A model generated the notes under the pieces. The model did not search any database. It saw only the letters and a program-made list of their open reading frames with translations, and was not told the origin of the DNA. The position numbers and the translations under genes are program-made. A stretch of DNA of 64,000 nt, taken from positions 31,504 to 95,503 of the forward strand of contig SIAO01000010.1 in the NCBI GenBank assembly GCA_009691765.1, in the 5' to 3' direction. This document shows positions 1-64,000 of the stretch, piece by piece. Source of the stretch: Planctomycetota bacterium (GTDB lineage: Bacteria > Planctomycetota > GCA-002687715). Numbering within the stretch: position 1 is the stretch's first letter; each line of letters begins with the position of its first letter.

Positions 1-444
1 ATGCAGACTGCCTGCGCGCTGCTCTTCGCGACCGAAGCTCAACTGATACTCCACCCACGCATCGCGTCCACCACGCTGCACGCCCTTGCCGGTCAAACGA
101 GAGTTCAAAATGAGTCCGTGGTCGTTCTGCCGCATCAAGAACAGTTGATAGAAATCCTCGAAAGACAGGTGTTCGCGAGCGGCGTCCGAAAGTAGCTCGT
201 GCGCTGCGGCGTAGCCCATGCGTTCCCTAGCGTCGCGTTCCGGGAACGTGTCTTCGCCATGCTTCAGCCGCGAAATGAAGCGCTCGGCAACGCTGAAGGG
301 ACCGGTGAGTTCGCTGTCGTCGCCTGTGCGGCGCACGAGACTCCAAACCGAGATCAGCATGAAGACGCCAGCGGTGGCGAGCAACAACATCAGCGGCCAG
401 CTACGCTTGGGCGCAGGAGCATTGGGCGGCTGCGGACTCGGCAT
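1..444 (-). CDS. Hypothetical single-TM protein, C-terminus runs off the left edge
   Basis: Open minus-strand frame from ATG at 444 to the window edge: MPSPQPPNAPAPKRSWPLMLLLATAGVFMLISVWSLVRRTGDDSELTGPFSVAERFI...; N-terminal TM helix. Confidence 0.6.
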   Translation of the reverse strand, partial: MPSPQPPNAPAPKRSWPLMLLLATAGVFMLISVWSLVRRTGDDSELTGPFSVAERFISRLKHGEDTFPERDARERMGYAAAHELLSDAAREHLSFEDFYQLFLMRQNDHGLILNSRLTGKGVQRGGRDAWVEYQLSFGREEQRAGSLH

Positions 445-548
445 GGCCCCAAGCGTAGCGCAGCGGAAGGCGTCTGCATCACTTCTTCATATTGGTTGCT
501 AACATCCGCCGCGATGAGCGCCCCTTGGCAGCAGCGACTCGAGGATTC

Positions 549-1217
549 ATGTCTCCCATGGAGGCTCCGCTGAGCAACACCACTCTCGCATTCTGGTTGG
601 TCGGGTCCTACCTGCTCGGCAGCGTTTCGTTTGCGCGTTTGATCACGCGCATAAAATCCGGCGTCGATCTGCGCACGGTCGGCAGTGGCAATCTCGGCGC
701 CACGAATGCAGGCCGCGTACTTGGGCGCCGTTGGGGACTTTTTATTTACGCCCTCGATTGTGCGAAAGGACTCGGGCCCGTTTTCGCCGCACGATCCGTG
801 GGCGATGAGTCGGTCACAGACGCGTTCGTCTTGCCCCTCTCTATCTTGGTGGGAGCAGCCACGATCGTCGGCCATTGCTTGCCTGTCATGGAAGGCTTCC
901 GCGGCGGCAAAGGCGTCGCCACAACTTCCGGCGTACTCGCGGGGCTCTGCCCCGGAGTGTTTGGTATCGCCATGCTGGTGTTCGGCCTTGCGCTGGCCAC
1001 CACACGCATGATCTCCGTCGGCAGCATGTTAGGTGGGCTCGCCTTGCCAATCGCATGGTTGGCCCTAGAACGGCGCCATGCGCTTGAAGGGCGCGGTGCC
1101 GCGGTGCTCACACTACTGTTGCTCATGATGACTCTCATCCTCGTCATGCACCGGAAAAACATGGAACGCATCGTGCGTGGCGAAGAGCCCAAGTTGGGCA
1201 GGGGCCCGAAGACATGA
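549..1217 (+). CDS. plsY: Glycerol-3-phosphate acyltransferase PlsY
   Basis: GSYLLGSVSFARLI, GSGNLGATNAGRVLG, DCAKG and GFRGGKGVATTSG motifs; ATGA overlap with gpsA. Confidence 0.93.
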   Translation: MSPMEAPLSNTTLAFWLVGSYLLGSVSFARLITRIKSGVDLRTVGSGNLGATNAGRVLGRRWGLFIYALDCAKGLGPVFAARSVGDESVTDAFVLPLSILVGAATIVGHCLPVMEGFRGGKGVATTSGVLAGLCPGVFGIAMLVFGLALATTRMISVGSMLGGLALPIAWLALERRHALEGRGAAVLTLLLLMMTLILVMHRKNMERIVRGEEPKLGRGPKT

Positions 1218-2209
1218 CACGAGTCGCGGTGATCGGCAATGGCGGCTTCGGAACGGCGATGGCGCTGCTGCTGCTCGAGAATCAATTCGAAGTGACCATT
1301 TGGGGCCACGACGAAGACACCATCGACCGGGTCCGCGAGGAACGCGTGAACCGCCGCTATCTGCCTGGTGTGTTGCTGCCTCCGGGTTTGAAATTCACGC
1401 ACCATCAAGGTGAAGCCGTAGAGGATGCCGCACTGGTCGTTATCGCGGTGCCCACGGCATGGTTGCGCGAAACTCTCGAAAACTTCCGAGGCATGTTGCC
1501 GCGCCGCGCAGCACTCGTGTCCTTGGTGAAGGGCATCGAACCAAAGACACTTCTGCGTCCCTCACAAGTCATCCGCGAGATTTTCCCCAGACGCTCCGTC
1601 GCCGTGATCTCCGGACCCAGCCACGCAGAAGAAGTGGCGCGGCGCGTGCCAAGTTCGGTGGTTGCCGCCGGCACATCGCGCGATTTCACTCGACGCTTGC
1701 AAAAGGCCTTCGGCACGCCGCATTTCCGCGTTTACTCCAACCCCGATCCCATTGGTGTGGAACTCGGCGGAGCGTTGAAGAATGTGATCGCCATCGCTGC
1801 AGGACTAGTCGATGGCCTCGGCTACGGCGACAACACCAAAGCCGCGCTCGTGACTCGCGGCATCGTAGAGATGCGCCGCCTCGCCATGCGCATGGGCGCC
1901 AAGGGCAGCACATTCTTCGGCCTCGCAGGCATCGGCGATCTCATCACCACGTCTTTCTCCGAACACGGGCGCAATCGCGCCGTAGGCATCGGCCTCGCCT
2001 CGGGCAAGTCGCTGCAAGAAGTGCTCGCTAGCTTCGCGGGTGTCTCTGAAGGCGTCAACACCGCGCGTTCCGTCGTGACACTTGCTCGTCGTCACAATGT
2101 GGAAATGCCCATCTGCACCGAAGTGCACGCCATCCTCTTCGAAGGCAAGAAACCCGAAGACGCACTCCGCACTCTCATGATGCGCACGAGCAAGAGCGAA
2201 GACCTCTGA
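1214..2209 (+). CDS. gpsA: NAD(P)-dependent glycerol-3-phosphate dehydrogenase
   Basis: VIGNGGFGTAMA Rossmann motif, VSLVKGIE, SGPSHAEEV, GALKNVIAIAAGLVDGLGYGDNTKAALVTRG. Confidence 0.95.
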   Translation: MTRVAVIGNGGFGTAMALLLLENQFEVTIWGHDEDTIDRVREERVNRRYLPGVLLPPGLKFTHHQGEAVEDAALVVIAVPTAWLRETLENFRGMLPRRAALVSLVKGIEPKTLLRPSQVIREIFPRRSVAVISGPSHAEEVARRVPSSVVAAGTSRDFTRRLQKAFGTPHFRVYSNPDPIGVELGGALKNVIAIAAGLVDGLGYGDNTKAALVTRGIVEMRRLAMRMGAKGSTFFGLAGIGDLITTSFSEHGRNRAVGIGLASGKSLQEVLASFAGVSEGVNTARSVVTLARRHNVEMPICTEVHAILFEGKKPEDALRTLMMRTSKSEDL

Positions 2210-2216
2210 GACTTGC

Positions 2217-3326
2217 ATGCGTATTCTGTTCTTGATTAGCGACACAGGCGGCGGACACCGCGCCGCTGCCAATGCCATCGCTGAAGCACTGCGCCTTGCG
2301 CGTCCGAATGTCACCATCGAAATCGTCGATGCGCTGGTCGAAGGCTGCCCGTGGCCACTGCGGCGCGCGCCACAGATCTATGCCTTCGCCATGAAACACT
2401 TGCGCTGGATGTGGGCGCTGTTTTTCCATCTCAGCAACGGGCCGTGGAGAGCGCGCATTTCTTCAGATCTCGGCTATCCCTTCAACGCTCGCGGACTACG
2501 CCGCGTTTTGCGCGACCATCCCGCAGACCTTGTGGTCAGCACGCATCCATTGCTCACGCGCCAAGTGCTGCACGCGCTGAATGCCAATGGCAACAGGCCA
2601 CCGTTCGCTGTCGTGGTCACCGATCTCGTCTCGGGGCACTGGACTTGGTACGAGAGCGGCGTGGATCTCTTCTGCGTGCCGACTGAAGGCGCCAAGACTG
2701 TGATGGTGAGCGGCGGCATCGCTGGCGCGAAGATCCATGTGTGCGGTCAGCCTGTGGCAGCGCGCCTTGCGGCGCTGCGCGCGCAACGTGAATCGCTGCG
2801 TGCAGAACGCGGTTTGACGCAACCCACCGTCTTGCTGCTTGGCGGTGGCGATGGCACCGGAGGCCTCGGCACTTTCGCGCGAGCACTTGCAGCCGCGCAA
2901 CTCGGCATCCGCATCGTGGTGGTTTGCGCGCGCAATGCAGCTCTGAAAACTGAGTTGGATAACGCCAACCTCGGGCCGAACGTCACTGTGCTTGGCTTCG
3001 TGAAGGACTTACCAGAGTGGATGGCCGCCAGCGATCTCCTAGTCACCAAGGGCGGGCCAGGCTCCCTCATGGAAGGCTGCGCTGCGGGCCTTCCGATGAT
3101 TGTCTACGACTGGATCCCGGGGCAAGAGATCGGCAATGTGCGCTTAGCACAAGAGCGTGGCTTCGGACGCGTCGCCACAAAGCCAGCGCAACTGGTGAAT
3201 GAAGTGCGTGCGCTCATAGCTGACCAAGTGGCCATGGAACGCATGCGCGCGGCGGCGCTCGTCGCAGCAGTGCCAGATGCCTCGGCGCGCATCGCTGCAA
3301 CGCTGCTCACGCTCACGCGCGAATGA
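2217..3326 (+). CDS. MGDG synthase / MurG-like glycosyltransferase (processive diacylglycerol glycosyltransferase family)
   Basis: MRILFLISDTGGGHRAAANAIAEAL N-terminus; KGGPGSLMEGCAAGLPMIVYDWIPGQEIGNV GT28-type C-terminal domain. Confidence 0.85.
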   Translation: MRILFLISDTGGGHRAAANAIAEALRLARPNVTIEIVDALVEGCPWPLRRAPQIYAFAMKHLRWMWALFFHLSNGPWRARISSDLGYPFNARGLRRVLRDHPADLVVSTHPLLTRQVLHALNANGNRPPFAVVVTDLVSGHWTWYESGVDLFCVPTEGAKTVMVSGGIAGAKIHVCGQPVAARLAALRAQRESLRAERGLTQPTVLLLGGGDGTGGLGTFARALAAAQLGIRIVVVCARNAALKTELDNANLGPNVTVLGFVKDLPEWMAASDLLVTKGGPGSLMEGCAAGLPMIVYDWIPGQEIGNVRLAQERGFGRVATKPAQLVNEVRALIADQVAMERMRAAALVAAVPDASARIAATLLTLTRE

Positions 3327-3344
3327 GCGCTGCTTACGCGCGGC

Positions 3345-4634
3345 CTACAGTGTCGCGCTGATGGTGCCAGAAACTGTGCGTATGCCACTCAGCGCAGCCG
3401 CATCGCCGCTCAGGAAACCCACGTGCAGCGTGAGACCTGCAAGCGACGGAGTTGGCGGGACGAAGAAACCGAACGTGGTGTTGGCACTGGCATCCAAGAA
3501 TCCGAGTGGGTTGTTCAGCCACTGAGGCATCTGCGTGCCGTAGAGCACGACGGTGGCAAGAATGTCGTCGTAACCGAGGCTCACAACGCGGGGGTCTGAA
3601 GGTGCGCCGAAACTGGACAACGGAATGCTTCCGCTGCTGAACGACAGCATTGCGAGGAAGGGCAAACCCGCATCGCCAGGCGCACGGCACTGCACCCAGT
3701 TCCAAGAGCCTTGCGCAGGCGTGTTGCCGAAGCGGCAATGATCGTAGATGTAAGCCGCAGGCGTTGTGCCCGTGACGGCACCCACGCTCACCGCAACACT
3801 CACCGGACCACCGTTCCCGGCTGCAGGCACAGTGCATGACAGCAACGAAGGCGTTTTCCACACCACATTGGTCGCAGACACGCCACCAAACTTCACAGCG
3901 CACCCCGACGACGGGAAATTGCTGCCTGCAATTTGAACAGTACCGCCGCCATCCAAGAACCCGTGGTTGGCAGCGAGGTTGCTCACTACAGGAACCAGCG
4001 GACCGACTTGCCCGTACAGAAACTGCATACCGGCAGCGTCGTCGTTATGGACACTGCGATTCGCGATGGAACCGGCGGAGACGGTCGGAGCCATCGTGGC
4101 GCCGGCCACTGCGCTGTGATCCAGCCCGAGCGCATGGCCGAGCTCGTGGCACGCCACGGACTGAATGTCGAACTGATTCCACGCTGGTGATGTGGCCCAC
4201 ACAAAGTCGTAGCCCACCATGCGATCGAAAAACACAATGTCGAAGTTGGTGATGCTGCCGCCGAGCGACCACCAGTAGCAGGCCGCGAGCGGACCGTTGC
4301 CGTCGGTGTTGCTGTAGTAGACGGTGTTCACGCCATCGGCGGCGACGGTAGCCACGGCGGTTTCACCGGCGTAGTTGAAAGTGAAGTTGCCTTGGCCGCT
4401 CACACGCCATTCGTCGGCACCTGCGCGAATCGCAGCGACTTGAGCGTTTGCGTTGCCCGCACTGGCATCAATGAAACTCGGATTGATGCGGAAGTTCACC
4501 GTAGGGCTGTTGAACTTCGAACCCGTGACCGCGTAGGCGGCCGCTTCATCCGTAGGCCATCCCGCCACGAGGACGAGCGCGAGCGTCGCGATCGATGGAA
4601 ACAAATAGCGACGCAGTGGGTGCGTGGTGCTCAT
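3345..4634 (-). CDS. Secreted matrixin-like metzincin protease with IPT/TIG-type domain
   Basis: Signal peptide; VACHELGHALGLDHS matches HExxHxxGxxH; downstream IPT-like VSNLAANHGFLDGGGTVQIAGSNFPSSGCAVKFGGVSATNV. Confidence 0.85.
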   Translation of the reverse strand: MSTTHPLRRYLFPSIATLALVLVAGWPTDEAAAYAVTGSKFNSPTVNFRINPSFIDASAGNANAQVAAIRAGADEWRVSGQGNFTFNYAGETAVATVAADGVNTVYYSNTDGNGPLAACYWWSLGGSITNFDIVFFDRMVGYDFVWATSPAWNQFDIQSVACHELGHALGLDHSAVAGATMAPTVSAGSIANRSVHNDDAAGMQFLYGQVGPLVPVVSNLAANHGFLDGGGTVQIAGSNFPSSGCAVKFGGVSATNVVWKTPSLLSCTVPAAGNGGPVSVAVSVGAVTGTTPAAYIYDHCRFGNTPAQGSWNWVQCRAPGDAGLPFLAMLSFSSGSIPLSSFGAPSDPRVVSLGYDDILATVVLYGTQMPQWLNNPLGFLDASANTTFGFFVPPTPSLAGLTLHVGFLSGDAAALSGIRTVSGTISATL

Positions 4635-4638
4635 CGGA

Positions 4639-5091
4639 TCACTTTCCCTTCAGTTCTTGGGCGATGTCGGCTTCCAGCAACTCGAGAGCGAGCCCGTTGA
4701 GTTCTGCAACTTTGCCGTCGACCACCGTGAGCTTGCCGCGCTCCCAACCGAGCACCGGGCACCAAGCGTTTTGGCGCAAGAACAGAACCACGTCTTCACC
4801 GACGCGGAAAACTGGCACTTTGGAGACATGCAGTGTGGTCTCGCCGATGGTGCCGCCAGGAATGGTGACGATGAACGGTTCCATTCCTGCGCCCTTCAGA
4901 TTCTTTTGCGGCTGCAAGGCCACGTCGGTGACCAGCAACTGGCCTTGCCAGCGCGTCTCGAGTGCGCCAACTCGCGCTTCCACGATGCGCTCCGCGGACG
5001 TCACGAAGAAATGGAACGGGATTTGGGGCGATCCAGCCTGAACCTCGGAGAGACCGAGGAAAACGGCCAACATGGCAACTGCTGTTCGCAT
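4639..5091 (-). CDS. Secreted hypothetical protein
   Basis: Signal peptide MRTAVAMLAVFLGLSEVQA; adjacent to and co-directional with the metalloprotease; GGAG ribosome site upstream. Confidence 0.6.
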   Translation of the reverse strand: MRTAVAMLAVFLGLSEVQAGSPQIPFHFFVTSAERIVEARVGALETRWQGQLLVTDVALQPQKNLKGAGMEPFIVTIPGGTIGETTLHVSKVPVFRVGEDVVLFLRQNAWCPVLGWERGKLTVVDGKVAELNGLALELLEADIAQELKGK

Positions 5092-5370
5092 AGATAATGG
5101 ACTCCGGCTGGCGCCACCCGTGACATCGGCTCATGGCCAATCTAACTTAAGCCATTGGAGCGCATGGATTTGAAACCGGTGAGCGGAACTGGATTAGCGC
5201 CCTAATCGTGGTCAAGGTCGAAGCATGACTGGGGTCTGGAGAGATCTATCGAGTTGCCTACCATGGACTGCCGATCCAATCCGGGTCGCGTTGTACAACC
5301 GGTTGGAATCGCTGGTTCGGAGGCCTTCGCGGGCCGCCTTTCCGAGCACCCATCCCTCTGAAGGACCAGT

Positions 5371-7221
5371 ATGAGTACCGGACAATCCGCAGGTGGCGTC
5401 AAGGTTCAGGTCGTTGAAGAAGTGGTCATCCGTTTCGCGGGTGACTCCGGCGACGGCATGCAGCTGACGGGCACGCAGTTCACGACCACCAGTGCGCTGG
5501 TTGGCAACGATCTCGCGACCTTCCCGGACTACCCCGCGGAAATCCGCGCGCCTGTCGGCACGCTGCCCGGAGTGAGCGCCTTCCAAGTGCGCTTCTCCTC
5601 CACCGACATCCACTCGCCCGGCGATGCGCCCGATGCACTCGTGGCCATGAACCCCGCGGCCCTCAAGGTGAACTTGAAGGAGCTCAAGAAGGGCGGGCTG
5701 ATCATCGTCAACGAAGGCAACTTCGGGCCGTCGGATTTGGCCAAGGCCACCTACGCCTACAACCCGCTCGAATCCAGCGATCTCGATGGCTATCAAGTCG
5801 TGCGCGTCGATTTGAACAAGCTCACGAAGGAAGCGCTCGCCGGACTCGGCCTCGACACCAAGACCACGCTGCGCTGCAAGAATTTCTTCGCGCTCGGCAT
5901 GACCTACTGGGTCTACAGCCGTCCGATCGAGCCCACGCTCAAGTGGATGGAAACACAATTCAAGAAGCGCCCTGAGCTGATTGAAGCCAATCAGCGCGCA
6001 CTGAAAGCTGGCTACAACTGGTGCGACATCACCGGCGTGTTTCAGTCGCGCTACGAAGTGCCGCCTGCGCCGCTCACGCCTGGCAAGTACAGAAACATCA
6101 TGGGCAACCAAGCGACAGCGCTTGGTCTCGTGGCCGCCGCGCGTTTGGCGAATTTGCAACTCTTCTTGGGTTCGTACCCCATCACGCCTGCGAGCGATGT
6201 GCTGCACGATCTCTCGAAGTACAAGCAGTACGGCGTGGTGACTTTCCAAGCGGAAGACGAAATCGCAGCGGCTTGCGCGGCTGTGGGCGCGGCTTACGCA
6301 GGCAACCTCGCAGTCACCGCCACTTCAGGCCCTGGGCTTGCGCTAAAAGGTGAAGCCATCGGCCTCGCTGTGATGACCGAGCTGCCCGTCGTCATCATCG
6401 ATGTGCAGCGCGGCGGGCCGTCCACCGGCCTGCCCACCAAGACGGAACAAGCCGACTTGTTGCAAGCGGTGTATGGGCGCAATTCAGAAGCGCCGCTGTG
6501 CGTCATCGCGGCGCGCAGCCCCAGCGATTGCTTCGATGCCGCTGTCGAAGCTTGCCGCATCGCGGTCGAGCACATGACGCCGGTCATCTTGCTCACCGAT
6601 GGCTACATCGCGAACGGTGCAGAACCTTGGCTGCTGCCAGCCATGGACTCGCTGAAGCCAATCAAGGCGGAGTTCCGCACGCAACCTGAGGGTTTCCAGC
6701 CCTACTCGCGCAATCCTGACACCCTGGCCCGCCCGTGGGTGAAGCCTGGCACGCCCGGCCTCGAACACCGCATCGGCGGCATCGAAAAGGCTGACGGCAG
6801 TGGCAACATTTCCTACGACCCAACCAACCACGAGTTCATGTGCCGGACTCGCGCCGACAAGGTGGCGCGCATCGCCAACTTCATCCCTGAAGCGACGGTG
6901 AAGGGTGTGCAGTCAGGAAAAGTGTTGGTGCTCTCGTGGGGCGGCACCTACGGCAGCGTGGCTGCCGCGTTGGAAAGCTGTGAGAAGAAAAAACAGAGCG
7001 TCGGTTGGGTGCACCTGCGACACTTGAACCCGTTCCCACGCAATCTCGGCGAGATCATCAAGCGCTTCGACAAAGTGCTGGTGCCTGAACTGAACCTCGG
7101 ACAACTCGTACGCATGATCCGCGACCAGTTCGTGGTGCCTGCGATCCCGTACAACAAGATTCAAGGGCGTCCCTTCATGACCAGCGAAGTCATCGAGGCC
7201 ATCGAAAAGGAATTAGGCTGA
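5371..7221 (+). CDS. korA: 2-oxoacid:ferredoxin oxidoreductase, fused gamma-alpha subunit (KorA type)
   Basis: VIRFAGDSGDGMQLTG...FPDYPAEIRAPVGT gamma domain; YPITPASDVLHDLSKY, TSGPGLALKGEAIGLAVMTELPVVIIDVQRGGPSTGLPTKTEQ. Confidence 0.95.
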   Translation: MSTGQSAGGVKVQVVEEVVIRFAGDSGDGMQLTGTQFTTTSALVGNDLATFPDYPAEIRAPVGTLPGVSAFQVRFSSTDIHSPGDAPDALVAMNPAALKVNLKELKKGGLIIVNEGNFGPSDLAKATYAYNPLESSDLDGYQVVRVDLNKLTKEALAGLGLDTKTTLRCKNFFALGMTYWVYSRPIEPTLKWMETQFKKRPELIEANQRALKAGYNWCDITGVFQSRYEVPPAPLTPGKYRNIMGNQATALGLVAAARLANLQLFLGSYPITPASDVLHDLSKYKQYGVVTFQAEDEIAAACAAVGAAYAGNLAVTATSGPGLALKGEAIGLAVMTELPVVIIDVQRGGPSTGLPTKTEQADLLQAVYGRNSEAPLCVIAARSPSDCFDAAVEACRIAVEHMTPVILLTDGYIANGAEPWLLPAMDSLKPIKAEFRTQPEGFQPYSRNPDTLARPWVKPGTPGLEHRIGGIEKADGSGNISYDPTNHEFMCRTRADKVARIANFIPEATVKGVQSGKVLVLSWGGTYGSVAAALESCEKKKQSVGWVHLRHLNPFPRNLGEIIKRFDKVLVPELNLGQLVRMIRDQFVVPAIPYNKIQGRPFMTSEVIEAIEKELG

Positions 7222-7224
7222 GCC

Positions 7225-8235
7225 ATGAGCACGACCACACTCACCAAGAAGGACTACAAGAGCGATCAAGAAGTGCGCTGGTGCCCAGGCTGCGGGGACT
7301 ACGCCATTCTGAATGCCGTGCAGGGCGTATTCGCCGAGTTGCAGATGGACCGCGCCAAGACGGTGATCGTCTCCGGCATCGGCTGCTCGTCGCGCTTCCC
7401 CTATTACATGAGCACGTACGGTTTCCACACCATCCACGGCCGTGCACCTGCAGTGGCCACGGGCATCAAGTTGGCGAATCCGGATCTCGATGTGTGGGTC
7501 GTCACTGGCGACGGCGACGGGCTGAGCATCGGCGGCAACCATTTCATCCATGCGTTGCGCCGCAACGTGGGATTGAAAGTGATGCTGTTCAACAACCGCA
7601 TTTACGGACTGACCAAAGGCCAGTACTCGCCGACTTCGCTTGTGGGCGCTGTGACCAAGTCTTCGCCCAGTGGTGCGCTCGACAACCCGTTCACTCCGGT
7701 GAGTGTCGCGCTCGGTGCAGGCGCAGCCTTCGTGGCCCGCAGCGTCGATATCTTCGGCAAGCACTTGCAAGACACCATCCGCGCCGCAGCCGGCGTCAAA
7801 GGCTCGGCATTCGTCGAGATCTTGCAAAACTGCAACATCTTCAACGACGGCGCTTGGGAGCACGTCACCGAGAAGGGTGTGAAGGACGACAACGTCGTTG
7901 AACTGCGAGCAGGGAAGCCGTTGCAGTTCGGCAAAGAACAGAACCTCGGCCTGCGTTTGCGCGGTTTCGATGTCGAGAAGTTCAACATCGGCAGCGAAGG
8001 CGGCGTGGATGACTGCATCGTCTGGAATCCAGCGACGCCAAATCCGGGCCTCGCGTTCGCGATGGCGCAGCTCAACGAACGCGAGATGCCCACACCCATC
8101 GGCGTGTTCCGCGATGTCGAACGCGCTAATTACGAACAGGCGGTGCACGCTCAGATCGCAGAAGCCCGTGCCAAGCACGGGGACGGCGATTTGAAGAAGT
8201 TGCTGCACTCCGGAGACACTTGGACCGTCTCCTGA
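7225..8235 (+). CDS. korB: 2-oxoacid:ferredoxin oxidoreductase beta subunit (TPP-binding)
   Basis: RWCPGCGDYAILNAVQ, SGIGCSSRFPYYMSTYGFHTIHGRAPAVATG, GDGDGLSIGGNHFIH TPP motif. Confidence 0.95.
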   Translation: MSTTTLTKKDYKSDQEVRWCPGCGDYAILNAVQGVFAELQMDRAKTVIVSGIGCSSRFPYYMSTYGFHTIHGRAPAVATGIKLANPDLDVWVVTGDGDGLSIGGNHFIHALRRNVGLKVMLFNNRIYGLTKGQYSPTSLVGAVTKSSPSGALDNPFTPVSVALGAGAAFVARSVDIFGKHLQDTIRAAAGVKGSAFVEILQNCNIFNDGAWEHVTEKGVKDDNVVELRAGKPLQFGKEQNLGLRLRGFDVEKFNIGSEGGVDDCIVWNPATPNPGLAFAMAQLNEREMPTPIGVFRDVERANYEQAVHAQIAEARAKHGDGDLKKLLHSGDTWTVS

Positions 8236-8245
8236 TCTCCCTCCT

Positions 8246-9355
8246 GTGTCTCTGAATCGCACCGCGCTCTGGATTGCCGCTGTCACCTTGCTTCAGGTGG
8301 GTGAGCAGCAGTCCATGACGCTGATGCTGCCGCAGTTGAGCGCGATCTGGCCCGATGCCGATGCGCGCTTGTTGCTCTTGAGTTACGCACTCGGCGCAGC
8401 GCTCGCACCGCTGTGGTTGTTCCAGACATTCCCACGGCTCGCGGCGAATCACGCTGCGATGGGCGCTCTCATCGCGCTCGCGCTCGCCAATGGCATGTTT
8501 GCCATGCTGCCTCCGTTCGGCGTGGCCTTGGCAGCGCGCGCTTTAGTGGGTGCTGCCTCCGGTGTGCTCTCAACGGCGTTGCTCGATGTCGCGGCGCGCC
8601 AAGGACGCGGAGCTGTGCTGGCTCAATCAGGCGCCTTCGTTGCGGGCATCGCTTTGTTCATGCCTCTCGACGCTTGGCTCGGCGCACTCATCGACATTGA
8701 TGGCGTGGCCTCGGTGTACTCAGGGCTCGCGCTTTGCGCATTCATTCCCGCGGCGCATTGCTTGCCCGATGAAAAAGACCTGCATGTGAGCGCCTCTGCT
8801 GAAGATGCGGCGGCGCAAGCGAATCCGCGCGAACGGCGCTTGCTCTTCGCAGCCCTGCTTTCCGCCGCTGCGCTGGCAGCTCCAGTGGCATTCACTCCCG
8901 CGGTGTTGCAATCGCAGAGCGGCGGCAACTTGGACCTCTACGACACCGGCATGTTGCTGTCGTTCAGCGCGCTCGGACCGATGTTGGTGGTGCTGCTGCG
9001 TCGTCAGATCTTCGCGGGCCGCTCTTTTGCCGTGCTGGCGCGCGGAGCCACATGGATCTTGCTGCCAGCCATCTTGCTCCTCGCCGGCGCACTCCACGAT
9101 CCGTTGACGGCAGCCTTGTTGTTGCCCGTGATTCTCGGCATTGAAACCGTACGCCGCACCGGCCTTGCTGGGCTGATGGCCACCGCCGTGCCTGTCGGAG
9201 AACGGCGCGCGTTCCTCGCGCTGCGCGGTCTGGTTCTACAACTTGGCACAGCCGTAGGACTCGCTGCCGCGTTGCCTTGGGGCTCGTTCACAGGCGCGTG
9301 CATGCTCTCTGCGGGCTTCGCAGCAGCAGCAGCAATCTGCATCCCGCGGCGCTGA
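8246..9355 (+). CDS. MFS-type transporter
   Basis: About 12 hydrophobic segments across 369 aa; MFS-like repeats. Confidence 0.65.
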   Translation: MSLNRTALWIAAVTLLQVGEQQSMTLMLPQLSAIWPDADARLLLLSYALGAALAPLWLFQTFPRLAANHAAMGALIALALANGMFAMLPPFGVALAARALVGAASGVLSTALLDVAARQGRGAVLAQSGAFVAGIALFMPLDAWLGALIDIDGVASVYSGLALCAFIPAAHCLPDEKDLHVSASAEDAAAQANPRERRLLFAALLSAAALAAPVAFTPAVLQSQSGGNLDLYDTGMLLSFSALGPMLVVLLRRQIFAGRSFAVLARGATWILLPAILLLAGALHDPLTAALLLPVILGIETVRRTGLAGLMATAVPVGERRAFLALRGLVLQLGTAVGLAAALPWGSFTGACMLSAGFAAAAAICIPRR

Positions 9356-9358
9356 CCA

Positions 9359-10654
9359 TCAGCGCAATTGCAAGCGTTGCGCCGGACCAAGCATCGAGGC
9401 AGGCAACGCCGGCGCTTTGACGAAACGCTGCGACAATCGCTGCGCTTCGAGAATCGGCGTGAGCGCTTCCAAGAAACACCACGCGCGGGCCATCCAACCG
9501 AATTGGTTGTCGTGAATGCCGTCGATGAACAAGTCCGGCTCGCGTGGCATGCGCGCAGCGATGTCCAAGACGAGCACCGCATGAGCTTCCGCCCATGTGC
9601 GAAACACAGCCTGCTGCAACGCGACAGCGCGGCAGAGCATTGCGGTGCTCAGCGGCGACGTCATGATGTTCAAGTCATTGAAGATCTCGGCGTGGCGCTG
9701 CGGATGCAAGCTCATGCCTTCGCGCACGACCCAAGGGAAAGTGGCCAACAGCAACTGCGAACCCGCAGCGCGTGACTCGACCTCGATGCGCTCCCAGTCC
9801 GCGAGGATCGGCCGCATGCCAAGCACGTTGCGCTCGCTCACGATCGCAGAATCTGGATTCGTTTCCTCCAAACCCGCAGGCAACACGAAACGTTGCAGCG
9901 GCTTGGCTGGTTCCGCCAACACAGAAGTCTGCGCGCCAATTCCGCTGATGCGTCGCGCCAACGCACTCCAAGACGCCGCACCCTGCAACGCACCTTCACG
10001 CGACACACCACCAGCCGCTTCCAGCAAGCCGGGCGGCGGCGCGCGAAACTTCTCTGCACCATCCCTGCGCACCACGCTGTCCGGCGCAAACTGATTCGCG
10101 CCTTCCATGTATACGATGAAATCCGGCGAAAACGGCAACGCTTCGGTGCGCACGATCGCAGCAATGTCATCTGAAGTGATGCCTTCACGCCCGAGATTCA
10201 ACACTTCGTAGCGCAACGGATTGTTGTGACGCTGCGCCCAGAGGTTGAGCCAATGTTCGAGGAGCTGCGTCCAGCTCCTGTCTTGGTTGTGATTACTGAC
10301 GGTGGTGCTGGCACCGACGCACGCGCTGCGCTTCACACACTCGCGCGGCATTGAACACATAATGCACCGCCCAGGTGCGATGCTTGGCTTCACGCTCACG
10401 CAGGATTGGATCGACGCTGCCACGCTGCGGCGGCGCGGACACTTGCATCATCCACTGCGGGTCCAAGTCGGTGCGTCCGTTGCCAGCCGTCAACTGCTGC
10501 GCGAGCAGAGCGAGGTCGGCTCCAGCACTTTCCACTTCTGCTGTGTGCCGTTGCAGCGTGAACGCGAACACGCGATAACCGCCAATGAGGCGCAGGCTCA
10601 CCTCGATCAACAACAGCCAGCGAGCGCTAGCAACAACGCGAGCAAACGGAACAT
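9359..10654 (-). pseudogene. SGNH/GDSL-type hydrolase-like protein disrupted by two compensating frameshifts
   Basis: N-terminal RRRFMFRLLALLLALAGC (frame of 10654) stops at TGA 10609-10607. The next frame continues LLLIEVSLRLIGGYRVFAFTLQRHTAEVES...HYVFNAAR to about 10330. The original frame then resumes with ACVGASTTVSNHNQDRSWTQLLEHWL...YEVLNLGREGITSDD and a C-terminal D-x-x-H-like DGIHDNQFGW. Confidence 0.65.
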
Positions 10655-10713
10655 GAACCGACGGCGCGGCGATAACTCTGATTTCGCAATTTGCATAACA
10701 GCACTGCGAGCTT

Positions 10714-10851
10714 AGCCGTGAGCCGGGGCAAGAGTGAGCGAGGGCGGAGCACGGTCCAAAGTGGGCGGAGCAATCCGTTGGAGTGCCTCCGAGCCGAAAT
10801 GCGGAATCCCTTCAGGACATACGGAACCCGCGCTCACCACCACCCGCGCTT
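10714..10851 (-). repeat. Copy A of an imperfect ~130-bp intergenic repeat (inverted relative to copy B)
   Basis: Reverse complement of 10788-10833 (gcgcgggttccgTatgtcctgaagggattccgcatttcGgctcgga) matches 16938-16983 at 44/46 positions; weaker similarity extends through the tgctccgccc...gtgctccgccc...cgctcac part. Confidence 0.85.
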
Positions 10852-11473
10852 AGAAGCGCCAGCGGAGGCAGTAGCAGAGCGCCCAGCTTGGCGGTTGATT
10901 CCCGCTGAAGGTGTCGGCGTAACGCTGCACGCGCGCGGGTTGCGCGGCCATGGTTTGTTGCATCAAGTCAAAGCTGCGTTGGCGGCGCGTCTCGGCTGCA
11001 GTGATGTCTTCGCCCCGCGCGGCTTGCAACGCCACGAGTTGGGCGCGCACGGCCAGCGCTTGCGGCGTGTCTTCACCAGCCTCCGCCACGATCAAGGCTT
11101 CAGCACGACGGACGGCGCGCACGGCGCCACGTCCATCACCCCGGCGCGCCGCGGTGGCTGCTAACTGCGTAAGTACGAGGGCTTGGAGATGCCCGTTGCT
11201 GCGTCCGGCCACTGTCGTCCAAGCATCGTGCGCCGCGGTAAACGCCTTTTCATGACAGTCGAGCAGCAAGTGTGCGACGGATTCCATCAACTTCAGTGCC
11301 GCCAAATCGTCGATGGCACGAGTGAGGAAGAAAGCGCGTGCGGCTAGGGCTCGTTCGCCACCGCTGGATTCCATGAACACTTGGAGTTCCGGCAGCCGAC
11401 CCTGCAAAAGACCCGCCAGATGCTCGAGCACAGGCTGTGGTTTGAAGGTGCGTGGCGTGGCGGTCAGAACCAT
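10850..11473 (-). CDS. Hypothetical protein (alpha-helical, TPR-like character)
   Basis: 207-aa ORF, helix-rich and Ala/Leu rich; no family recognised. Confidence 0.45.
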   Translation of the reverse strand: MVLTATPRTFKPQPVLEHLAGLLQGRLPELQVFMESSGGERALAARAFFLTRAIDDLAALKLMESVAHLLLDCHEKAFTAAHDAWTTVAGRSNGHLQALVLTQLAATAARRGDGRGAVRAVRRAEALIVAEAGEDTPQALAVRAQLVALQAARGEDITAAETRRQRSFDLMQQTMAAQPARVQRYADTFSGNQPPSWALCYCLRWRF

Positions 11474-11634
11474 GGAGAGCCTCCGGAGGCCCTGTCACTC
11501 TCGGCCACCTCGGGTACTTTCGGCACGCCGAGGTACCTTTCCGAAGTCCATTTCCAGAAGAGCTCCGCACGGATGCACTGGTCTGGGAATCGAGTGAACG
11601 AAACCGGTGTTGTTGCTCCTTGGAGGTTCTCACC

Positions 11635-13260
11635 ATGCGTTATGTCGCCGTCCTGCTGTTCCTGCTGCTCCCACTCGTGGCCCAAGCCCCTGCCGATGTC
11701 ATTGAGGCCATTCGCAAGGAAGAGGTCCAAAACCCGCAGGTTCAGGTCATTCTCAAGGACCTCGTCGATGGCATTGGGCCGCGGCTCACCTCCTCGACGC
11801 AGCTCACCCAAGCGTGTGAATGGGCGCGCGATAAGTTCAGGAGCTTCGGAATTGCCTCAGCGCGCACCGAGGAATGGGGCACGTTTCCGGTCGGCTTCGA
11901 CCGCACGAGCATGTCCGGCCGCATCGTCTCGCCCGAAGAAATGGTTTTGCAATTCACCACGCCCTGCTGGACCCCCGGCACCAACGGAGCCGCGCGTGGG
12001 CGCGTTGTGGCCGCTCCTAGCAGCCTCGCCGATCTGGATGCCATGGGCGCCAAGCTCAAGGGCACCTGGCTGCTCGGCAGCGTGAAAGGCTTGCGCGGCA
12101 AGGAGCGCAGCGAAGCCTATACCCGCCTCGGCTTGCTGGGCAGCATCACTAGTGCCCCCGGAGATTTGGTCATCACCGATGGCAACCACAACATCACTTG
12201 GGAAACACGACCCACAGACACGCGCGTCATCCTCATCGCTTCGCAATACAAAACCATCGCCAAGATGCTCGAAGAAGGCAAGGAAGTCGAAGCGGAGTTC
12301 AATCTCGATCAAAAGTTCGTCCAAGGGCCAATCAAGCTCTACAACGTGCTGGCGGAAATCCCGGGCACGGAAAAGCCGAATGAGCTGGTCATCGTCGGCG
12401 GCCACATCGACTCTTGGGACGGCGCGCGCGGCACCACTGACAACGGCACGGGCACCGCAACCACCATCGAAGCAGCACGCTTGCTGATGGCTGCGGGGGC
12501 AAAACCGCGCCGCACGATTCGTTTCATGTTGTGGAGTGGCGAAGAACAAGGCTTGCTCGGTTCGCGCGCCTACGCCCAAGCGCATCCTGAAGAGAACGCG
12601 CGCATCTCGGCCGTGCTCGTACACGACGGCGGCACCAATTATGTCAGCGGCATCAGCGCCACCGCCGCCATGGAACCCATCTTCGCGAAGATCTTCGAAC
12701 CCTTAAGTTCGATGCAAGGCGAGCTGAAGTTCAACGTGCGCCCCGTGAAGAGCTTGCCCATGGGCATTGGTTCCGATCACGACACCTATGTGCAAGCGGG
12801 CGTGCCCGGTTTCTTCTGGTCGCAGGCCGGGAAAGCCAACTACACGCGCACGCATCACACGCAACACGACACCTTCGACGCTGCGATTGCCGAGTACCAG
12901 AGCCACACTTCAACGGTGGTGGCTATCGGCGCCTTGGCGGTCGCAAACTTGCCGGACATGCTGCCCCGCGACGGGCTGCGCTCTGCGACAGAAGTCACGC
13001 GCGGTCCACGGCGCACGCTGGGCATTCAACTCGCCGAAGAAGGTGACAGCTTGGATGTGGCCGGAGTTGAAGCGGATGGCCCCGGCGCCAAGGCCGGACT
13101 GAAAACCGGCGATGTCATCTTGAAGATCGGCGGCAAGGAAGTGAAGAACCGCTTCGATATGCGCCAAGCGCTGCGCGACGGCGGCACCACGCAAGCGGTT
13201 TCAGTGAAACGCGGCACACAGACATTGGAACTGAAGGTGTCGTTCGAAGTGGCGAAGTGA
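11635..13260 (+). CDS. Secreted M28-family aminopeptidase with C-terminal PDZ domain
   Basis: Signal peptide MRYVAVLLFLLLPLVAQ; GGHIDSWDGARGTTDNGTGTA and RFMLWSGEEQGLLGS zinc-peptidase motifs; PDZ region VAGVEADGPGAKAGLKTGDVILKIGGKEV. Confidence 0.92.
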   Translation: MRYVAVLLFLLLPLVAQAPADVIEAIRKEEVQNPQVQVILKDLVDGIGPRLTSSTQLTQACEWARDKFRSFGIASARTEEWGTFPVGFDRTSMSGRIVSPEEMVLQFTTPCWTPGTNGAARGRVVAAPSSLADLDAMGAKLKGTWLLGSVKGLRGKERSEAYTRLGLLGSITSAPGDLVITDGNHNITWETRPTDTRVILIASQYKTIAKMLEEGKEVEAEFNLDQKFVQGPIKLYNVLAEIPGTEKPNELVIVGGHIDSWDGARGTTDNGTGTATTIEAARLLMAAGAKPRRTIRFMLWSGEEQGLLGSRAYAQAHPEENARISAVLVHDGGTNYVSGISATAAMEPIFAKIFEPLSSMQGELKFNVRPVKSLPMGIGSDHDTYVQAGVPGFFWSQAGKANYTRTHHTQHDTFDAAIAEYQSHTSTVVAIGALAVANLPDMLPRDGLRSATEVTRGPRRTLGIQLAEEGDSLDVAGVEADGPGAKAGLKTGDVILKIGGKEVKNRFDMRQALRDGGTTQAVSVKRGTQTLELKVSFEVAK

Positions 13261-13270
13261 CCCGCTGCCC

Positions 13271-14143
13271 TTAGGGCGCCGCTACCACGTAGGCAATCCA
13301 CGAAGGATCGTTGCTGCAACTGTCCTTCAAGGAGAACACACCATTGCCACGCGTGGTGCCGCGCTCGGTGCCTTCGAAGTAGCACTTCACTTCTTTGAAG
13401 CCGGCAGCGCGCAAGAGCTCAATGACTTCTGGCAATGTCCAGAAACGCCAACTGTATGTGAAGGCGTTGGTCATGTGCGTGCCGTCCGGAAACTCGAAGT
13501 GGATAGCGCACTCCACGTCGTGGTTCACAATGTCGAAGCTCTTGTGCTCCCACACATAGCGGTAGCCCGGCAACGATTTGCGCTCTACCAGCGGGTCCAT
13601 GGACTCGGAGCCACCGTGCATGTCGATGTAGAAGAGCCCGTCTTTTTTCAGATTGCGTCGCGCTGCGCGGAAATAGGCCAGCAACGCTTCGCGGGTCTTG
13701 AACACCCAGAATGAGAAGTTGAAGGCTGCGTTCACATCCACGCGGGATGTCTTTGTGTGCAACACATCGCCGGGGATGAGTTTCACGCGCGCGGAATCGT
13801 CGCCGAGCGGCGCGACGTTGTACTGCATCCCCCACGCCTGGACCTTTTCGTCTAAGTCCACGCCGATGGCGTTACGGTCGCGGTGGCTGGCCACCCACGT
13901 GGCGCAGAAATGCGCAGTGCCGCAAAAATCCTCGCGCAGGCTCAAAGGCTTGCGCCCACGCAGTGAAGTGAAAGTGCGCGTGATGAAGTTCACATCCGCG
14001 TCCGGAGTCTGCACCGCACGTTGATAGAGCTTGTGGCGATCGGCGCTACGAGCACTGAGAGCAGGGCGGGCAATTTTCTTTTTCTTGGGCACGTTGAAAG
14101 ACTCCGGTTGGCGCTCCAAATAGCGAGGCTTCAGTGTGCTCAC
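13271..14143 (-). CDS. Class I SAM-dependent methyltransferase (start may be GTG 14092)
   Basis: LREDFCGTAHFCATWV...AIGVDLDEKVQAWG SAM motifs; GLFYIDMHGGSES. GTG at 14092 has a GGAG site just upstream. Confidence 0.75.
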   Translation of the reverse strand: MSTLKPRYLERQPESFNVPKKKKIARPALSARSADRHKLYQRAVQTPDADVNFITRTFTSLRGRKPLSLREDFCGTAHFCATWVASHRDRNAIGVDLDEKVQAWGMQYNVAPLGDDSARVKLIPGDVLHTKTSRVDVNAAFNFSFWVFKTREALLAYFRAARRNLKKDGLFYIDMHGGSESMDPLVERKSLPGYRYVWEHKSFDIVNHDVECAIHFEFPDGTHMTNAFTYSWRFWTLPEVIELLRAAGFKEVKCYFEGTERGTTRGNGVFSLKDSCSNDPSWIAYVVAAP

Positions 14144-14165
14144 AAGCTGTGCCTATACTGCTGCC

Positions 14166-15086
14166 ATGCGCACACGCAGGATTGGATCTGTGGAATTGGT
14201 GTTGGCCGAGCCCGTGCCGTCGAAGACCGCATGGGTGGGCCGCGAAGACTTGATCGAGCAGGTGCTGGCCTGCTGGACGCTCGTGAATGATGCGGATCGC
14301 GCGCTCTGCCCGCGCATCGTCGGGCGACCTGGCATGGGCAAGACCACGCTCGCTCAAGCAGCCGGGGCAGCCTTGGGCACGCCTGTGCACATTTTCCAAT
14401 GCACCATGGACACACGCCCTGAGGATCTTTTGATCCTGCCCGTCATCGCAGACTCTGGGCGCATCACCTATCACGCCTCCGCACTGGTCACGGCGCTGCT
14501 CGACGGCGGCACCGTGATCTTGGATGAAGCCAACCGCATGAGTGAGAAGTCGTGGGCCAGTCTCGCGCCACTCTTGGACGCGCGGCGCTATGTGGAAAGC
14601 AGCATCGCTGGTGTGCGCATTGACGCGCATCCAGATTTCCGCGCTTGCGTCACCATGAACGAAGACAGCTCCACCTATGAAGTGCCCGAGTACATCCTCT
14701 CGCGCTTGCAGCCCATGATCGAAGTGGATTTCCCCACGCGTGATGAAGAACTGGCCATCTTGCGTTGGAATGTTGACTTCGCGCCCGATGCCTTGCTCAC
14801 CATGACCGCAGACTTTTTGAGCGGCGCACACAAACATCACTTGGGCTACACCACGCGCGACGGCATCAACATCATGCGCTACGCCTTGAAGCTGCAACAC
14901 CGCGGCGTGATGGCCGACACTACACAAGTGTTCGTCTTCGCCATGGAAGCGGTGCTCGGCACCGGAGCCGGCGATTTCGCAGCGCGCGCGCCTGTTGCGG
15001 GCAGCGACGATCCTGACGCGGACGACGATGAAGCCGATGATCTGTTCGACTCGGAGGCTGACGACACCTCCGACGACAAGGGCTGA
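14166..15086 (+). CDS. MoxR/CbbQ-type AAA+ ATPase
   Basis: Walker A GRPGMGKTTL, Walker B GGTVILDEANRM, ACVTMNEDSSTYEVPEYILSRLQPMIEVDFP. Confidence 0.9.
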   Translation: MRTRRIGSVELVLAEPVPSKTAWVGREDLIEQVLACWTLVNDADRALCPRIVGRPGMGKTTLAQAAGAALGTPVHIFQCTMDTRPEDLLILPVIADSGRITYHASALVTALLDGGTVILDEANRMSEKSWASLAPLLDARRYVESSIAGVRIDAHPDFRACVTMNEDSSTYEVPEYILSRLQPMIEVDFPTRDEELAILRWNVDFAPDALLTMTADFLSGAHKHHLGYTTRDGINIMRYALKLQHRGVMADTTQVFVFAMEAVLGTGAGDFAARAPVAGSDDPDADDDEADDLFDSEADDTSDDKG

Positions 15087-15087
15087 C

Positions 15088-16914
15088 GTGGCGCAGTTGC
15101 GGCATGGCGATATCACAGCGCTCCCCGTGGTTCACGGGCGGCTCGCTTGCGCCTTGGAAGCCCGCCGCCTTCTGCAAAGCGCTTCTTGGACCGACTTGGT
15201 GGTGGAGCTTCCACCATCACTCCAAAGCACTATGGAGAGCGGACTTGAATTGCTGCCGCGCATCTCCGCGTTGGTCTATCGCCACGACGCCGATTTCGAT
15301 GGACACAACGCCGCGCGCTGGTATGTGCCCGTGGATCCGTGCGATGCCATGGTCGAAGCATTGCGTTTAGCCACCAATATGAACTTGAGCGTGCACTACG
15401 CCGATCGCGAAGTGCGCGACTTCGTGCCCAAGCCCACAATTCTCCCGGATGCTGCGGCGTTGCAGACCCTCGGTGCTGAGGCGTGGTGGCATTCACTGCA
15501 ACCCTTGCTCGCCAAGCACCCGCGCGACGAACAAGATGCGCAGCGCGAGCAGCACATGGCCGCCGTGTTGCAACGCGTTCAACGCGAGCGCGGCGCGTCG
15601 GCGCGAATCTTGTTCCTCTGCGGCCTCGCCCACTGGGGCCCCATTCGTACGCTCTTGCAATCCGCCAATGTGCTGTGCGAAGACCCAGGCGAAGTGCCCG
15701 AACGCGTCGAGCTGCACACTCTCGCGCGTTTCTCGCTGCCTCAAGCCATGGCCGAACTGCCTTGGATGGCCGCGCGCTGGGAGCGCCACCGCCGCCGCAC
15801 CCCAACAGCGAACTTCGAACTCGCAGCGCAGATCCCACACTTGTTGCTTGCGGCTCGCGACGCCTTTGAACGCAAACACGGCGACACTTTGGAACGCCCA
15901 ACACCCGCGCGCTTGGCGACGCTCGTTGATTTCGCACGCAAATTGACAGTGCGTTCTGGACGCTTGTTGCCGGATGCGTGGACGTTGGGTGTGGCCGCTC
16001 GCGGTTGCGTGGGGAACGACTATGCGTTGGCGTTGTTAGAGACCGCGGAGCAGTACACCGCGAACCCCGCTGATGGGTTGCGACTCCACAAAGATCACGC
16101 GGTCGTTGAAGGCACCAGTGTGCGCATGTGGCCGCGCACTCCCGGTGAAGCGCGGGAAATGAAACCTCTGCGACTCCGCCGAGAACCACCACCAGAGTTG
16201 CGCCAACGTTGGCGCCGCGCATGGGACCCAACGCGCGCGTGCTCGTGGCTGCCTGAAGACGCAACCATCGAAGCGTTCCGTCGACACGTGTGCGGCAATG
16301 CCCTCGCACTCGCCGGTCTCGATCGCCGCCGCACCGAACCCTTCAGCGCGTCGCTCCTCGATGGCTTGGATCTGCGCGCCACACTGCGCGACCCGCTCTT
16401 GCGCCTGCATGTGCGTGAAGACCCGCGCGTGCCCGGTGGCGTCGGCGCCTTTGTGCTCATCTTTGAAGATGACCCGCAAGGCGACCGCTTCCCTTACCGC
16501 AGCACTTGGTACGCCGAAAAGCCCTGGGAATCCACGCTCGCGTTCTACGCCACGAACCCGCTCGCGACGCCCGTGGGCCCGGGCGTTGCGCTATCTCATT
16601 ACGGCGGCGCAATGTTCCTCTATCCGCCTCTACCCATTCCCGACATCTGGGACGACTTGCGCTTCGAGCAATCACGCACCAGTGCCGAGCGCCTGTTGCG
16701 CGCCGCGGTCTATTGGTCCCAAGACAAGTTCGTGGTGCATGTGAGCGAACAACCCCCATCACGCCGCATCGAAGCCGAAGCCGCGCGCCTCGGCAAACAC
16801 ATTGTGCACTTGCCACTCACGGCATTCCCCACAACTCAACTACAGCGCCTGCGCCGCATGCACATTCTCAACGGCAACACGGTGCGTTCGTGGGCCGGCC
16901 GCTGGATCCGTTGA
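15088..16914 (+). CDS. Large protein with N-terminal TIKI/TraB/EreA/ChaN-like domain, partner of the AAA+ ATPase
   Basis: GTG start 2 nt after the AAA stop; DITALPVVHGRLACALEARRLLQ...DLVVELPP, then HMAAVLQRVQRERGASARILFLCGLAHWGPIRTLL (conserved His, E-x-P and GxxH pattern). The C-terminal ~350 aa are unassigned. Confidence 0.65.
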   Translation: MAQLRHGDITALPVVHGRLACALEARRLLQSASWTDLVVELPPSLQSTMESGLELLPRISALVYRHDADFDGHNAARWYVPVDPCDAMVEALRLATNMNLSVHYADREVRDFVPKPTILPDAAALQTLGAEAWWHSLQPLLAKHPRDEQDAQREQHMAAVLQRVQRERGASARILFLCGLAHWGPIRTLLQSANVLCEDPGEVPERVELHTLARFSLPQAMAELPWMAARWERHRRRTPTANFELAAQIPHLLLAARDAFERKHGDTLERPTPARLATLVDFARKLTVRSGRLLPDAWTLGVAARGCVGNDYALALLETAEQYTANPADGLRLHKDHAVVEGTSVRMWPRTPGEAREMKPLRLRREPPPELRQRWRRAWDPTRACSWLPEDATIEAFRRHVCGNALALAGLDRRRTEPFSASLLDGLDLRATLRDPLLRLHVREDPRVPGGVGAFVLIFEDDPQGDRFPYRSTWYAEKPWESTLAFYATNPLATPVGPGVALSHYGGAMFLYPPLPIPDIWDDLRFEQSRTSAERLLRAAVYWSQDKFVVHVSEQPPSRRIEAEAARLGKHIVHLPLTAFPTTQLQRLRRMHILNGNTVRSWAGRWIR

Positions 16915-16916
16915 GC

Positions 16917-17055
16917 CTTTCGCATGCACGGTGGTTCGCGCGGGTTCCGCATGTCCTGAAGGGATTCCGCATTTCAGCTCGGATGCCTCGAACGAAATGC
17001 TCCACCCCCACAGGACCATGCTCCACCTGCGCTCACTTTTGCCTTGGCGAACCAA
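16917..17055 (+). repeat. Copy B of the ~130-bp intergenic repeat
   Basis: 16938-16983 matches the reverse complement of 10788-10833 at 44/46 positions. Confidence 0.85.
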
Positions 17056-17062
17056 GCGCCAA

Positions 17063-19792
17063 TCACCACACGCGAAACAACGCGCCGTTCGAGTTGGGGA
17101 ACTCAATCTCGCTGAAGCCGGAAGGGACGCCAGCCACAGCCAACTGGAAGGGCGCCAGCAATGGCGAGGTCGTGGTTTGCAAACCGAGTCCAGCGAAGTT
17201 GGACCACAACAATGGGAAACCGATGCCTGCGCCGCCACCGGGAGAAATGCCCACGAGGGAATGGTTGGAAGTGCTGCGCCACACGCGCGGCGGTGTGTAC
17301 TCGCCAATGCTCAGGCTGCCCCCGGGCTGGAAAGCCACATGCACCGTGGCTGGTGAGAACAGTGGCGGCATACCACCACTGGCCGTGCCGGGCACTTCAT
17401 CCCAGCGCACGATGACGGCTCCCCCAACCGTCGTGATGGTCACTTGCCCGCTCACTTGCGGGCCCATGTTTGACCAGAGTGCTGCAATGCGCGGGGCACC
17501 GCTCATCAACTCCGTGGCCGTGGGCGTGAAGTCGGTATCGCCCGCACTGAAAGTGATATTGCCGTTGGCGTTCACCCAGAACTGCGTGTAGCTCGTGCCG
17601 TAGAACGGCACCGTTTGCGGGCCACAGTGCAACGCGCCGCCCGGCTGCACCACCACAAAGGAATCGTCCGCGACTGGGCCTTGCTGCACCGCGCCGCTGC
17701 CGGTGTTGACGACATGTATGCCGATGGGTTGCGAGGCCTCGAAACCGCCCGGCGCCGTGGGAACCACAAGCAAGGCTTGCAGACTCAAGTTGGTGACATT
17801 GCTCAACACGAGACCTGTTCCCGAAGGAATGTTCGGCAGTGGTGTGTTGAAGCCGAGACCAAAGAAGCTGGCAAACGTCGGTGCGGTGATGTCCAAGTTC
17901 AGCACCAGCGTGCTGAGCGGCGAAGCGAATTGCAGCGCTTCCTGTGGACGCATGGTGTCGTTGTTGGCTGTCAGAAGCACGTCGCCGACGGCACCTGTGA
18001 TTTGTGAAAACAGCGCAAGCGCCACGGTGGAACCAACTGGGCGATAAATGTCCACGGGCTGGAACCCGGTGCCGACGAGGTTGTCGATCCTGAAGAAGAT
18101 CGTGCTGCCTTGCGTTTGAAACTGCGCCTGCGACGTAGGCGATGCAAGGGCACTGGTGTAGGTCAAGCCCACTTCAACGGCGCTCAACGCGCGTGAGTAC
18201 AGCCTGAACTCATCCATCACCACATTGCTCGCTGCTGGGATCCCCGTGCTGCTGCCCACGTGCAACGGCGAGCTGGCGGTGAAGTTGTGAGACGCAGCAC
18301 TCACTTGCGCGTACAGCGTTCCGTTGCGATAACCGCGGATCACATTCAGTGCATCACGCGTGAAACTGAGCACGACGCCATCGTCGATGAACGGGCTTGG
18401 GACATCCACAATGCAGGTGCTTGCACCAACAGTCAGCACAACCTTTGGCGGCGCGCCAGCAATTGTTGCCGGAACCAACACAATGCTCACCGGCAATCCC
18501 GAAGCCCCCATGAGTCCGCCTGAGAGTTGCGTGAGCGACGCCGCGCCACTGCGCTTCAACCAGAAGCTGACGGAATAGCCACTCGCACCGAGATTGGGCG
18601 CCCAGCCTGTATTCACGAACGCGCTTGTGCCATTGCACTTCAGACCCTTGTGGAACTGTCCGGCGCTTGTGCCGAGCGAATGCCCATTCACCGGAGCAGT
18701 CACACTGCCCGCCGGTGTTGAAGCCGCATTGAAGGTGACGGTTCCAGCAAGTTCGTTGAACTCGTAGTAGATGCGTTCGGGTATGGCGCCGCCAGCGGGG
18801 CGATACCAGCGCTCCGTGAGGAACGTGATGTCGGTTGGCCCGGTGTCCAGCGAGCCGACCGTCACCCAACCGCGCTCAAGAGCCAGCGCACCTTCGGGCA
18901 CAGCGCCACCGCACAAATAAAGGTTCTTGGAGGTCACGCCCGTGAGTTGGCTCATCGTGCCCCGGCGCGGCCACACGCGGTCGATGTTTTGGTTAGCACT
19001 CAATCGCACGCCAAGAGCTGTATCCACGGGGTTGTCCTCGCCGCCGCTGTCGTTGTCGACAACACGCGATGCCGAAGAACCAACTTTGGTGCCTGAAGTG
19101 GCCCACCGCACGAGGATCTGCGACACGGCCCGCGCATCGCTGCATGTGAGCTGAATGGTGCCGATTTCGGATTCGTAACCGCCGATGTCGCAATTGAACC
19201 CAATCGTTGGGCTCGTCGAAGGCAACGCGCCGATCAGCGAGTAGCCGCAACCATAGGGCTGAAAACCCAGATCGTTAGAAATGAGAATGTCCGTGATCGA
19301 CAGCGGCGCACCGAACGCGTCCATGAGCGTAATGGTGATTTGGTTCGCAGGCACACCGAGTGTGTTGGTAGCGCGGAAGCGCACGACAGTGTGCGACGCC
19401 ACGGAGTTCTGCATCCACGCGGCCTGCACGACATCCAACACGCCGCTCGGTCCGGCCGTGCCCGTGAAACGCATGTACTGCGCGAGAGTGGCGGGCAAAC
19501 GCCCATCCTGCAACACATTGCCACCCGTGAGATACACCGTGTCAGTGGTCGGGAATGTCGTAGTAGCCAACGGAGCCGCTGTGCCGCCGACCACGGGCAA
19601 AGCGCCGGAATTGTAAATCACGGGCTGGGGCGCTGCGCTGGCGACGGGCAAGGCGAAACGCAAACTCAGCCCATTACGGCTGACTCCTGTGCGATTCACA
19701 AAAGACATGTCCTCGCTGGTTTGCGCGAGCGCAGGCACCGCTGCGAGAAGCAGCAGGGCGAGTGCAAGAGCTGTACAGACGCTGGGCCTCAT
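17063..19792 (-). CDS. Large secreted protein with LamG/ConA-like and nidogen-like regions
   Basis: Start MRPSVCTALALALLLLAAVPALAQ (SD GGAG upstream); LamG-like GYSVSFWLKRSG...GVVLSFTRDALNVIRGYRNGTLYAQV; C-terminal ADDSFVVVQPGG...TQFWVNANGNITFSAGDTDFTPT...IAALWSNM. Confidence 0.8.
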   Translation of the reverse strand: MRPSVCTALALALLLLAAVPALAQTSEDMSFVNRTGVSRNGLSLRFALPVASAAPQPVIYNSGALPVVGGTAAPLATTTFPTTDTVYLTGGNVLQDGRLPATLAQYMRFTGTAGPSGVLDVVQAAWMQNSVASHTVVRFRATNTLGVPANQITITLMDAFGAPLSITDILISNDLGFQPYGCGYSLIGALPSTSPTIGFNCDIGGYESEIGTIQLTCSDARAVSQILVRWATSGTKVGSSASRVVDNDSGGEDNPVDTALGVRLSANQNIDRVWPRRGTMSQLTGVTSKNLYLCGGAVPEGALALERGWVTVGSLDTGPTDITFLTERWYRPAGGAIPERIYYEFNELAGTVTFNAASTPAGSVTAPVNGHSLGTSAGQFHKGLKCNGTSAFVNTGWAPNLGASGYSVSFWLKRSGAASLTQLSGGLMGASGLPVSIVLVPATIAGAPPKVVLTVGASTCIVDVPSPFIDDGVVLSFTRDALNVIRGYRNGTLYAQVSAASHNFTASSPLHVGSSTGIPAASNVVMDEFRLYSRALSAVEVGLTYTSALASPTSQAQFQTQGSTIFFRIDNLVGTGFQPVDIYRPVGSTVALALFSQITGAVGDVLLTANNDTMRPQEALQFASPLSTLVLNLDITAPTFASFFGLGFNTPLPNIPSGTGLVLSNVTNLSLQALLVVPTAPGGFEASQPIGIHVVNTGSGAVQQGPVADDSFVVVQPGGALHCGPQTVPFYGTSYTQFWVNANGNITFSAGDTDFTPTATELMSGAPRIAALWSNMGPQVSGQVTITTVGGAVIVRWDEVPGTASGGMPPLFSPATVHVAFQPGGSLSIGEYTPPRVWRSTSNHSLVGISPGGGAGIGFPLLWSNFAGLGLQTTTSPLLAPFQLAVAGVPSGFSEIEFPNSNGALFRVW

Positions 19793-19876
19793 GACTTGCG
19801 GGACTCCGGTTTGGAAGAACGGGGACACATTGCGACGCGAGTGAGCGTATCGCCAACGGGCAGTGCATACCAAGAC

Positions 19877-22657
19877 TCAATAGAGTTTCCGCGCCACTCT
19901 TACACCCACAAATTTCTCGCGCTGGTCTTCCGCCTTGTATTCGCGAGCAGTAACCCGCGCCCGCTCCGCCGTGCTCAGGAAGCCGCCGCCGCGGCAAGCG
20001 CGACCAGGATAAACCTTACCCGTTGAGGCTGCGTTGGTTGTGGCGACGAGACGCCGCCCGGTGCCAGCTTCGCAAGGGAATGTGTAGGACGCCACGGGGT
20101 CCGCGCACCACTCCCACACATTGCCGAGGATGTCGTGCAGTCCGAAGCCATTCGCCGAACGCAATCCGACCGGAGCGTGGACCACGTAACCGTCGTGCCA
20201 GTCTTCGTAGGCAATCGCCGGGCCACCGTTTTCCTTCAAGGTCAAATCCGCGAGATTGGCCGCAGCCGCTAACGCCTCCCGCGATCCACACCACCACGGC
20301 GCTGCTGCGCGGCTATCTGAACGGCCACGCGCGGCGTTTTCCCACTGCGCCTCGGTCGGCAATTCCAACGAAAGCAAGTGCAACACTTGATCGCATTCGA
20401 GCGGCGTCACATTTTCCACAGGATGCGCGAGCGTCGGGCGATAACCACTGCGATCCGGCACTCCCGCATGGTGCATGCTCGGGTTGGCGCCGGTCGCACG
20501 CTGCCACTGCACCTGCGTCATCTCATTCTTGCCGATGAAGTACGGCGCCAACTGCACGCGATGCGCCGGCTCTTCGAGGCCACTCGCGGCTGCATCGATA
20601 TTGGCTCCATCCAACGCCGTAGCACTCTCCACGCGCTCCGCGCCCATGACGAATTCGGATACGCCGAGCAGCACCAAGACCATCCCGCACGCTTCATCAC
20701 GCTCCAACTTGCCAGTCACAGAATCCCGTTGCGGCACACGTCCACTTTGCAGATGCGCAAACTCCTCCAAGGTGCTCGCTGGATCTGGACCAAGCGGCAC
20801 CAAGCCCAACTGTGGCTGCAACGCAGCAGTGCCTACATAACATGGATTGCGCTGCATGCGTAACGCCGCGGATTGCCACGCCGCACTCTCCGCGCGCAAT
20901 GTGCGCTGCTCGATCTCGCGCGTGAACTGCTCTAACGCCGCCACTCGAGGCTGCACCTGTTCGAGTTGCGTCAAGTCGTCGAGCAACGCACGCAACGCAG
21001 CTTCGCGCCACGCGGCCACCGAACTCGCAGGCACCCCCGCCGTCTGGTGTGTCGCTTGCAAATCTCGCACTGCTTGTTGATGCAAACCACGGCGCGTCAG
21101 CAATCCTTGCGCCCTTTGAAGCCACCGCGACATGCCGTCTGCGCCATCAAGGTTTGCAGGATTCGCGGTCCAATGCGTCTTGGCGCGCAACAACAAATCA
21201 CTGACACGCTTGATGTCGGCCATCTCCTCATACCGCGTGTTCTCACGTTGCAGGAGGCCCGCGTGCTCTTGTTCGTTACTGAGGAACACAGAAGTGGTGA
21301 TGAACCCCGCCGCAAGGAAGATGATGATCGCCCCGAGCGCGATGGCCGTCGCTGGATTGCGCTGTGTCCAGCGCAGCAAGCGCACCAAGGGCGGCACCGG
21401 ACGCGCGTGGATGGGCTCGTGCTCGCGAATGCGCCGCAAGTCTTCCGCGAATTTCTGCGCGGTGTGATAGCGCTGGCGTTTGTCTTTTTGCAACGCTGTC
21501 TGAATCACCACGGCCAGGTCGCGCGGAATGTGACGATTCAAACGGCGCGGCTCTTCGGGCTCTTGCTCGCGAATGGCGTGCGCGAGTTGCTCGCGTGTGG
21601 TGCCTTGGAAAGGTTGCTGCAGCGTGGTCAGTTCATAAAGCGTCACGCCCAAGGCCCACACATCGCAACGGCGGTCCACCGCGCTCGGATCACCAAGCAA
21701 TTGTTCCGGCGACATGTAGGCCGGCGTGCCCACACGATCGCCTTGCTGCGTCAGGTTCTGTTCGTCATCACTCTCCAGCCGCGCCACACCGAAATCAAGC
21801 AACACGGGCTCACCATCGCGCGTCACCATGATGTTCGCGGGCTTCACATCGCGATGCACGATGCCCGCCTCGTGTGCGGCATGCAGCGCCAGCGCAGTTT
21901 TTTCCATCAAACGCATCGCGCTGAGCAATGTCTTACGCAGTTGCGCTTCTGTGCGCGGCGCGTCAGCACTCAAGGTGCCTGTGCTCGCAGCGGTAACAGC
22001 GTCCAAGTCCACATGACCAATGCGACTGTGACCCACCACGGCGCGCGACTGAGCCAAGACTCGCGCCAAGGGCACACCGTCCACCCAACGCATCGCAATC
22101 CACGACAACCCTTCGTCAACTCCCGCTTCATAGACCGGACAGATCGCCGGGTGATCAAGGCGCGATGTCACTTCTGCTTCGCGGCGAAAGCGCAGCAGCA
22201 CTTCGAAGGTGTCGTGCCTCACGGGCACGGCCAACACTTTCAGCGCAACGCTGCGACCCAGATGGCTATCAACAGCGCGATAAACAACGCCCATGCCGCC
22301 GCGGCCGATTTCTTCTTGGATGCGATAGTGCGCGATAATCTGTTCGGGTTGCGGCAGCGCAACACCAGTGCGTTCGGGCACGCCCTCCTTGGCCGTGCCA
22401 GCGAAGCGCTCATGAAAAGTGCCAGCGCGAGGGTGTTCCTGATGCGTGGAAGTTCCGGCGCCTGGCGAAGACACGCGGAAATCCTCGGCGTTCGCCATGA
22501 GCGGCACATACTCCGCGTGGATGGCGGCAGCGTGCTGCGGGGCCCGTGATGTGTAGTGCTCCAGAGATTTGGGTGTGCCTTGCGCGAGATCCGCGAGGAA
22601 CTCGTCGAGGAAAGCCTCCACTGCTGCTTTTTCAGCGTTTGCTCCTGACTCCACCAT
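19877..22657 (-). CDS. Membrane-anchored Ser/Thr protein kinase with C-terminal SUMF1/FGE-like domain
   Basis: IGRGGMGVVYRAVDSHLGRSVALKVL, HRDVKPANIM, DFGVARL; TM PATAIALGAIIIFLAAGFITTSVFL; FGE-like LPTEAQWENAARG...GLHDILGNVWEWCADP...GRACRGGGF. Confidence 0.95.
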   Translation of the reverse strand: MVESGANAEKAAVEAFLDEFLADLAQGTPKSLEHYTSRAPQHAAAIHAEYVPLMANAEDFRVSSPGAGTSTHQEHPRAGTFHERFAGTAKEGVPERTGVALPQPEQIIAHYRIQEEIGRGGMGVVYRAVDSHLGRSVALKVLAVPVRHDTFEVLLRFRREAEVTSRLDHPAICPVYEAGVDEGLSWIAMRWVDGVPLARVLAQSRAVVGHSRIGHVDLDAVTAASTGTLSADAPRTEAQLRKTLLSAMRLMEKTALALHAAHEAGIVHRDVKPANIMVTRDGEPVLLDFGVARLESDDEQNLTQQGDRVGTPAYMSPEQLLGDPSAVDRRCDVWALGVTLYELTTLQQPFQGTTREQLAHAIREQEPEEPRRLNRHIPRDLAVVIQTALQKDKRQRYHTAQKFAEDLRRIREHEPIHARPVPPLVRLLRWTQRNPATAIALGAIIIFLAAGFITTSVFLSNEQEHAGLLQRENTRYEEMADIKRVSDLLLRAKTHWTANPANLDGADGMSRWLQRAQGLLTRRGLHQQAVRDLQATHQTAGVPASSVAAWREAALRALLDDLTQLEQVQPRVAALEQFTREIEQRTLRAESAAWQSAALRMQRNPCYVGTAALQPQLGLVPLGPDPASTLEEFAHLQSGRVPQRDSVTGKLERDEACGMVLVLLGVSEFVMGAERVESATALDGANIDAAASGLEEPAHRVQLAPYFIGKNEMTQVQWQRATGANPSMHHAGVPDRSGYRPTLAHPVENVTPLECDQVLHLLSLELPTEAQWENAARGRSDSRAAAPWWCGSREALAAAANLADLTLKENGGPAIAYEDWHDGYVVHAPVGLRSANGFGLHDILGNVWEWCADPVASYTFPCEAGTGRRLVATTNAASTGKVYPGRACRGGGFLSTAERARVTAREYKAEDQREKFVGVRVARKLY

Positions 22658-22723
22658 GGCGGCAGCAGTCTACAGCGCTTGCCCCCTACGGCTGCGCTTA
22701 GAATCCGGTCAAAGGAAGACCCC

Positions 22724-24163
22724 ATGGCGCCAAGCAAACTGAAGCGAACCAAGGAAGACCTCAACTTCAAACACATTGTGGACAGTCAATTCGACCGTGC
22801 AGCAGAGCACTTGGAGGCTGCACCAGGACTGCTGGATCAGATCAAGTGTTGCAACAACATTTACACATTCACCTTCCCCGTGCGAACGCGAAACGGCGTG
22901 CGCATGATGGAAGGCTGGCGCGCGGAACACAGCCACCACAAACGGCCGCTGAAGGGCGGCATTCGTTACTCCATGCATGTGGATTCGGATGAGGTTGCAG
23001 CTCTCGCAGCGCTGATGACCTACAAATGCGCCATCGTGAACGTGCCTTTCGGCGGTTCCAAAGGCGCCGTGAAAGTCGACCCGCGCACCACGAGCGTCGA
23101 AGATCTCGAAGCCATCACTCGGCGCTACACCTTCGAGCTGTGCCACAAAAACTTCATCGGGCCCGGCGTCAATGTGCCAGCACCAGACATGGGCACGGGC
23201 GAGCGCGAGATGGCGTGGATCGCGGACACCTACAGCGCGCTACACACCTCTGATGTCAACGCTTTCGCTTGCGTCACGGGCAAACCGGTGTCGCAAGGCG
23301 GCATCCAAGGCCGCACGGAAGCCACGGGGCGTGGCATCTTCTACGGCATCAACGAAGTGCTGAACAACAAGGCATCGCTCAAGCACTTCGGCATGAAGGC
23401 CGGGCTCGCGGGCAAGCGTTTCGCCGTGCAGGGCTTCGGCAATGTCGGGTTCCACGCGTCTTGCATCATGTGTGCCGAAGGCAGCGCGAAACTCGTAGCC
23501 GTCGGCGAATGGGACGGCTGCGTGTTCAACAGCAAGGGCATCGACCCTGTTGCGCTCAAGCGCTGGCAGAAAGAACACGGCACGATCCATGGCTTCCCTG
23601 GCACCACGTCTTCGAAAGACCCTCACGCGGTTCTTGGCGTGGAGTGCGATGTGCTCATTCCGGCGGCGCTCGAAAACCAAATCACTTTGGCCAATGTGCG
23701 TCGCGTGAAGGCCAAGTTGGTGGCAGAAGGCGCCAACGGTCCTACGACTCCGGCCGCTGAAGCCTCGTTGCTGCGCCGCGGCATCCATGTTCTGCCCGAC
23801 ATCTGGTTGAACGCCGGTGGCGTCACGGTGTCCTATTTCGAGTGGGTGAAGAACCTCTCGCACATGCGCTTTGGGCGCCTCGCCAAGCAATTCCAGTCGT
23901 CACGCGAAACACTTTCGCTCGATGCCACGGAACGACTCACCGGCCGCAAACTCATCGGCGCCGAGCGCGACATACTCACAGCAGGCCCCGACGAAGTGGA
24001 TCTCGTGCGTTCTGGTTTGAAGGGCACCATGGAAGACGCGTGGCGCGAAATCCTTCAAGAAATGCTGGCCGGTAAACGCCCGAAGGATGCGCGCCTCGCC
24101 AGTTACGTGGTGGCCATCCGCAAAGTTCTGGCCAGCTACGAGCAACTCGGAATCTTTCCCTGA
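22724..24163 (+). CDS. Glu/Leu/Phe/Val dehydrogenase (glutamate dehydrogenase family)
   Basis: RPLKGGIRYSMHVDSDEVAALAALMTYKCAIVNVPFGGSKGAVKVDP, VPAPDMGTGEREMAWI, QGFGNVG. Confidence 0.95.
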   Translation: MAPSKLKRTKEDLNFKHIVDSQFDRAAEHLEAAPGLLDQIKCCNNIYTFTFPVRTRNGVRMMEGWRAEHSHHKRPLKGGIRYSMHVDSDEVAALAALMTYKCAIVNVPFGGSKGAVKVDPRTTSVEDLEAITRRYTFELCHKNFIGPGVNVPAPDMGTGEREMAWIADTYSALHTSDVNAFACVTGKPVSQGGIQGRTEATGRGIFYGINEVLNNKASLKHFGMKAGLAGKRFAVQGFGNVGFHASCIMCAEGSAKLVAVGEWDGCVFNSKGIDPVALKRWQKEHGTIHGFPGTTSSKDPHAVLGVECDVLIPAALENQITLANVRRVKAKLVAEGANGPTTPAAEASLLRRGIHVLPDIWLNAGGVTVSYFEWVKNLSHMRFGRLAKQFQSSRETLSLDATERLTGRKLIGAERDILTAGPDEVDLVRSGLKGTMEDAWREILQEMLAGKRPKDARLASYVVAIRKVLASYEQLGIFP

Positions 24164-25605
24164 TGGATCCTTTCTCCGGTTGGTTCGCATTCAGTTTGTT
24201 TGCTGCAGAGCGCCTCGCGGCTTGTGCTTGTGCGCTGCATGCGGTCTATCGCAAGAGACGCAACCCAACATCGGCCGCGAGTTGGATGGTGGTGTGTGTG
24301 TTCATTCCGGTGCTCGGCTCCTTTGCTTACGTCACGCTCGGAGCCGAGCGAGTTCAGCGCCGCGTACTCCGCCGCCGCCGTGCGCGCGCGGAACAACGCA
24401 GCGCAGAACAAGCAGCCTTGGTGCCAGCAATGCCCGCCGAAGCCGTCGCGGAAAACGCGTTGGCGGTGCGTGCTGGGCTCGCGGGGCTCGGCGGAAATCC
24501 TTTCCTCAGCGGGAATTCACTGTGCCTTCATGTGGACGGTGACGAGGCCTACCCCGCCATGCTGCAAGCCATCAACGCCGCGCAGCGCAGCGTGGTGATG
24601 GCCAGCTACATTTTCGACAGCAGACGCTGCACCGGCAGCGGCGCCGACCCCATGGGGTTGGCTTTTCTTGAAGCGCTCACGAGCGCGGCACGGCGTGGCG
24701 TTCGCGTACGCATGCTCTACGACGCGGTGGGTTCCAGCGGCACGCGTTCACGGTTCTTTGAACCGCTGCGCGCTGCTGGCGGACGCGTGCAGGAGTTTTT
24801 TCCGCGCCTACAAGCTTGGCGTTTGAACTTCCGCGACCATCGCAAGATGCTGTTGGTCGACGACCGCACGGGTTTCGTTTCTTCGCTCAACATTGGCGCG
24901 CGCCATTTGCGCAATGGACCATGTTTCAGCAGTCATGACTTGTGTGTCGAAATTGGTGGGCCGGTGCTGGAACAGTTGCGCCTCGCCTACGAGCGCGAAT
25001 GGCTCTTCGCCACCGACGAAGAAGCCGAACAAGAAGTTGTGGCCTTGCCACCGAACGCAGGCACTCATGCGGTGCAAGTGTTAGAGGGCGGCCCGTTTCA
25101 CACCGACCCGGTGTTTCTCACGAGCCTCGTCTCTGCCATCCACCACTCGCGCAACGAGATCCTGCTGTGCACGCCCTACTTCATTCCCGACGCCACCTTG
25201 CGCATGGCCCTGCGCACCGCAGTGAATCGTGGTGTGCGCTTGACGCTTCTTGTGCCGGAACGCTGTGACAGTCCACTCGTGAACAAAGCGCGCATGACCG
25301 AGCTGCGGCCTCTCGCCCGAGAATTAGGAGTGACAGTGCTGATCGTCCCTGGCCCGATGCAACACATCAAAGCGGCCATCCTCGATGGTGAAGTCGCCTT
25401 GCTCGGATCCAGCAACCTGGACAATCGTTCGCTGTTCTTGAACTTCGAACTGGATATTGCCGTAGCTTCGCGCGATTTCGCGCAGCAGTTGCGAAAAACG
25501 CTTGAGGTTGATCTCGCGCGGGCGCGAGAACTGCCGACCACGCGCGCGCCGCTGTTGACCTTGTTCATGGAACGAGTCGCGGCTTTGTTCGCACCACTGC
25601 TATAG
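24163..25605 (+). CDS. Cardiolipin synthase (phospholipase D family)
   Basis: Two N-terminal TM helices; HKD-type motifs NFRDHRKMLLVDDRTGFVSSLNIG and HIKAAILDGEVALLGSSNLDNRS; TGATG overlap with the dehydrogenase. Confidence 0.93.
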   Translation: MDPFSGWFAFSLFAAERLAACACALHAVYRKRRNPTSAASWMVVCVFIPVLGSFAYVTLGAERVQRRVLRRRRARAEQRSAEQAALVPAMPAEAVAENALAVRAGLAGLGGNPFLSGNSLCLHVDGDEAYPAMLQAINAAQRSVVMASYIFDSRRCTGSGADPMGLAFLEALTSAARRGVRVRMLYDAVGSSGTRSRFFEPLRAAGGRVQEFFPRLQAWRLNFRDHRKMLLVDDRTGFVSSLNIGARHLRNGPCFSSHDLCVEIGGPVLEQLRLAYEREWLFATDEEAEQEVVALPPNAGTHAVQVLEGGPFHTDPVFLTSLVSAIHHSRNEILLCTPYFIPDATLRMALRTAVNRGVRLTLLVPERCDSPLVNKARMTELRPLARELGVTVLIVPGPMQHIKAAILDGEVALLGSSNLDNRSLFLNFELDIAVASRDFAQQLRKTLEVDLARARELPTTRAPLLTLFMERVAALFAPLL

Positions 25606-25783
25606 GCAGCATGCCGGCACGTTGACGTGAATTAACACGCATGACTGCTGCCAAATTGCTGGCCATTCTTTGCACAGCGTGCCAGTGACGCTTCATCACT
25701 GAGCGCGAGAGCGTGGTTAGTCGTAGGGCCGCAATGCGGGTTGAATATCGCACCCGCCCAGCACTCCGCGATGGGGGGCCGTA

Positions 25784-26430
25784 ATGACGATTGCACCCGC
25801 GCCAAGAAATCGATTCGATCGCTTAGCACGCCTTGCACGCACAATGCTGCATTGCACCATGCTGTGCCTGACACTTCCGGAGACGGATTATCTCTGGCAC
25901 AAAAACGACGAACCAGAGCCAGAGCACTTGGGCCTCCATTTCGCGCCATTTGCAATGTTGTGTTCCCGCGAAGGTCGACCAGTGCGCATCGACGCTGCCA
26001 TAGCGGATCCGCGTTTCATGAGTAATCCCCTGGTGACCGGCTGGCCGACATTCCGTTCGGTTTGCTGTGCGCCAATCCGGTCGAACGGGCTGCTCCCAAC
26101 TGCAGCTCTCTGGATTGCATCGCCTCAATCCAACCAGTTCTGCGACAAGAGTCTGGAGGAATTCGCGCGGCTTATCGAACTGGACCTGCGCAACTACTAC
26201 ACCGCCGAATCGAAGCGCCGGACATCAACGCCCTCTCCCGCATCGACGCACTTACGGGTTTCGCGAATCGCCTCGGCATTGAATTGAGTCTGCAGCAGGA
26301 GCTTGATCATGCTTTCGTGAGTGATGCTGCGTTTGGCGTACTGCTGTGTAAGCCTGATGGGACGACAGCACGAGTCTTTGAAGGCATGAATGACGAGGAA
26401 CGTAGCGCTGTCCGCCTCGTGCTGGACTAG
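25784..26430 (+). pseudogene. GAF-GGDEF (diguanylate cyclase-like) remnant, frameshifted and truncated
   Basis: GAF-like RFDRLARLARTMLHCTMLCLTLPETDYLW...IDAAIADPRFMSNPLVTGWPTFRSVCCAPIRS in one frame; GGDEF N-terminus-like SRIDALTGFANRLGIELSLQQELDHAF in the next frame; stops before any GGDEF motif. Confidence 0.65.
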
Positions 26431-27719
26431 CGCAACGTGCGCAGCGCCGCTTCAATACGCGGCAAGCCGTCTTCGATGTCGGCGGTAGACACTGCACCAA
26501 CAGATGCGCGGAACCAACCTGTATCGCCTGCGAAAGCGAATGCTTGGAAAGGCACGAGCGCGCAGCTTGCTGCATCCAGGAGCCAGCGGCGCACTTCGTC
26601 GTTGGTGCGCAATACAGTGCCATCCGCTGTGGTGCTGCCGTGAGCGTTCAGTTTGAGCGTCAGGTAAATGGCGCCCATGGGCTCGATACTGTCGACAGGC
26701 AATCCCGCAGCCTTCATGCGCTGGAAACCCGCGTGCAACATGTCCAAGCGCGCGCGCACATCGGCGAGGAAACCGTTACGGAAAGTGCTGAGTGCAGAGG
26801 TGTCGTCGAGAAAACGCGCGGTCGCCACTTGCTCGGGGCGCGGCGCCCACGCACCAACGTGTCCGATAATGTCGGACATGCGCTGAATGACGCGCGGCGG
26901 TCCGAAGCCCCAGCCGACGCGGAGTCCTGTAGCCGCTAGTGATTTCGAGGCACCGTCTACGAACACCGTGAAGGGCGCCATCGCTGGGCGCAAGCTGACG
27001 GGGTTCACATGACGCACCTTGCCAAAGGTGAGCATCCAATAGACCTGGTCGTACATCACGTACAGCGGACGTTCCGTTGGCCCACGGCGTGCATTTTCTG
27101 CAAGCACGAGGTCGCAGATTTCGCCGAGCGCTTCAGCGCTGAACGCCGTGCCCGTGGGGTTGAGTGGCGAGCACAACGCCAAGAGACGCGCGCTTGCGAG
27201 ATGCGGTGCAAGGTCTTTCGCCGACGGCAAGAAGTGCTGCTCAGGGCCGACGGGCACCGCAACGCTCTTCGCACCGAGCTTGTGGCAATAGTGGTTGTTG
27301 TTCCACGAAGGCACCGGATACACCACCGTCTCACCAGGATTCACGATGGCGCGGTAGGTGGCGTAAATCAGCGGACGCGCGCCACCGGCCACAATGACGG
27401 CGGGCAGCGGATAATCGAGATTCAGCTCGCGAGCGAGCAGTCGACGCACTGCTTCGCGCAACTCCGGCATGCCGTTGCTGGGTGGATAGTTGCTTTCACC
27501 GTTGCTGTAGGCCTCGGCGATCAGTTCTTCGAGCCGCGCCGGAATACGAAACTGCTTCGACGAGAAATCTCCCACCGTCAGATCGAGCAACGTGCGCCCT
27601 TGGGCTTTCAACTCGCGCACTTCCCCCGCAATTTTCAGAATCTCGGAGCCCTTGAGGCCGGCGGCCATCGTGGACACCAACAAGTCTTCGGAATGATGCG
27701 TAGCGAAATCGAGAGGCAT
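26427..27719 (-). CDS. Pyridoxal-phosphate aminotransferase class I/II
   Basis: [53 protein letters not shown] (PLP-Lys). Confidence 0.92.
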
Positions 27720-27834
27720 GTTTGCTCCGGGGCTCGGGTGCCCACGGGGTGCACGATACGCACGCGTCCTGCATGGCACCACCGCGAGACGCCGATGTAA
27801 GCAGCGCTGCTACGATCACGCTGGAGCGCTTGAA

Positions 27835-28629
27835 ATGCGGCAATATTTGGACCTGCTCAAGCTGGTGAAAACACAAGGAGTGCGGCGCCAAGATCGCACC
27901 GGCACCGGCACTCTCAGCATCTTCGGACACCAACTGCGCTTCAACCTTGCCGAGGGTTTCCCGCTGGTCACCACCAAGAAGGTGCACCTCAAGGCCATCA
28001 TCCATGAGCTGCTGTGGTTCTTGAGTGGCGACACCAACATCGCATATCTGAAAGCCAACGGCGTCAGCATTTGGGACGCATGGGCCGATGCGGAAGGCAA
28101 CCTCGGTCCGGTGTACGGCGCGCAGTGGCGCTCGTGGCCACAGCGTGACGGCGGCAGCATCGACCAGATCGCAGCTGTGATTGAAGCCATCCGCACCAAT
28201 CCGGATTCACGCCGTCTCATGGTGAGCGCTTGGAACCCCGCCGATGTTGAACGCATGGCGCTACCGCCTTGCCATGCATTGTTTCAGTTTCACGTTGCCG
28301 GCGGCCGCTTGTCGTGCCAGCTCTATCAACGCAGCGCCGACATCTTCTTGGGCGTGCCCTTCAACATTGCTTCCTACGCACTGCTCACGCACATGATCGC
28401 GCAAACCACGGGCCTGCAAGTTGGCGACTTCGTGCACACCTTCGGCGATGCGCATCTCTACTTGAATCATGTCGATCAAGCTGACGAACAACTTGCACGC
28501 ACGCCGCTGCCGTTGCCGCAGTTGGTGCTGGACCCAAGCGTGAAGTGCATCGACGATTTCCGTTTCGAGCACATCACCGTGACGGGCTATCAATCTCATC
28601 CTGCGCTGAAAGCGCCAATCGCTGTTTGA
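27835..28629 (+). CDS. thyA: Thymidylate synthase
   Basis: [50 protein letters not shown] catalytic Cys; [26 protein letters not shown]. Confidence 0.97.
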
Positions 28630-28637
28630 GCCAAGCT

Positions 28638-29123
28638 ATGGAAGTCGTGGCCCTCGCAGCAATGGATCTTGATGGCTGGATCGGCGTGCAGGGCAAACTC
28701 CCGTGGCACTTGCCCGACGACCTGAAGCACTTCAAAGAACTCACGCGCGGCAAGCCCGTCATCATGGGACGGAAGACGTGGGAGAGCATCGGCGCCAAAC
28801 CGTTGCCGCAGCGCACCAACATTGTGCTGTCGCGCAGTGCCACTTTCGCCGCACCGGGAGCGCTGCGTGCGCAGAGCGTGGAAGCGGCACTCGCCGCAGC
28901 CGAGGGTGCGCAGGTTTGCATCATCGGTGGCGCCGAGGTGTATGCGCTGTTCTTGCCACACACCACACGCCTCGAACTCACCATCGTGAACACGCACGTG
29001 CGAGGTGACACGCGCTTTCCGCAAGTGGACTGGACGCAGTGGCAACGCGAATCAGTGATCGAGCACGCCGCCGACGCCCGGCACAGCACTGCGTTTCGCT
29101 TCGAAACTTGGCGCCTTCGCTGA
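28638..29123 (+). CDS. folA: Dihydrofolate reductase
   Basis: AAMDLDGWIGVQGKLPWHLPDDLKHFKELTRGKPVIMGRKTWESIG; IIGGAEVYALFLP. Confidence 0.95.
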   Translation: MEVVALAAMDLDGWIGVQGKLPWHLPDDLKHFKELTRGKPVIMGRKTWESIGAKPLPQRTNIVLSRSATFAAPGALRAQSVEAALAAAEGAQVCIIGGAEVYALFLPHTTRLELTIVNTHVRGDTRFPQVDWTQWQRESVIEHAADARHSTAFRFETWRLR

Positions 29124-30053
29124 GTCTCCTGCAGCTTGCGCCTCGATCCATGCGTGCAGCGCACTTGGATCGGCTTCGCGCAGCAACGCGGCACGTGTCA
29201 TTTCATTCAAGAAGCGCGGATGCAAATAACTCACAAGCTGCTTCACACGTCCTGCGAAGTAGCGCTCGGCTTGCGGTGCGCGCTCGCGCATCACACTCAC
29301 ATAGCGTTGGATGAACGCGAAGACTTCGCTCACGCTAGCGGCATAGCCACTGAAAATCCACGGGTCGGCGAGCGCGGCCCGACCGATCATCACGTGCTTG
29401 CAGCCGGTTTCGCGTTGCATGCGTTCGATGTCTGCGTGGCACAGCACGCCACCGTTGCCGCACACCGGAATGCGCACTGCTGCGACTGCTCGTGCGATGC
29501 GACTCCAATCCACTTCTTCGCAGTAGCCTTCGGCGCGTGTGCGGCAATGCACCGTAAGCATGGCTGCGCCGCCTTGCTCTGCGGCGCGCGCAAGAACTTC
29601 AAGTTGGTTTGCGGAATCCCACCCGGCGCGAATCTTGGCCGTCACGGGCAAGCGCTGCACACCTGCCACGGTGGCCGCCACCAACCGCTCCACTTCACGT
29701 GGGTCGCGCAAGACAGCGGCGCCCGCGCATCCATGCAGCGTGCCTTTGGCGGGGCAACCAAAGTTCAAATCGACGAGCGCTGCCCAAGTGCTTTCGACAA
29801 GAGCCGCGGTCGCGCGAAGCGCCTCCGCGTTGTTACCCATGAGCTGAATGCCGACGGGGATCGGGCCGGTGCATGGGCCGAGCTCGCTCGCCAACTTGTG
29901 CAACGGCACAGCGTGTTGCACAACGCGTACAAACTCGGTCGTGCTGCCGCCAAGAGTTTGCGGCGTGTGCAACCCAAGCATGACGCTACGGAAAGACGGG
30001 TCGGTGACCCCTTCCATGGGCGCGAGCAAAGCTGTGGCCGTGAACGGCAGCAT
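29052..30053 (-). CDS. tRNA-dihydrouridine synthase (Dus family)
   Basis: LLAPMEGVTDPSFR, DLNFGCPAKGTLHGCAGAAVLRDP, VHCRTRAEGY, PVCGNGGVLCHADI, MIGRAALADPWIF. Confidence 0.92.
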   Translation of the reverse strand: MLPFTATALLAPMEGVTDPSFRSVMLGLHTPQTLGGSTTEFVRVVQHAVPLHKLASELGPCTGPIPVGIQLMGNNAEALRATAALVESTWAALVDLNFGCPAKGTLHGCAGAAVLRDPREVERLVAATVAGVQRLPVTAKIRAGWDSANQLEVLARAAEQGGAAMLTVHCRTRAEGYCEEVDWSRIARAVAAVRIPVCGNGGVLCHADIERMQRETGCKHVMIGRAALADPWIFSGYAASVSEVFAFIQRYVSVMRERAPQAERYFAGRVKQLVSYLHPRFLNEMTRAALLREADPSALHAWIEAQAAGDSAKAPSFEAKRSAVPGVGGVLDH

Positions 30054-30092
30054 GGGCGCACGATAGCGCGCTCGGCCATCAACTGGAGTGAC

Positions 30093-31847
30093 TCAAGGCA
30101 GCGGCTTCAACACGATGCGGCGCACGTTCATCACCGCAGCATGAGGTTTGGTGACGATGCTCACCGTCAGTTCGTGCTCCCCTGCAGACAACTCCAACGT
30201 GCCAATCACATCCGTGCGCCACTGATTCCAGGCGCCGGTCGTCTCTGGTTTCGCCGTGATGCGGCCTACGCCCAACGCTACGGCGTATTCGCCACCGCCG
30301 TGGCTGGGGTCCACTGCGAGTTCCACTTCCACGCTGTAGCGCCCGGCCTTTTCCACGCGCAACGGCCAGCTCAAAGTGTCTTTGGCGTTCGTCCAAAACC
30401 CGATACTGGTTCCGCTGTTTTCGTGGCGTAGCGAGCCGTGCAACTCTGCTTCCGCCGCAGGCAACAGCACACTGCCGTCCGCCGCCGGCGCAGCGTGCCA
30501 CCGTTTCACGCTCACCGTGCCGACGCAATCCAGCACCACCACGGTGTCGAGCGCATCAGGGCAAACCTTCGGAACCGCGAGACGCACTCCATCCGCGGAA
30601 ATGGCCACGCCGACCGGCGTTCCACCCACCAACAGATGCGCACCTTGTGGCGTCGCTTGCAAGCCTGACAACAACAACTTGCCGTCAACAGGCCAGTCGA
30701 AGACATGCACATACAGGCGAATGCCGTTTTCAGTTTTGCGCGCCGTGCAACGACCATAGGGCAGCGGCTTCAGAAATGGCCCAACCGTCGTGCCTCGAAT
30801 GCTTGCGCTGTTGCGGTCCATCCACTGCCCCATGGCGGCAAGACGCTCGACGCTTGGCTGCGGGATCTCGCCCTCGGGTGTGGGCCCAACGTTCAGTAAA
30901 TAATTTCCGCCCTTGCTCGCGCAGTCCACCAAATTGTGCACCAACTCTTCAACGCTCTTCCAATTCTTGTCGTCGCTGCGCCAGCCCCATGTGTTGTTCA
31001 TGGTCATGCACGACTCCCAGTCCACGCCGGGAAGCCCACCGGATGGAATCTCCTGCTCCGGAGTGCCGAAGTCGCCTGCAAAACCGGCGCCCTTGTCCAA
31101 GCCTTGCATGTCATTGCGCCCGCCACCTACGCGGTTGTTGATGATCGTGCTCGGCGAAAGCGCACGACAGTGGTTGTAGAGGTCCCAGCCGCGTTCGCGA
31201 TTCCACGAACTCTCCCACTCGCCGTCGAACCAGAGCATGTCGATGGTGCCGTAACGCGTCAGGATCTCCTGCAACTGCGCTTTCAGATAAACGACGAAGC
31301 GATCGAAGTCGGCTTCGCTTGCGGGGCGCTTGTCCACATCGCGGCGTGGCAGGTAATCGGGGTGGTGCCAATCAAGAATGGAGTGGTACCAGCCGATGCG
31401 CAGGCCTTCGGCGCGGAACGCCGTGGCGATCTCCATCATGATGTCGGTCTTGTTGGGTGTGGAACCCACGTCCCAATCCGACACCGCGGAATCGAACAGT
31501 GCAAAACCGTCGTGGTGCTTGGTCGTGATCACCACATATTTCATGCCCGCGGCCTTCGCGACCTTGGCCCACGCCTTGGCATCGAACTTCACCGGGTTCC
31601 ATTGCTCGCGCAGAGGCTCGTAGTCTGCGGGCGTGATCTTGCCATTGCGCATGATCCACTCGCCGGTACCGCTAATCTCCTTGCCCTGCCATGTGCCAGC
31701 GGGAATTGCGTACAGCCCCCAGTGAATAAACATGCCGAAGCGTGCTTCGCGGAACCAAGCCATGCGCTGATCTTTCGCAGCACCAGCTTCCGCGGACTGG
31801 GCAACAAGCGTGAGGCCAAGGAGCAAAAGAGCGAGCGCAGTCTTCAT
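30093..31847 (-). CDS. Alpha-L-fucosidase (GH29)
   Basis: Signal peptide; MAWFREARFGMFIHWGLYAIPAGTW, MKYVVITTKHHDGFALFDS, TIDMLWFDGEWE, LLNVGPTPEGEIP. Confidence 0.95.
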   Translation of the reverse strand: MKTALALLLLGLTLVAQSAEAGAAKDQRMAWFREARFGMFIHWGLYAIPAGTWQGKEISGTGEWIMRNGKITPADYEPLREQWNPVKFDAKAWAKVAKAAGMKYVVITTKHHDGFALFDSAVSDWDVGSTPNKTDIMMEIATAFRAEGLRIGWYHSILDWHHPDYLPRRDVDKRPASEADFDRFVVYLKAQLQEILTRYGTIDMLWFDGEWESSWNRERGWDLYNHCRALSPSTIINNRVGGGRNDMQGLDKGAGFAGDFGTPEQEIPSGGLPGVDWESCMTMNNTWGWRSDDKNWKSVEELVHNLVDCASKGGNYLLNVGPTPEGEIPQPSVERLAAMGQWMDRNSASIRGTTVGPFLKPLPYGRCTARKTENGIRLYVHVFDWPVDGKLLLSGLQATPQGAHLLVGGTPVGVAISADGVRLAVPKVCPDALDTVVVLDCVGTVSVKRWHAAPAADGSVLLPAAEAELHGSLRHENSGTSIGFWTNAKDTLSWPLRVEKAGRYSVEVELAVDPSHGGGEYAVALGVGRITAKPETTGAWNQWRTDVIGTLELSAGEHELTVSIVTKPHAAVMNVRRIVLKPLP

Positions 31848-31909
31848 GGGGGAATCTCCGGCACCATCTTAGGGGCCGCGAAAAACCGCACCGACTGCGC
31901 TCGTCTGGA

Positions 31910-32470
31910 TCAGGCTTTCTTGCCGAACTTGGTGAGCGTGAACTCCTTGTTGCCTTCGAGCAGCTTTTTCACGATGCCTTCGCTCAAGCCGTCCGCCGAC
32001 GCGGTGAGCACGGTGACCGTGCTGGTATCGCCAAAGGGATACACCGCTACGACTCCATCCACTATCTTGAAGATCTCACGGATCTTCGCGCAAGTTTCGG
32101 CTCATCCAACGCCGTCGATGACGATGTCGAAACCTCCCTTGGGCTTGAGCCGCTCCACGGAGGCATAGGTGTGTACCGCAGGTTCCCACTTCAGCACTTT
32201 GAAGGCGGTGCCGATGTCTTCTTTCGTCGGCGCCTTCTCCTTGGCTTTGAAGGTGACTGTAGCCGTGGAATCCACGACGAGATCACTCACACCGGCCAGC
32301 TTTGTCAGAGTCTCACGGACCTGATTGGCCTTCACTGCGGCTCCTCAGCCGCCGCCGTTGGTGTAGGTGAGCACCCACACCGTTTCCTTCTCCTCGGGTT
32401 GTTGTGCCGTCAGCGTCACAGCGCTGAACGCCAGCAACAAACCCAAAGCACTGAGCATCGACAGTTTCAT
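31910..32470 (-). CDS. Putative secreted tandem-HMA-domain selenoprotein with two in-frame TGA (Sec) codons, 186 aa
   Basis: One continuous frame from ATG 32470 (SD GGAGG upstream) to TGA 31912-31910: MKLSMLSALGLLLAFSAVTLTAQQPEEKETVWVLTYTNGGG[U42]GAAVKANQVRETLTKLAGVSDLVVDSTATVTFKAKEKAPTKEDIGTAFKVLKWEPAVHTYASVERLKPKGGFDIVIDGVG[U123]AETCAKIREIFKIVDGVVAVYPFGDTSTVTVLTASADGLSEGIVKKLLEGNKEFTLTKFGKKA. In-frame TGAs at 32347-32345 and 32104-32102. Confidence 0.75.
32069..32087 (-). promoter_or_regulatory. Candidate bacterial SECIS hairpin downstream of TGA codon 123
   Basis: Minus-strand GAAGAUC-CGUGA-GAUCUUC: perfect 7-bp stem; loop begins 21 nt after the UGA; same CGUGA loop as the other hairpin. 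Confidence 0.65.
32305..32324 (-). promoter_or_regulatory. Candidate bacterial SECIS hairpin downstream of TGA codon 42
   Basis: Minus-strand UCAGGUC-CGUGA-GAC(U)CUGA: 7 bp with one bulged U; loop begins 27 nt after the UGA; G in the first two loop positions. Confidence 0.55.
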
Positions 32471-32638
32471 GGGCGAACCTCCGCGCGGCATCATCGCACG
32501 CGGGGCAGTAGCCCGCCAAGCGCTGTTTCGTATGTGGCGTGCCGCATTGCTACCCTGCCCAGCCCCGCGGCGCTCGTGTCGCATCCGGCGCAAGACGCGC
32601 TGGAATCCATTGCTCCCGGGAGCCTCAAGGAGCTTTTT

Positions 32639-33643
32639 ATGCTGCGCTGGATTCTCGTGTGCGCGATGTTGCTGCCGGTCGTGGCTCAAGAGCCCGCCGC
32701 CCCCGTTTGGATTGGCGATTTCGATAAGGCCGTGGAAATGGCCAAAACCACCAAGAAAGACCTGTTGGTGGACTTCACCGGGTCCGATTGGTGTGGCTGG
32801 TGCGTGAAGCTGGACAAGGAAGTGTTCGCCCACGAGGCCTTCCTGAAGGCGGCGCAAGCCAAGTACATCTTGGTGGCGTTGGACTTCCCCCAAGGCGAAG
32901 AGGTGAAGGCCAAGGTGCCGAACCCAAAGCGCAATGAAGAACTGCAGAAGAAGTACGAAGTCCGCGGGTTCCCCTCCATCTTGCTGATGGATGCGCAAGG
33001 CGATGTCTATGCGCAGACGGGCTACCAACCGGGTGGCCCCGAGGCGTATGTGAAGCACCTCGAAGAGATCGCAGCCAAGGGTCGCGAAGCGATTGCCACT
33101 GTGGCGGGTCTGCTTGCTCAAGTTGCGAAAGCCAAACCCACAGAGAAGCCTGCGGTGCTGGGCAAGGTGCTTGCGGCTCTGGAAAAACTTGATGCCGACT
33201 CCCCTGCGGCAGCGAAGTTGAAAGCCGTTGCCAAGGAAGCGTTGACCATCGACGCCGACAACAAGCTCGGATTGAAACTCAAGGCCGTGAAGGCACTGCT
33301 CAAGAGTGGTGACAGCGACCCTGCCCTCGTCGCAGCAGCCAAAGAGTTGGACCCGAAGAACGAGCAAGGCTTGCTCGAAGTGTGCGTCGTGATGCAATCC
33401 AACAGCGTCGATTCGGAGGAAGCGCTGAAGGTCGCGTTTAAGGCCATCGAGGACTTGGATGCCCTCGGTCCCATCAAGGATTCAGAAGCAGCACTGCAGC
33501 TCTATGCCAATGCAGCCTTCTGGAACAAGCGCTTTCTGAAGAACGACGAAGCGGCCAAGAAGTACGCAGCCAAGGCGCTGCCATTGGTCAAGGACAACGA
33601 AGGCCTCACCAAAGCGTTGCAGGGCCTCATCGACGGTCAGTGA
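32639..33643 (+). CDS. Secreted thioredoxin-like fold protein
   Basis: MLRWILVCAMLLPVVAQ signal; KKDLLVDFTGSDWCGWCVKLDKEVF (WCGWC), VRGFPSILLMDAQGDV. Confidence 0.85.
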   Translation: MLRWILVCAMLLPVVAQEPAAPVWIGDFDKAVEMAKTTKKDLLVDFTGSDWCGWCVKLDKEVFAHEAFLKAAQAKYILVALDFPQGEEVKAKVPNPKRNEELQKKYEVRGFPSILLMDAQGDVYAQTGYQPGGPEAYVKHLEEIAAKGREAIATVAGLLAQVAKAKPTEKPAVLGKVLAALEKLDADSPAAAKLKAVAKEALTIDADNKLGLKLKAVKALLKSGDSDPALVAAAKELDPKNEQGLLEVCVVMQSNSVDSEEALKVAFKAIEDLDALGPIKDSEAALQLYANAAFWNKRFLKNDEAAKKYAAKALPLVKDNEGLTKALQGLIDGQ

Positions 33644-33673
33644 CCGTCCCACACCGCGAGCGTTGCGTCTATC

Positions 33674-35101
33674 ATGCGCGCCATGCGCAACGCAACGCTC
33701 GCTTCGTTCTTACTCCTGTGCTGCGGCTCACTGCAAGCACAGTTCAGTTTGCCGTCGTTGTTCGCGGACGGCATGGTGCTGCAAGCTGACAGCGCCGTTA
33801 CTTTCTGGGGCACAGATGCGCCTGGCGCTTCCGTATCCGTTGCAGGCAGTTGGGGCCCCGGCACACGCGCTACGGCAGACGCCAGCGGCGCGTGGCGCGC
33901 GGTGCTGCAAACGCCAGTCAAAGAAGGCCCATGGACCTTGCGCATCAAGGGAAGTGAAGAACGTGTCATCAACGACGTGCTGTGCGGCGAAGTCTGGCTG
34001 TGTGGTGGTCAGTCGAACATGGAATGGACGCTGGGTCCGGGCGTGGGCCAAGGCACGCTGAACTTTGCAGCGGAAGTTGCAGCAGCGAAGCATCCGCGCA
34101 TCCGACTTTTCGATGTGCCCAACACCACTGCAGCGCGGCCGCAAACCACGTGTGGCGGACACTGGGAAAAAGGTGATGGTCCTCAAGTGAGCAAGTGGAG
34201 CGCTGTGGCTTGGTACTTCGCCAAAGAAGTGCAAGCCGCGACGAACAAACCGGTGGGCCTCATCGTGTCCACTTGGGGCGGAACACCTGCTGAAAGCTGG
34301 ACCACCGGTGCGACTTTGCGTCGTCATGGCGGGTTCGACGCTTCCTTGGACGCCATGGAACACGGCGCCGCCGATGCGGAATATGGGCCGGACACGCCGT
34401 CGTCTCTCTGGAACGCGATGCTCGCTCCGTTACAGCCCTACGCCATCCGTGGCGCGATTTTCTATCAAGGCGAATCCAACCGCGAACGCTGGGAGCAATA
34501 CCGCTCACTCTTCCCCGCCATGATTGCTGACTGGCGTGCAGGCTTCGGCGGCAGTGAGTTCCCCTTCCTGTTCGTGCAGATCGCGCCTTTCAAATACAAA
34601 GACGATCGTGGCGAAGCCGCGCGTTTGCGCGAGGCACAGCTCTTCACAGCGGAACGCATTGCAAACACGGGCATGGCCGTCACGATGGACATCGGCAACC
34701 CCGACGACATCCATCCTTCGAACAAGCAAGATGTTGGCCGTCGTCTCGCAGCCGCCGCCATGGTGCAGGCCTACGGGAAAAAACTCCCGTGGCGCGGGCC
34801 GCGCTTGCTCAGCAGCGCTCGCGAAGGCAAAGAGTTCGTGCTGCGCATGGATGACGGTGGCTCTGCGCTCTGCGCGCGTGACGGGCTGCCCCTCACCTGC
34901 TTTGAAGTGGCGGGTGCGGACAAAGTGTTTCACGCGGCCACCGCGCGCATCGACGGCGCCAACGTGCGTGTGCGTGCCGCAGCCGTGCCGGAACCAGTAG
35001 CTGTGCGCTACGCCTTTGGTGCGGCAGATCAGCCTAATTTCTTGAACAAAGCAGGCTTCCCCGCATCGAGCTTCCGCAGCGACGACTGGCCGCTGCAGTG
35101 A
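33674..35101 (+). CDS. Sialate O-acetylesterase-like (SGNH) protein
   Basis: LPSLFADGMVLQ, GEVWLCGGQSNMEWTL, AIRGAIFYQGESN, DIGNPDDIHPSNKQDVGRRLA. Confidence 0.92.
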   Translation: MRAMRNATLASFLLLCCGSLQAQFSLPSLFADGMVLQADSAVTFWGTDAPGASVSVAGSWGPGTRATADASGAWRAVLQTPVKEGPWTLRIKGSEERVINDVLCGEVWLCGGQSNMEWTLGPGVGQGTLNFAAEVAAAKHPRIRLFDVPNTTAARPQTTCGGHWEKGDGPQVSKWSAVAWYFAKEVQAATNKPVGLIVSTWGGTPAESWTTGATLRRHGGFDASLDAMEHGAADAEYGPDTPSSLWNAMLAPLQPYAIRGAIFYQGESNRERWEQYRSLFPAMIADWRAGFGGSEFPFLFVQIAPFKYKDDRGEAARLREAQLFTAERIANTGMAVTMDIGNPDDIHPSNKQDVGRRLAAAAMVQAYGKKLPWRGPRLLSSAREGKEFVLRMDDGGSALCARDGLPLTCFEVAGADKVFHAATARIDGANVRVRAAAVPEPVAVRYAFGAADQPNFLNKAGFPASSFRSDDWPLQ

Positions 35102-35131
35102 TCCGCCGCTGCCCATAAGATTTCGAGGCCC

Positions 35132-38100
35132 ATGCGCTGGTTATCAGCCCTGATCCTCCTCACACTCGTCGCCCTCGCCCAAGGGCCGCCGGCGCGGGAA
35201 ATCCTTAGCCTCGATGGAACTTGGAACTTCACCGTGACAGGCTCCGCGAGCAACCGCGAAGTGCAAGTGCCTAGCGGGTTCGAGGATCACGAGGAGCTTT
35301 CCTTCAACGGCGCTGGAACCTACACGCGCACTTTGCCGCGTCTCGCCACCGATGCCGGCAGCCGCTGGTTGCTGGAATGCGACGCCGCAGCAACGGAGTG
35401 CAGTGTGCGCGTGAATGGGCGTGAACTCGCGAGGCATGTTGGACCGTGGACCCGCTTTCGTTGCGACATCACCGAAGCTCTGCATGGAAGGGCGGAAGTC
35501 GCGGATGAACTCTCGCTCGAGGTTCGCGAGATCACCGGCCACGCCACCGATGGTTTCTTGCCTGTGGTCGCGCCACACTTTGGTGGACTCTGGCAATCTG
35601 TGCGCCTGCTTCATGTGCCTTCGCGCTGGATTGATGACGCGAATCTGCTGGTCTCTGCCGACGCCGCACGCAGCGAGATAGAACTGCGCGTTCCTCTGCG
35701 CGGGCAAGACATTGCCCTCGGCGATCAATTGCGCGTGCGCGTGATCGACCCTGACGGCACGCTCGTGGCAGAAGAAGCCTGCCTCGTCAGCGAGAACTGC
35801 GACCCAGAGTCGCGAGTGCTGCTGCGCGTGCCGCTGGAGCGCCCACGCTTGTGGAGTGCGGACAGCCCTGTGCTTTACGGCGTCGAGATTCTGTTTCAAC
35901 CGATGCACGGGCGCGGCGACATCGTGCGCACGCGCTGCGGCTTCCGCACGAGCAGCACTTCGGGCTCACGCTTTCTGTGGAATGGGCGCCCTGTGTCACT
36001 GCGCGGCGTACTGCATTGGGGCTACGCACCGCCATCCAATCGACCTTCACTGAGCGAAGCGCACATACGCGCCGAAATCGCCGCTGCACGCGCCATGGGC
36101 GCGAACATGATCAAGTTTTGTTTGTGGCTGCCGCCGCGCCGTTTTCTCGAACTCTGCGACGAACTCGGGATGTATGCATGGGTGGAGTACCCGACTTGGC
36201 ATGCGCCCTGGGATGCCGCTCACGCTGCGGCACTCGGCGCCGAGTACACCGAGTTTTTTGCGCACGACAGGAATCACCCTTGCGTGGCGTTGCGCAGCCT
36301 CACGTGCGAGACAGGGCCCGGCGCTGACCTCGCCGTCATGCGCGGCATCTTTGAGAAGTGCAAATCCATGATCCCGGGCGCGCTCGTGGAAGACGACTCC
36401 TCGTGGATTCAGTGGAATCGCATCCATGACTTCTGGGACGACCACCCCTACGGCAACAATCACACTTGGGTGCGCGAACTGACACGCCTCAAAGACCACA
36501 TCAGTGCTGCAGGCGTGCAACCCTTGGCGCTCGGTGAAGCCATCGCGGCAGACACATGGCCCGACACCACTCTGTTGGCTCGCCTGCGGGCCGCAGATGC
36601 GGCATGGCCTGTGCTCGAGGCCTTTCCCGCCATCAGCGCGCTTGAAGATGGGCTGTCGTTGCAAGACGCGCAGACTTCGCTGGATCGCTTGCGTCCCGAT
36701 TCCCTGCGCTCCGCCATGCTGATGCGCAAATTTCAAATTGAAGCGTACCGTCGTGAAGTTCCCGCTGGAGCGTATGTGCTCTCCGTCCTGCGCGACTTCC
36801 CCAAAGCGAGCATGGGCCTTCTCGACAGTGCAGGAGACATGAAGTGGCCCGCGACGGATTGGGCATTCCACGGCGACACCATGCTGCTGCTGCGCACACC
36901 GAATGATGCGCGCTCGCTCGCCGCAGGCGAATGTCGCGCTGAAGTGATGCTCTCGCACTTCGGTCGCGCGCCGTTGCGCCAACTAAGTTTCGAAGCGCGC
37001 CTGAACGGCGTACTGATTCAGAAGCAAGAGCTGCGCGAACAACGCGCAGGAGCGCTCACTCGCATCGGCACGCTCAATCTTTCTGTGCCGAGCGTTCGCC
37101 AGCCGGAGCTGTTGCAACTTGAGCTGCGTCTCTTCGAGGGCAGTGCGCAACGCGCGCGCAACACTTGGGACTTGTGGGCCATGCCCTCCGCAGACTCCGG
37201 TGCAGCCATGGCGGCGGCGCGGCACCAGAGCGCGACGGATGAATTGCTGCCGCTTGGCATTACGCCGCGCTGGGATGGCAAGGCCATCGACCGCGTCATT
37301 GTGGCGGAGCACTGTGATGCCCCATTGCTCGATGCGCTCGCTCGCGGAGCCAACGTGCTCTTGCTTCCCGATGGATCGCGCACAGCACCGAAGATCGCCG
37401 ATCATTGGTTTCTGCGCGGTGGCCCGCTCCTGCCGCAACACCCTCTGAGCGCTGCATGGCCGCGCAATTTCATCGTGGACTTGCAACACTTCGACCTCGC
37501 GGCGCGCGTCATGCCCGCGCCAACATGGCTGAGCGCAACAGACCCAGCTTTGTTGCTCTGGGACGCTCACGATCGCAGCGATGTGCAGCTTCACGCGCTG
37601 ATTGCAGAAACCCGCGTGGGCGCAGGCCGCCTGTTGGTTTCGGCCCTCAATCATCGCGGTGACAATCCAGCCGGCGCTTGGCTGCTCACAGAAATGCTCA
37701 GCCACCTCGCACATGGGCCCGCACCACGCGCCATGCTGCCGCCCGAGGCACTGCAAGATATGCGGCGGCGTTGTGGACTTGCAGAGTTCGATCTCACTGG
37801 ACCAGGTTGGAAGTTCGCGCCCGTCACTCTCGCAGCCACGTCCGACAAATCAGAGGCGGCGGCCAGTTTCGACGACAGCGCATGGACCGAGATTCGTGTC
37901 GGCAGCGCGTGGGAAGGCCAAGGTTTCCCTGCGCTTGATGGCCATGCGTGGTATCGCCGCAACATCACCTTGCCGACGGAGTTCGCGGGGCGCGAAGTGT
38001 GGCTGCAAATCGAAGGCGCTGACGACAGCTACGAAGTGTTTATGGATGGCCTGCTCGTTGGCCGCGGTGGCGACCCAGCAACGCGCACCACCGCTTTCTC

Positions 38101-38248
38101 GACACCGCAATCTCTACGCCTGCCGGTGCAAGCGGGCACGCCCTTCACACTCGCCATTCGCGTGCTCGACTGGCAAGGTGCCGGTGGCCTGCATCGCCCA
38201 CTGCGCATCGCCACGGCTCCGTTGCCGACAGCTCAAGCATTGTTCTAG
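35132..38248 (+). CDS. Glycoside hydrolase family 2-like protein
   Basis: LSLDGTWNFTVTG, sugar-binding jelly roll, RPVSLRGVLHWGYAPPSNRPSLSEAHIRAEIAAARAMGANMIKFCLWLPPRRFLELCDELGMYAWVEYP; C-terminal WYRRNITLPTEFAGREVWLQIEGADDSYEVFMDGLLVG. Confidence 0.88.
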   Translation: MRWLSALILLTLVALAQGPPAREILSLDGTWNFTVTGSASNREVQVPSGFEDHEELSFNGAGTYTRTLPRLATDAGSRWLLECDAAATECSVRVNGRELARHVGPWTRFRCDITEALHGRAEVADELSLEVREITGHATDGFLPVVAPHFGGLWQSVRLLHVPSRWIDDANLLVSADAARSEIELRVPLRGQDIALGDQLRVRVIDPDGTLVAEEACLVSENCDPESRVLLRVPLERPRLWSADSPVLYGVEILFQPMHGRGDIVRTRCGFRTSSTSGSRFLWNGRPVSLRGVLHWGYAPPSNRPSLSEAHIRAEIAAARAMGANMIKFCLWLPPRRFLELCDELGMYAWVEYPTWHAPWDAAHAAALGAEYTEFFAHDRNHPCVALRSLTCETGPGADLAVMRGIFEKCKSMIPGALVEDDSSWIQWNRIHDFWDDHPYGNNHTWVRELTRLKDHISAAGVQPLALGEAIAADTWPDTTLLARLRAADAAWPVLEAFPAISALEDGLSLQDAQTSLDRLRPDSLRSAMLMRKFQIEAYRREVPAGAYVLSVLRDFPKASMGLLDSAGDMKWPATDWAFHGDTMLLLRTPNDARSLAAGECRAEVMLSHFGRAPLRQLSFEARLNGVLIQKQELREQRAGALTRIGTLNLSVPSVRQPELLQLELRLFEGSAQRARNTWDLWAMPSADSGAAMAAARHQSATDELLPLGITPRWDGKAIDRVIVAEHCDAPLLDALARGANVLLLPDGSRTAPKIADHWFLRGGPLLPQHPLSAAWPRNFIVDLQHFDLAARVMPAPTWLSATDPALLLWDAHDRSDVQLHALIAETRVGAGRLLVSALNHRGDNPAGAWLLTEMLSHLAHGPAPRAMLPPEALQDMRRRCGLAEFDLTGPGWKFAPVTLAATSDKSEAAASFDDSAWTEIRVGSAWEGQGFPALDGHAWYRRNITLPTEFAGREVWLQIEGADDSYEVFMDGLLVGRGGDPATRTTAFSTPQSLRLPVQAGTPFTLAIRVLDWQGAGGLHRPLRIATAPLPTAQALF

Positions 38249-38285
38249 TCACGGCGAAAGCGAGCTGGCAAAGCTGCGCTCGAAA

Positions 38286-40481
38286 TCACGGTGCGGGCAA
38301 GAGATGCCCAGCAATGGCACTCCATGAGAAACGGCCTGAAGCGGCTGCGAAACGACGACGCACCAAGGCTGCGTCTGTCGTGACGCACTCGGCGAGAGCT
38401 GGCAAATCCCAACCAAAGAGATCTTTCAAGACGCGTCGCGCCACCACCGTTCGGCAGCAATTGGATTCCAGCTCTTGCATCCACCACGCCGCTTCGCGCA
38501 CATCCAACCCGAGCGAAAGCACAAAGCCCTCTTCGTTATCCAACCAGCGATAACGCCCCGCGAGGATGACAGAACGCAATTCAGCTTGAGCTGCAACATC
38601 GCCACCACGCGCCAACTCACCCACCGCGATGGCATGAAACTTCGTCTCGCGCTGGTCGCGCAGCCCGCACAAGAAGTTCTGCACGCGCGCATCTTGCACC
38701 AAACCGAGATCTGCCAAACTCGCAGCACGCAAGTGAGGCAACAGCGCCACGACGGCATCCACGACGCGCCCTTCGGCGAGCGCACCACGCACGAGCACAT
38801 CCGTTTCTTCCGAGCGCTCGCAATCGGCCATGGCTGAAGCAAGGCGGTTGGTGACACCACCAAGAACTGCCAGCCAGCGCATAGCGCGGCCAAGCGCCTC
38901 GGAACCCGCGAATTCAGCGTTGAGGCTGGCTATCAGATTCGTTCGCAACTCTATAGTTTCGTCAGCAGACAACGAGCGTAGTGCAGCCTCACTCACGTCA
39001 TCGTTGCTGGCCAGCAAAACTTCCGCGCTCGTGCCCTCGCCCATGCGCACCAACATGCGCACGGCCATGGCCTTGCACTTCGGAAGCTGTGACCACCCTC
39101 GCAGCAATGCGACGAGCTCGTCGCGCACGCGGCATTCCAGAAACGCAAAATCTGCGGTGCTTTCCGCAAAATCTAAAGGGTCTTCGCGCGGCGCGCCTTC
39201 ACGCAGCAGCGCAGCGATGGCCGCAAGGGCCAAGGGCCGTGTCGCACATTCTGGAAACGCGCTTCCAACACGAGCGAGCAACGCGCCATGACGCTGCGCC
39301 GCGAAGAGTGGAGCAACGGCTGTCGCTACCAGCGCGGCGGCGCTCGGCAACGATAGGTCTTCGCACGCTTCCGCCAGCGCGGCGAGTTGTTGTGCCGCAG
39401 CTTTGGCTTGCGTTGCATCGGCGGGGCTCGCTATGCGCGCGAGCAACTGACGCGCTGCATCAGGCGTCGCGGCACACAGCCACGCGAGAGCTCCAGCATC
39501 GTCGGTCGCACGACGCATCAACGCCGTGCTGGCTCCTGAATCGCCGCGCTGCGCGAGACTCGCCAAAGCCTGTGTGCCAAGGAGTCCTTCATTCGCGACG
39601 AGCGATTCCAGCCATGCGCTTGCTTTCGCTTCCTTGATGCCCGCCGCGGCACGCACACAGGCCAACGCCAGCATCAATCCCAACTTTGGCTCCACTTGAG
39701 CCATGGCAGCCACATGTTGCAGCGCCGCCAAGTCTGCAAGACTTGCTCCCTCACTTTCGAGCAACCAGCGGCACAACCATCCAGCGCATCCGCGCGGCAG
39801 AGAATCTGGTCCTTTGTTGTGCACCAACTCCAGCAGTGCACGCAGCAGTGGATCAAGCCCGCTGCCATTGCCTCCTGCCGGTGGCATGACGCCCGCGTGA
39901 ATCAGCAGGACACGTGCAATCGCAGTGCGCTGCCGGTCCGTGTGCGGCAACACTGCTGCGCACATCTCGCGCAAGGCGGCCTCCGCCATGTCTGGATCAG
40001 CCTTGTCTTTCGCAATCTCAAGCAGCAAAGGAATGTGTTCGGCGCGAATCGCGCGGTGCAGAATGCCGAAGAAGCCAACGAGGTCTATGCCCGCACCTCG
40101 CGGCCACTCTTTCCATGCGCGCAAGATTGCGCCCGCTTCCACACTGCCGAGCAGCGAACGCCACTGTTCCATGTCAACGCCGCCTTCACCGCTGAGCACC
40201 GCAGGGAACAACAATGTGGCCACGCGCTCGCACTGCGCTGCATCAAGATGCAGGTAATGCAGACGGGCCGCCGCCTGACGAGCGACGCTGTCGTCGGCGG
40301 CTTTGAGTGCCAAGAGCAGCACTTCAACGCGCTTCGCCTCGTCGAGCGCAGCGAGAGATTCCTCACCGTCTTGCACCAGACGCACAGCTTGCGCGAGAGA
40401 TGTTGTCTCTTGCGCCTTCAAGCCTGCGCTGCAAAACGCGGCCACCAGTACGAGGTGCAATGTCAGCGTGCGCGGGGTCAT
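38286..40481 (-). CDS. Secreted helical-repeat (HEAT-like) hypothetical protein
   Basis: Start MTPRTLTLHLVLVAAFCSAGLKAQ; Ala/Leu-rich helical repeats; ATGA overlap with aguB stop. Confidence 0.65.
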   Translation of the reverse strand: MTPRTLTLHLVLVAAFCSAGLKAQETTSLAQAVRLVQDGEESLAALDEAKRVEVLLLALKAADDSVARQAAARLHYLHLDAAQCERVATLLFPAVLSGEGGVDMEQWRSLLGSVEAGAILRAWKEWPRGAGIDLVGFFGILHRAIRAEHIPLLLEIAKDKADPDMAEAALREMCAAVLPHTDRQRTAIARVLLIHAGVMPPAGGNGSGLDPLLRALLELVHNKGPDSLPRGCAGWLCRWLLESEGASLADLAALQHVAAMAQVEPKLGLMLALACVRAAAGIKEAKASAWLESLVANEGLLGTQALASLAQRGDSGASTALMRRATDDAGALAWLCAATPDAARQLLARIASPADATQAKAAAQQLAALAEACEDLSLPSAAALVATAVAPLFAAQRHGALLARVGSAFPECATRPLALAAIAALLREGAPREDPLDFAESTADFAFLECRVRDELVALLRGWSQLPKCKAMAVRMLVRMGEGTSAEVLLASNDDVSEAALRSLSADETIELRTNLIASLNAEFAGSEALGRAMRWLAVLGGVTNRLASAMADCERSEETDVLVRGALAEGRVVDAVVALLPHLRAASLADLGLVQDARVQNFLCGLRDQRETKFHAIAVGELARGGDVAAQAELRSVILAGRYRWLDNEEGFVLSLGLDVREAAWWMQELESNCCRTVVARRVLKDLFGWDLPALAECVTTDAALVRRRFAAASGRFSWSAIAGHLLPAP

Positions 40482-41326
40482 CCGCGTAAGTGGTCGTACA
40501 AATCGGGGCGACGGTCGCGGAAGAAACCAAAGGCAGAGCGCCAACGCGCCACCTCGCCGAAATCAATCGTCGCTGTGATCACGCCTGTCTTGCATGCATC
40601 CATCTCCGCGAGAATCTCGCCACGCTGATCGCAGATGAAACTGTGGCCATAGAACTCTTGGGATGATTCGCGGCCCACACGATTCGCAGCGACCACTGGC
40701 AATCCGTTGGCCACCGCATGGCCAATCATCACTCGCTGCCAAGGCTTGCTGGTGTCCAGGTTCTTGTTGTGAGGTTCTGTGCCGATGGCCGTCGGATAGA
40801 GCAACATCTCGGCGCCTAAAATGGCCATGCTGCGCGCGGCCTCTGGAAACCACTGATCCCAGCAGATGCCCACACCCACCATGCCGTGCGTGCTGCTGAA
40901 AGCGCGGAAGCCTGTGTTGCCCGGACGGAAATAAAACTTCTCTTGGTAGCCAGGCCCGTCGGGAATGTGGCTCTTGCGATAGAGGCCCAGCACAGCACCC
41001 GTGGCGTCGATCAACGCGATGCTGTTGTAGAAACAGTGACCATCGCGCTCAAAGAACGAGACGGGCACGACGACATGGCATTCGCGCGCAAGCTCGCGGA
41101 AGCGCGTGATGACCGGATGGCCTTCGAGCGGTTTGGCGCGTGCAAACTCTGCCTCATCTTGGTGATGACAGAAGTAGTGGCCTTCAAACAACTCCGGCGT
41201 GCACACCACCTGAGCACCCTGCGCAGCAGCTTCGCGCACAAGGGCTGCAACTTGCGCGACATCTTGCTCGGCGTTGTCGCTAAAACTGCATTGCACCGCC
41301 GCCAGCACCACTTTGCGTTCTTTCAT
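40478..41326 (-). CDS. aguB: N-carbamoylputrescine amidase
   Basis: VVCTPELFEGHYFC, YRKSHIPDGPGYQEKFYFRPG, VGVGICWDQWFPEAAR catalytic Glu/Lys/Cys triad context; adjacent to aguA. Confidence 0.95.
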   Translation of the reverse strand: MKERKVVLAAVQCSFSDNAEQDVAQVAALVREAAAQGAQVVCTPELFEGHYFCHHQDEAEFARAKPLEGHPVITRFRELARECHVVVPVSFFERDGHCFYNSIALIDATGAVLGLYRKSHIPDGPGYQEKFYFRPGNTGFRAFSSTHGMVGVGICWDQWFPEAARSMAILGAEMLLYPTAIGTEPHNKNLDTSKPWQRVMIGHAVANGLPVVAANRVGRESSQEFYGHSFICDQRGEILAEMDACKTGVITATIDFGEVARWRSAFGFFRDRRPDLYDHLRG

Positions 41327-42408
41327 GCCCGACTCCGCGCTGCAGGCTGTTGCTGCGAAATGCAATGAAACGCTCCGCCGCCGGCCAAGAGCTCGCGAGC
41401 GCGCACGCCCACGGTCAATCGGCCCGGGAACAAACTCGCGATGGCGTCCACCGCGTCTTGATCTGCAGGCACGCCGTAGGTTGGCACAGCGACACCACGA
41501 TTGCTGATGTAGAAGTTGACATACGACGCGGCCATCAAGCGCCCTTCCGAATCATGCACCACGCCCGGCGACGGAATGCTGATGATCTCAAGCTCTTCGC
41601 CGTCGGCAGCGCGCATGCGCGACAAGTCGTCTAAGACTTCAAGCAGCGCTTCCGCATTGGGATCGTTGCGCCCGTTCGGTTCCATCGCAAGCACGCGACC
41701 GGGCGCGATGAAACGAACCAAGGTGTCCACGTGACCGTCTGTGTGATCGTTCTGCAAACCGCGGCGGAGCCACAGCACTTTGCGAGCGCCGAGAGCGCTG
41801 TGGAGGCGCTGCTCGACATCACTGCGCGTCATGCCCGGATTGCGGTTGGGATTGAGCAGGCACTGCTCGGTCGTCAGCACCGTGCCTTGTCCATCGGTTT
41901 CGATAGCGCCGCCTTCAAGCACGAAACTGTGACGCTGCGTCGGCAATCCCGACACAACCGCCAGCGCTTGCGACAAATCGCCATCACCATCGAGTTCGTA
42001 CTTGCCTCCCCAACCGTTGAAGCGGAAGGACGCAGCGCACACCGCACCCGTAGCGTCATGCACGAAGATCGGCGCAGTATCTCGCAACCAAATGTCACCG
42101 AACGGCACTTCATGAAAACGCGGGCTCAAGTGACCGAGGCGCTTATGCGCCTCAGCATGCCTGCGCTGCGGGCACAAGATTTCCAAACGCTCCGCAGGTT
42201 CGTTGTTCGTAGCCGCGCGCGCCACAATGGCTTCGCAGAAAGCGACAAAGGCGTTCTGCACGGGCACGAGTTGCTCCAGCCACAAGTCTTCGTGACTCGG
42301 CCAAGCCAGCCAAACAGCGTCGTGCCGTGTCCATTCCGCAGGCTGCATCATGGAGTCCAAGTTATCCGCGATTGCTGCTGCTGCCACGCTGCAACCAAGC
42401 TCGTTCAT
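41323..42408 (-). CDS. aguA: Agmatine deiminase
   Basis: MQPAEWTRHDAVWLAWP, DIWLRDTAPIFV, FRFNGWGGKY, LEGGAIETDGQGTVLTTEQCLLNPNRNPG, NDHTDGHVDTLVRF. Confidence 0.95.
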   Translation of the reverse strand: MNELGCSVAAAAIADNLDSMMQPAEWTRHDAVWLAWPSHEDLWLEQLVPVQNAFVAFCEAIVARAATNNEPAERLEILCPQRRHAEAHKRLGHLSPRFHEVPFGDIWLRDTAPIFVHDATGAVCAASFRFNGWGGKYELDGDGDLSQALAVVSGLPTQRHSFVLEGGAIETDGQGTVLTTEQCLLNPNRNPGMTRSDVEQRLHSALGARKVLWLRRGLQNDHTDGHVDTLVRFIAPGRVLAMEPNGRNDPNAEALLEVLDDLSRMRAADGEELEIISIPSPGVVHDSEGRLMAASYVNFYISNRGVAVPTYGVPADQDAVDAIASLFPGRLTVGVRARELLAGGGAFHCISQQQPAARSRA

Positions 42409-43493
42409 GCCCGCGGTTGCGGCCTCGTCAGCGCGAAAAACACCAACCCCGCGCCAGCGCCGCCGAGGTGAGCCATCCAAGCCACACCGCCGCCTTCGTG
42501 ACCACTCTGTTGTGCCGCTGTCATGAACTGCATGCCCACCCAAAAGAGCAGGTAGATCATGATGTTCACGGGCATGAGATGGAAGAAGATGAACATGCCC
42601 AAACGCGCTTTGGGGAATGCCAGTGCGTAATACACCAAGACTCCGCTGATCCCGCCGCTCGCACCCACCAAAGGAATCATCGATGCTGGGTTCAAAGCCA
42701 TCTGCGCCAAGTTGCCTGCCACGGTCGCGACAACCAGCAGCAACAGCAAACGCATAGGCCCGATGCGATGCTCAACATTGTCGCCAAAGGCAAACAAGAA
42801 GAGCATATTGCCGACGAGGTGCATGAAGCCGCCATGGATGAAGAAGGGCGTGAGCAAAGTCAGGCCGCCGTTGCGCCATGGTTCTGCGGGGAAAAATGCC
42901 CACGCCTGGATCACGGCTTCGAGATTGCCGAACGCGAGAAGGCTCACGAGCGAGGTGATGCCAATGGTCATCCATGTGAACACCGGCTTCGGCCCCGCCG
43001 TGGGTTGATCCATCTCCACGGGCATGCCCAGCATGGCGCCCATGAAGCGCCAGCCACCGAGCGGGTTGTAGGCCCCGCGCGCACCTCCGGACTGCATCTC
43101 TGCGTTCCACGGAGAGTTTGGCTGTGTGTTCGTGAACTGCGGCGCCTCGGTTGCCGCCGGCGCGCCTTCCTTCGGTAGCAATTCCAATTCACCGCTGTCG
43201 AGCCACACGACTTGGCAGCGCACGCACACATCAAAGTCGCATGGAGCGCCAGACACCGTTCGTGGCACCAGCCGCATCGAGATGCCGCACACCGAACACA
43301 TGCGGCCGCGGTTGAACGCGCACTGCTGCGCCGCGATCCACAAGCGCTGCACCGCATCCTCGCTCGCGGCTCTGCGCAACACAGGAGCCGCCATCAGCCA
43401 ACCGCTGCAAACTTGGCAACGAAAGGCGAGACCCCAAGTGGTGTTCTGGCGCCCAAGCGGCTTCTTGCACTGAGGGCACGGCATTTCGGACAC
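42405..43493 (-). CDS. Rhomboid-family intramembrane serine protease with N-terminal zinc-ribbon region
   Basis: CPQCKKPLGRQNTTWGLAFRCQVCSGWLM and CSVCGISMRLV; HGGFMHLVGNMLFLFAFGDNVEHRIG; catalytic LVGASGGISGVLVYYA; VAWMAHLGGAGAGLVF. Confidence 0.93.
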   Translation of the reverse strand: MSEMPCPQCKKPLGRQNTTWGLAFRCQVCSGWLMAAPVLRRAASEDAVQRLWIAAQQCAFNRGRMCSVCGISMRLVPRTVSGAPCDFDVCVRCQVVWLDSGELELLPKEGAPAATEAPQFTNTQPNSPWNAEMQSGGARGAYNPLGGWRFMGAMLGMPVEMDQPTAGPKPVFTWMTIGITSLVSLLAFGNLEAVIQAWAFFPAEPWRNGGLTLLTPFFIHGGFMHLVGNMLFLFAFGDNVEHRIGPMRLLLLLVVATVAGNLAQMALNPASMIPLVGASGGISGVLVYYALAFPKARLGMFIFFHLMPVNIMIYLLFWVGMQFMTAAQQSGHEGGGVAWMAHLGGAGAGLVFFALTRPQPRA

Positions 43494-43573
43494 TGGCGAT
43501 TCCTCCGCGCGCGCATCCTATCCACTGGTGCAGTCATTGGGATCTGCACGCAAACTGCGTCTACGATGCTCCC

Positions 43574-44227
43574 ATGCGCAACCACATCGCACTCGGCTTC
43601 ATGGCTCTGGCGCTCTTCTGCACGGCTTGCTCGACGCCCTACTCACTCTCTCCCACTGATGCGCTCGGCACTTGGGCAATGTCGGACCAAGACAACGAGC
43701 TCTTCAATGTTTTGGTTCATCCCAATGGCAAGTGCGTTTCGACTTGGTGGAAAGGCGCGGAAGGTGCCGTCGGCGAAGTGGGCACATGGGAAATCCGCGG
43801 CGATAAACTGCGCCTGCGTTGGACCGATGGTTGGCTGGATGTCATCGGGCACAGCAAACTCGGCCTGATTCGTCAATCGTGGGACCCAGGGCGCCTCGAA
43901 ATCAACGCTCCCTTGGACGCTGCGCCCGTGCATCGCGCCGCTGGGCCGCTTGTGCCTTTCATCGGAGTGTGGCTCTCGTGCGCTTCCAAGCCAGGAAAGG
44001 CCGTGCATCTCGCGCTACGCGGCGACGGCATGACCGCACGCTCTTGCGGCACTGACACAGTGCTCGGCACATGGAGCACCGATGGCGACAGCGCCACGTT
44101 GATCTTTGCTGACGGCGTGGTGCATCGCTTGCTGCGCGCCGATGGTCAATGGCGCGAGGACACTTTCGCAGCGGGCGCCGCCCCTGGAAGCGCCGCGATT
44201 CACAGTGGCAAACCAACGCGCTACTAG
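43574..44227 (+). CDS. Lipoprotein of unknown function
   Basis: MRNHIALGFMALALFCTACS lipobox; GTWEIRGDKLRLRW lipocalin-like beta repeats. Confidence 0.7.
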   Translation: MRNHIALGFMALALFCTACSTPYSLSPTDALGTWAMSDQDNELFNVLVHPNGKCVSTWWKGAEGAVGEVGTWEIRGDKLRLRWTDGWLDVIGHSKLGLIRQSWDPGRLEINAPLDAAPVHRAAGPLVPFIGVWLSCASKPGKAVHLALRGDGMTARSCGTDTVLGTWSTDGDSATLIFADGVVHRLLRADGQWREDTFAAGAAPGSAAIHSGKPTRY

Positions 44228-44307
44228 GCCGCTGTGAGTTCAAGACTCTTCGCAGGCTACAAGTTCATCGACGCCTTGCAGCAGAGCCAGAGCAGCGGCG
44301 TAGCGAA

Positions 44308-45066
44308 TCAGAGAATCCAGGTGTCGTGGCACTGCGTGAGAAACACTGTGCCGGAAGCGCCCATGACGGCTGCCTGCATATGCAAGGGCATGCACGCGAG
44401 TTGCGGCACCTGCGGAATGAAAATAGTGATGGGTGCAGAAGCACCGCCCATACCTAGGATGCCTTGCATGTTTGTGCTCGCGGTCGGCAGTGCGTTCGCG
44501 AGTGAGAGCTGAAAGAGCAAGTCATTGTCAAGCGCGATGAAGCCAATGCCCGGTGCAGCGATCCCAGTGTTGGTGGTGAAGGAGATAGCCGCAACGTAGG
44601 GACTCCCCGGCATCAAGGGCGCGCCAAGAGCTAACTGCCACCACGCACCCCGTTGCGCGGGAAAAAACTCATTCAGCACCGGACCCGCTACGACATTCAC
44701 CGTGACCGGAAAGAACTCCGTGTGCTGAATCCAATTGGCATCGAAGTACATCACTTCGAACCAGAATGTCTCAGGAAGCAGCACCGCGGGCGCAATCCAT
44801 GTTGGCGCGTAGGTCATGCAGGGCGCGAGAGTGACGATCACGGGCAGCCAGAAGCTGCCGCCGGGAACGATAGGCCCGGTGGGGCTGCCCTGACGCACAC
44901 TGGTGTAGCCCTGCGAGCTTGGAAGATGGACCGTGCCGCTGGTGGCTTGGATCGTCAGCGTGACGACACCTCCGCCCATCGCAGGATCGGGAGTGGTCTT
45001 CGCTGCCACCTGCTGCCCTACGCAGCAAACACCTGCGAACAAAACCAACATGATGGATAGGCGCAT
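44308..45066 (-). CDS. Secreted hypothetical protein
   Basis: Signal peptide MRLSIMLVLFAGVCCVGQQVAA; beta-rich, planctomycete-type secreted C-terminus. Confidence 0.6.
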   Translation of the reverse strand: MRLSIMLVLFAGVCCVGQQVAAKTTPDPAMGGGVVTLTIQATSGTVHLPSSQGYTSVRQGSPTGPIVPGGSFWLPVIVTLAPCMTYAPTWIAPAVLLPETFWFEVMYFDANWIQHTEFFPVTVNVVAGPVLNEFFPAQRGAWWQLALGAPLMPGSPYVAAISFTTNTGIAAPGIGFIALDNDLLFQLSLANALPTASTNMQGILGMGGASAPITIFIPQVPQLACMPLHMQAAVMGASGTVFLTQCHDTWIL

Positions 45067-45075
45067 GACTTCACC

Positions 45076-47103
45076 TCAGGCGTGCACGAAAGTTGCCTCC
45101 GCACGGGGCCCATTCTTTAGGAAGTTATCGATCCCGATCTTCATGTCCTGCGTCCGGCACACATCGCCGAAGCACAGGTTTTCAATTGTGAGACCATCGG
45201 CAAGTGTAGTGCGTGCCCCTGCGAGAATCGCCTTACAAAGAATTGCGTCTACAGCTTTGGAGAGCGAACCAATGTCTGTAGCCGGCAATTCCTCGGGCAC
45301 ATCGAGCAAAGCGCCCTTCAACTTGGGCTGCACTTTCACGCTGCCGTCGGCATAGCTGCGTGCCAGTTTCACAGCGTTCGGCAGCAGTTCATCGAGGGTG
45401 CAAAGCTGTGTCACCAAACCGAAATCCCTCGCTTCGATACTGGTGATGGGGCGTCCGGTGCGCAAGAAGATTGCAGCGCGGCCGAGCCCGATCAGGCGCG
45501 GCAATCGCTGCGTACCACCGGCACCGGGAATGATTCCCAACTTCACTTCGGGCTGAGCGCAGAGCACCTTCAATCCGCTAACTGCGACACGCGCGCAGCA
45601 AGCCATCGCCAATTCGAGCCCGCCACCGAAAGCGAGACCGTTCATCGCGCACACGACCGGCTTACCCAAGCCTTCGATCAAGAGCGTCAAACTCTGCGCA
45701 TCGCGTGAGTCCTTCATGCCTTGTTCCGGCGTGGTCGCGCGCGCAAGAAACTTCACGTCAGCGCCCGAGACAAACGCTTTGGTGCCGTAAGCCGTCAACA
45801 CCATGGCCTTCACAGTCGCGTCATCGCGAATGGAGCGGCAATGTTCGCCAATCTGGCGGAAGGCTGCCTCGTCCAGTGAGTTCAACGAACCCGGACGACG
45901 GATGGTGAGCACCGCCACGCCATCTTCGTCTTTGCGCAAGACCACCGGCACATCGATGGGCTTGCCCGACTGGGCACACTGCGCCAGCCAATGCGGCTGT
46001 GCAAAACCAGGATTGCTCGTGGCGTAATTCGTGGCGAGCGCCAACGCTTCTTTCAATCCAAGCTCATTCGCAAGCCGCGCGGGGCCTTTCATGACCAAGC
46101 CCATCTCGATGGCCATTTCAAAATCGGCGAGCGAGATCAAACCTGCACTCAGAATCTCGTCGCACAAACCAAGGAACGCGCCTTGCAACTGTGCCGTGAT
46201 CGCGAGCTTGCGCTCTGCGGGAACCTCAATCTTCTCGCCACGAGCGGGGACTTCCCAAGCCGTGCCGTTCGCCAACGCATCTTTCAGAATCTGCGGCGTG
46301 CGGAACCAAGGCATGATCTTCTCGCCTTCTTTCGCGAGGCCGGGCCCTGTGATGGCATTGCCGCCCGTGAGGTTCATGGCTGTGAAAGGGCCCACGCCCA
46401 AACCCAGCGCCTTCACCGCAACCGCATCAACTTCCTTCGTCGTGCCCAGACCTTGCTCGACGCACAACGCGGCTGCAAGAAACAAACCTTCAAACACAGG
46501 GTCCAGCGCGTAGCCGTAGCGGCTCTTCACGCACACGGGTACTTTGCCGATGCGCTCATAAAAGTCGCGCACCCAAACCGCCACGCGCGGATCGGTGTCG
46601 GCCCCAGGCACGATCTCGACCATGTAATTGCGTTCAGCCGGAAAGAAGTAGTGCACCACCAGCGAACGATTCTTGTGCGTGAGCCCAGCACCAATCACTT
46701 CCGGTTCGAGGTGGCTGGAGTTGCTCGCGAGAATTGCATCCGGCGCGCACACCTGCTCGAGCTGTGCAAAAATCTTGGCCTTGATGGCCGCGCTTTCCGT
46801 GGCGGCTTCCACAACGAACATGGCTCCACTCAGCGACGCGTAATCGCTGCTCCACTGCACCGCCGCTTTCATCGCCTCCGCTTCGGCCTGTTTGAAAGCC
46901 TTGGCTTCGACGCCCTTGTCGATCTTCTTTTCAAACTTGGCGCGGCCCTTCGCGAGCGCTGCCTCGCTGATGTCCACCACCACAATCGTGACGCCGCTGC
47001 TCGCAAGCGTCTTTGCGAAATACAACGCAATGTCCGGGCCAATCTGTCCCGAACCAATCACTCCGATCCGTTCGAGTGTGCGTCCGCGAAATGTGAAAGC
47101 CAT
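45076..47103 (-). CDS. Bifunctional 3-hydroxyacyl-CoA dehydrogenase (N-term) / enoyl-CoA hydratase (C-term)
   Basis: IGVIGSGQIGPDIALYFA Rossmann, ILASNSSHLEPEVIG; C-terminal VLTIRRPGSLNSLDEAAF, AMNGLAFGGGLELAMACCARVAV, KLGIIPGAGGTQRLPRLIG. Confidence 0.93.
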   Translation of the reverse strand: MAFTFRGRTLERIGVIGSGQIGPDIALYFAKTLASSGVTIVVVDISEAALAKGRAKFEKKIDKGVEAKAFKQAEAEAMKAAVQWSSDYASLSGAMFVVEAATESAAIKAKIFAQLEQVCAPDAILASNSSHLEPEVIGAGLTHKNRSLVVHYFFPAERNYMVEIVPGADTDPRVAVWVRDFYERIGKVPVCVKSRYGYALDPVFEGLFLAAALCVEQGLGTTKEVDAVAVKALGLGVGPFTAMNLTGGNAITGPGLAKEGEKIMPWFRTPQILKDALANGTAWEVPARGEKIEVPAERKLAITAQLQGAFLGLCDEILSAGLISLADFEMAIEMGLVMKGPARLANELGLKEALALATNYATSNPGFAQPHWLAQCAQSGKPIDVPVVLRKDEDGVAVLTIRRPGSLNSLDEAAFRQIGEHCRSIRDDATVKAMVLTAYGTKAFVSGADVKFLARATTPEQGMKDSRDAQSLTLLIEGLGKPVVCAMNGLAFGGGLELAMACCARVAVSGLKVLCAQPEVKLGIIPGAGGTQRLPRLIGLGRAAIFLRTGRPITSIEARDFGLVTQLCTLDELLPNAVKLARSYADGSVKVQPKLKGALLDVPEELPATDIGSLSKAVDAILCKAILAGARTTLADGLTIENLCFGDVCRTQDMKIGIDNFLKNGPRAEATFVHA

Positions 47104-47124
47104 GGTGTTTTCCTTCTTGGCGCT

Positions 47125-48330
47125 TTAGGCCACGCGCACTTCGACACACAGCGCCATCGCGCAGTCTCCTGCGGCGCAACCCACGAACAAACCGCGACCA
47201 CCACCGCGCAGCACGAGTTCTTCGATCAGTTCCAGCACGAGACGCGTGCCGGTCGGACCTTGCGGATGCCCGAAGATCAGCGACGAACCAAAGCGGTTCA
47301 CTTGCTCCGCGGGCACTCCCGTCTCGCGGCTGAAATACACATCGTTCACAGCGAACGGGTTGTGCGTCTTGATGGCGTTGCAATCGGCAAACGACCAGCC
47401 GGCCGCCGCGAGTGCTTTTCCCGCAGCAGGCACCGTGGCCATCGCCATGAAGCCTTTCTTCACGCGCGCTTCGCCGCTCGAAACGATGCGGATGGTGACA
47501 GCTTTGTCCGTAGCGAGTTCGCGCGCTTCATCCACGCCCGTCACCAACAACCCTGCGTTCCCGTCGGCAGGATGCGTTTGCGAACCAAATGTGACCGTGC
47601 CCTCAGGCAGTACTGGCCGGAGTCCCGCGAGGCCTTCCGCTGTGGTTGCGAACACGCCTTCGTCACCGCGCACCGTAGCCAGCACTTTCTTGCCAGAAGG
47701 ATTGATCTCCAACGGCAACAACATGAAGCGACGCAAGAAAGCGGCGTCATCTTTGAGCGCTTCCTCGTACTGCGCGTAACGCAGCAGCGTCATCGCGTCT
47801 TGTGCGGCGCGGTCGATGCCTGCTTCTTTCGCCACATTCTCAGCCGTGGCAATCATCGCGCCGCCGGCCCACGGGTCTTTGCCGAAGTTGTCCATCACCC
47901 AGTTCTCAGCCTGGCCGGTGCCACCGGGCGCCGCAGAATCGGGATAATAAAGATGCGGCCCATTCGAGCAGCGATCCGCAGTCAGCACGAGCACGCGCGC
48001 ATTCGAGCCCGCGTCCAGCATGGAGGCTGCCGTGGCAATCGCGCGCGCGCCGGTGGCGCAAGCCTGCATCACTGTGGGGCCACCAATGCCCGGTGCGCCG
48101 AGCAGCGCCGCCACCCAAGGTGCGCCATAGAACGACTGCGTGGACGGCACGGTCCAGCCGAGCACCATGCCATCGAGGCTGCCGGCATCCACTTTCGCAC
48201 GACGCAAAGCGCTCATGGCGCACTGCGCTGCGAACTTCAGCGGATGCAGATTGGCCATGCTGCCTTGCCATTTCACGAAGGGCGTAGACCAGCCGCAACC
48301 ATAGGGAATGTACGCGCGATGGAAGCTCAT
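47125..48330 (-). CDS. Thiolase family protein
   Basis: [45 protein letters not shown]-terminal [28 protein letters not shown]. Confidence 0.88.
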
Positions 48331-48427
48331 GAAGTTCTCCGAAGCGCACGAGCTTAGCGCGCCACGAGGCTGCCGGAAGCGTGCAGGATGCTGCGCGATG
48401 GGCGGCTATAGTCCCGCCGTGAGCACC

Positions 48428-49648
48428 ATGATTCCACGCAAGAACACCGTGTGTTGCTCCGTCGGCGGCGTTGCCGTCGGCGGCGGCCATCCGGTGGTCA
48501 TCCAGTCCATGACCAACACCGACACCGAGAACGCCGTCGCCACGGCGGAGCAAGTGGTGCAACTCGCCAAAGCGGGCTCGGAACTCGTACGCATTACAGT
48601 GAACACTTTGGCGGCTGCGCAGGCCGTCGATGAAGTGCGCAAGCGCGTGTGTGACGCTGGAGTCAACGTGCCGCTCGTCGGCGACTTCCATTTCAACGGG
48701 CACAAACTGCTGCGCGAAGTGCCGGAGTGCGCGAAGGCCTTGGCCAAATACCGCATCAACCCTGGCAATGTGGGCCGCGGCAGCAAGCACGACGAAAACT
48801 TCGTCACCATGGTGCAAGTCGCCATGGAGCACAACCGGCCCGTGCGCATCGGCGTGAACGGCGGTTCTCTGGACCCAGCACTGCTCGACGAACTGATGGA
48901 TGCCAACGCACGACTCCGCTCACCACGTGCGGCGGAGGCTGTGTTCAACGAAGCCATGGTGCTGAGCGCGCTGCGTTCCGCAGAACTCGCCGAAACAACC
49001 GGCCTCGCGCATGACGCCATCATCCTCTCGTGCAAACTCAGCCGCGTGCAAGACATGCTCGCTGTGTACCGCGACCTGTCGTTGCGTTGCGATTGGCCTT
49101 TGCATCTCGGTCTCACCGAAGCGGGCATGGGCGCGAAAGGCATTGTCGCCACCAGCGCTGCGTTGGCCGTGCTCTTGCAAGCCGGCATCGGCGACACCAT
49201 CCGCGCCAGCCTGACGCCCGAACCCGGCGGCGATCGCAGTCTCGAAGTGCGCGTGTGCCAGCAACTGTTGCAGAGCATGGGCATCCGTCCATTCATGCCG
49301 CAAGTGACAGCCTGCCCCGGCTGCGGCCGCACCACCAGCACCGTGTTTCAAGAATTGGCGCAGCGCATCGAGAAACACTTGAGCGCACGCATGGAACAGT
49401 GGAAGGGCGTGCACCCTGGAGTGGAAGAGTTGCAAGTGGCGGTGATGGGTTGCGTCGTGAATGGGCCTGGCGAAAGCCGCGCTGCGCATCTCGGCATCTC
49501 ACTGCCTGGCACAGGCGAAGTGCCGCGCGCGCCGGTCTATGTCGATGGAAAACTCGTCAAGACGCTGCACGGCCCCGCGCTTGCGGACGATTTTGTAGCG
49601 ATGGTGGACGCTTATGTTGCGCGTCGCTGGCCCGCTCGCACTGCGTGA
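48428..49648 (+). CDS. ispG: 4-hydroxy-3-methylbut-2-en-1-yl diphosphate synthase
   Basis: [80 protein letters not shown] (Fe-S cysteines). Confidence 0.95.
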
Positions 49649-49665
49649 CACACGGCCGCGAGGCT

Positions 49666-51126
49666 TCAACCGCTGCGCAAGATCGGGCGGATCACTTCTC
49701 CAGCCACATCTGTCAAACGGTAATTGCGTCCGTTGTGAAAATACGTGAGCTTCGTGTGATCGAGCCCAACACAATGCAAAAGCGTGGCGTGCAAGTCGTT
49801 CACCGACACCGCGCCCTCCTCCGCTTTCCAACCAATGTCATCCGTCTCGCCGTGACTGACGCCACCCTTCACACCGCCGCCTGCCAACCACATCAAGAAA
49901 CCATCAGGATTGTGATCGCGCCCGCCGTTGGTGCCTTGGGACATGGGCATGCGCCCGAACTCGCCGCCCCAAACCACCAGCGTGCTGTCCAAGAGGCCGC
50001 GCTGCTTCAAGTCCGTGAGCAAGCCCGCGAAAGGCACATCGGTTTCTGCGCAATGCAAGTCGTGGTTTTCGCGCAAACCATAGTGTGCGTCCCAACTGTC
50101 TTGCTGGTGTCCGCCGCCTGAGTAGATCTGGATGAAGCGCACACCGCGTTCCACGAGCCTGCGCGCCACCAAACACTGCGTGCCCACCGTGCGCGTGCGT
50201 TCTTGATCGAGCCCGTACAACTGCTTCGTGGCTTCGCTCTCGCCGCCGAGGTCCGTCGCTTCAGGCGCCGCGCTCTGCATGGCGTACGCCAATTCGTAGC
50301 TGCGAATGCGCGCTTCAAGTTCAGCAGCAGCAGGATGCGCTTCGCCGTGAGCCTTGTTCAAGTCGTGCAACAAATCCAGTTGCGCTCGTTGCGCTTCTGC
50401 ACTGACGCCCTCAGGCCGCGCGAGATCCAAGATGGGCACGCCCTTCGAGCGAAAGGGCACACCCTGCAAGCTCGAGGGCAAGAAGCCGCTGCTCCAGTTT
50501 TGCGGACCACCGATGGGCCCACCACGCGGGTCGTACATCACCACGAAGCCGGGCAAGTTCTTTGCGCCAGTGCCAAGACCATATTGCACCCACGAACCAG
50601 CACTCGGAAAACCAACGCGCGACATGCCTGTGTTCAAGTGGAACAACGCAGGCGCATGATTGTTCGATTCGCAATGCACCGCCTTCAAGAAGGCCATGTC
50701 ATCGACGCACTTCGCGAGCGCCGGCTGCTTGTTGCTCACCCACTGGCCACACTGCCCGTGACGCGCAAACGTGTACGGCGAACGCATCAAGTTGCCGTTG
50801 TCTTTGAAAAATGTCTTGATGCCTTCAGGCGGCTTCTTGCCATGCAACGCATCGAGCTTCGGTTTGGGGTCGAACAAATCCATGGCGCTCGGGCCGCCAT
50901 AGAGGAACAACCAGATCACAGCCTTGGCCGGGCCCTGCAGTGGCGGCACGGCGACAGCGCCTTGCGTTGCCAATCGCAACCGCTCTTCGCCGAGAAGTGA
51001 ACCGAGCGCGAGCAAGCCGAGTCCCCCGCCGCTGCAACTCAGGAAATCGCGGCGTGACGGCGTGAAGTGACTCGGAGCATTCGCATCCAAGCGCAGCGTT
51101 GGGTCGTGTGGCGTTCGAGGCTGCAT
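49666..51126 (-). CDS. DUF1501 family protein
   Basis: TPSRRDFLSCSGGGLGLLALGSLL Tat-like leader; KAVIWLFLYGGPSAMDLFDPKP; WGGEFGRMPMSQGTNGGRDHNPDGF. Confidence 0.95.
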   Translation of the reverse strand: MQPRTPHDPTLRLDANAPSHFTPSRRDFLSCSGGGLGLLALGSLLGEERLRLATQGAVAVPPLQGPAKAVIWLFLYGGPSAMDLFDPKPKLDALHGKKPPEGIKTFFKDNGNLMRSPYTFARHGQCGQWVSNKQPALAKCVDDMAFLKAVHCESNNHAPALFHLNTGMSRVGFPSAGSWVQYGLGTGAKNLPGFVVMYDPRGGPIGGPQNWSSGFLPSSLQGVPFRSKGVPILDLARPEGVSAEAQRAQLDLLHDLNKAHGEAHPAAAELEARIRSYELAYAMQSAAPEATDLGGESEATKQLYGLDQERTRTVGTQCLVARRLVERGVRFIQIYSGGGHQQDSWDAHYGLRENHDLHCAETDVPFAGLLTDLKQRGLLDSTLVVWGGEFGRMPMSQGTNGGRDHNPDGFLMWLAGGGVKGGVSHGETDDIGWKAEEGAVSVNDLHATLLHCVGLDHTKLTYFHNGRNYRLTDVAGEVIRPILRSG

Positions 51127-51130
51127 AGTG

Positions 51131-53995
51131 TCACTCCACATACAGAAACGCATTGGCGCCGAAGAGCGCTTGGCACAAAGACGCGCGCAGCTCTGTGGCA
51201 GAACCCTCTGAGCGCAAGAATTCCAACGCACGCTGGCGCTCTGGCTCTGTGGGACTGCGTGCGAAAGCCATCAAGAACGCGCGCTCCACGAAGAGCGCCG
51301 CGTCCGCGCCGGCTTCACGTTCGACGCGTCGCGCAAACAAACGCGCTTGCTCGCGGATGAACTCGTTGTTCATCAGCGCCAGTGATTGCAGCGGTGTCAC
51401 GGTGGGCACACGCACCCCACAACTCGCTTGCGCGTCAGGTGCATCGAAGCACTCGAAAAAAGGAAAGCGCACCGAACGGCGCATGAACACATACACGCTG
51501 CGGCGCCATGTTTCGGGGCCATCCTTCACAGCCTTCGGCCATTTCTCGGTAGACCCTGTGGCGATAGCGTCGCTGTGCACCCACGGCTTCACGGCGGGGC
51601 CGCCCATGCGCAGATTTAGCGACGCTGACACTGCGAGCACACAATCGCGCAACGCTTCGCCGTCCAGACGCAACAAACGACGGTGCGAAAGCAAGGAGCC
51701 ATCCGAATCCTGCGCCGCGGCAGCCGTTGAAGGCGTGCCGCTCTGACGCCAAGCCATGCTGTTCGATAACAGGCGGTGGATGTGCTTCAGGCTCCAGTGG
51801 CTACGCACCAATTCCCCCGCCAGCCACTCCAGCAATTCAGGATGCGAAGGCCGCGCGCCTTGAAGACCAAAGTCGTTGGAGGTGGCCACGAGGCCCACAC
51901 CGAAATGCCATTGCCAAACGCGGTTCACCATGACGCGCGCTAGCAGCGCTCCTGCTCCATGCTCGGTGTCGGTGATCCACGCGGCCATGGCTGCACGACG
52001 CCCTGTGCTCTCCGCAACAACGCCGTTGCTCGGACGGCTGTCTTGCTTGGATGCGATTTGCTGCTGCATCCACAGTTCCGTTGCTCCGCCACCGGGCAAG
52101 ACACGCGGCAAAAGAAAAGCGATCTCTTCAACCTTGTCTTCAGGATTGCCACGCCGCAACAGCCAAGCCTTATCAGGTTGCGCAGAATGATCTTGGAAGT
52201 GCTGCACGCGCGCTGGGGCTCTTGGTGCAGATTCCTTGGTGCGTTCCAGTTTCGCCACCAAGGCATCACGCCGAGCAAGCTGTGCGTCGCTCAAACCAGC
52301 ATCGGGATCTGTAGCACGTCCTTCCAATGCCAGCTCGCGAGCACTGCGCGTCTTCAGACGGCTATGACGCACAGGGCGCACATCAATGAACTGCCCACCA
52401 GCGTCTTGCGTGCAAAACACCGCCAGCACATTGCTGCCTTGACGCAACTTCTCGCGCCCGAAATCTGTGACAGAGAGTTGCTTGTAATCCGTGCTGTAGC
52501 CGCGTGCATCGCCAGCCAGCGTTCCGTTCAAGTACACATGTACGCTGTCGTCGTGATGCGCCACGAGAGCGAGTTCTTCAGCAGGTCCATCCCACACGAA
52601 CGCGCGCCGCATCCAGATGCGCGCTCCGTTCCATTCCGTTCCGATGAGGGCCCCCGGCGTGCCTGCCGTACCGAAGCCACCGGGGCCAGTTTTCCACCCG
52701 CTGTCATCGAAGTCTGGCAACAACCATTCGGCGCTGGGTTCCTCGAAGGTGTAGCGCCACAGTTCTTCACCACCACGCGCGGTTGGATTCTGTGGACGTG
52801 CGCGAGCTTCTTCCAAATACGCGCGCAGCTCTTCGGTCTGAGATTTCACGGCCGCTTCATGCTTGGACACCGCGGCCGCATGCGCTTGCTCCAGGGCGGT
52901 CTCTGCAAACACTGATTCCACGCGCCGTGCTGTGACGAACGCAGCCAACATGCCGTAGTAATCCGCCGTCGGCAACGGATCGAACTTGTGATCGTGACAG
53001 CGCGCGCAGGCCATGCTGAGCCCAAGAAAAGCGCTACACGTGGTGGAGAGCACATCGTCGAGCTCGGTGTAGCGCGTGCCTTCATTCTCCTCGTTGGAAT
53101 TGACAGGCCCTGCTGCGAGGAAGCCTGTTGCTGCGCGCGCCCAGCGATTCGCAGGATCGAGCTCATCGCCCGCCAATTGCCAACGCACGAACTGATCGGC
53201 GGGCATGTCGTCATTGAAGGCCTTCACAACAAAGTCGCGATAGGGCCAAGCGTGCGCGCGCTCCTCATCGAACTCGTAGCCGTTGCTGTCGGCGTAGCGC
53301 GCCACATCCAACCAATGCCGCGCCATGCGTTCACCAAACTGCGGGCGAGCGAGCAAACGCTCGATCAGTTTCGGCCACGCCTGCGCGTCGGTGTCCGCTG
53401 CAAAGGCGAGCACTTCTTCTGGTGCAGGAGGCAATCCTGTGAGCAACAAGTGTGCGCGCCGCAGCAGCATGGTCGGCGGAGCTGGCGCTGCGAAGCTCAA
53501 CCCATTGCGCTGCAACTCGGCCAACAAAAAAGCATCCACCGGATTCTTCGCGGCAGTGTCCGGCGGTGGCTGCACCTTGCGCAGCGGGCCGAAAGACCAG
53601 AACGCGCGATCCTCGTCCGACACACTGCCCGGGTCGCGCGGCAAACGCGGCGCGGGGTCCATCGGTACGCCGGCAGCAACCCACGCTTCGAGGGCAGCAA
53701 TGCTCTCGGGTCCGAGCGCGTCTTCTTTGTAGGGCATGCGCGGCTGTTGCTCAGCGCGAACGCTGGCAAGCAGACGGCTGCTCTGTGGGGCTGCGAGATC
53801 CACCACTTGTCCATGCTTGCCCCCGCGCAACAAGGCTTCGCGACTGCTCAGATCCAAGCCGCCCCGCAGCTTTGCGGGCATATGACAACGCACGCAATGG
53901 CGTTCGATGACTGGCCGCGCGCGCTCCCAAAGCGCCGCAACTTGCGCCTGAGCAAGACTTGTGATGAAGAGCAGTGCAAGGCCAAGGTGCTTCAT
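51131..53995 (-). CDS. Planctomycete cytochrome (PSCyt1) DUF1549/DUF1553 protein
   Basis: CVRCHMPAKLRGGLDLSSREALLRGG (CxxCH); DARVNPVDAFLL-type region, DVARYADSNGYEFDEERAHAWPYRDFVVKAFNDDMPADQFVRWQLAGDEL; ALMNNEFIREQARLFA. Confidence 0.95.
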   Translation of the reverse strand: MKHLGLALLFITSLAQAQVAALWERARPVIERHCVRCHMPAKLRGGLDLSSREALLRGGKHGQVVDLAAPQSSRLLASVRAEQQPRMPYKEDALGPESIAALEAWVAAGVPMDPAPRLPRDPGSVSDEDRAFWSFGPLRKVQPPPDTAAKNPVDAFLLAELQRNGLSFAAPAPPTMLLRRAHLLLTGLPPAPEEVLAFAADTDAQAWPKLIERLLARPQFGERMARHWLDVARYADSNGYEFDEERAHAWPYRDFVVKAFNDDMPADQFVRWQLAGDELDPANRWARAATGFLAAGPVNSNEENEGTRYTELDDVLSTTCSAFLGLSMACARCHDHKFDPLPTADYYGMLAAFVTARRVESVFAETALEQAHAAAVSKHEAAVKSQTEELRAYLEEARARPQNPTARGGEELWRYTFEEPSAEWLLPDFDDSGWKTGPGGFGTAGTPGALIGTEWNGARIWMRRAFVWDGPAEELALVAHHDDSVHVYLNGTLAGDARGYSTDYKQLSVTDFGREKLRQGSNVLAVFCTQDAGGQFIDVRPVRHSRLKTRSARELALEGRATDPDAGLSDAQLARRDALVAKLERTKESAPRAPARVQHFQDHSAQPDKAWLLRRGNPEDKVEEIAFLLPRVLPGGGATELWMQQQIASKQDSRPSNGVVAESTGRRAAMAAWITDTEHGAGALLARVMVNRVWQWHFGVGLVATSNDFGLQGARPSHPELLEWLAGELVRSHWSLKHIHRLLSNSMAWRQSGTPSTAAAAQDSDGSLLSHRRLLRLDGEALRDCVLAVSASLNLRMGGPAVKPWVHSDAIATGSTEKWPKAVKDGPETWRRSVYVFMRRSVRFPFFECFDAPDAQASCGVRVPTVTPLQSLALMNNEFIREQARLFARRVEREAGADAALFVERAFLMAFARSPTEPERQRALEFLRSEGSATELRASLCQALFGANAFLYVE

Positions 53996-54154
53996 AGGGT
54001 CGCAATCGCGATTCTACAGAGCCAGCCTTGCAAGCGGTGGTCGCATGGTTTTCACAGCCCCATCATATTTCCTTGACGCAAGCACGCCCCGTAGGCCATG
54101 ATCCCAAAGTATCCACCACGCCTTCCAAGACGATTTCCCCACGGAGACGCTTTT

Positions 54155-55183
54155 ATGCGCACCTTGAACCTAAGCGTTTGTCTATTCGTACTCGCCGCAT
54201 CCCTCTCAGCACAGGGCGGCGTCATGACCCAACTGACGAACAACACCGTGGTCACGCCCGGCATGGTCACATGCAATACCGGTGCTACGCCGCCGCAATA
54301 CCACGTGCAAAACAGCTTCTGGCGCGCCTTCAGTCCGTCAGCGATGGGCATCAACCTGCCGATCGATGTCACCTGCATCACCTACGGTGTGGAGTTCGCC
54401 CTCGCAGGCGCTTTGGCAGCACCAGCGCTGCAGCAACCCATCGAGATCCGCCTACGCAAGGGCACCAACATGACGGCCGCACAGTTCCCAGGCACCGTCC
54501 CCGCCATCACGCACACACAGTTGATCTCACAAGGCGACATCAACGGTGCTGCCAATAAGATCATCACTCGCGGGATGGCCACCACGGTCACTGTGAATCC
54601 AAACGACCTATTGGTGGTGGAGCTCTATCTGCCGGACGGTCTGGCTGGACAAAACGTATTGTTCCCGGGTTCCAACAACCTCGGTCAAACTTCGCCCGGT
54701 TACTTGTCCGCTCCCGGCTGCGGGATAACCGTGCCCACGCCATTCGCAGGCATCGGATTCCCCAACGTGCACCTGCTGCTGGATGTGCACTATGTGTTCA
54801 CGGGCGCGACGATTCCTCCTGTGATCACGGCCACCGCGGTTCCCAGCAGTGCCAACCCGGGCTTCACCGACCTCACTCTGTTCAACACCAATCTCATGCC
54901 GGGACACGAGATTTGGAACATCTATAGCTGGCAGCCCTGCCCCGGTGGCACCGGCACTGGCGCATTCCTTGGTCTCTGCTTCCTAAGCTTGGGCGATGTC
55001 TTGCCTCAACTCACCACGCCGCTTGGGTTCGCGCCTTTCCATTTCTTGGCGGACAACTGCGCCATGACCTTTGGGCCTTTCCCTATCCCCAGCGGAATCA
55101 TCATTGAAGTGGTCACCGTGGACTACAACTCCATGACTGCAACGCTCAATGGGTTCTCGCCCGCCATTCAGATCATTCTCTGA
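54155..55183 (+). CDS. Secreted hypothetical protein
   Basis: Signal peptide MRTLNLSVCLFVLAASLSAQ; beta-rich secreted architecture. Confidence 0.7.
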   Translation: MRTLNLSVCLFVLAASLSAQGGVMTQLTNNTVVTPGMVTCNTGATPPQYHVQNSFWRAFSPSAMGINLPIDVTCITYGVEFALAGALAAPALQQPIEIRLRKGTNMTAAQFPGTVPAITHTQLISQGDINGAANKIITRGMATTVTVNPNDLLVVELYLPDGLAGQNVLFPGSNNLGQTSPGYLSAPGCGITVPTPFAGIGFPNVHLLLDVHYVFTGATIPPVITATAVPSSANPGFTDLTLFNTNLMPGHEIWNIYSWQPCPGGTGTGAFLGLCFLSLGDVLPQLTTPLGFAPFHFLADNCAMTFGPFPIPSGIIIEVVTVDYNSMTATLNGFSPAIQIIL

Positions 55184-55218
55184 CGAGATCTCGTGGCGCT
55201 CAGAGCGCGTGGCAGCCT

Positions 55219-56775
55219 ATGATGGGCCCCATGCGCTCTGCCTGCTTTTGCGCCCTGCTTTTTCTTGCCGCTGCGTTGCCCGCCCAATGGAACCCGCAAG
55301 TCGGCCAGTGGAGCAAGACCTCCCCTGACGATGTGCGCATCATGACTTGGAATGTGCAGGACGGGCTGTGCTCGACCAACACCAAGCAGTCTGGAGCCAA
55401 CAACTGGACGGCGCTCGCGCGCATCGTTGCGGCACTCAAACCAGATGTATTGATCTTGCAGGAGTGCGCCGACAACAGCGGCAACGGAACCGGCAGCGGC
55501 ATGGACAGCGTGGCCAACATGACGACCACGCTCAACCTGTTCCTGCATGGCGGCACAGACACGTTCACGGCAGGGAGCCCGGCAGTCAGCGCCTATGTGC
55601 AGCTCTACGCACCCGGCTACGACCTGCCGTACATTTTCGTCAGCACCTCCAACGACAACTACAACCGCAACATCATTTTGTCGCGCTGGGCGTTTACCGA
55701 CTTGAATGGCGACACGAAATCCACGCAGAGCGACATTCCCAGTGTGACAGCGCACCTGTACGCCGGTGGTGGCACGGGCGGCATTCGCGGATTCATGTTT
55801 GCCGAGATTAGTCTGCCCAACGCCAACTACGCAGGTGACTTAGTTGTAGGCAACGCACACTTGAAAGCTGGCGGCACCGCCGCGGACCACACACAACGAG
55901 TGAATGCCGCGTGCAACGTGGCGTACTACATCGATCACATGCTGAATGGCGCAGGCACGGGATTGCCAGACCCCTTCGCGAAGATCGCCGATGCGCCCGC
56001 CGCGACGAGCATTCTGAATCCCAACACGGCCGTGGTGCTTGGCGGCGACTGGAACGAGGATGAAGTGACCAACGGAACCGTAGGCCCAGCGACATGGCTC
56101 ACGGAAGCACTCACCCCAGACAGCGCGAGCGGCAGCGACGGGACTGATCGCAATCGCACCGATATGCTGCTCGATGGTGCGCAAGATGTATTCACGGGCA
56201 GCACTGTCACTGGGTTCGGCAGCAAATACGATTACCTCGCCTATCAAGACAGCGTGGCGGCACGGCGGCGAGCGCTCGTGTTCAACGCAGCCAGCCTGAA
56301 TGGAGCCTCCATTCCGCCGGCACTGATCGGTTACCCCGGCACCATCTCTTCCATGAGCAACACCGCCTCAGATCACCGTCCCGTGATCATGGACCTCATC
56401 TTGCCGCGGCCGCTCGCCTGCAACACTGCGGCCCTCGATCTCGGCTTCGCCAAGCTCGGTGGCAATCTGCTGTTCCCGCGCTTCGCCGCCTGTGGCTCCA
56501 CTGCTGTTGGAGCGCCTGTCACCCTCGCGCTCACCGATGCTGCACCCGCAGCACTCATCTATGTGGGCATCGGATCAAGCTCTGGCTTCCTGAACATCGC
56601 CGGCGGCACCGTCTTGCCGACGCCACTGAGCGTGCTCGGCCCATTCCTCACCGACGCCATCGGCGCCTTCAGCATCACAATTCCCAACGCCGCAGGCAGC
56701 GCCGTAGTGCAGTGGGCCATCGTTGACCCGGGCGCGACCTTCAGCCTCGCCTTCTCCAACGGCCTCAGTTTTTAG
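55219..56775 (+). CDS. Secreted endonuclease/exonuclease/phosphatase-family protein
   Basis: Signal peptide; VRIMTWNVQDGL, DVLILQECADNS, VLGGDWNEDEVTNG, SDHRPVIMDLIL. Confidence 0.88.
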   Translation: MMGPMRSACFCALLFLAAALPAQWNPQVGQWSKTSPDDVRIMTWNVQDGLCSTNTKQSGANNWTALARIVAALKPDVLILQECADNSGNGTGSGMDSVANMTTTLNLFLHGGTDTFTAGSPAVSAYVQLYAPGYDLPYIFVSTSNDNYNRNIILSRWAFTDLNGDTKSTQSDIPSVTAHLYAGGGTGGIRGFMFAEISLPNANYAGDLVVGNAHLKAGGTAADHTQRVNAACNVAYYIDHMLNGAGTGLPDPFAKIADAPAATSILNPNTAVVLGGDWNEDEVTNGTVGPATWLTEALTPDSASGSDGTDRNRTDMLLDGAQDVFTGSTVTGFGSKYDYLAYQDSVAARRRALVFNAASLNGASIPPALIGYPGTISSMSNTASDHRPVIMDLILPRPLACNTAALDLGFAKLGGNLLFPRFAACGSTAVGAPVTLALTDAAPAALIYVGIGSSSGFLNIAGGTVLPTPLSVLGPFLTDAIGAFSITIPNAAGSAVVQWAIVDPGATFSLAFSNGLSF

Positions 56776-56954
56776 AGCCAAGGCGCGTCGAATGACCAAG
56801 GCTGCAACTCAATGCTGTGAGTGAGGTAGCTCTGGGTTGTAGGTCTTGCCCGCAATCGTCACGCGCAACGCCGCGCCATCGAGCACGTAGACGACGAGCG
56901 GCCTGTCAAGACAAATGCCTCGAAGACAACACCGCGACTTTTATAGAACGACAA

Positions 56955-56986
56955 CGCGGGCGCAACCCTTTGAGGTTGCACCCGCG
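56955..56986 (-). terminator. Intrinsic-terminator-like hairpin
   Basis: CGCGGGcGCAACC-CTTTGA-GGTTGCaCCCGCG (12 bp plus one mismatch); on the minus strand followed by TTGTCGTTCTATAAAA. Confidence 0.6.
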
Positions 56987-57005
56987 GCGCGTGAACCGAG
57001 TTTGC

Positions 57006-57263
57006 TCAGAACACTTGCAGCGAAGCGACATTGCTCGTGCAGAATGTGAGGGTCGGCAGAGTGCCGCCGCCAAGTCCTCCGCCAGTGAAGGACGGGAAGC
57101 CGATGGCCACCGACTGACACTGCAGTGTCATGCTGGGAATGGTTGGCAGAGTTGTGCCAGCAGGAGCCGCGACAAGAACCATGCTGCCGGCAGGTGCGCC
57201 GGACACAGCGATGGTCACGGTCTGTCCAAAGTTGACAGCGCAAGTGACGGGCGCAAGCATCAT
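57006..57263 (-). CDS. Short secreted-protein C-terminal-like ORF (possible remnant)
   Basis: 85 aa VTIAVSGAPAGSMVLVAAPAGTTLPTIPSMTLQCQSVAIG, resembling C-terminal beta domains of secreted proteins in this window; no signal peptide. Confidence 0.4.
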   Translation of the reverse strand: MMLAPVTCAVNFGQTVTIAVSGAPAGSMVLVAAPAGTTLPTIPSMTLQCQSVAIGFPSFTGGGLGGGTLPTLTFCTSNVASLQVF

Positions 57264-57342
57264 CCATATTCATGGCGCCTTGTGTCAAGAAAATCTGAAT
57301 GGTCGGGTTGCGCCAAACGCGAGGCACCCGCATCAAGCCGTG

Positions 57343-59010
57343 CTATCCCTTGAGCTTGCGGTACTTGGCGGCGCTGGAATCAGTCTTGCCGCCGCGTTCT
57401 TCCGCGAGACGCTCCACATAGGCGCCGTAGTCGCCCTCGAACAAACGAACCTTGCCGTCGCCTTCGAAAGCAAGAATGTGCGTGGCGAGTCGATTGAGGA
57501 AATACCGATCGTGGGAAACCACCACCGCACAGCCCGGGAACTCCTGCAGTGCCTCTTCAAGGATGCGCAGCGTTTCCACATCCAAGTCGTTCGTGGGCTC
57601 GTCCAACAGCAACACATTGCCGCCGCGCCGCAGCAACTTCGCCATCTGAATACGGTTGCGTTGCCCACCGCTGCATTCGCCCACCAGCTTCTGCTGGTCG
57701 GTGCCTCGGAAATTGAAGCGCGCGACATAGGCGCGTGAGTTCACTTCGCGCTTGCCAATCATCATCAGGTCTTTGCCGCCAGTGATTTCCTGAAACACCG
57801 TGTTTGCGGGATCCAGCGTGTCGCGCATCTGATCCACATAGCAAAGGTCGACGGTGCTGCCGATGGACACACCGCCTTCGTCCGGCTTCTCTTGCCCCGC
57901 GATCATCCGCAACACCGTTGTCTTGCCAGTGCCGTTTTTGCCGATGACACCCACCACTGCGCCGGGCGGAATGTCGATGCTCAAGTCCTTCACCAATTGG
58001 TTGTCGCCATAGCTCTTGCTGACATTGTTGAAGGTGATGACGCGATCGCCGAGGCGTTGGCCATGCGGAATCACGAGCTCGATAGAGCCCTCGCGCACTT
58101 CGCTCTCACGCGCTTCCAGCTGTTCATAGTTGCGGATGCGCGCCTTGTTCTTCGCCACGCGTGCCCGCGGCGACTGCCGAATCCACTCCAGCTCGCGCTC
58201 AATCATGCGCCGCACACCATCGTCAGCACGCTCTTCCACGCGCAACCGTTCTGCGCGCTTGCGCAGGTACTCCGAGTAGTTGCCTTCATAGGGCGTGGCA
58301 CGGCCACGATCCAGCTCCAACATCCAACCCACCACGTTGTCCAAGAAGTAGCGATCGTGCGTGATCAAGATCACGCAGCCCGGATACTCCTTCAGGTGTT
58401 GTTCCAACCACGCCACGGTGTCGGCATCGAGATGGTTGGTGGGCTCATCGAGCAACAACACATCGGGTTGCTCCATCAGCACTTTGCACAAAGCCACGCG
58501 GCGCTGCTCGCCGCCGGACAACTTGGTGACATCGGCATCGCCGGGCGGCAGATTGAGCGCGTGCATGGCCAGATCCAGTTCGCGGTCCAGCTCCCACGCA
58601 TTGCGCGCGTCGATGCGGTCCTGCACGCGGGAGAGTTCCTCCATCACGCGCTCCATTTCGCCCTGCGTGAGTTCGGTCGCGAGCTTTTCGTTCAGTTGCT
58701 CCCAATGGTGCAACAAGTCGCGCACCGGCTTCACCGCTTGCTCGAGATTACCGCGCACGTCCAGCGTTGGGTCCAGCTTCGGTTCTTGAGGCACGTAACC
58801 CACCGTGCACCCTTCGGCGAGCTGCGCGAAGCCCTCGTACTGCTTGTCCAAGCCGCTCATGATGCGCAGCAAACTGCTCTTGCCCGCGCCGTTATGGCCG
58901 ATGACGCCGATCTTCGCCCCCGGCACAAAGGCCAGAGTGATATCGCGCAACACCTGTTGGCGGTCGTAGCTCTTGTTCAATTCCCGCAACACATAGACGT
59001 ATTCAGCCAT
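57343..59010 (-). CDS. ettA: ABC-F protein, energy-dependent translational throttle EttA-like
   Basis: MAEYVYVLRELNKSYDRQQVLRDITLAFVPGAKIGVIGHNGAGKSSLLRIMSGLDKQYEG; two Walker A motifs, LSGGEQRRVALCKVL and CSGGQRNRIQMAKLL signatures. Confidence 0.95.
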   Translation of the reverse strand: MAEYVYVLRELNKSYDRQQVLRDITLAFVPGAKIGVIGHNGAGKSSLLRIMSGLDKQYEGFAQLAEGCTVGYVPQEPKLDPTLDVRGNLEQAVKPVRDLLHHWEQLNEKLATELTQGEMERVMEELSRVQDRIDARNAWELDRELDLAMHALNLPPGDADVTKLSGGEQRRVALCKVLMEQPDVLLLDEPTNHLDADTVAWLEQHLKEYPGCVILITHDRYFLDNVVGWMLELDRGRATPYEGNYSEYLRKRAERLRVEERADDGVRRMIERELEWIRQSPRARVAKNKARIRNYEQLEARESEVREGSIELVIPHGQRLGDRVITFNNVSKSYGDNQLVKDLSIDIPPGAVVGVIGKNGTGKTTVLRMIAGQEKPDEGGVSIGSTVDLCYVDQMRDTLDPANTVFQEITGGKDLMMIGKREVNSRAYVARFNFRGTDQQKLVGECSGGQRNRIQMAKLLRRGGNVLLLDEPTNDLDVETLRILEEALQEFPGCAVVVSHDRYFLNRLATHILAFEGDGKVRLFEGDYGAYVERLAEERGGKTDSSAAKYRKLKG

Positions 59011-59066
59011 GCGGCGACGATAGCGCGAGAGCGCCGTGCCGAAAGCGCGTGCTACTCTCGCGCGCC

Positions 59067-59711
59067 ATGCAGGAGAGGTTAGGACAGTCGAGCGTGCTCT
59101 TCGCCGCGTTCGCAGCAGGCGCAGCCGTGATGCTCGCGGAAATGACTGCGCCGCGTGCGGTGGCCCCACTGTTCGGCACTAGCTGGCGCATCTGGGTGAC
59201 CATCATCGCTGGCACCATGCTGGCCATGGCGCTCGGCTACTACCTCGCAGCGCGCACACGCCCGGAACGCGTCACGCTGCGACGCCTCGCGACACTCTTG
59301 ACCGCCTCCGGCCTCTTGGCTGTGCCCGCAGCGTTTCTGGTGGCGCCCGTCGGCCGCTTGTTGTTGCCCGCGCCTGTGCCGCTCGCGCAACTCCTCGTTG
59401 TCGATGATGGCTCGCGCGCTTGTCTCCTCGTCGTGGCTTTGCTCTTCATGCCTTCCGCCGCGTGCCTCGCCGCAGTGGCACCGATCTGTGCACGCTTACG
59501 CGAAACGCCGCAGCGCGACGCAGGCAGTGCCGCCGGACAAGTGTTGGCCGCCGGAACCCTTGGTTCCATCCTCGGCACGCTGGCGCCAACGTACTGGTTG
59601 CTCGATGGCGTTGGGGTGCGCATGACCTTGCTCAGCGGCACTGCATTGCCGCTCCTCGCCGCCGGCTGCGTGCTGATCGCGGCTCAGTCGCCCGTTTCGC
59701 GCAAGGCCTGA
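59067..59711 (+). CDS. Membrane protein resembling the N-terminal TM domain of spermidine-synthase-like fusions
   Basis: FAAFAAGAAVMLAEMTAPRAVAPLFGTSWRIWVTIIAGTMLAMALGYYLAAR; six or so TM helices; no synthase domain follows. Confidence 0.6.
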   Translation: MQERLGQSSVLFAAFAAGAAVMLAEMTAPRAVAPLFGTSWRIWVTIIAGTMLAMALGYYLAARTRPERVTLRRLATLLTASGLLAVPAAFLVAPVGRLLLPAPVPLAQLLVVDDGSRACLLVVALLFMPSAACLAAVAPICARLRETPQRDAGSAAGQVLAAGTLGSILGTLAPTYWLLDGVGVRMTLLSGTALPLLAAGCVLIAAQSPVSRKA

Positions 59712-61351
59712 AGGAACTGCTCTTCGCGTTGTTCCAACGTTCGCGCGCCAATGATGCAACCGGCTACGGCCAAGAGCGCACACACTGCGAGCACCGCTGG
59801 CAGTGTCAACGCGAAGGACCACGACGGCAACAAGCGACCAACCCAAGGGAAATCCATCAGTGGTGCGAGTGCGAGCGCCGTCAACAAACCTGACACCGCA
59901 AGCTCAGGAAGAAAGCAGAAGAGCTTCACAAAAGTCGTGACGCAACCTTGGCCCTGTCCGGCTTTCACGGCGCGTTTGCGATCGGCACTCGCAATGGGGT
60001 ACGGCCAACGCGTGGAAAACACTGCTCCAACTGCCACGGCCAGCGTGTGAAAGATCACCACACCCAAAGCCACTGCGGGCCAGGCATACAGCATGCACAA
60101 CGGATCGCCACCAAGAGTGCCCAGCAGCAACAACAACAGCGCAGCAAGCACGAGATCAATCGGAATACACATCCCGAGCACGGCCAACATGCGACCAGCT
60201 ACAAGTTGCGTTCGCGGCGCAGGCGACAGCATGAGCAATGTGAGTCCTTTGCCGTCGGCTCCGAAAAGCCCATGGTGAAACCCTGCGCGTGCCAACACGA
60301 ACATCGCAGGCAGCCACCAGACGAACCAAGGATTCTGTTCGTCACCATCGGTGCGCACGCCCATGAATACCCACGGCAAGCAGATGAACACCACTTGTTG
60401 CAACCACTGCATGCGCAATTGTGGGTCGCGCCAAAGCAGGCGCAGATGCAACAAGAAACCGGCGCCAACGATCGGAGATAGGAATGGAACTTCGACGGAC
60501 TCCGAGTTCATCACCGGCGCGGTCGATGGCGGTTCTGCTTCGCCGTCCAGCATGCGTTGCAAGCGTGCAGCACCGAAGCGGAACGCCAGCACACCGGTCA
60601 GCAGCGTGAATCCAATGCGCAAGGATGCCAAGCCACCGAACTCGCCGCGCCAGATGTCGAGCAAGCCGGCGGTGGGCAACCATGTGAAGAATGCTGGCGC
60701 TTTCATTTGCGCCAACTCCTGCATGCGCCCTGGTTCGATGTAGTTCACATCGAGCAAGCGAAATCCAACGTAGGCGCTGATGCCAACGAAACTACCGAGC
60801 ACCACGGCGAAATCGCGCATACGACGACGCGTCATGGCGGTAGACATCAAGAAGAAGATCGCGAGAGAGACGAGATGCCCGAGAGCCAGCGCCGCGAACA
60901 CACACAACAAGCGCCCGAGCATCACGAACGCACCGCCACCCTGCGCCACCATGACTCCCAAAGGCGAAGCGGCGTAAAGCGGCGTCATCACCGAGATCAT
61001 CCCTGCAAGCAGCATGGCCGCGAAAACTTCTTTCGCAGCAACCGGAAGGTGCATGATGCGCCCGACATCAAAGAACTCAGACACCGCCATGCCCACGAGC
61101 GTCAGCACACACTGCGCAATGAAGATCGAACCGAAAGCGCTGGCAAGCAGTGAATCGCCCAACTCTGGGTTGCGACTCACACCAAACGCTGTGCCGACTG
61201 CGAAAAGCGCCGCGACTAGGAGCAACACAAAATTCACGGCCAGTGTGAATGCGAACGCCACAGGCTTCGCCGAGCGCGAGCGAAACAACAAGCGCAGCCG
61301 TAGCCCAAGCAGAATCTGACAGCGCTGCAACGCGCTGGGGGCGTGGATCAC
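59684..61351 (-). CDS. ABC transporter permease (GTG start overlapping the ATPase stop)
   Basis: About 12 TM segments over 555 aa; GTGA overlap with the upstream ATPase gene. Confidence 0.8.
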   Translation of the reverse strand: MIHAPSALQRCQILLGLRLRLLFRSRSAKPVAFAFTLAVNFVLLLVAALFAVGTAFGVSRNPELGDSLLASAFGSIFIAQCVLTLVGMAVSEFFDVGRIMHLPVAAKEVFAAMLLAGMISVMTPLYAASPLGVMVAQGGGAFVMLGRLLCVFAALALGHLVSLAIFFLMSTAMTRRRMRDFAVVLGSFVGISAYVGFRLLDVNYIEPGRMQELAQMKAPAFFTWLPTAGLLDIWRGEFGGLASLRIGFTLLTGVLAFRFGAARLQRMLDGEAEPPSTAPVMNSESVEVPFLSPIVGAGFLLHLRLLWRDPQLRMQWLQQVVFICLPWVFMGVRTDGDEQNPWFVWWLPAMFVLARAGFHHGLFGADGKGLTLLMLSPAPRTQLVAGRMLAVLGMCIPIDLVLAALLLLLLGTLGGDPLCMLYAWPAVALGVVIFHTLAVAVGAVFSTRWPYPIASADRKRAVKAGQGQGCVTTFVKLFCFLPELAVSGLLTALALAPLMDFPWVGRLLPSWSFALTLPAVLAVCALLAVAGCIIGARTLEQREEQFLQALRETGD

Positions 61352-62136
61352 AGGAAGTCCACCCCATTGTGCGCCGTGCGTGTGCCGCCAGCGAGATGCA
61401 CGAACACATCTTCGAGGCTGGCTTGTTCGCCGAGGCCCGATTGCATGCGCACTTCGGTCAGCGTGCCACACACGCGCAAGCGCCCTTCCGTGATGATCGC
61501 GATGCGTGTGCAGAGCTTTTCCACCAACTCCAGCACGTGCGACGAGAAGAACACCGTGACGCCACGGTTCACCGCGTCCGTGAGCACCCCGCGGATGGCG
61601 CGCACCGTCACCGCATCGATGCCGTTAAAGGGTTCATCGAGGAACAAGAGTTTGGGCCCATGCAGCAAGGCTGCCGCCAACGCCACTTTCTTGCGCATGC
61701 CCATGGAAAAATCCATCAACAGGCGTGAGCGATCGGCTTGAGCCAGTTCCATCAACTCAAACAGGGCTTCTGTGCGGCGGCGACCCTCGTCAGGGACCAG
61801 TCCGTGCAAGCGCGCCACCAGAGCCAGCATTTCGCGCGGCGTCAGGCGCTCGTACAGCGCAGGCTCTTCAGGCAGCACACCGATGCGGCGACGCAGCTCC
61901 ATCGTTTCTCGGGTGCAATCGAGGCCGAGCACCTGCGCGCTTCCCGATGTGGGCTTCAAGAGCCCGCAGAGCATGCGAAGCGTGGTGGACTTCCCCGCTC
62001 CATTGGGCCCAAGAAACCCAAAGAACTCTCCAGCGCGCACTTCCAAGTCCAACGGCAACACCGCAGGTTTGCCTCCAAACTCACGGCTCAAGCCCTGGGT
62101 TTTCACGACTAACGGTGCTGCGAGTCCGTCATGCAT
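61348..62136 (-). CDS. ABC transporter ATP-binding protein
   Basis: GFLGPNGAGKSTTLRMLCGLLKPTSG, MDFSMGMRKKVALAAALLHGPKLLFLDEPFNGID. Confidence 0.95.
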   Translation of the reverse strand: MHDGLAAPLVVKTQGLSREFGGKPAVLPLDLEVRAGEFFGFLGPNGAGKSTTLRMLCGLLKPTSGSAQVLGLDCTRETMELRRRIGVLPEEPALYERLTPREMLALVARLHGLVPDEGRRRTEALFELMELAQADRSRLLMDFSMGMRKKVALAAALLHGPKLLFLDEPFNGIDAVTVRAIRGVLTDAVNRGVTVFFSSHVLELVEKLCTRIAIITEGRLRVCGTLTEVRMQSGLGEQASLEDVFVHLAGGTRTAHNGVDFL

Positions 62137-62199
62137 GGACGAATCCTCCCTTGTGCACGACGCTTGTCAATCCGGGCCCTGCGCCGATAGTGTCAAGGC

Positions 62200-63483
62200 A
62201 TGGAAGTTGTCATCCGCGGCACTGGGGAGTGGGCGACGCTTGACACCGGCGTTGCTGGCCCGCGTAACGCAACGCAGTTGGCTGATGCCGGGCTTCGTCA
62301 TGGTGCCAGCGTGCATGTGCGTGACGGTGTGGTCATCGCCGTCGGCGAGCCGGATGAATGGCCGCGCGCGCTTCCGCACCTGCCGCTGATTGATCTCGGC
62401 GACCTGTTGGTCACGCCGGGTTTCGTGGACCCGCATACCCACCCTGTGTTTGCCGCCACCCGCGAAGACGAATTCGAACTGCGCTGCCGCGGCGTGAGCT
62501 ACGAGGAGATTGCGCGGCGCGGCGGTGGCATCCGCAACAGCGCGCGCAAGTTACGCAATGTGCCGCCGAAGCAAATGCTCGCCGCTGTGCTGGAGCGCGC
62601 CGATAGCTTCCTCTTGCACGGCACGACAACCATCGAAGCCAAGAGTGGCTACGGGCTTTCGCTCGAATCCGAACTCGCATCGCTCCGCGCCATCCGTGAT
62701 GCGCAAAGCGCCCATGCGCTTGACTTCGTGCCGACATTCCTTGGCGCGCACGAAATCCCAGATGAATACCGCAGTGATCGCGAAGGCTACATTCGTTTGT
62801 TGATTGACGAGATGTTGCCGCAGATCGCGCGCGAAGGTCTCGCTGAGGCCTGCGATGTGTTTTGCGAAGCCCATGTGTTCAGCGTGGAAGAAGCGCGACG
62901 CATCTTGCTCGCCGCACGCGCCCTCGGTTTGCAACTGAAATTACACGCCGACGAAATTCGCCCGATTGGCGGCGCAGGGCTCGCGGCCGAACTGCACGCG
63001 CTCAGCGCCGATCATCTCGTGGTGGCGTCACAGCGCGATCTCGAAGCCATGCGTGACGCAGGTGTGGTGGCGGTATTGCTGCCTGCCACATCGCTGTTTT
63101 TGAATCTGCCGCAAGACGCACCGGGGCGCAGCATGCTCGAGCTTGGTCTCGCACCAGCGTTGGCCACAGATTTTAATCCGGGTTCCTCGCCCACGCGCAA
63201 TATGTCGTTGGTGCTCTCGCTCGCCTGCATCAAGTACGGCATGAGCGCGGCGCAAGCTCTGGGCGCCGCAACATGGAACGCCGCACACGCCATCGGACGC
63301 GGCGGACGCATCGGCGCCATCGCGCCAGGATTCTTCGCCGACATCACCGCCTTCAACCTCGCCAACCTCGCTTCTCTTCCGTATCACTTCGGTGAGAACC
63401 GTGTTGACACGGTGATCAAGCGCGGGGTGCCCGTGGTGCGTGCGGCACATTTGTTGCCGACGGCACGCAACAGTCCTTGCTGA
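62200..63483 (+). CDS. hutI: Imidazolonepropionase
   Basis: LLVTPGFVDPHTHPVFAATREDEFELRCRGVSYEEIARRGGGI, GTTTIEAKSGYGLSLESE, KLHADEI, LATDFNPGSSPTRNM. Confidence 0.96.
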   Translation: MEVVIRGTGEWATLDTGVAGPRNATQLADAGLRHGASVHVRDGVVIAVGEPDEWPRALPHLPLIDLGDLLVTPGFVDPHTHPVFAATREDEFELRCRGVSYEEIARRGGGIRNSARKLRNVPPKQMLAAVLERADSFLLHGTTTIEAKSGYGLSLESELASLRAIRDAQSAHALDFVPTFLGAHEIPDEYRSDREGYIRLLIDEMLPQIAREGLAEACDVFCEAHVFSVEEARRILLAARALGLQLKLHADEIRPIGGAGLAAELHALSADHLVVASQRDLEAMRDAGVVAVLLPATSLFLNLPQDAPGRSMLELGLAPALATDFNPGSSPTRNMSLVLSLACIKYGMSAAQALGAATWNAAHAIGRGGRIGAIAPGFFADITAFNLANLASLPYHFGENRVDTVIKRGVPVVRAAHLLPTARNSPC

Positions 63484-63820
63484 TTTCTCAAGATTCGCAA
63501 GAAATCAGAACGATTCTGCTGCAGAGCACGAATCGGCGCTGTATGTTGTTCATGCCCCTGATGAGGGGGCCGTGATGTTGCTGGGGTCGCCCGGCAACAT
63601 CGGGACTGGAGTGCTTCCGACGCGCTTATTTTGGCATCGGAAGTTGGCCCAGACCCCGCGTGGCTCCGCGCTTGACGCGGTGCGGCGCGCCGGTCGCAGG
63701 AAAGGAGGTGATGATTGAAATTTTGTGAATCGCGGAGGTGTCCCTCCTAAGGCCGACGGGCCTTGCAGGGAAACCTGACTGATGCCGACCAGCATGTCTT
63801 TGCTGGTCGGTCTTTTTATT
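63484..63820 (+). ncRNA. Candidate structured RNA / leader region ending in an intrinsic terminator
   Basis: Consecutive hairpins: GATGTTGC..GCAACATC (63574-63601), CTTCCGA..TCGGAAG (63614-63643), GGAGG-TGTC-CCTCC (63734-63747), AAGGCC-GACG-GGCCTT (63749-63764), CAGG-GAAA-CCTG (63766-63777), then a 10-bp terminator. Confidence 0.5.
63785..63820 (+). terminator. Intrinsic terminator/attenuator
   Basis: Perfect 10-bp stem CCGACCAGCA-TGTCTT-TGCTGGTCGG followed by TCTTTTTATT. Confidence 0.85.
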
Positions 63821-64000
63821 GGCGTGGGGCAAACGCACCAATGCTGCGCGCCGACGGATTGGGTTCTGTGGGGCGATGGCGCTGTGCTGCACGGTAGCGA
63901 AGGCCTGAATCGACTTCATTCGTGGGGACTCGACTTCGCAGCAATGTGGGCACCGTCTGGCACAACATGGCATCCGTCGCTCTATGCGGGATGGGCCAAG
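63794..64000 (+). CDS. Partial hypothetical CDS running off the right edge
   Basis: Open frame from ATG 63794 (or GTG 63824) to the window end: MSLLVGLFIGVGQTHQCCAPTDWVLWGDGAVLHGSEGLNRLHSWGLDFAAMWAPSGTTWHPSLYAGWAK. Confidence 0.4.
   Translation, partial: MSLLVGLFIGVGQTHQCCAPTDWVLWGDGAVLHGSEGLNRLHSWGLDFAAMWAPSGTTWHPSLYAGWAK

Follow-up and report, generated by a model that had tools for sequence, protein, structure and literature searches.

The tandem HMA region of the ATPases CopA and ATP7B and the metallochaperones CopZ and MerP (PF00403) are known systems that share the fold discussed here, and all of them carry a CxxC motif, through which Cu(I) or Hg(II) is bound by two Cys. Selenocysteine (Sec, U) is known mostly from redox enzymes. 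HMA-like proteins containing Sec are already known, and two of them are represented by NCBIfam models. NF041115 (metal-binding (seleno)protein UxxU) is a one-domain model of 74 positions with a UxxU motif and Sec at the HMA-like metal-site position, and NF045683 (MerT/CopZ fusion-like heavy metal transport selenoprotein) is likewise Sec-containing with a CopZ-like part, but comprises 235 positions including a MerT part. A 2026 inventory of 119 prokaryotic selenoprotein families includes NF041115 as a 'putative mercuric reductase' with 2 Sec and holds no tandem, lone-U or UxxxC HMA protein (PMC13188914), and the main text of a study on planctomycete selenoproteins does not mention heavy metals (PMC4807772).

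The locus analyzed here very probably encodes an exported tandem HMA protein with two Sec and is not a pseudogene, an assignment that leaves the function of the protein aside. Like the tandem HMA region of CopA and ATP7B the protein has two domains in a row, and U falls on their first Cys position. It differs from these proteins as well as from CopZ and MerP in having Sec instead of the first Cys and a second Cys that is absent or shifted (UxxxC), and from CopA and ATP7B in addition by another arrangement of the domains and the lack of an ATPase. In comparison with NF041115 it has two domains with one Sec each and no UxxU, and it reaches 12.3 bits against this model (cut-off 95), whereas several relatives in the phylum give weak to moderate matches of up to 70 bits. 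The MerT-containing NF045683 is unlike the protein and is matched over a part of the model only, with 18.9 bits (cut-off 375). None of the family members tested reached a cut-off of NCBIfam release 20. As it stays below these cut-offs and is missing from the 2026 inventory (PMC13188914), we regard the tandem two-Sec form as new among Sec-containing HMA-like proteins.

The gene is located on the minus strand of the window, which is the whole stretch of 64,000 nucleotides that was analyzed. Its 187-codon frame extends from the ATG at 32470 to the TGA at 31912-31910 and is interrupted solely by the in-frame TGAs of codons 42 and 123, with neither TAA nor TAG, so that the single frame proposed in an earlier note on this DNA was borne out. 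The features of the locus are as follows:

31910..32470, minus strand: candidate gene for a tandem HMA protein with two Sec, 186 residues and a stop codon, based on homologues with both TGAs and on Ka/Ks
32477..32481, minus strand: Shine-Dalgarno-like GGAGG, read directly, about 7 nt 5' of the ATG; the same-genus relative has GAGG at the same place
32399..32470, minus strand: N-terminal signal peptide region, approximately residues 1-24, hydrophobic, assigned by eye; the N-terminus of the structure model is of low confidence
32345..32347, minus strand: TGA, predicted Sec codon 42 in domain 1, lone U; invariant in 21 aligned proteins
32304..32326, minus strand: SECIS-like hairpin 3' of codon 42 with loop CGUGA; 20.7 bits with the held-out model and rank 2 in the window; one mismatch in the 7-bp stem register
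32102..32104, minus strand: TGA, predicted Sec codon 123 in domain 2, UxxxC with C127; invariant in 21 aligned proteins
32067..32089, minus strand: SECIS-like hairpin 3' of codon 123, GAAGAUC-CGUGA-GAUCUUC; 27.6 bits with the held-out model and rank 1 in the window
31910..31912, minus strand: terminal TGA, true stop, not followed by a SECIS-like hairpin; TAG in the closest relative

Both the Shine-Dalgarno sequence and the export signal that had been claimed before were recovered, and the homologues contain signal peptides or lipoboxes as judged by eye, which is why we assume that the protein is probably located in the cell envelope. The terminal TGA is considered a true stop, because the closest relative has a TAG one codon further on. 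An open frame of 186 codons is weak evidence when taken alone, since about 3% of frames with this base composition would lack TAA and TAG by chance, and the case therefore rests on conservation.

In a search of 99 related genomes, a homologue from the same genus (76-77% identical) was found to carry both TGAs, and further homologues from the family, the order and the phylum are mostly 29-44% identical; each full-length homologue has exactly two TGAs. A family profile made from 12 two-TGA proteins was then run on 392 genomes of the phylum and yielded 23 matches scoring higher than 77 bits, which stem from 21 genomes and all contain two in-frame TGAs corresponding to positions 42 and 123 (a third TGA listed for one of them is its own terminal stop). 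Profile matches without TGA all remained below 55 bits in these 392 genomes, and those whose sequence was read turned out to be ordinary CxxC HMA proteins or domains with neither Cys nor Sec at the site, and a cysteine version of the tandem family was not found in the 392 genomes. U42, U123 and Arg131 are the only invariant residues in an alignment of 21 proteins, which share 18-77% identity with the window protein. When the frame is divided into three segments at the TGAs, Ka/Ks between the gene and its nearest relative is 0.13, 0.17 and 0.25, respectively, which indicates at the sequence level that purifying selection acts across both TGAs. The idea that the gene has decayed or results from an assembly error, with the TGAs as ordinary stops, has nothing in its favor beyond the presence of the stops and its probability is negligible, as the same two TGAs occur in 21 separately assembled genomes and Ka/Ks is low throughout. 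The conserved TGAs and the purifying selection exclude a pseudogene or sequencing error for practical purposes. No family members were found in viral contigs or plasmids, and a narrower alignment searched against genome contigs recovered only two relatives. One homologue (L022, G003:C23) has an added N-terminal HMA-like domain with neither Cys nor Sec at its metal site.

The source genome, an assembly of 28 contigs with 2.58 Mb and a completeness of 90%, contains selA, selB, selD and tRNA-Sec, with selB and selD above the cut-offs. The tRNA-Sec gene is found about 100 nt past selA with a score of 78 bits and is independently called as tRNA-Sec with anticodon UCA by ARAGORN. A tRNA-Sec was detected in 19 of the 21 genomes carrying the family versus 230 of the 392 genomes of the phylum overall (Fisher p 0.001), and the two carriers without a detected one are fragmented and 77-84% complete. 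That TGA is read through in this gene would also be expected if UGA were reassigned to Trp or Gly, or if a different tRNA suppressed it, but the presence of selA, selB, selD and tRNA-Sec, the coincidence of the U columns with HMA Cys positions and the use of TGA as the commonest stop in the 64-kb window, where it ends 26 of 37 long ORFs, leave this explanation with hardly any probability. The earlier view that TGA is an ordinary stop here and that the code is not reassigned is in line with these counts.

A SECIS-like hairpin follows each of the two TGAs. When the DNA of the homologues was aligned by the conserved Arg codon only, a 7-bp stem with a CGUGN loop appeared after nearly every Sec codon. 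With this anchoring and eight possible pairs, 252 of 312 cells are standard pairs compared to 202 +/- 5 in shuffles (222 at most in 2000 shuffles), and sliding the register reduced the 252 cells of the true register to 105-141. Among 37 distinct hairpin sequences and seven pairs, 90.7% of the cells pair and six of the seven pairs vary at both positions, with a covariation score of 0.57 versus 0.26 in shuffles. One outlier hairpin (L023_2) was removed by hand from alignment A5 and kept in the count of 252/312. A hairpin model built without the genus of the window ranked the two hairpins of the gene as the top two matches in the 64-kb window. In a scan of the whole genome with the full-data model, three HMA hairpins were the top three matches, all of them being part of the training set, and apart from these three no convincing hairpin of a further selenoprotein was found. 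The regions after the TGAs have a lower folding energy than control positions (mean z -1.1 versus -0.3, p 2e-6); for TGA 42 of the window gene alone this test, which is weak there, was negative, and the stem of this first hairpin is imperfect. The conserved Arg codon falls within the CGUGN loop and may partly constrain it. As the hairpins moreover stem from homologous genes, we consider the covariation of the stem the stronger evidence, and the covarying hairpins fit a bacterial SECIS as far as can be judged from sequence comparison. The selD gene of the same genome (L036, G000:C23:5453-6373) has an in-frame TGA within the GGGUASK loop, followed by a hairpin unlike those of the HMA genes, which argues against the CGUGN loop as a general SECIS signature in this genome.

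In the mechanism we propose, SelB and tRNA-Sec would insert Sec at UGA 42 and UGA 123, guided in each case by the hairpin starting about 15-23 nt downstream, and the third UGA, which lacks a hairpin, would terminate translation. The two-selenocysteine gene put forward in the earlier note is thus backed by the TGAs kept in homologues, the Sec machinery, the hairpins and the purifying selection through both TGAs.

The predicted product consists of two HMA-type (ferredoxin-like) domains with one Sec each at the position of the first metal-binding Cys. An AlphaFold model with Cys in place of Sec (pLDDT 91, pTM 0.81) contains two beta-alpha-beta-beta-alpha-beta units, and U42 and U123 are placed just before the first helix of their domain. 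With Foldseek, the model matched best to the tandem HMA region of CopA and ATP7B, and single domains gave a TM of 0.81 versus CopZ, whereas the relative placement of the two domains in the model is unlike that in the CopA and ATP7B structures. Sequence profiles recovered the same HMA proteins with E of about 1e-9 when the Sec columns were masked, and likewise with Cys in them. With Cys for Sec, the window protein alone misses the gathering cut-off of PF00403 (23.1 versus 24.8 bits), and nine of 12 family members match this family at E <= 0.01, the best one at 1.8e-22. The tandem HMA fold suggested before is therefore found by profile as well as by structure prediction. Both U columns align on the first Cys of the GMTCxxC motif of HMA proteins. 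This agrees with the former assignment for domain 2 and corrects that for domain 1, whose U had been described as shifted by two residues: it is only the spacing between U and the conserved Arg that differs (10 and 8 residues for domains 1 and 2, respectively). A CxxC metal-binding motif is absent from the window protein, which has a lone U in domain 1 and UxxxC in domain 2. The proposed Sec-containing loops stand in so far as Sec is conserved in both domains, but the partner Cys of domain 2 is not: C127 is the sole Cys of the mature protein and is not conserved in the alignment of 21 proteins, so that the conserved feature is Sec and not a U/C pair. Many family members have no Cys at all past the signal. 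The predicted decoding, fold and position of the Sec residues can be regarded as well supported at the sequence level.

Further Sec-containing proteins were seen alongside. The same genome encodes a secreted one-domain HMA selenoprotein (L002, G000:C7:6286-6600) with the motif GMTUAGSC (UxxxC) and a perfect 8-bp hairpin, and relatives of it (L032, L058) occur in the same genus. HMA-like forms with UxxC, UxxxC, UxxU and UxxxU were found in other genomes. A secreted tandem HMA protein with four in-frame TGAs and UxxxU in each domain (GMSUGVSU and GMTUGVTU; L092, G110:C220) is a candidate four-Sec protein. One contig bears a cluster of small proteins that are exported and have their TGAs in pairs (UATU, UGEDU and UAGU; L093, G154:C33; L065; L066), apparently a local expansion of proteins containing Sec. 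An HMA-like multi-domain protein with two adjacent TGAs (WGRUUGKN; L090, G030:C158) contains either a real Sec-Sec pair or an error.

Concerning the function, we lean towards a carrier or trap for soft metal ions in the cell envelope, e.g., Cu(I), Ag(I), Hg(II) or organomercury, with the selenolates as ligands, which is the likeliest of the functions considered and has a somewhat better than even chance. Soft-metal binding is favored over redox catalysis because the fold is that of a metal carrier and Sec is found at its metal site. An argument against a role in metal binding is the frequent lack of the second ligand in the family. No conserved partner gene, metal genes included, was found beyond the genus in the neighborhoods of 20 homologous loci, and the neighbors in the window are a thioredoxin-like protein and carbohydrate-active enzymes. 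The former (32639-33643, plus strand) is a divergently oriented, exported protein with a WCGWC motif, which adjoins the gene only within the genus.

An HMA-fold protein with two Sec could also perform redox work such as the reduction of peroxides or disulfides instead of binding metal. In favor of this are the UxxxC motif of domain 2, the ability of a lone Sec to act as a peroxidatic residue and the thioredoxin-like neighbor, which is conserved in the same genus. A redox role is also presumed for the majority of known selenoproteins (PMC13188914). As the neighbor is not retained outside the genus, C127 is not conserved and U is placed on the metal ligand of a fold of the metal-carrier type, we regard redox work as rather unlikely, though worth considering. 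The presence of several Sec in such a small exported protein, with as many as four in one relative, and the existence of members without Cys might also point to a protein that mainly carries or stores selenium or guards against an excess of it, with no metal role. A storage protein would need neither the HMA fold nor the restriction to one Sec in each domain, always placed at the metal site, both of which are kept, and this reading seems very improbable.

Returning to soft-metal binding, the many members without Cys in the mature protein imply that the two Sec act as a pair or that each of them binds alone. We tentatively suggest, at somewhat less than an even chance, a Sec-only HMA branch in which the selenolate is the sole conserved ligand and the two Sec (or four, as in one relative) would join in a selenium clamp on one soft metal ion or in a diselenide between the domains. 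To our knowledge, such chemistry has not been described for HMA proteins.

Since no tested member reaches the NCBIfam release 20 cut-offs, current annotation of these bacteria probably splits such genes at TGA. In the tandem family Sec takes the place of the metal-binding Cys in a fold that is classic for metal carriers, frequently leaving the mature protein without any Cys, and this, together with the lack of a Cys version in 392 genomes, makes the idea of Sec as a dedicated metal ligand testable.
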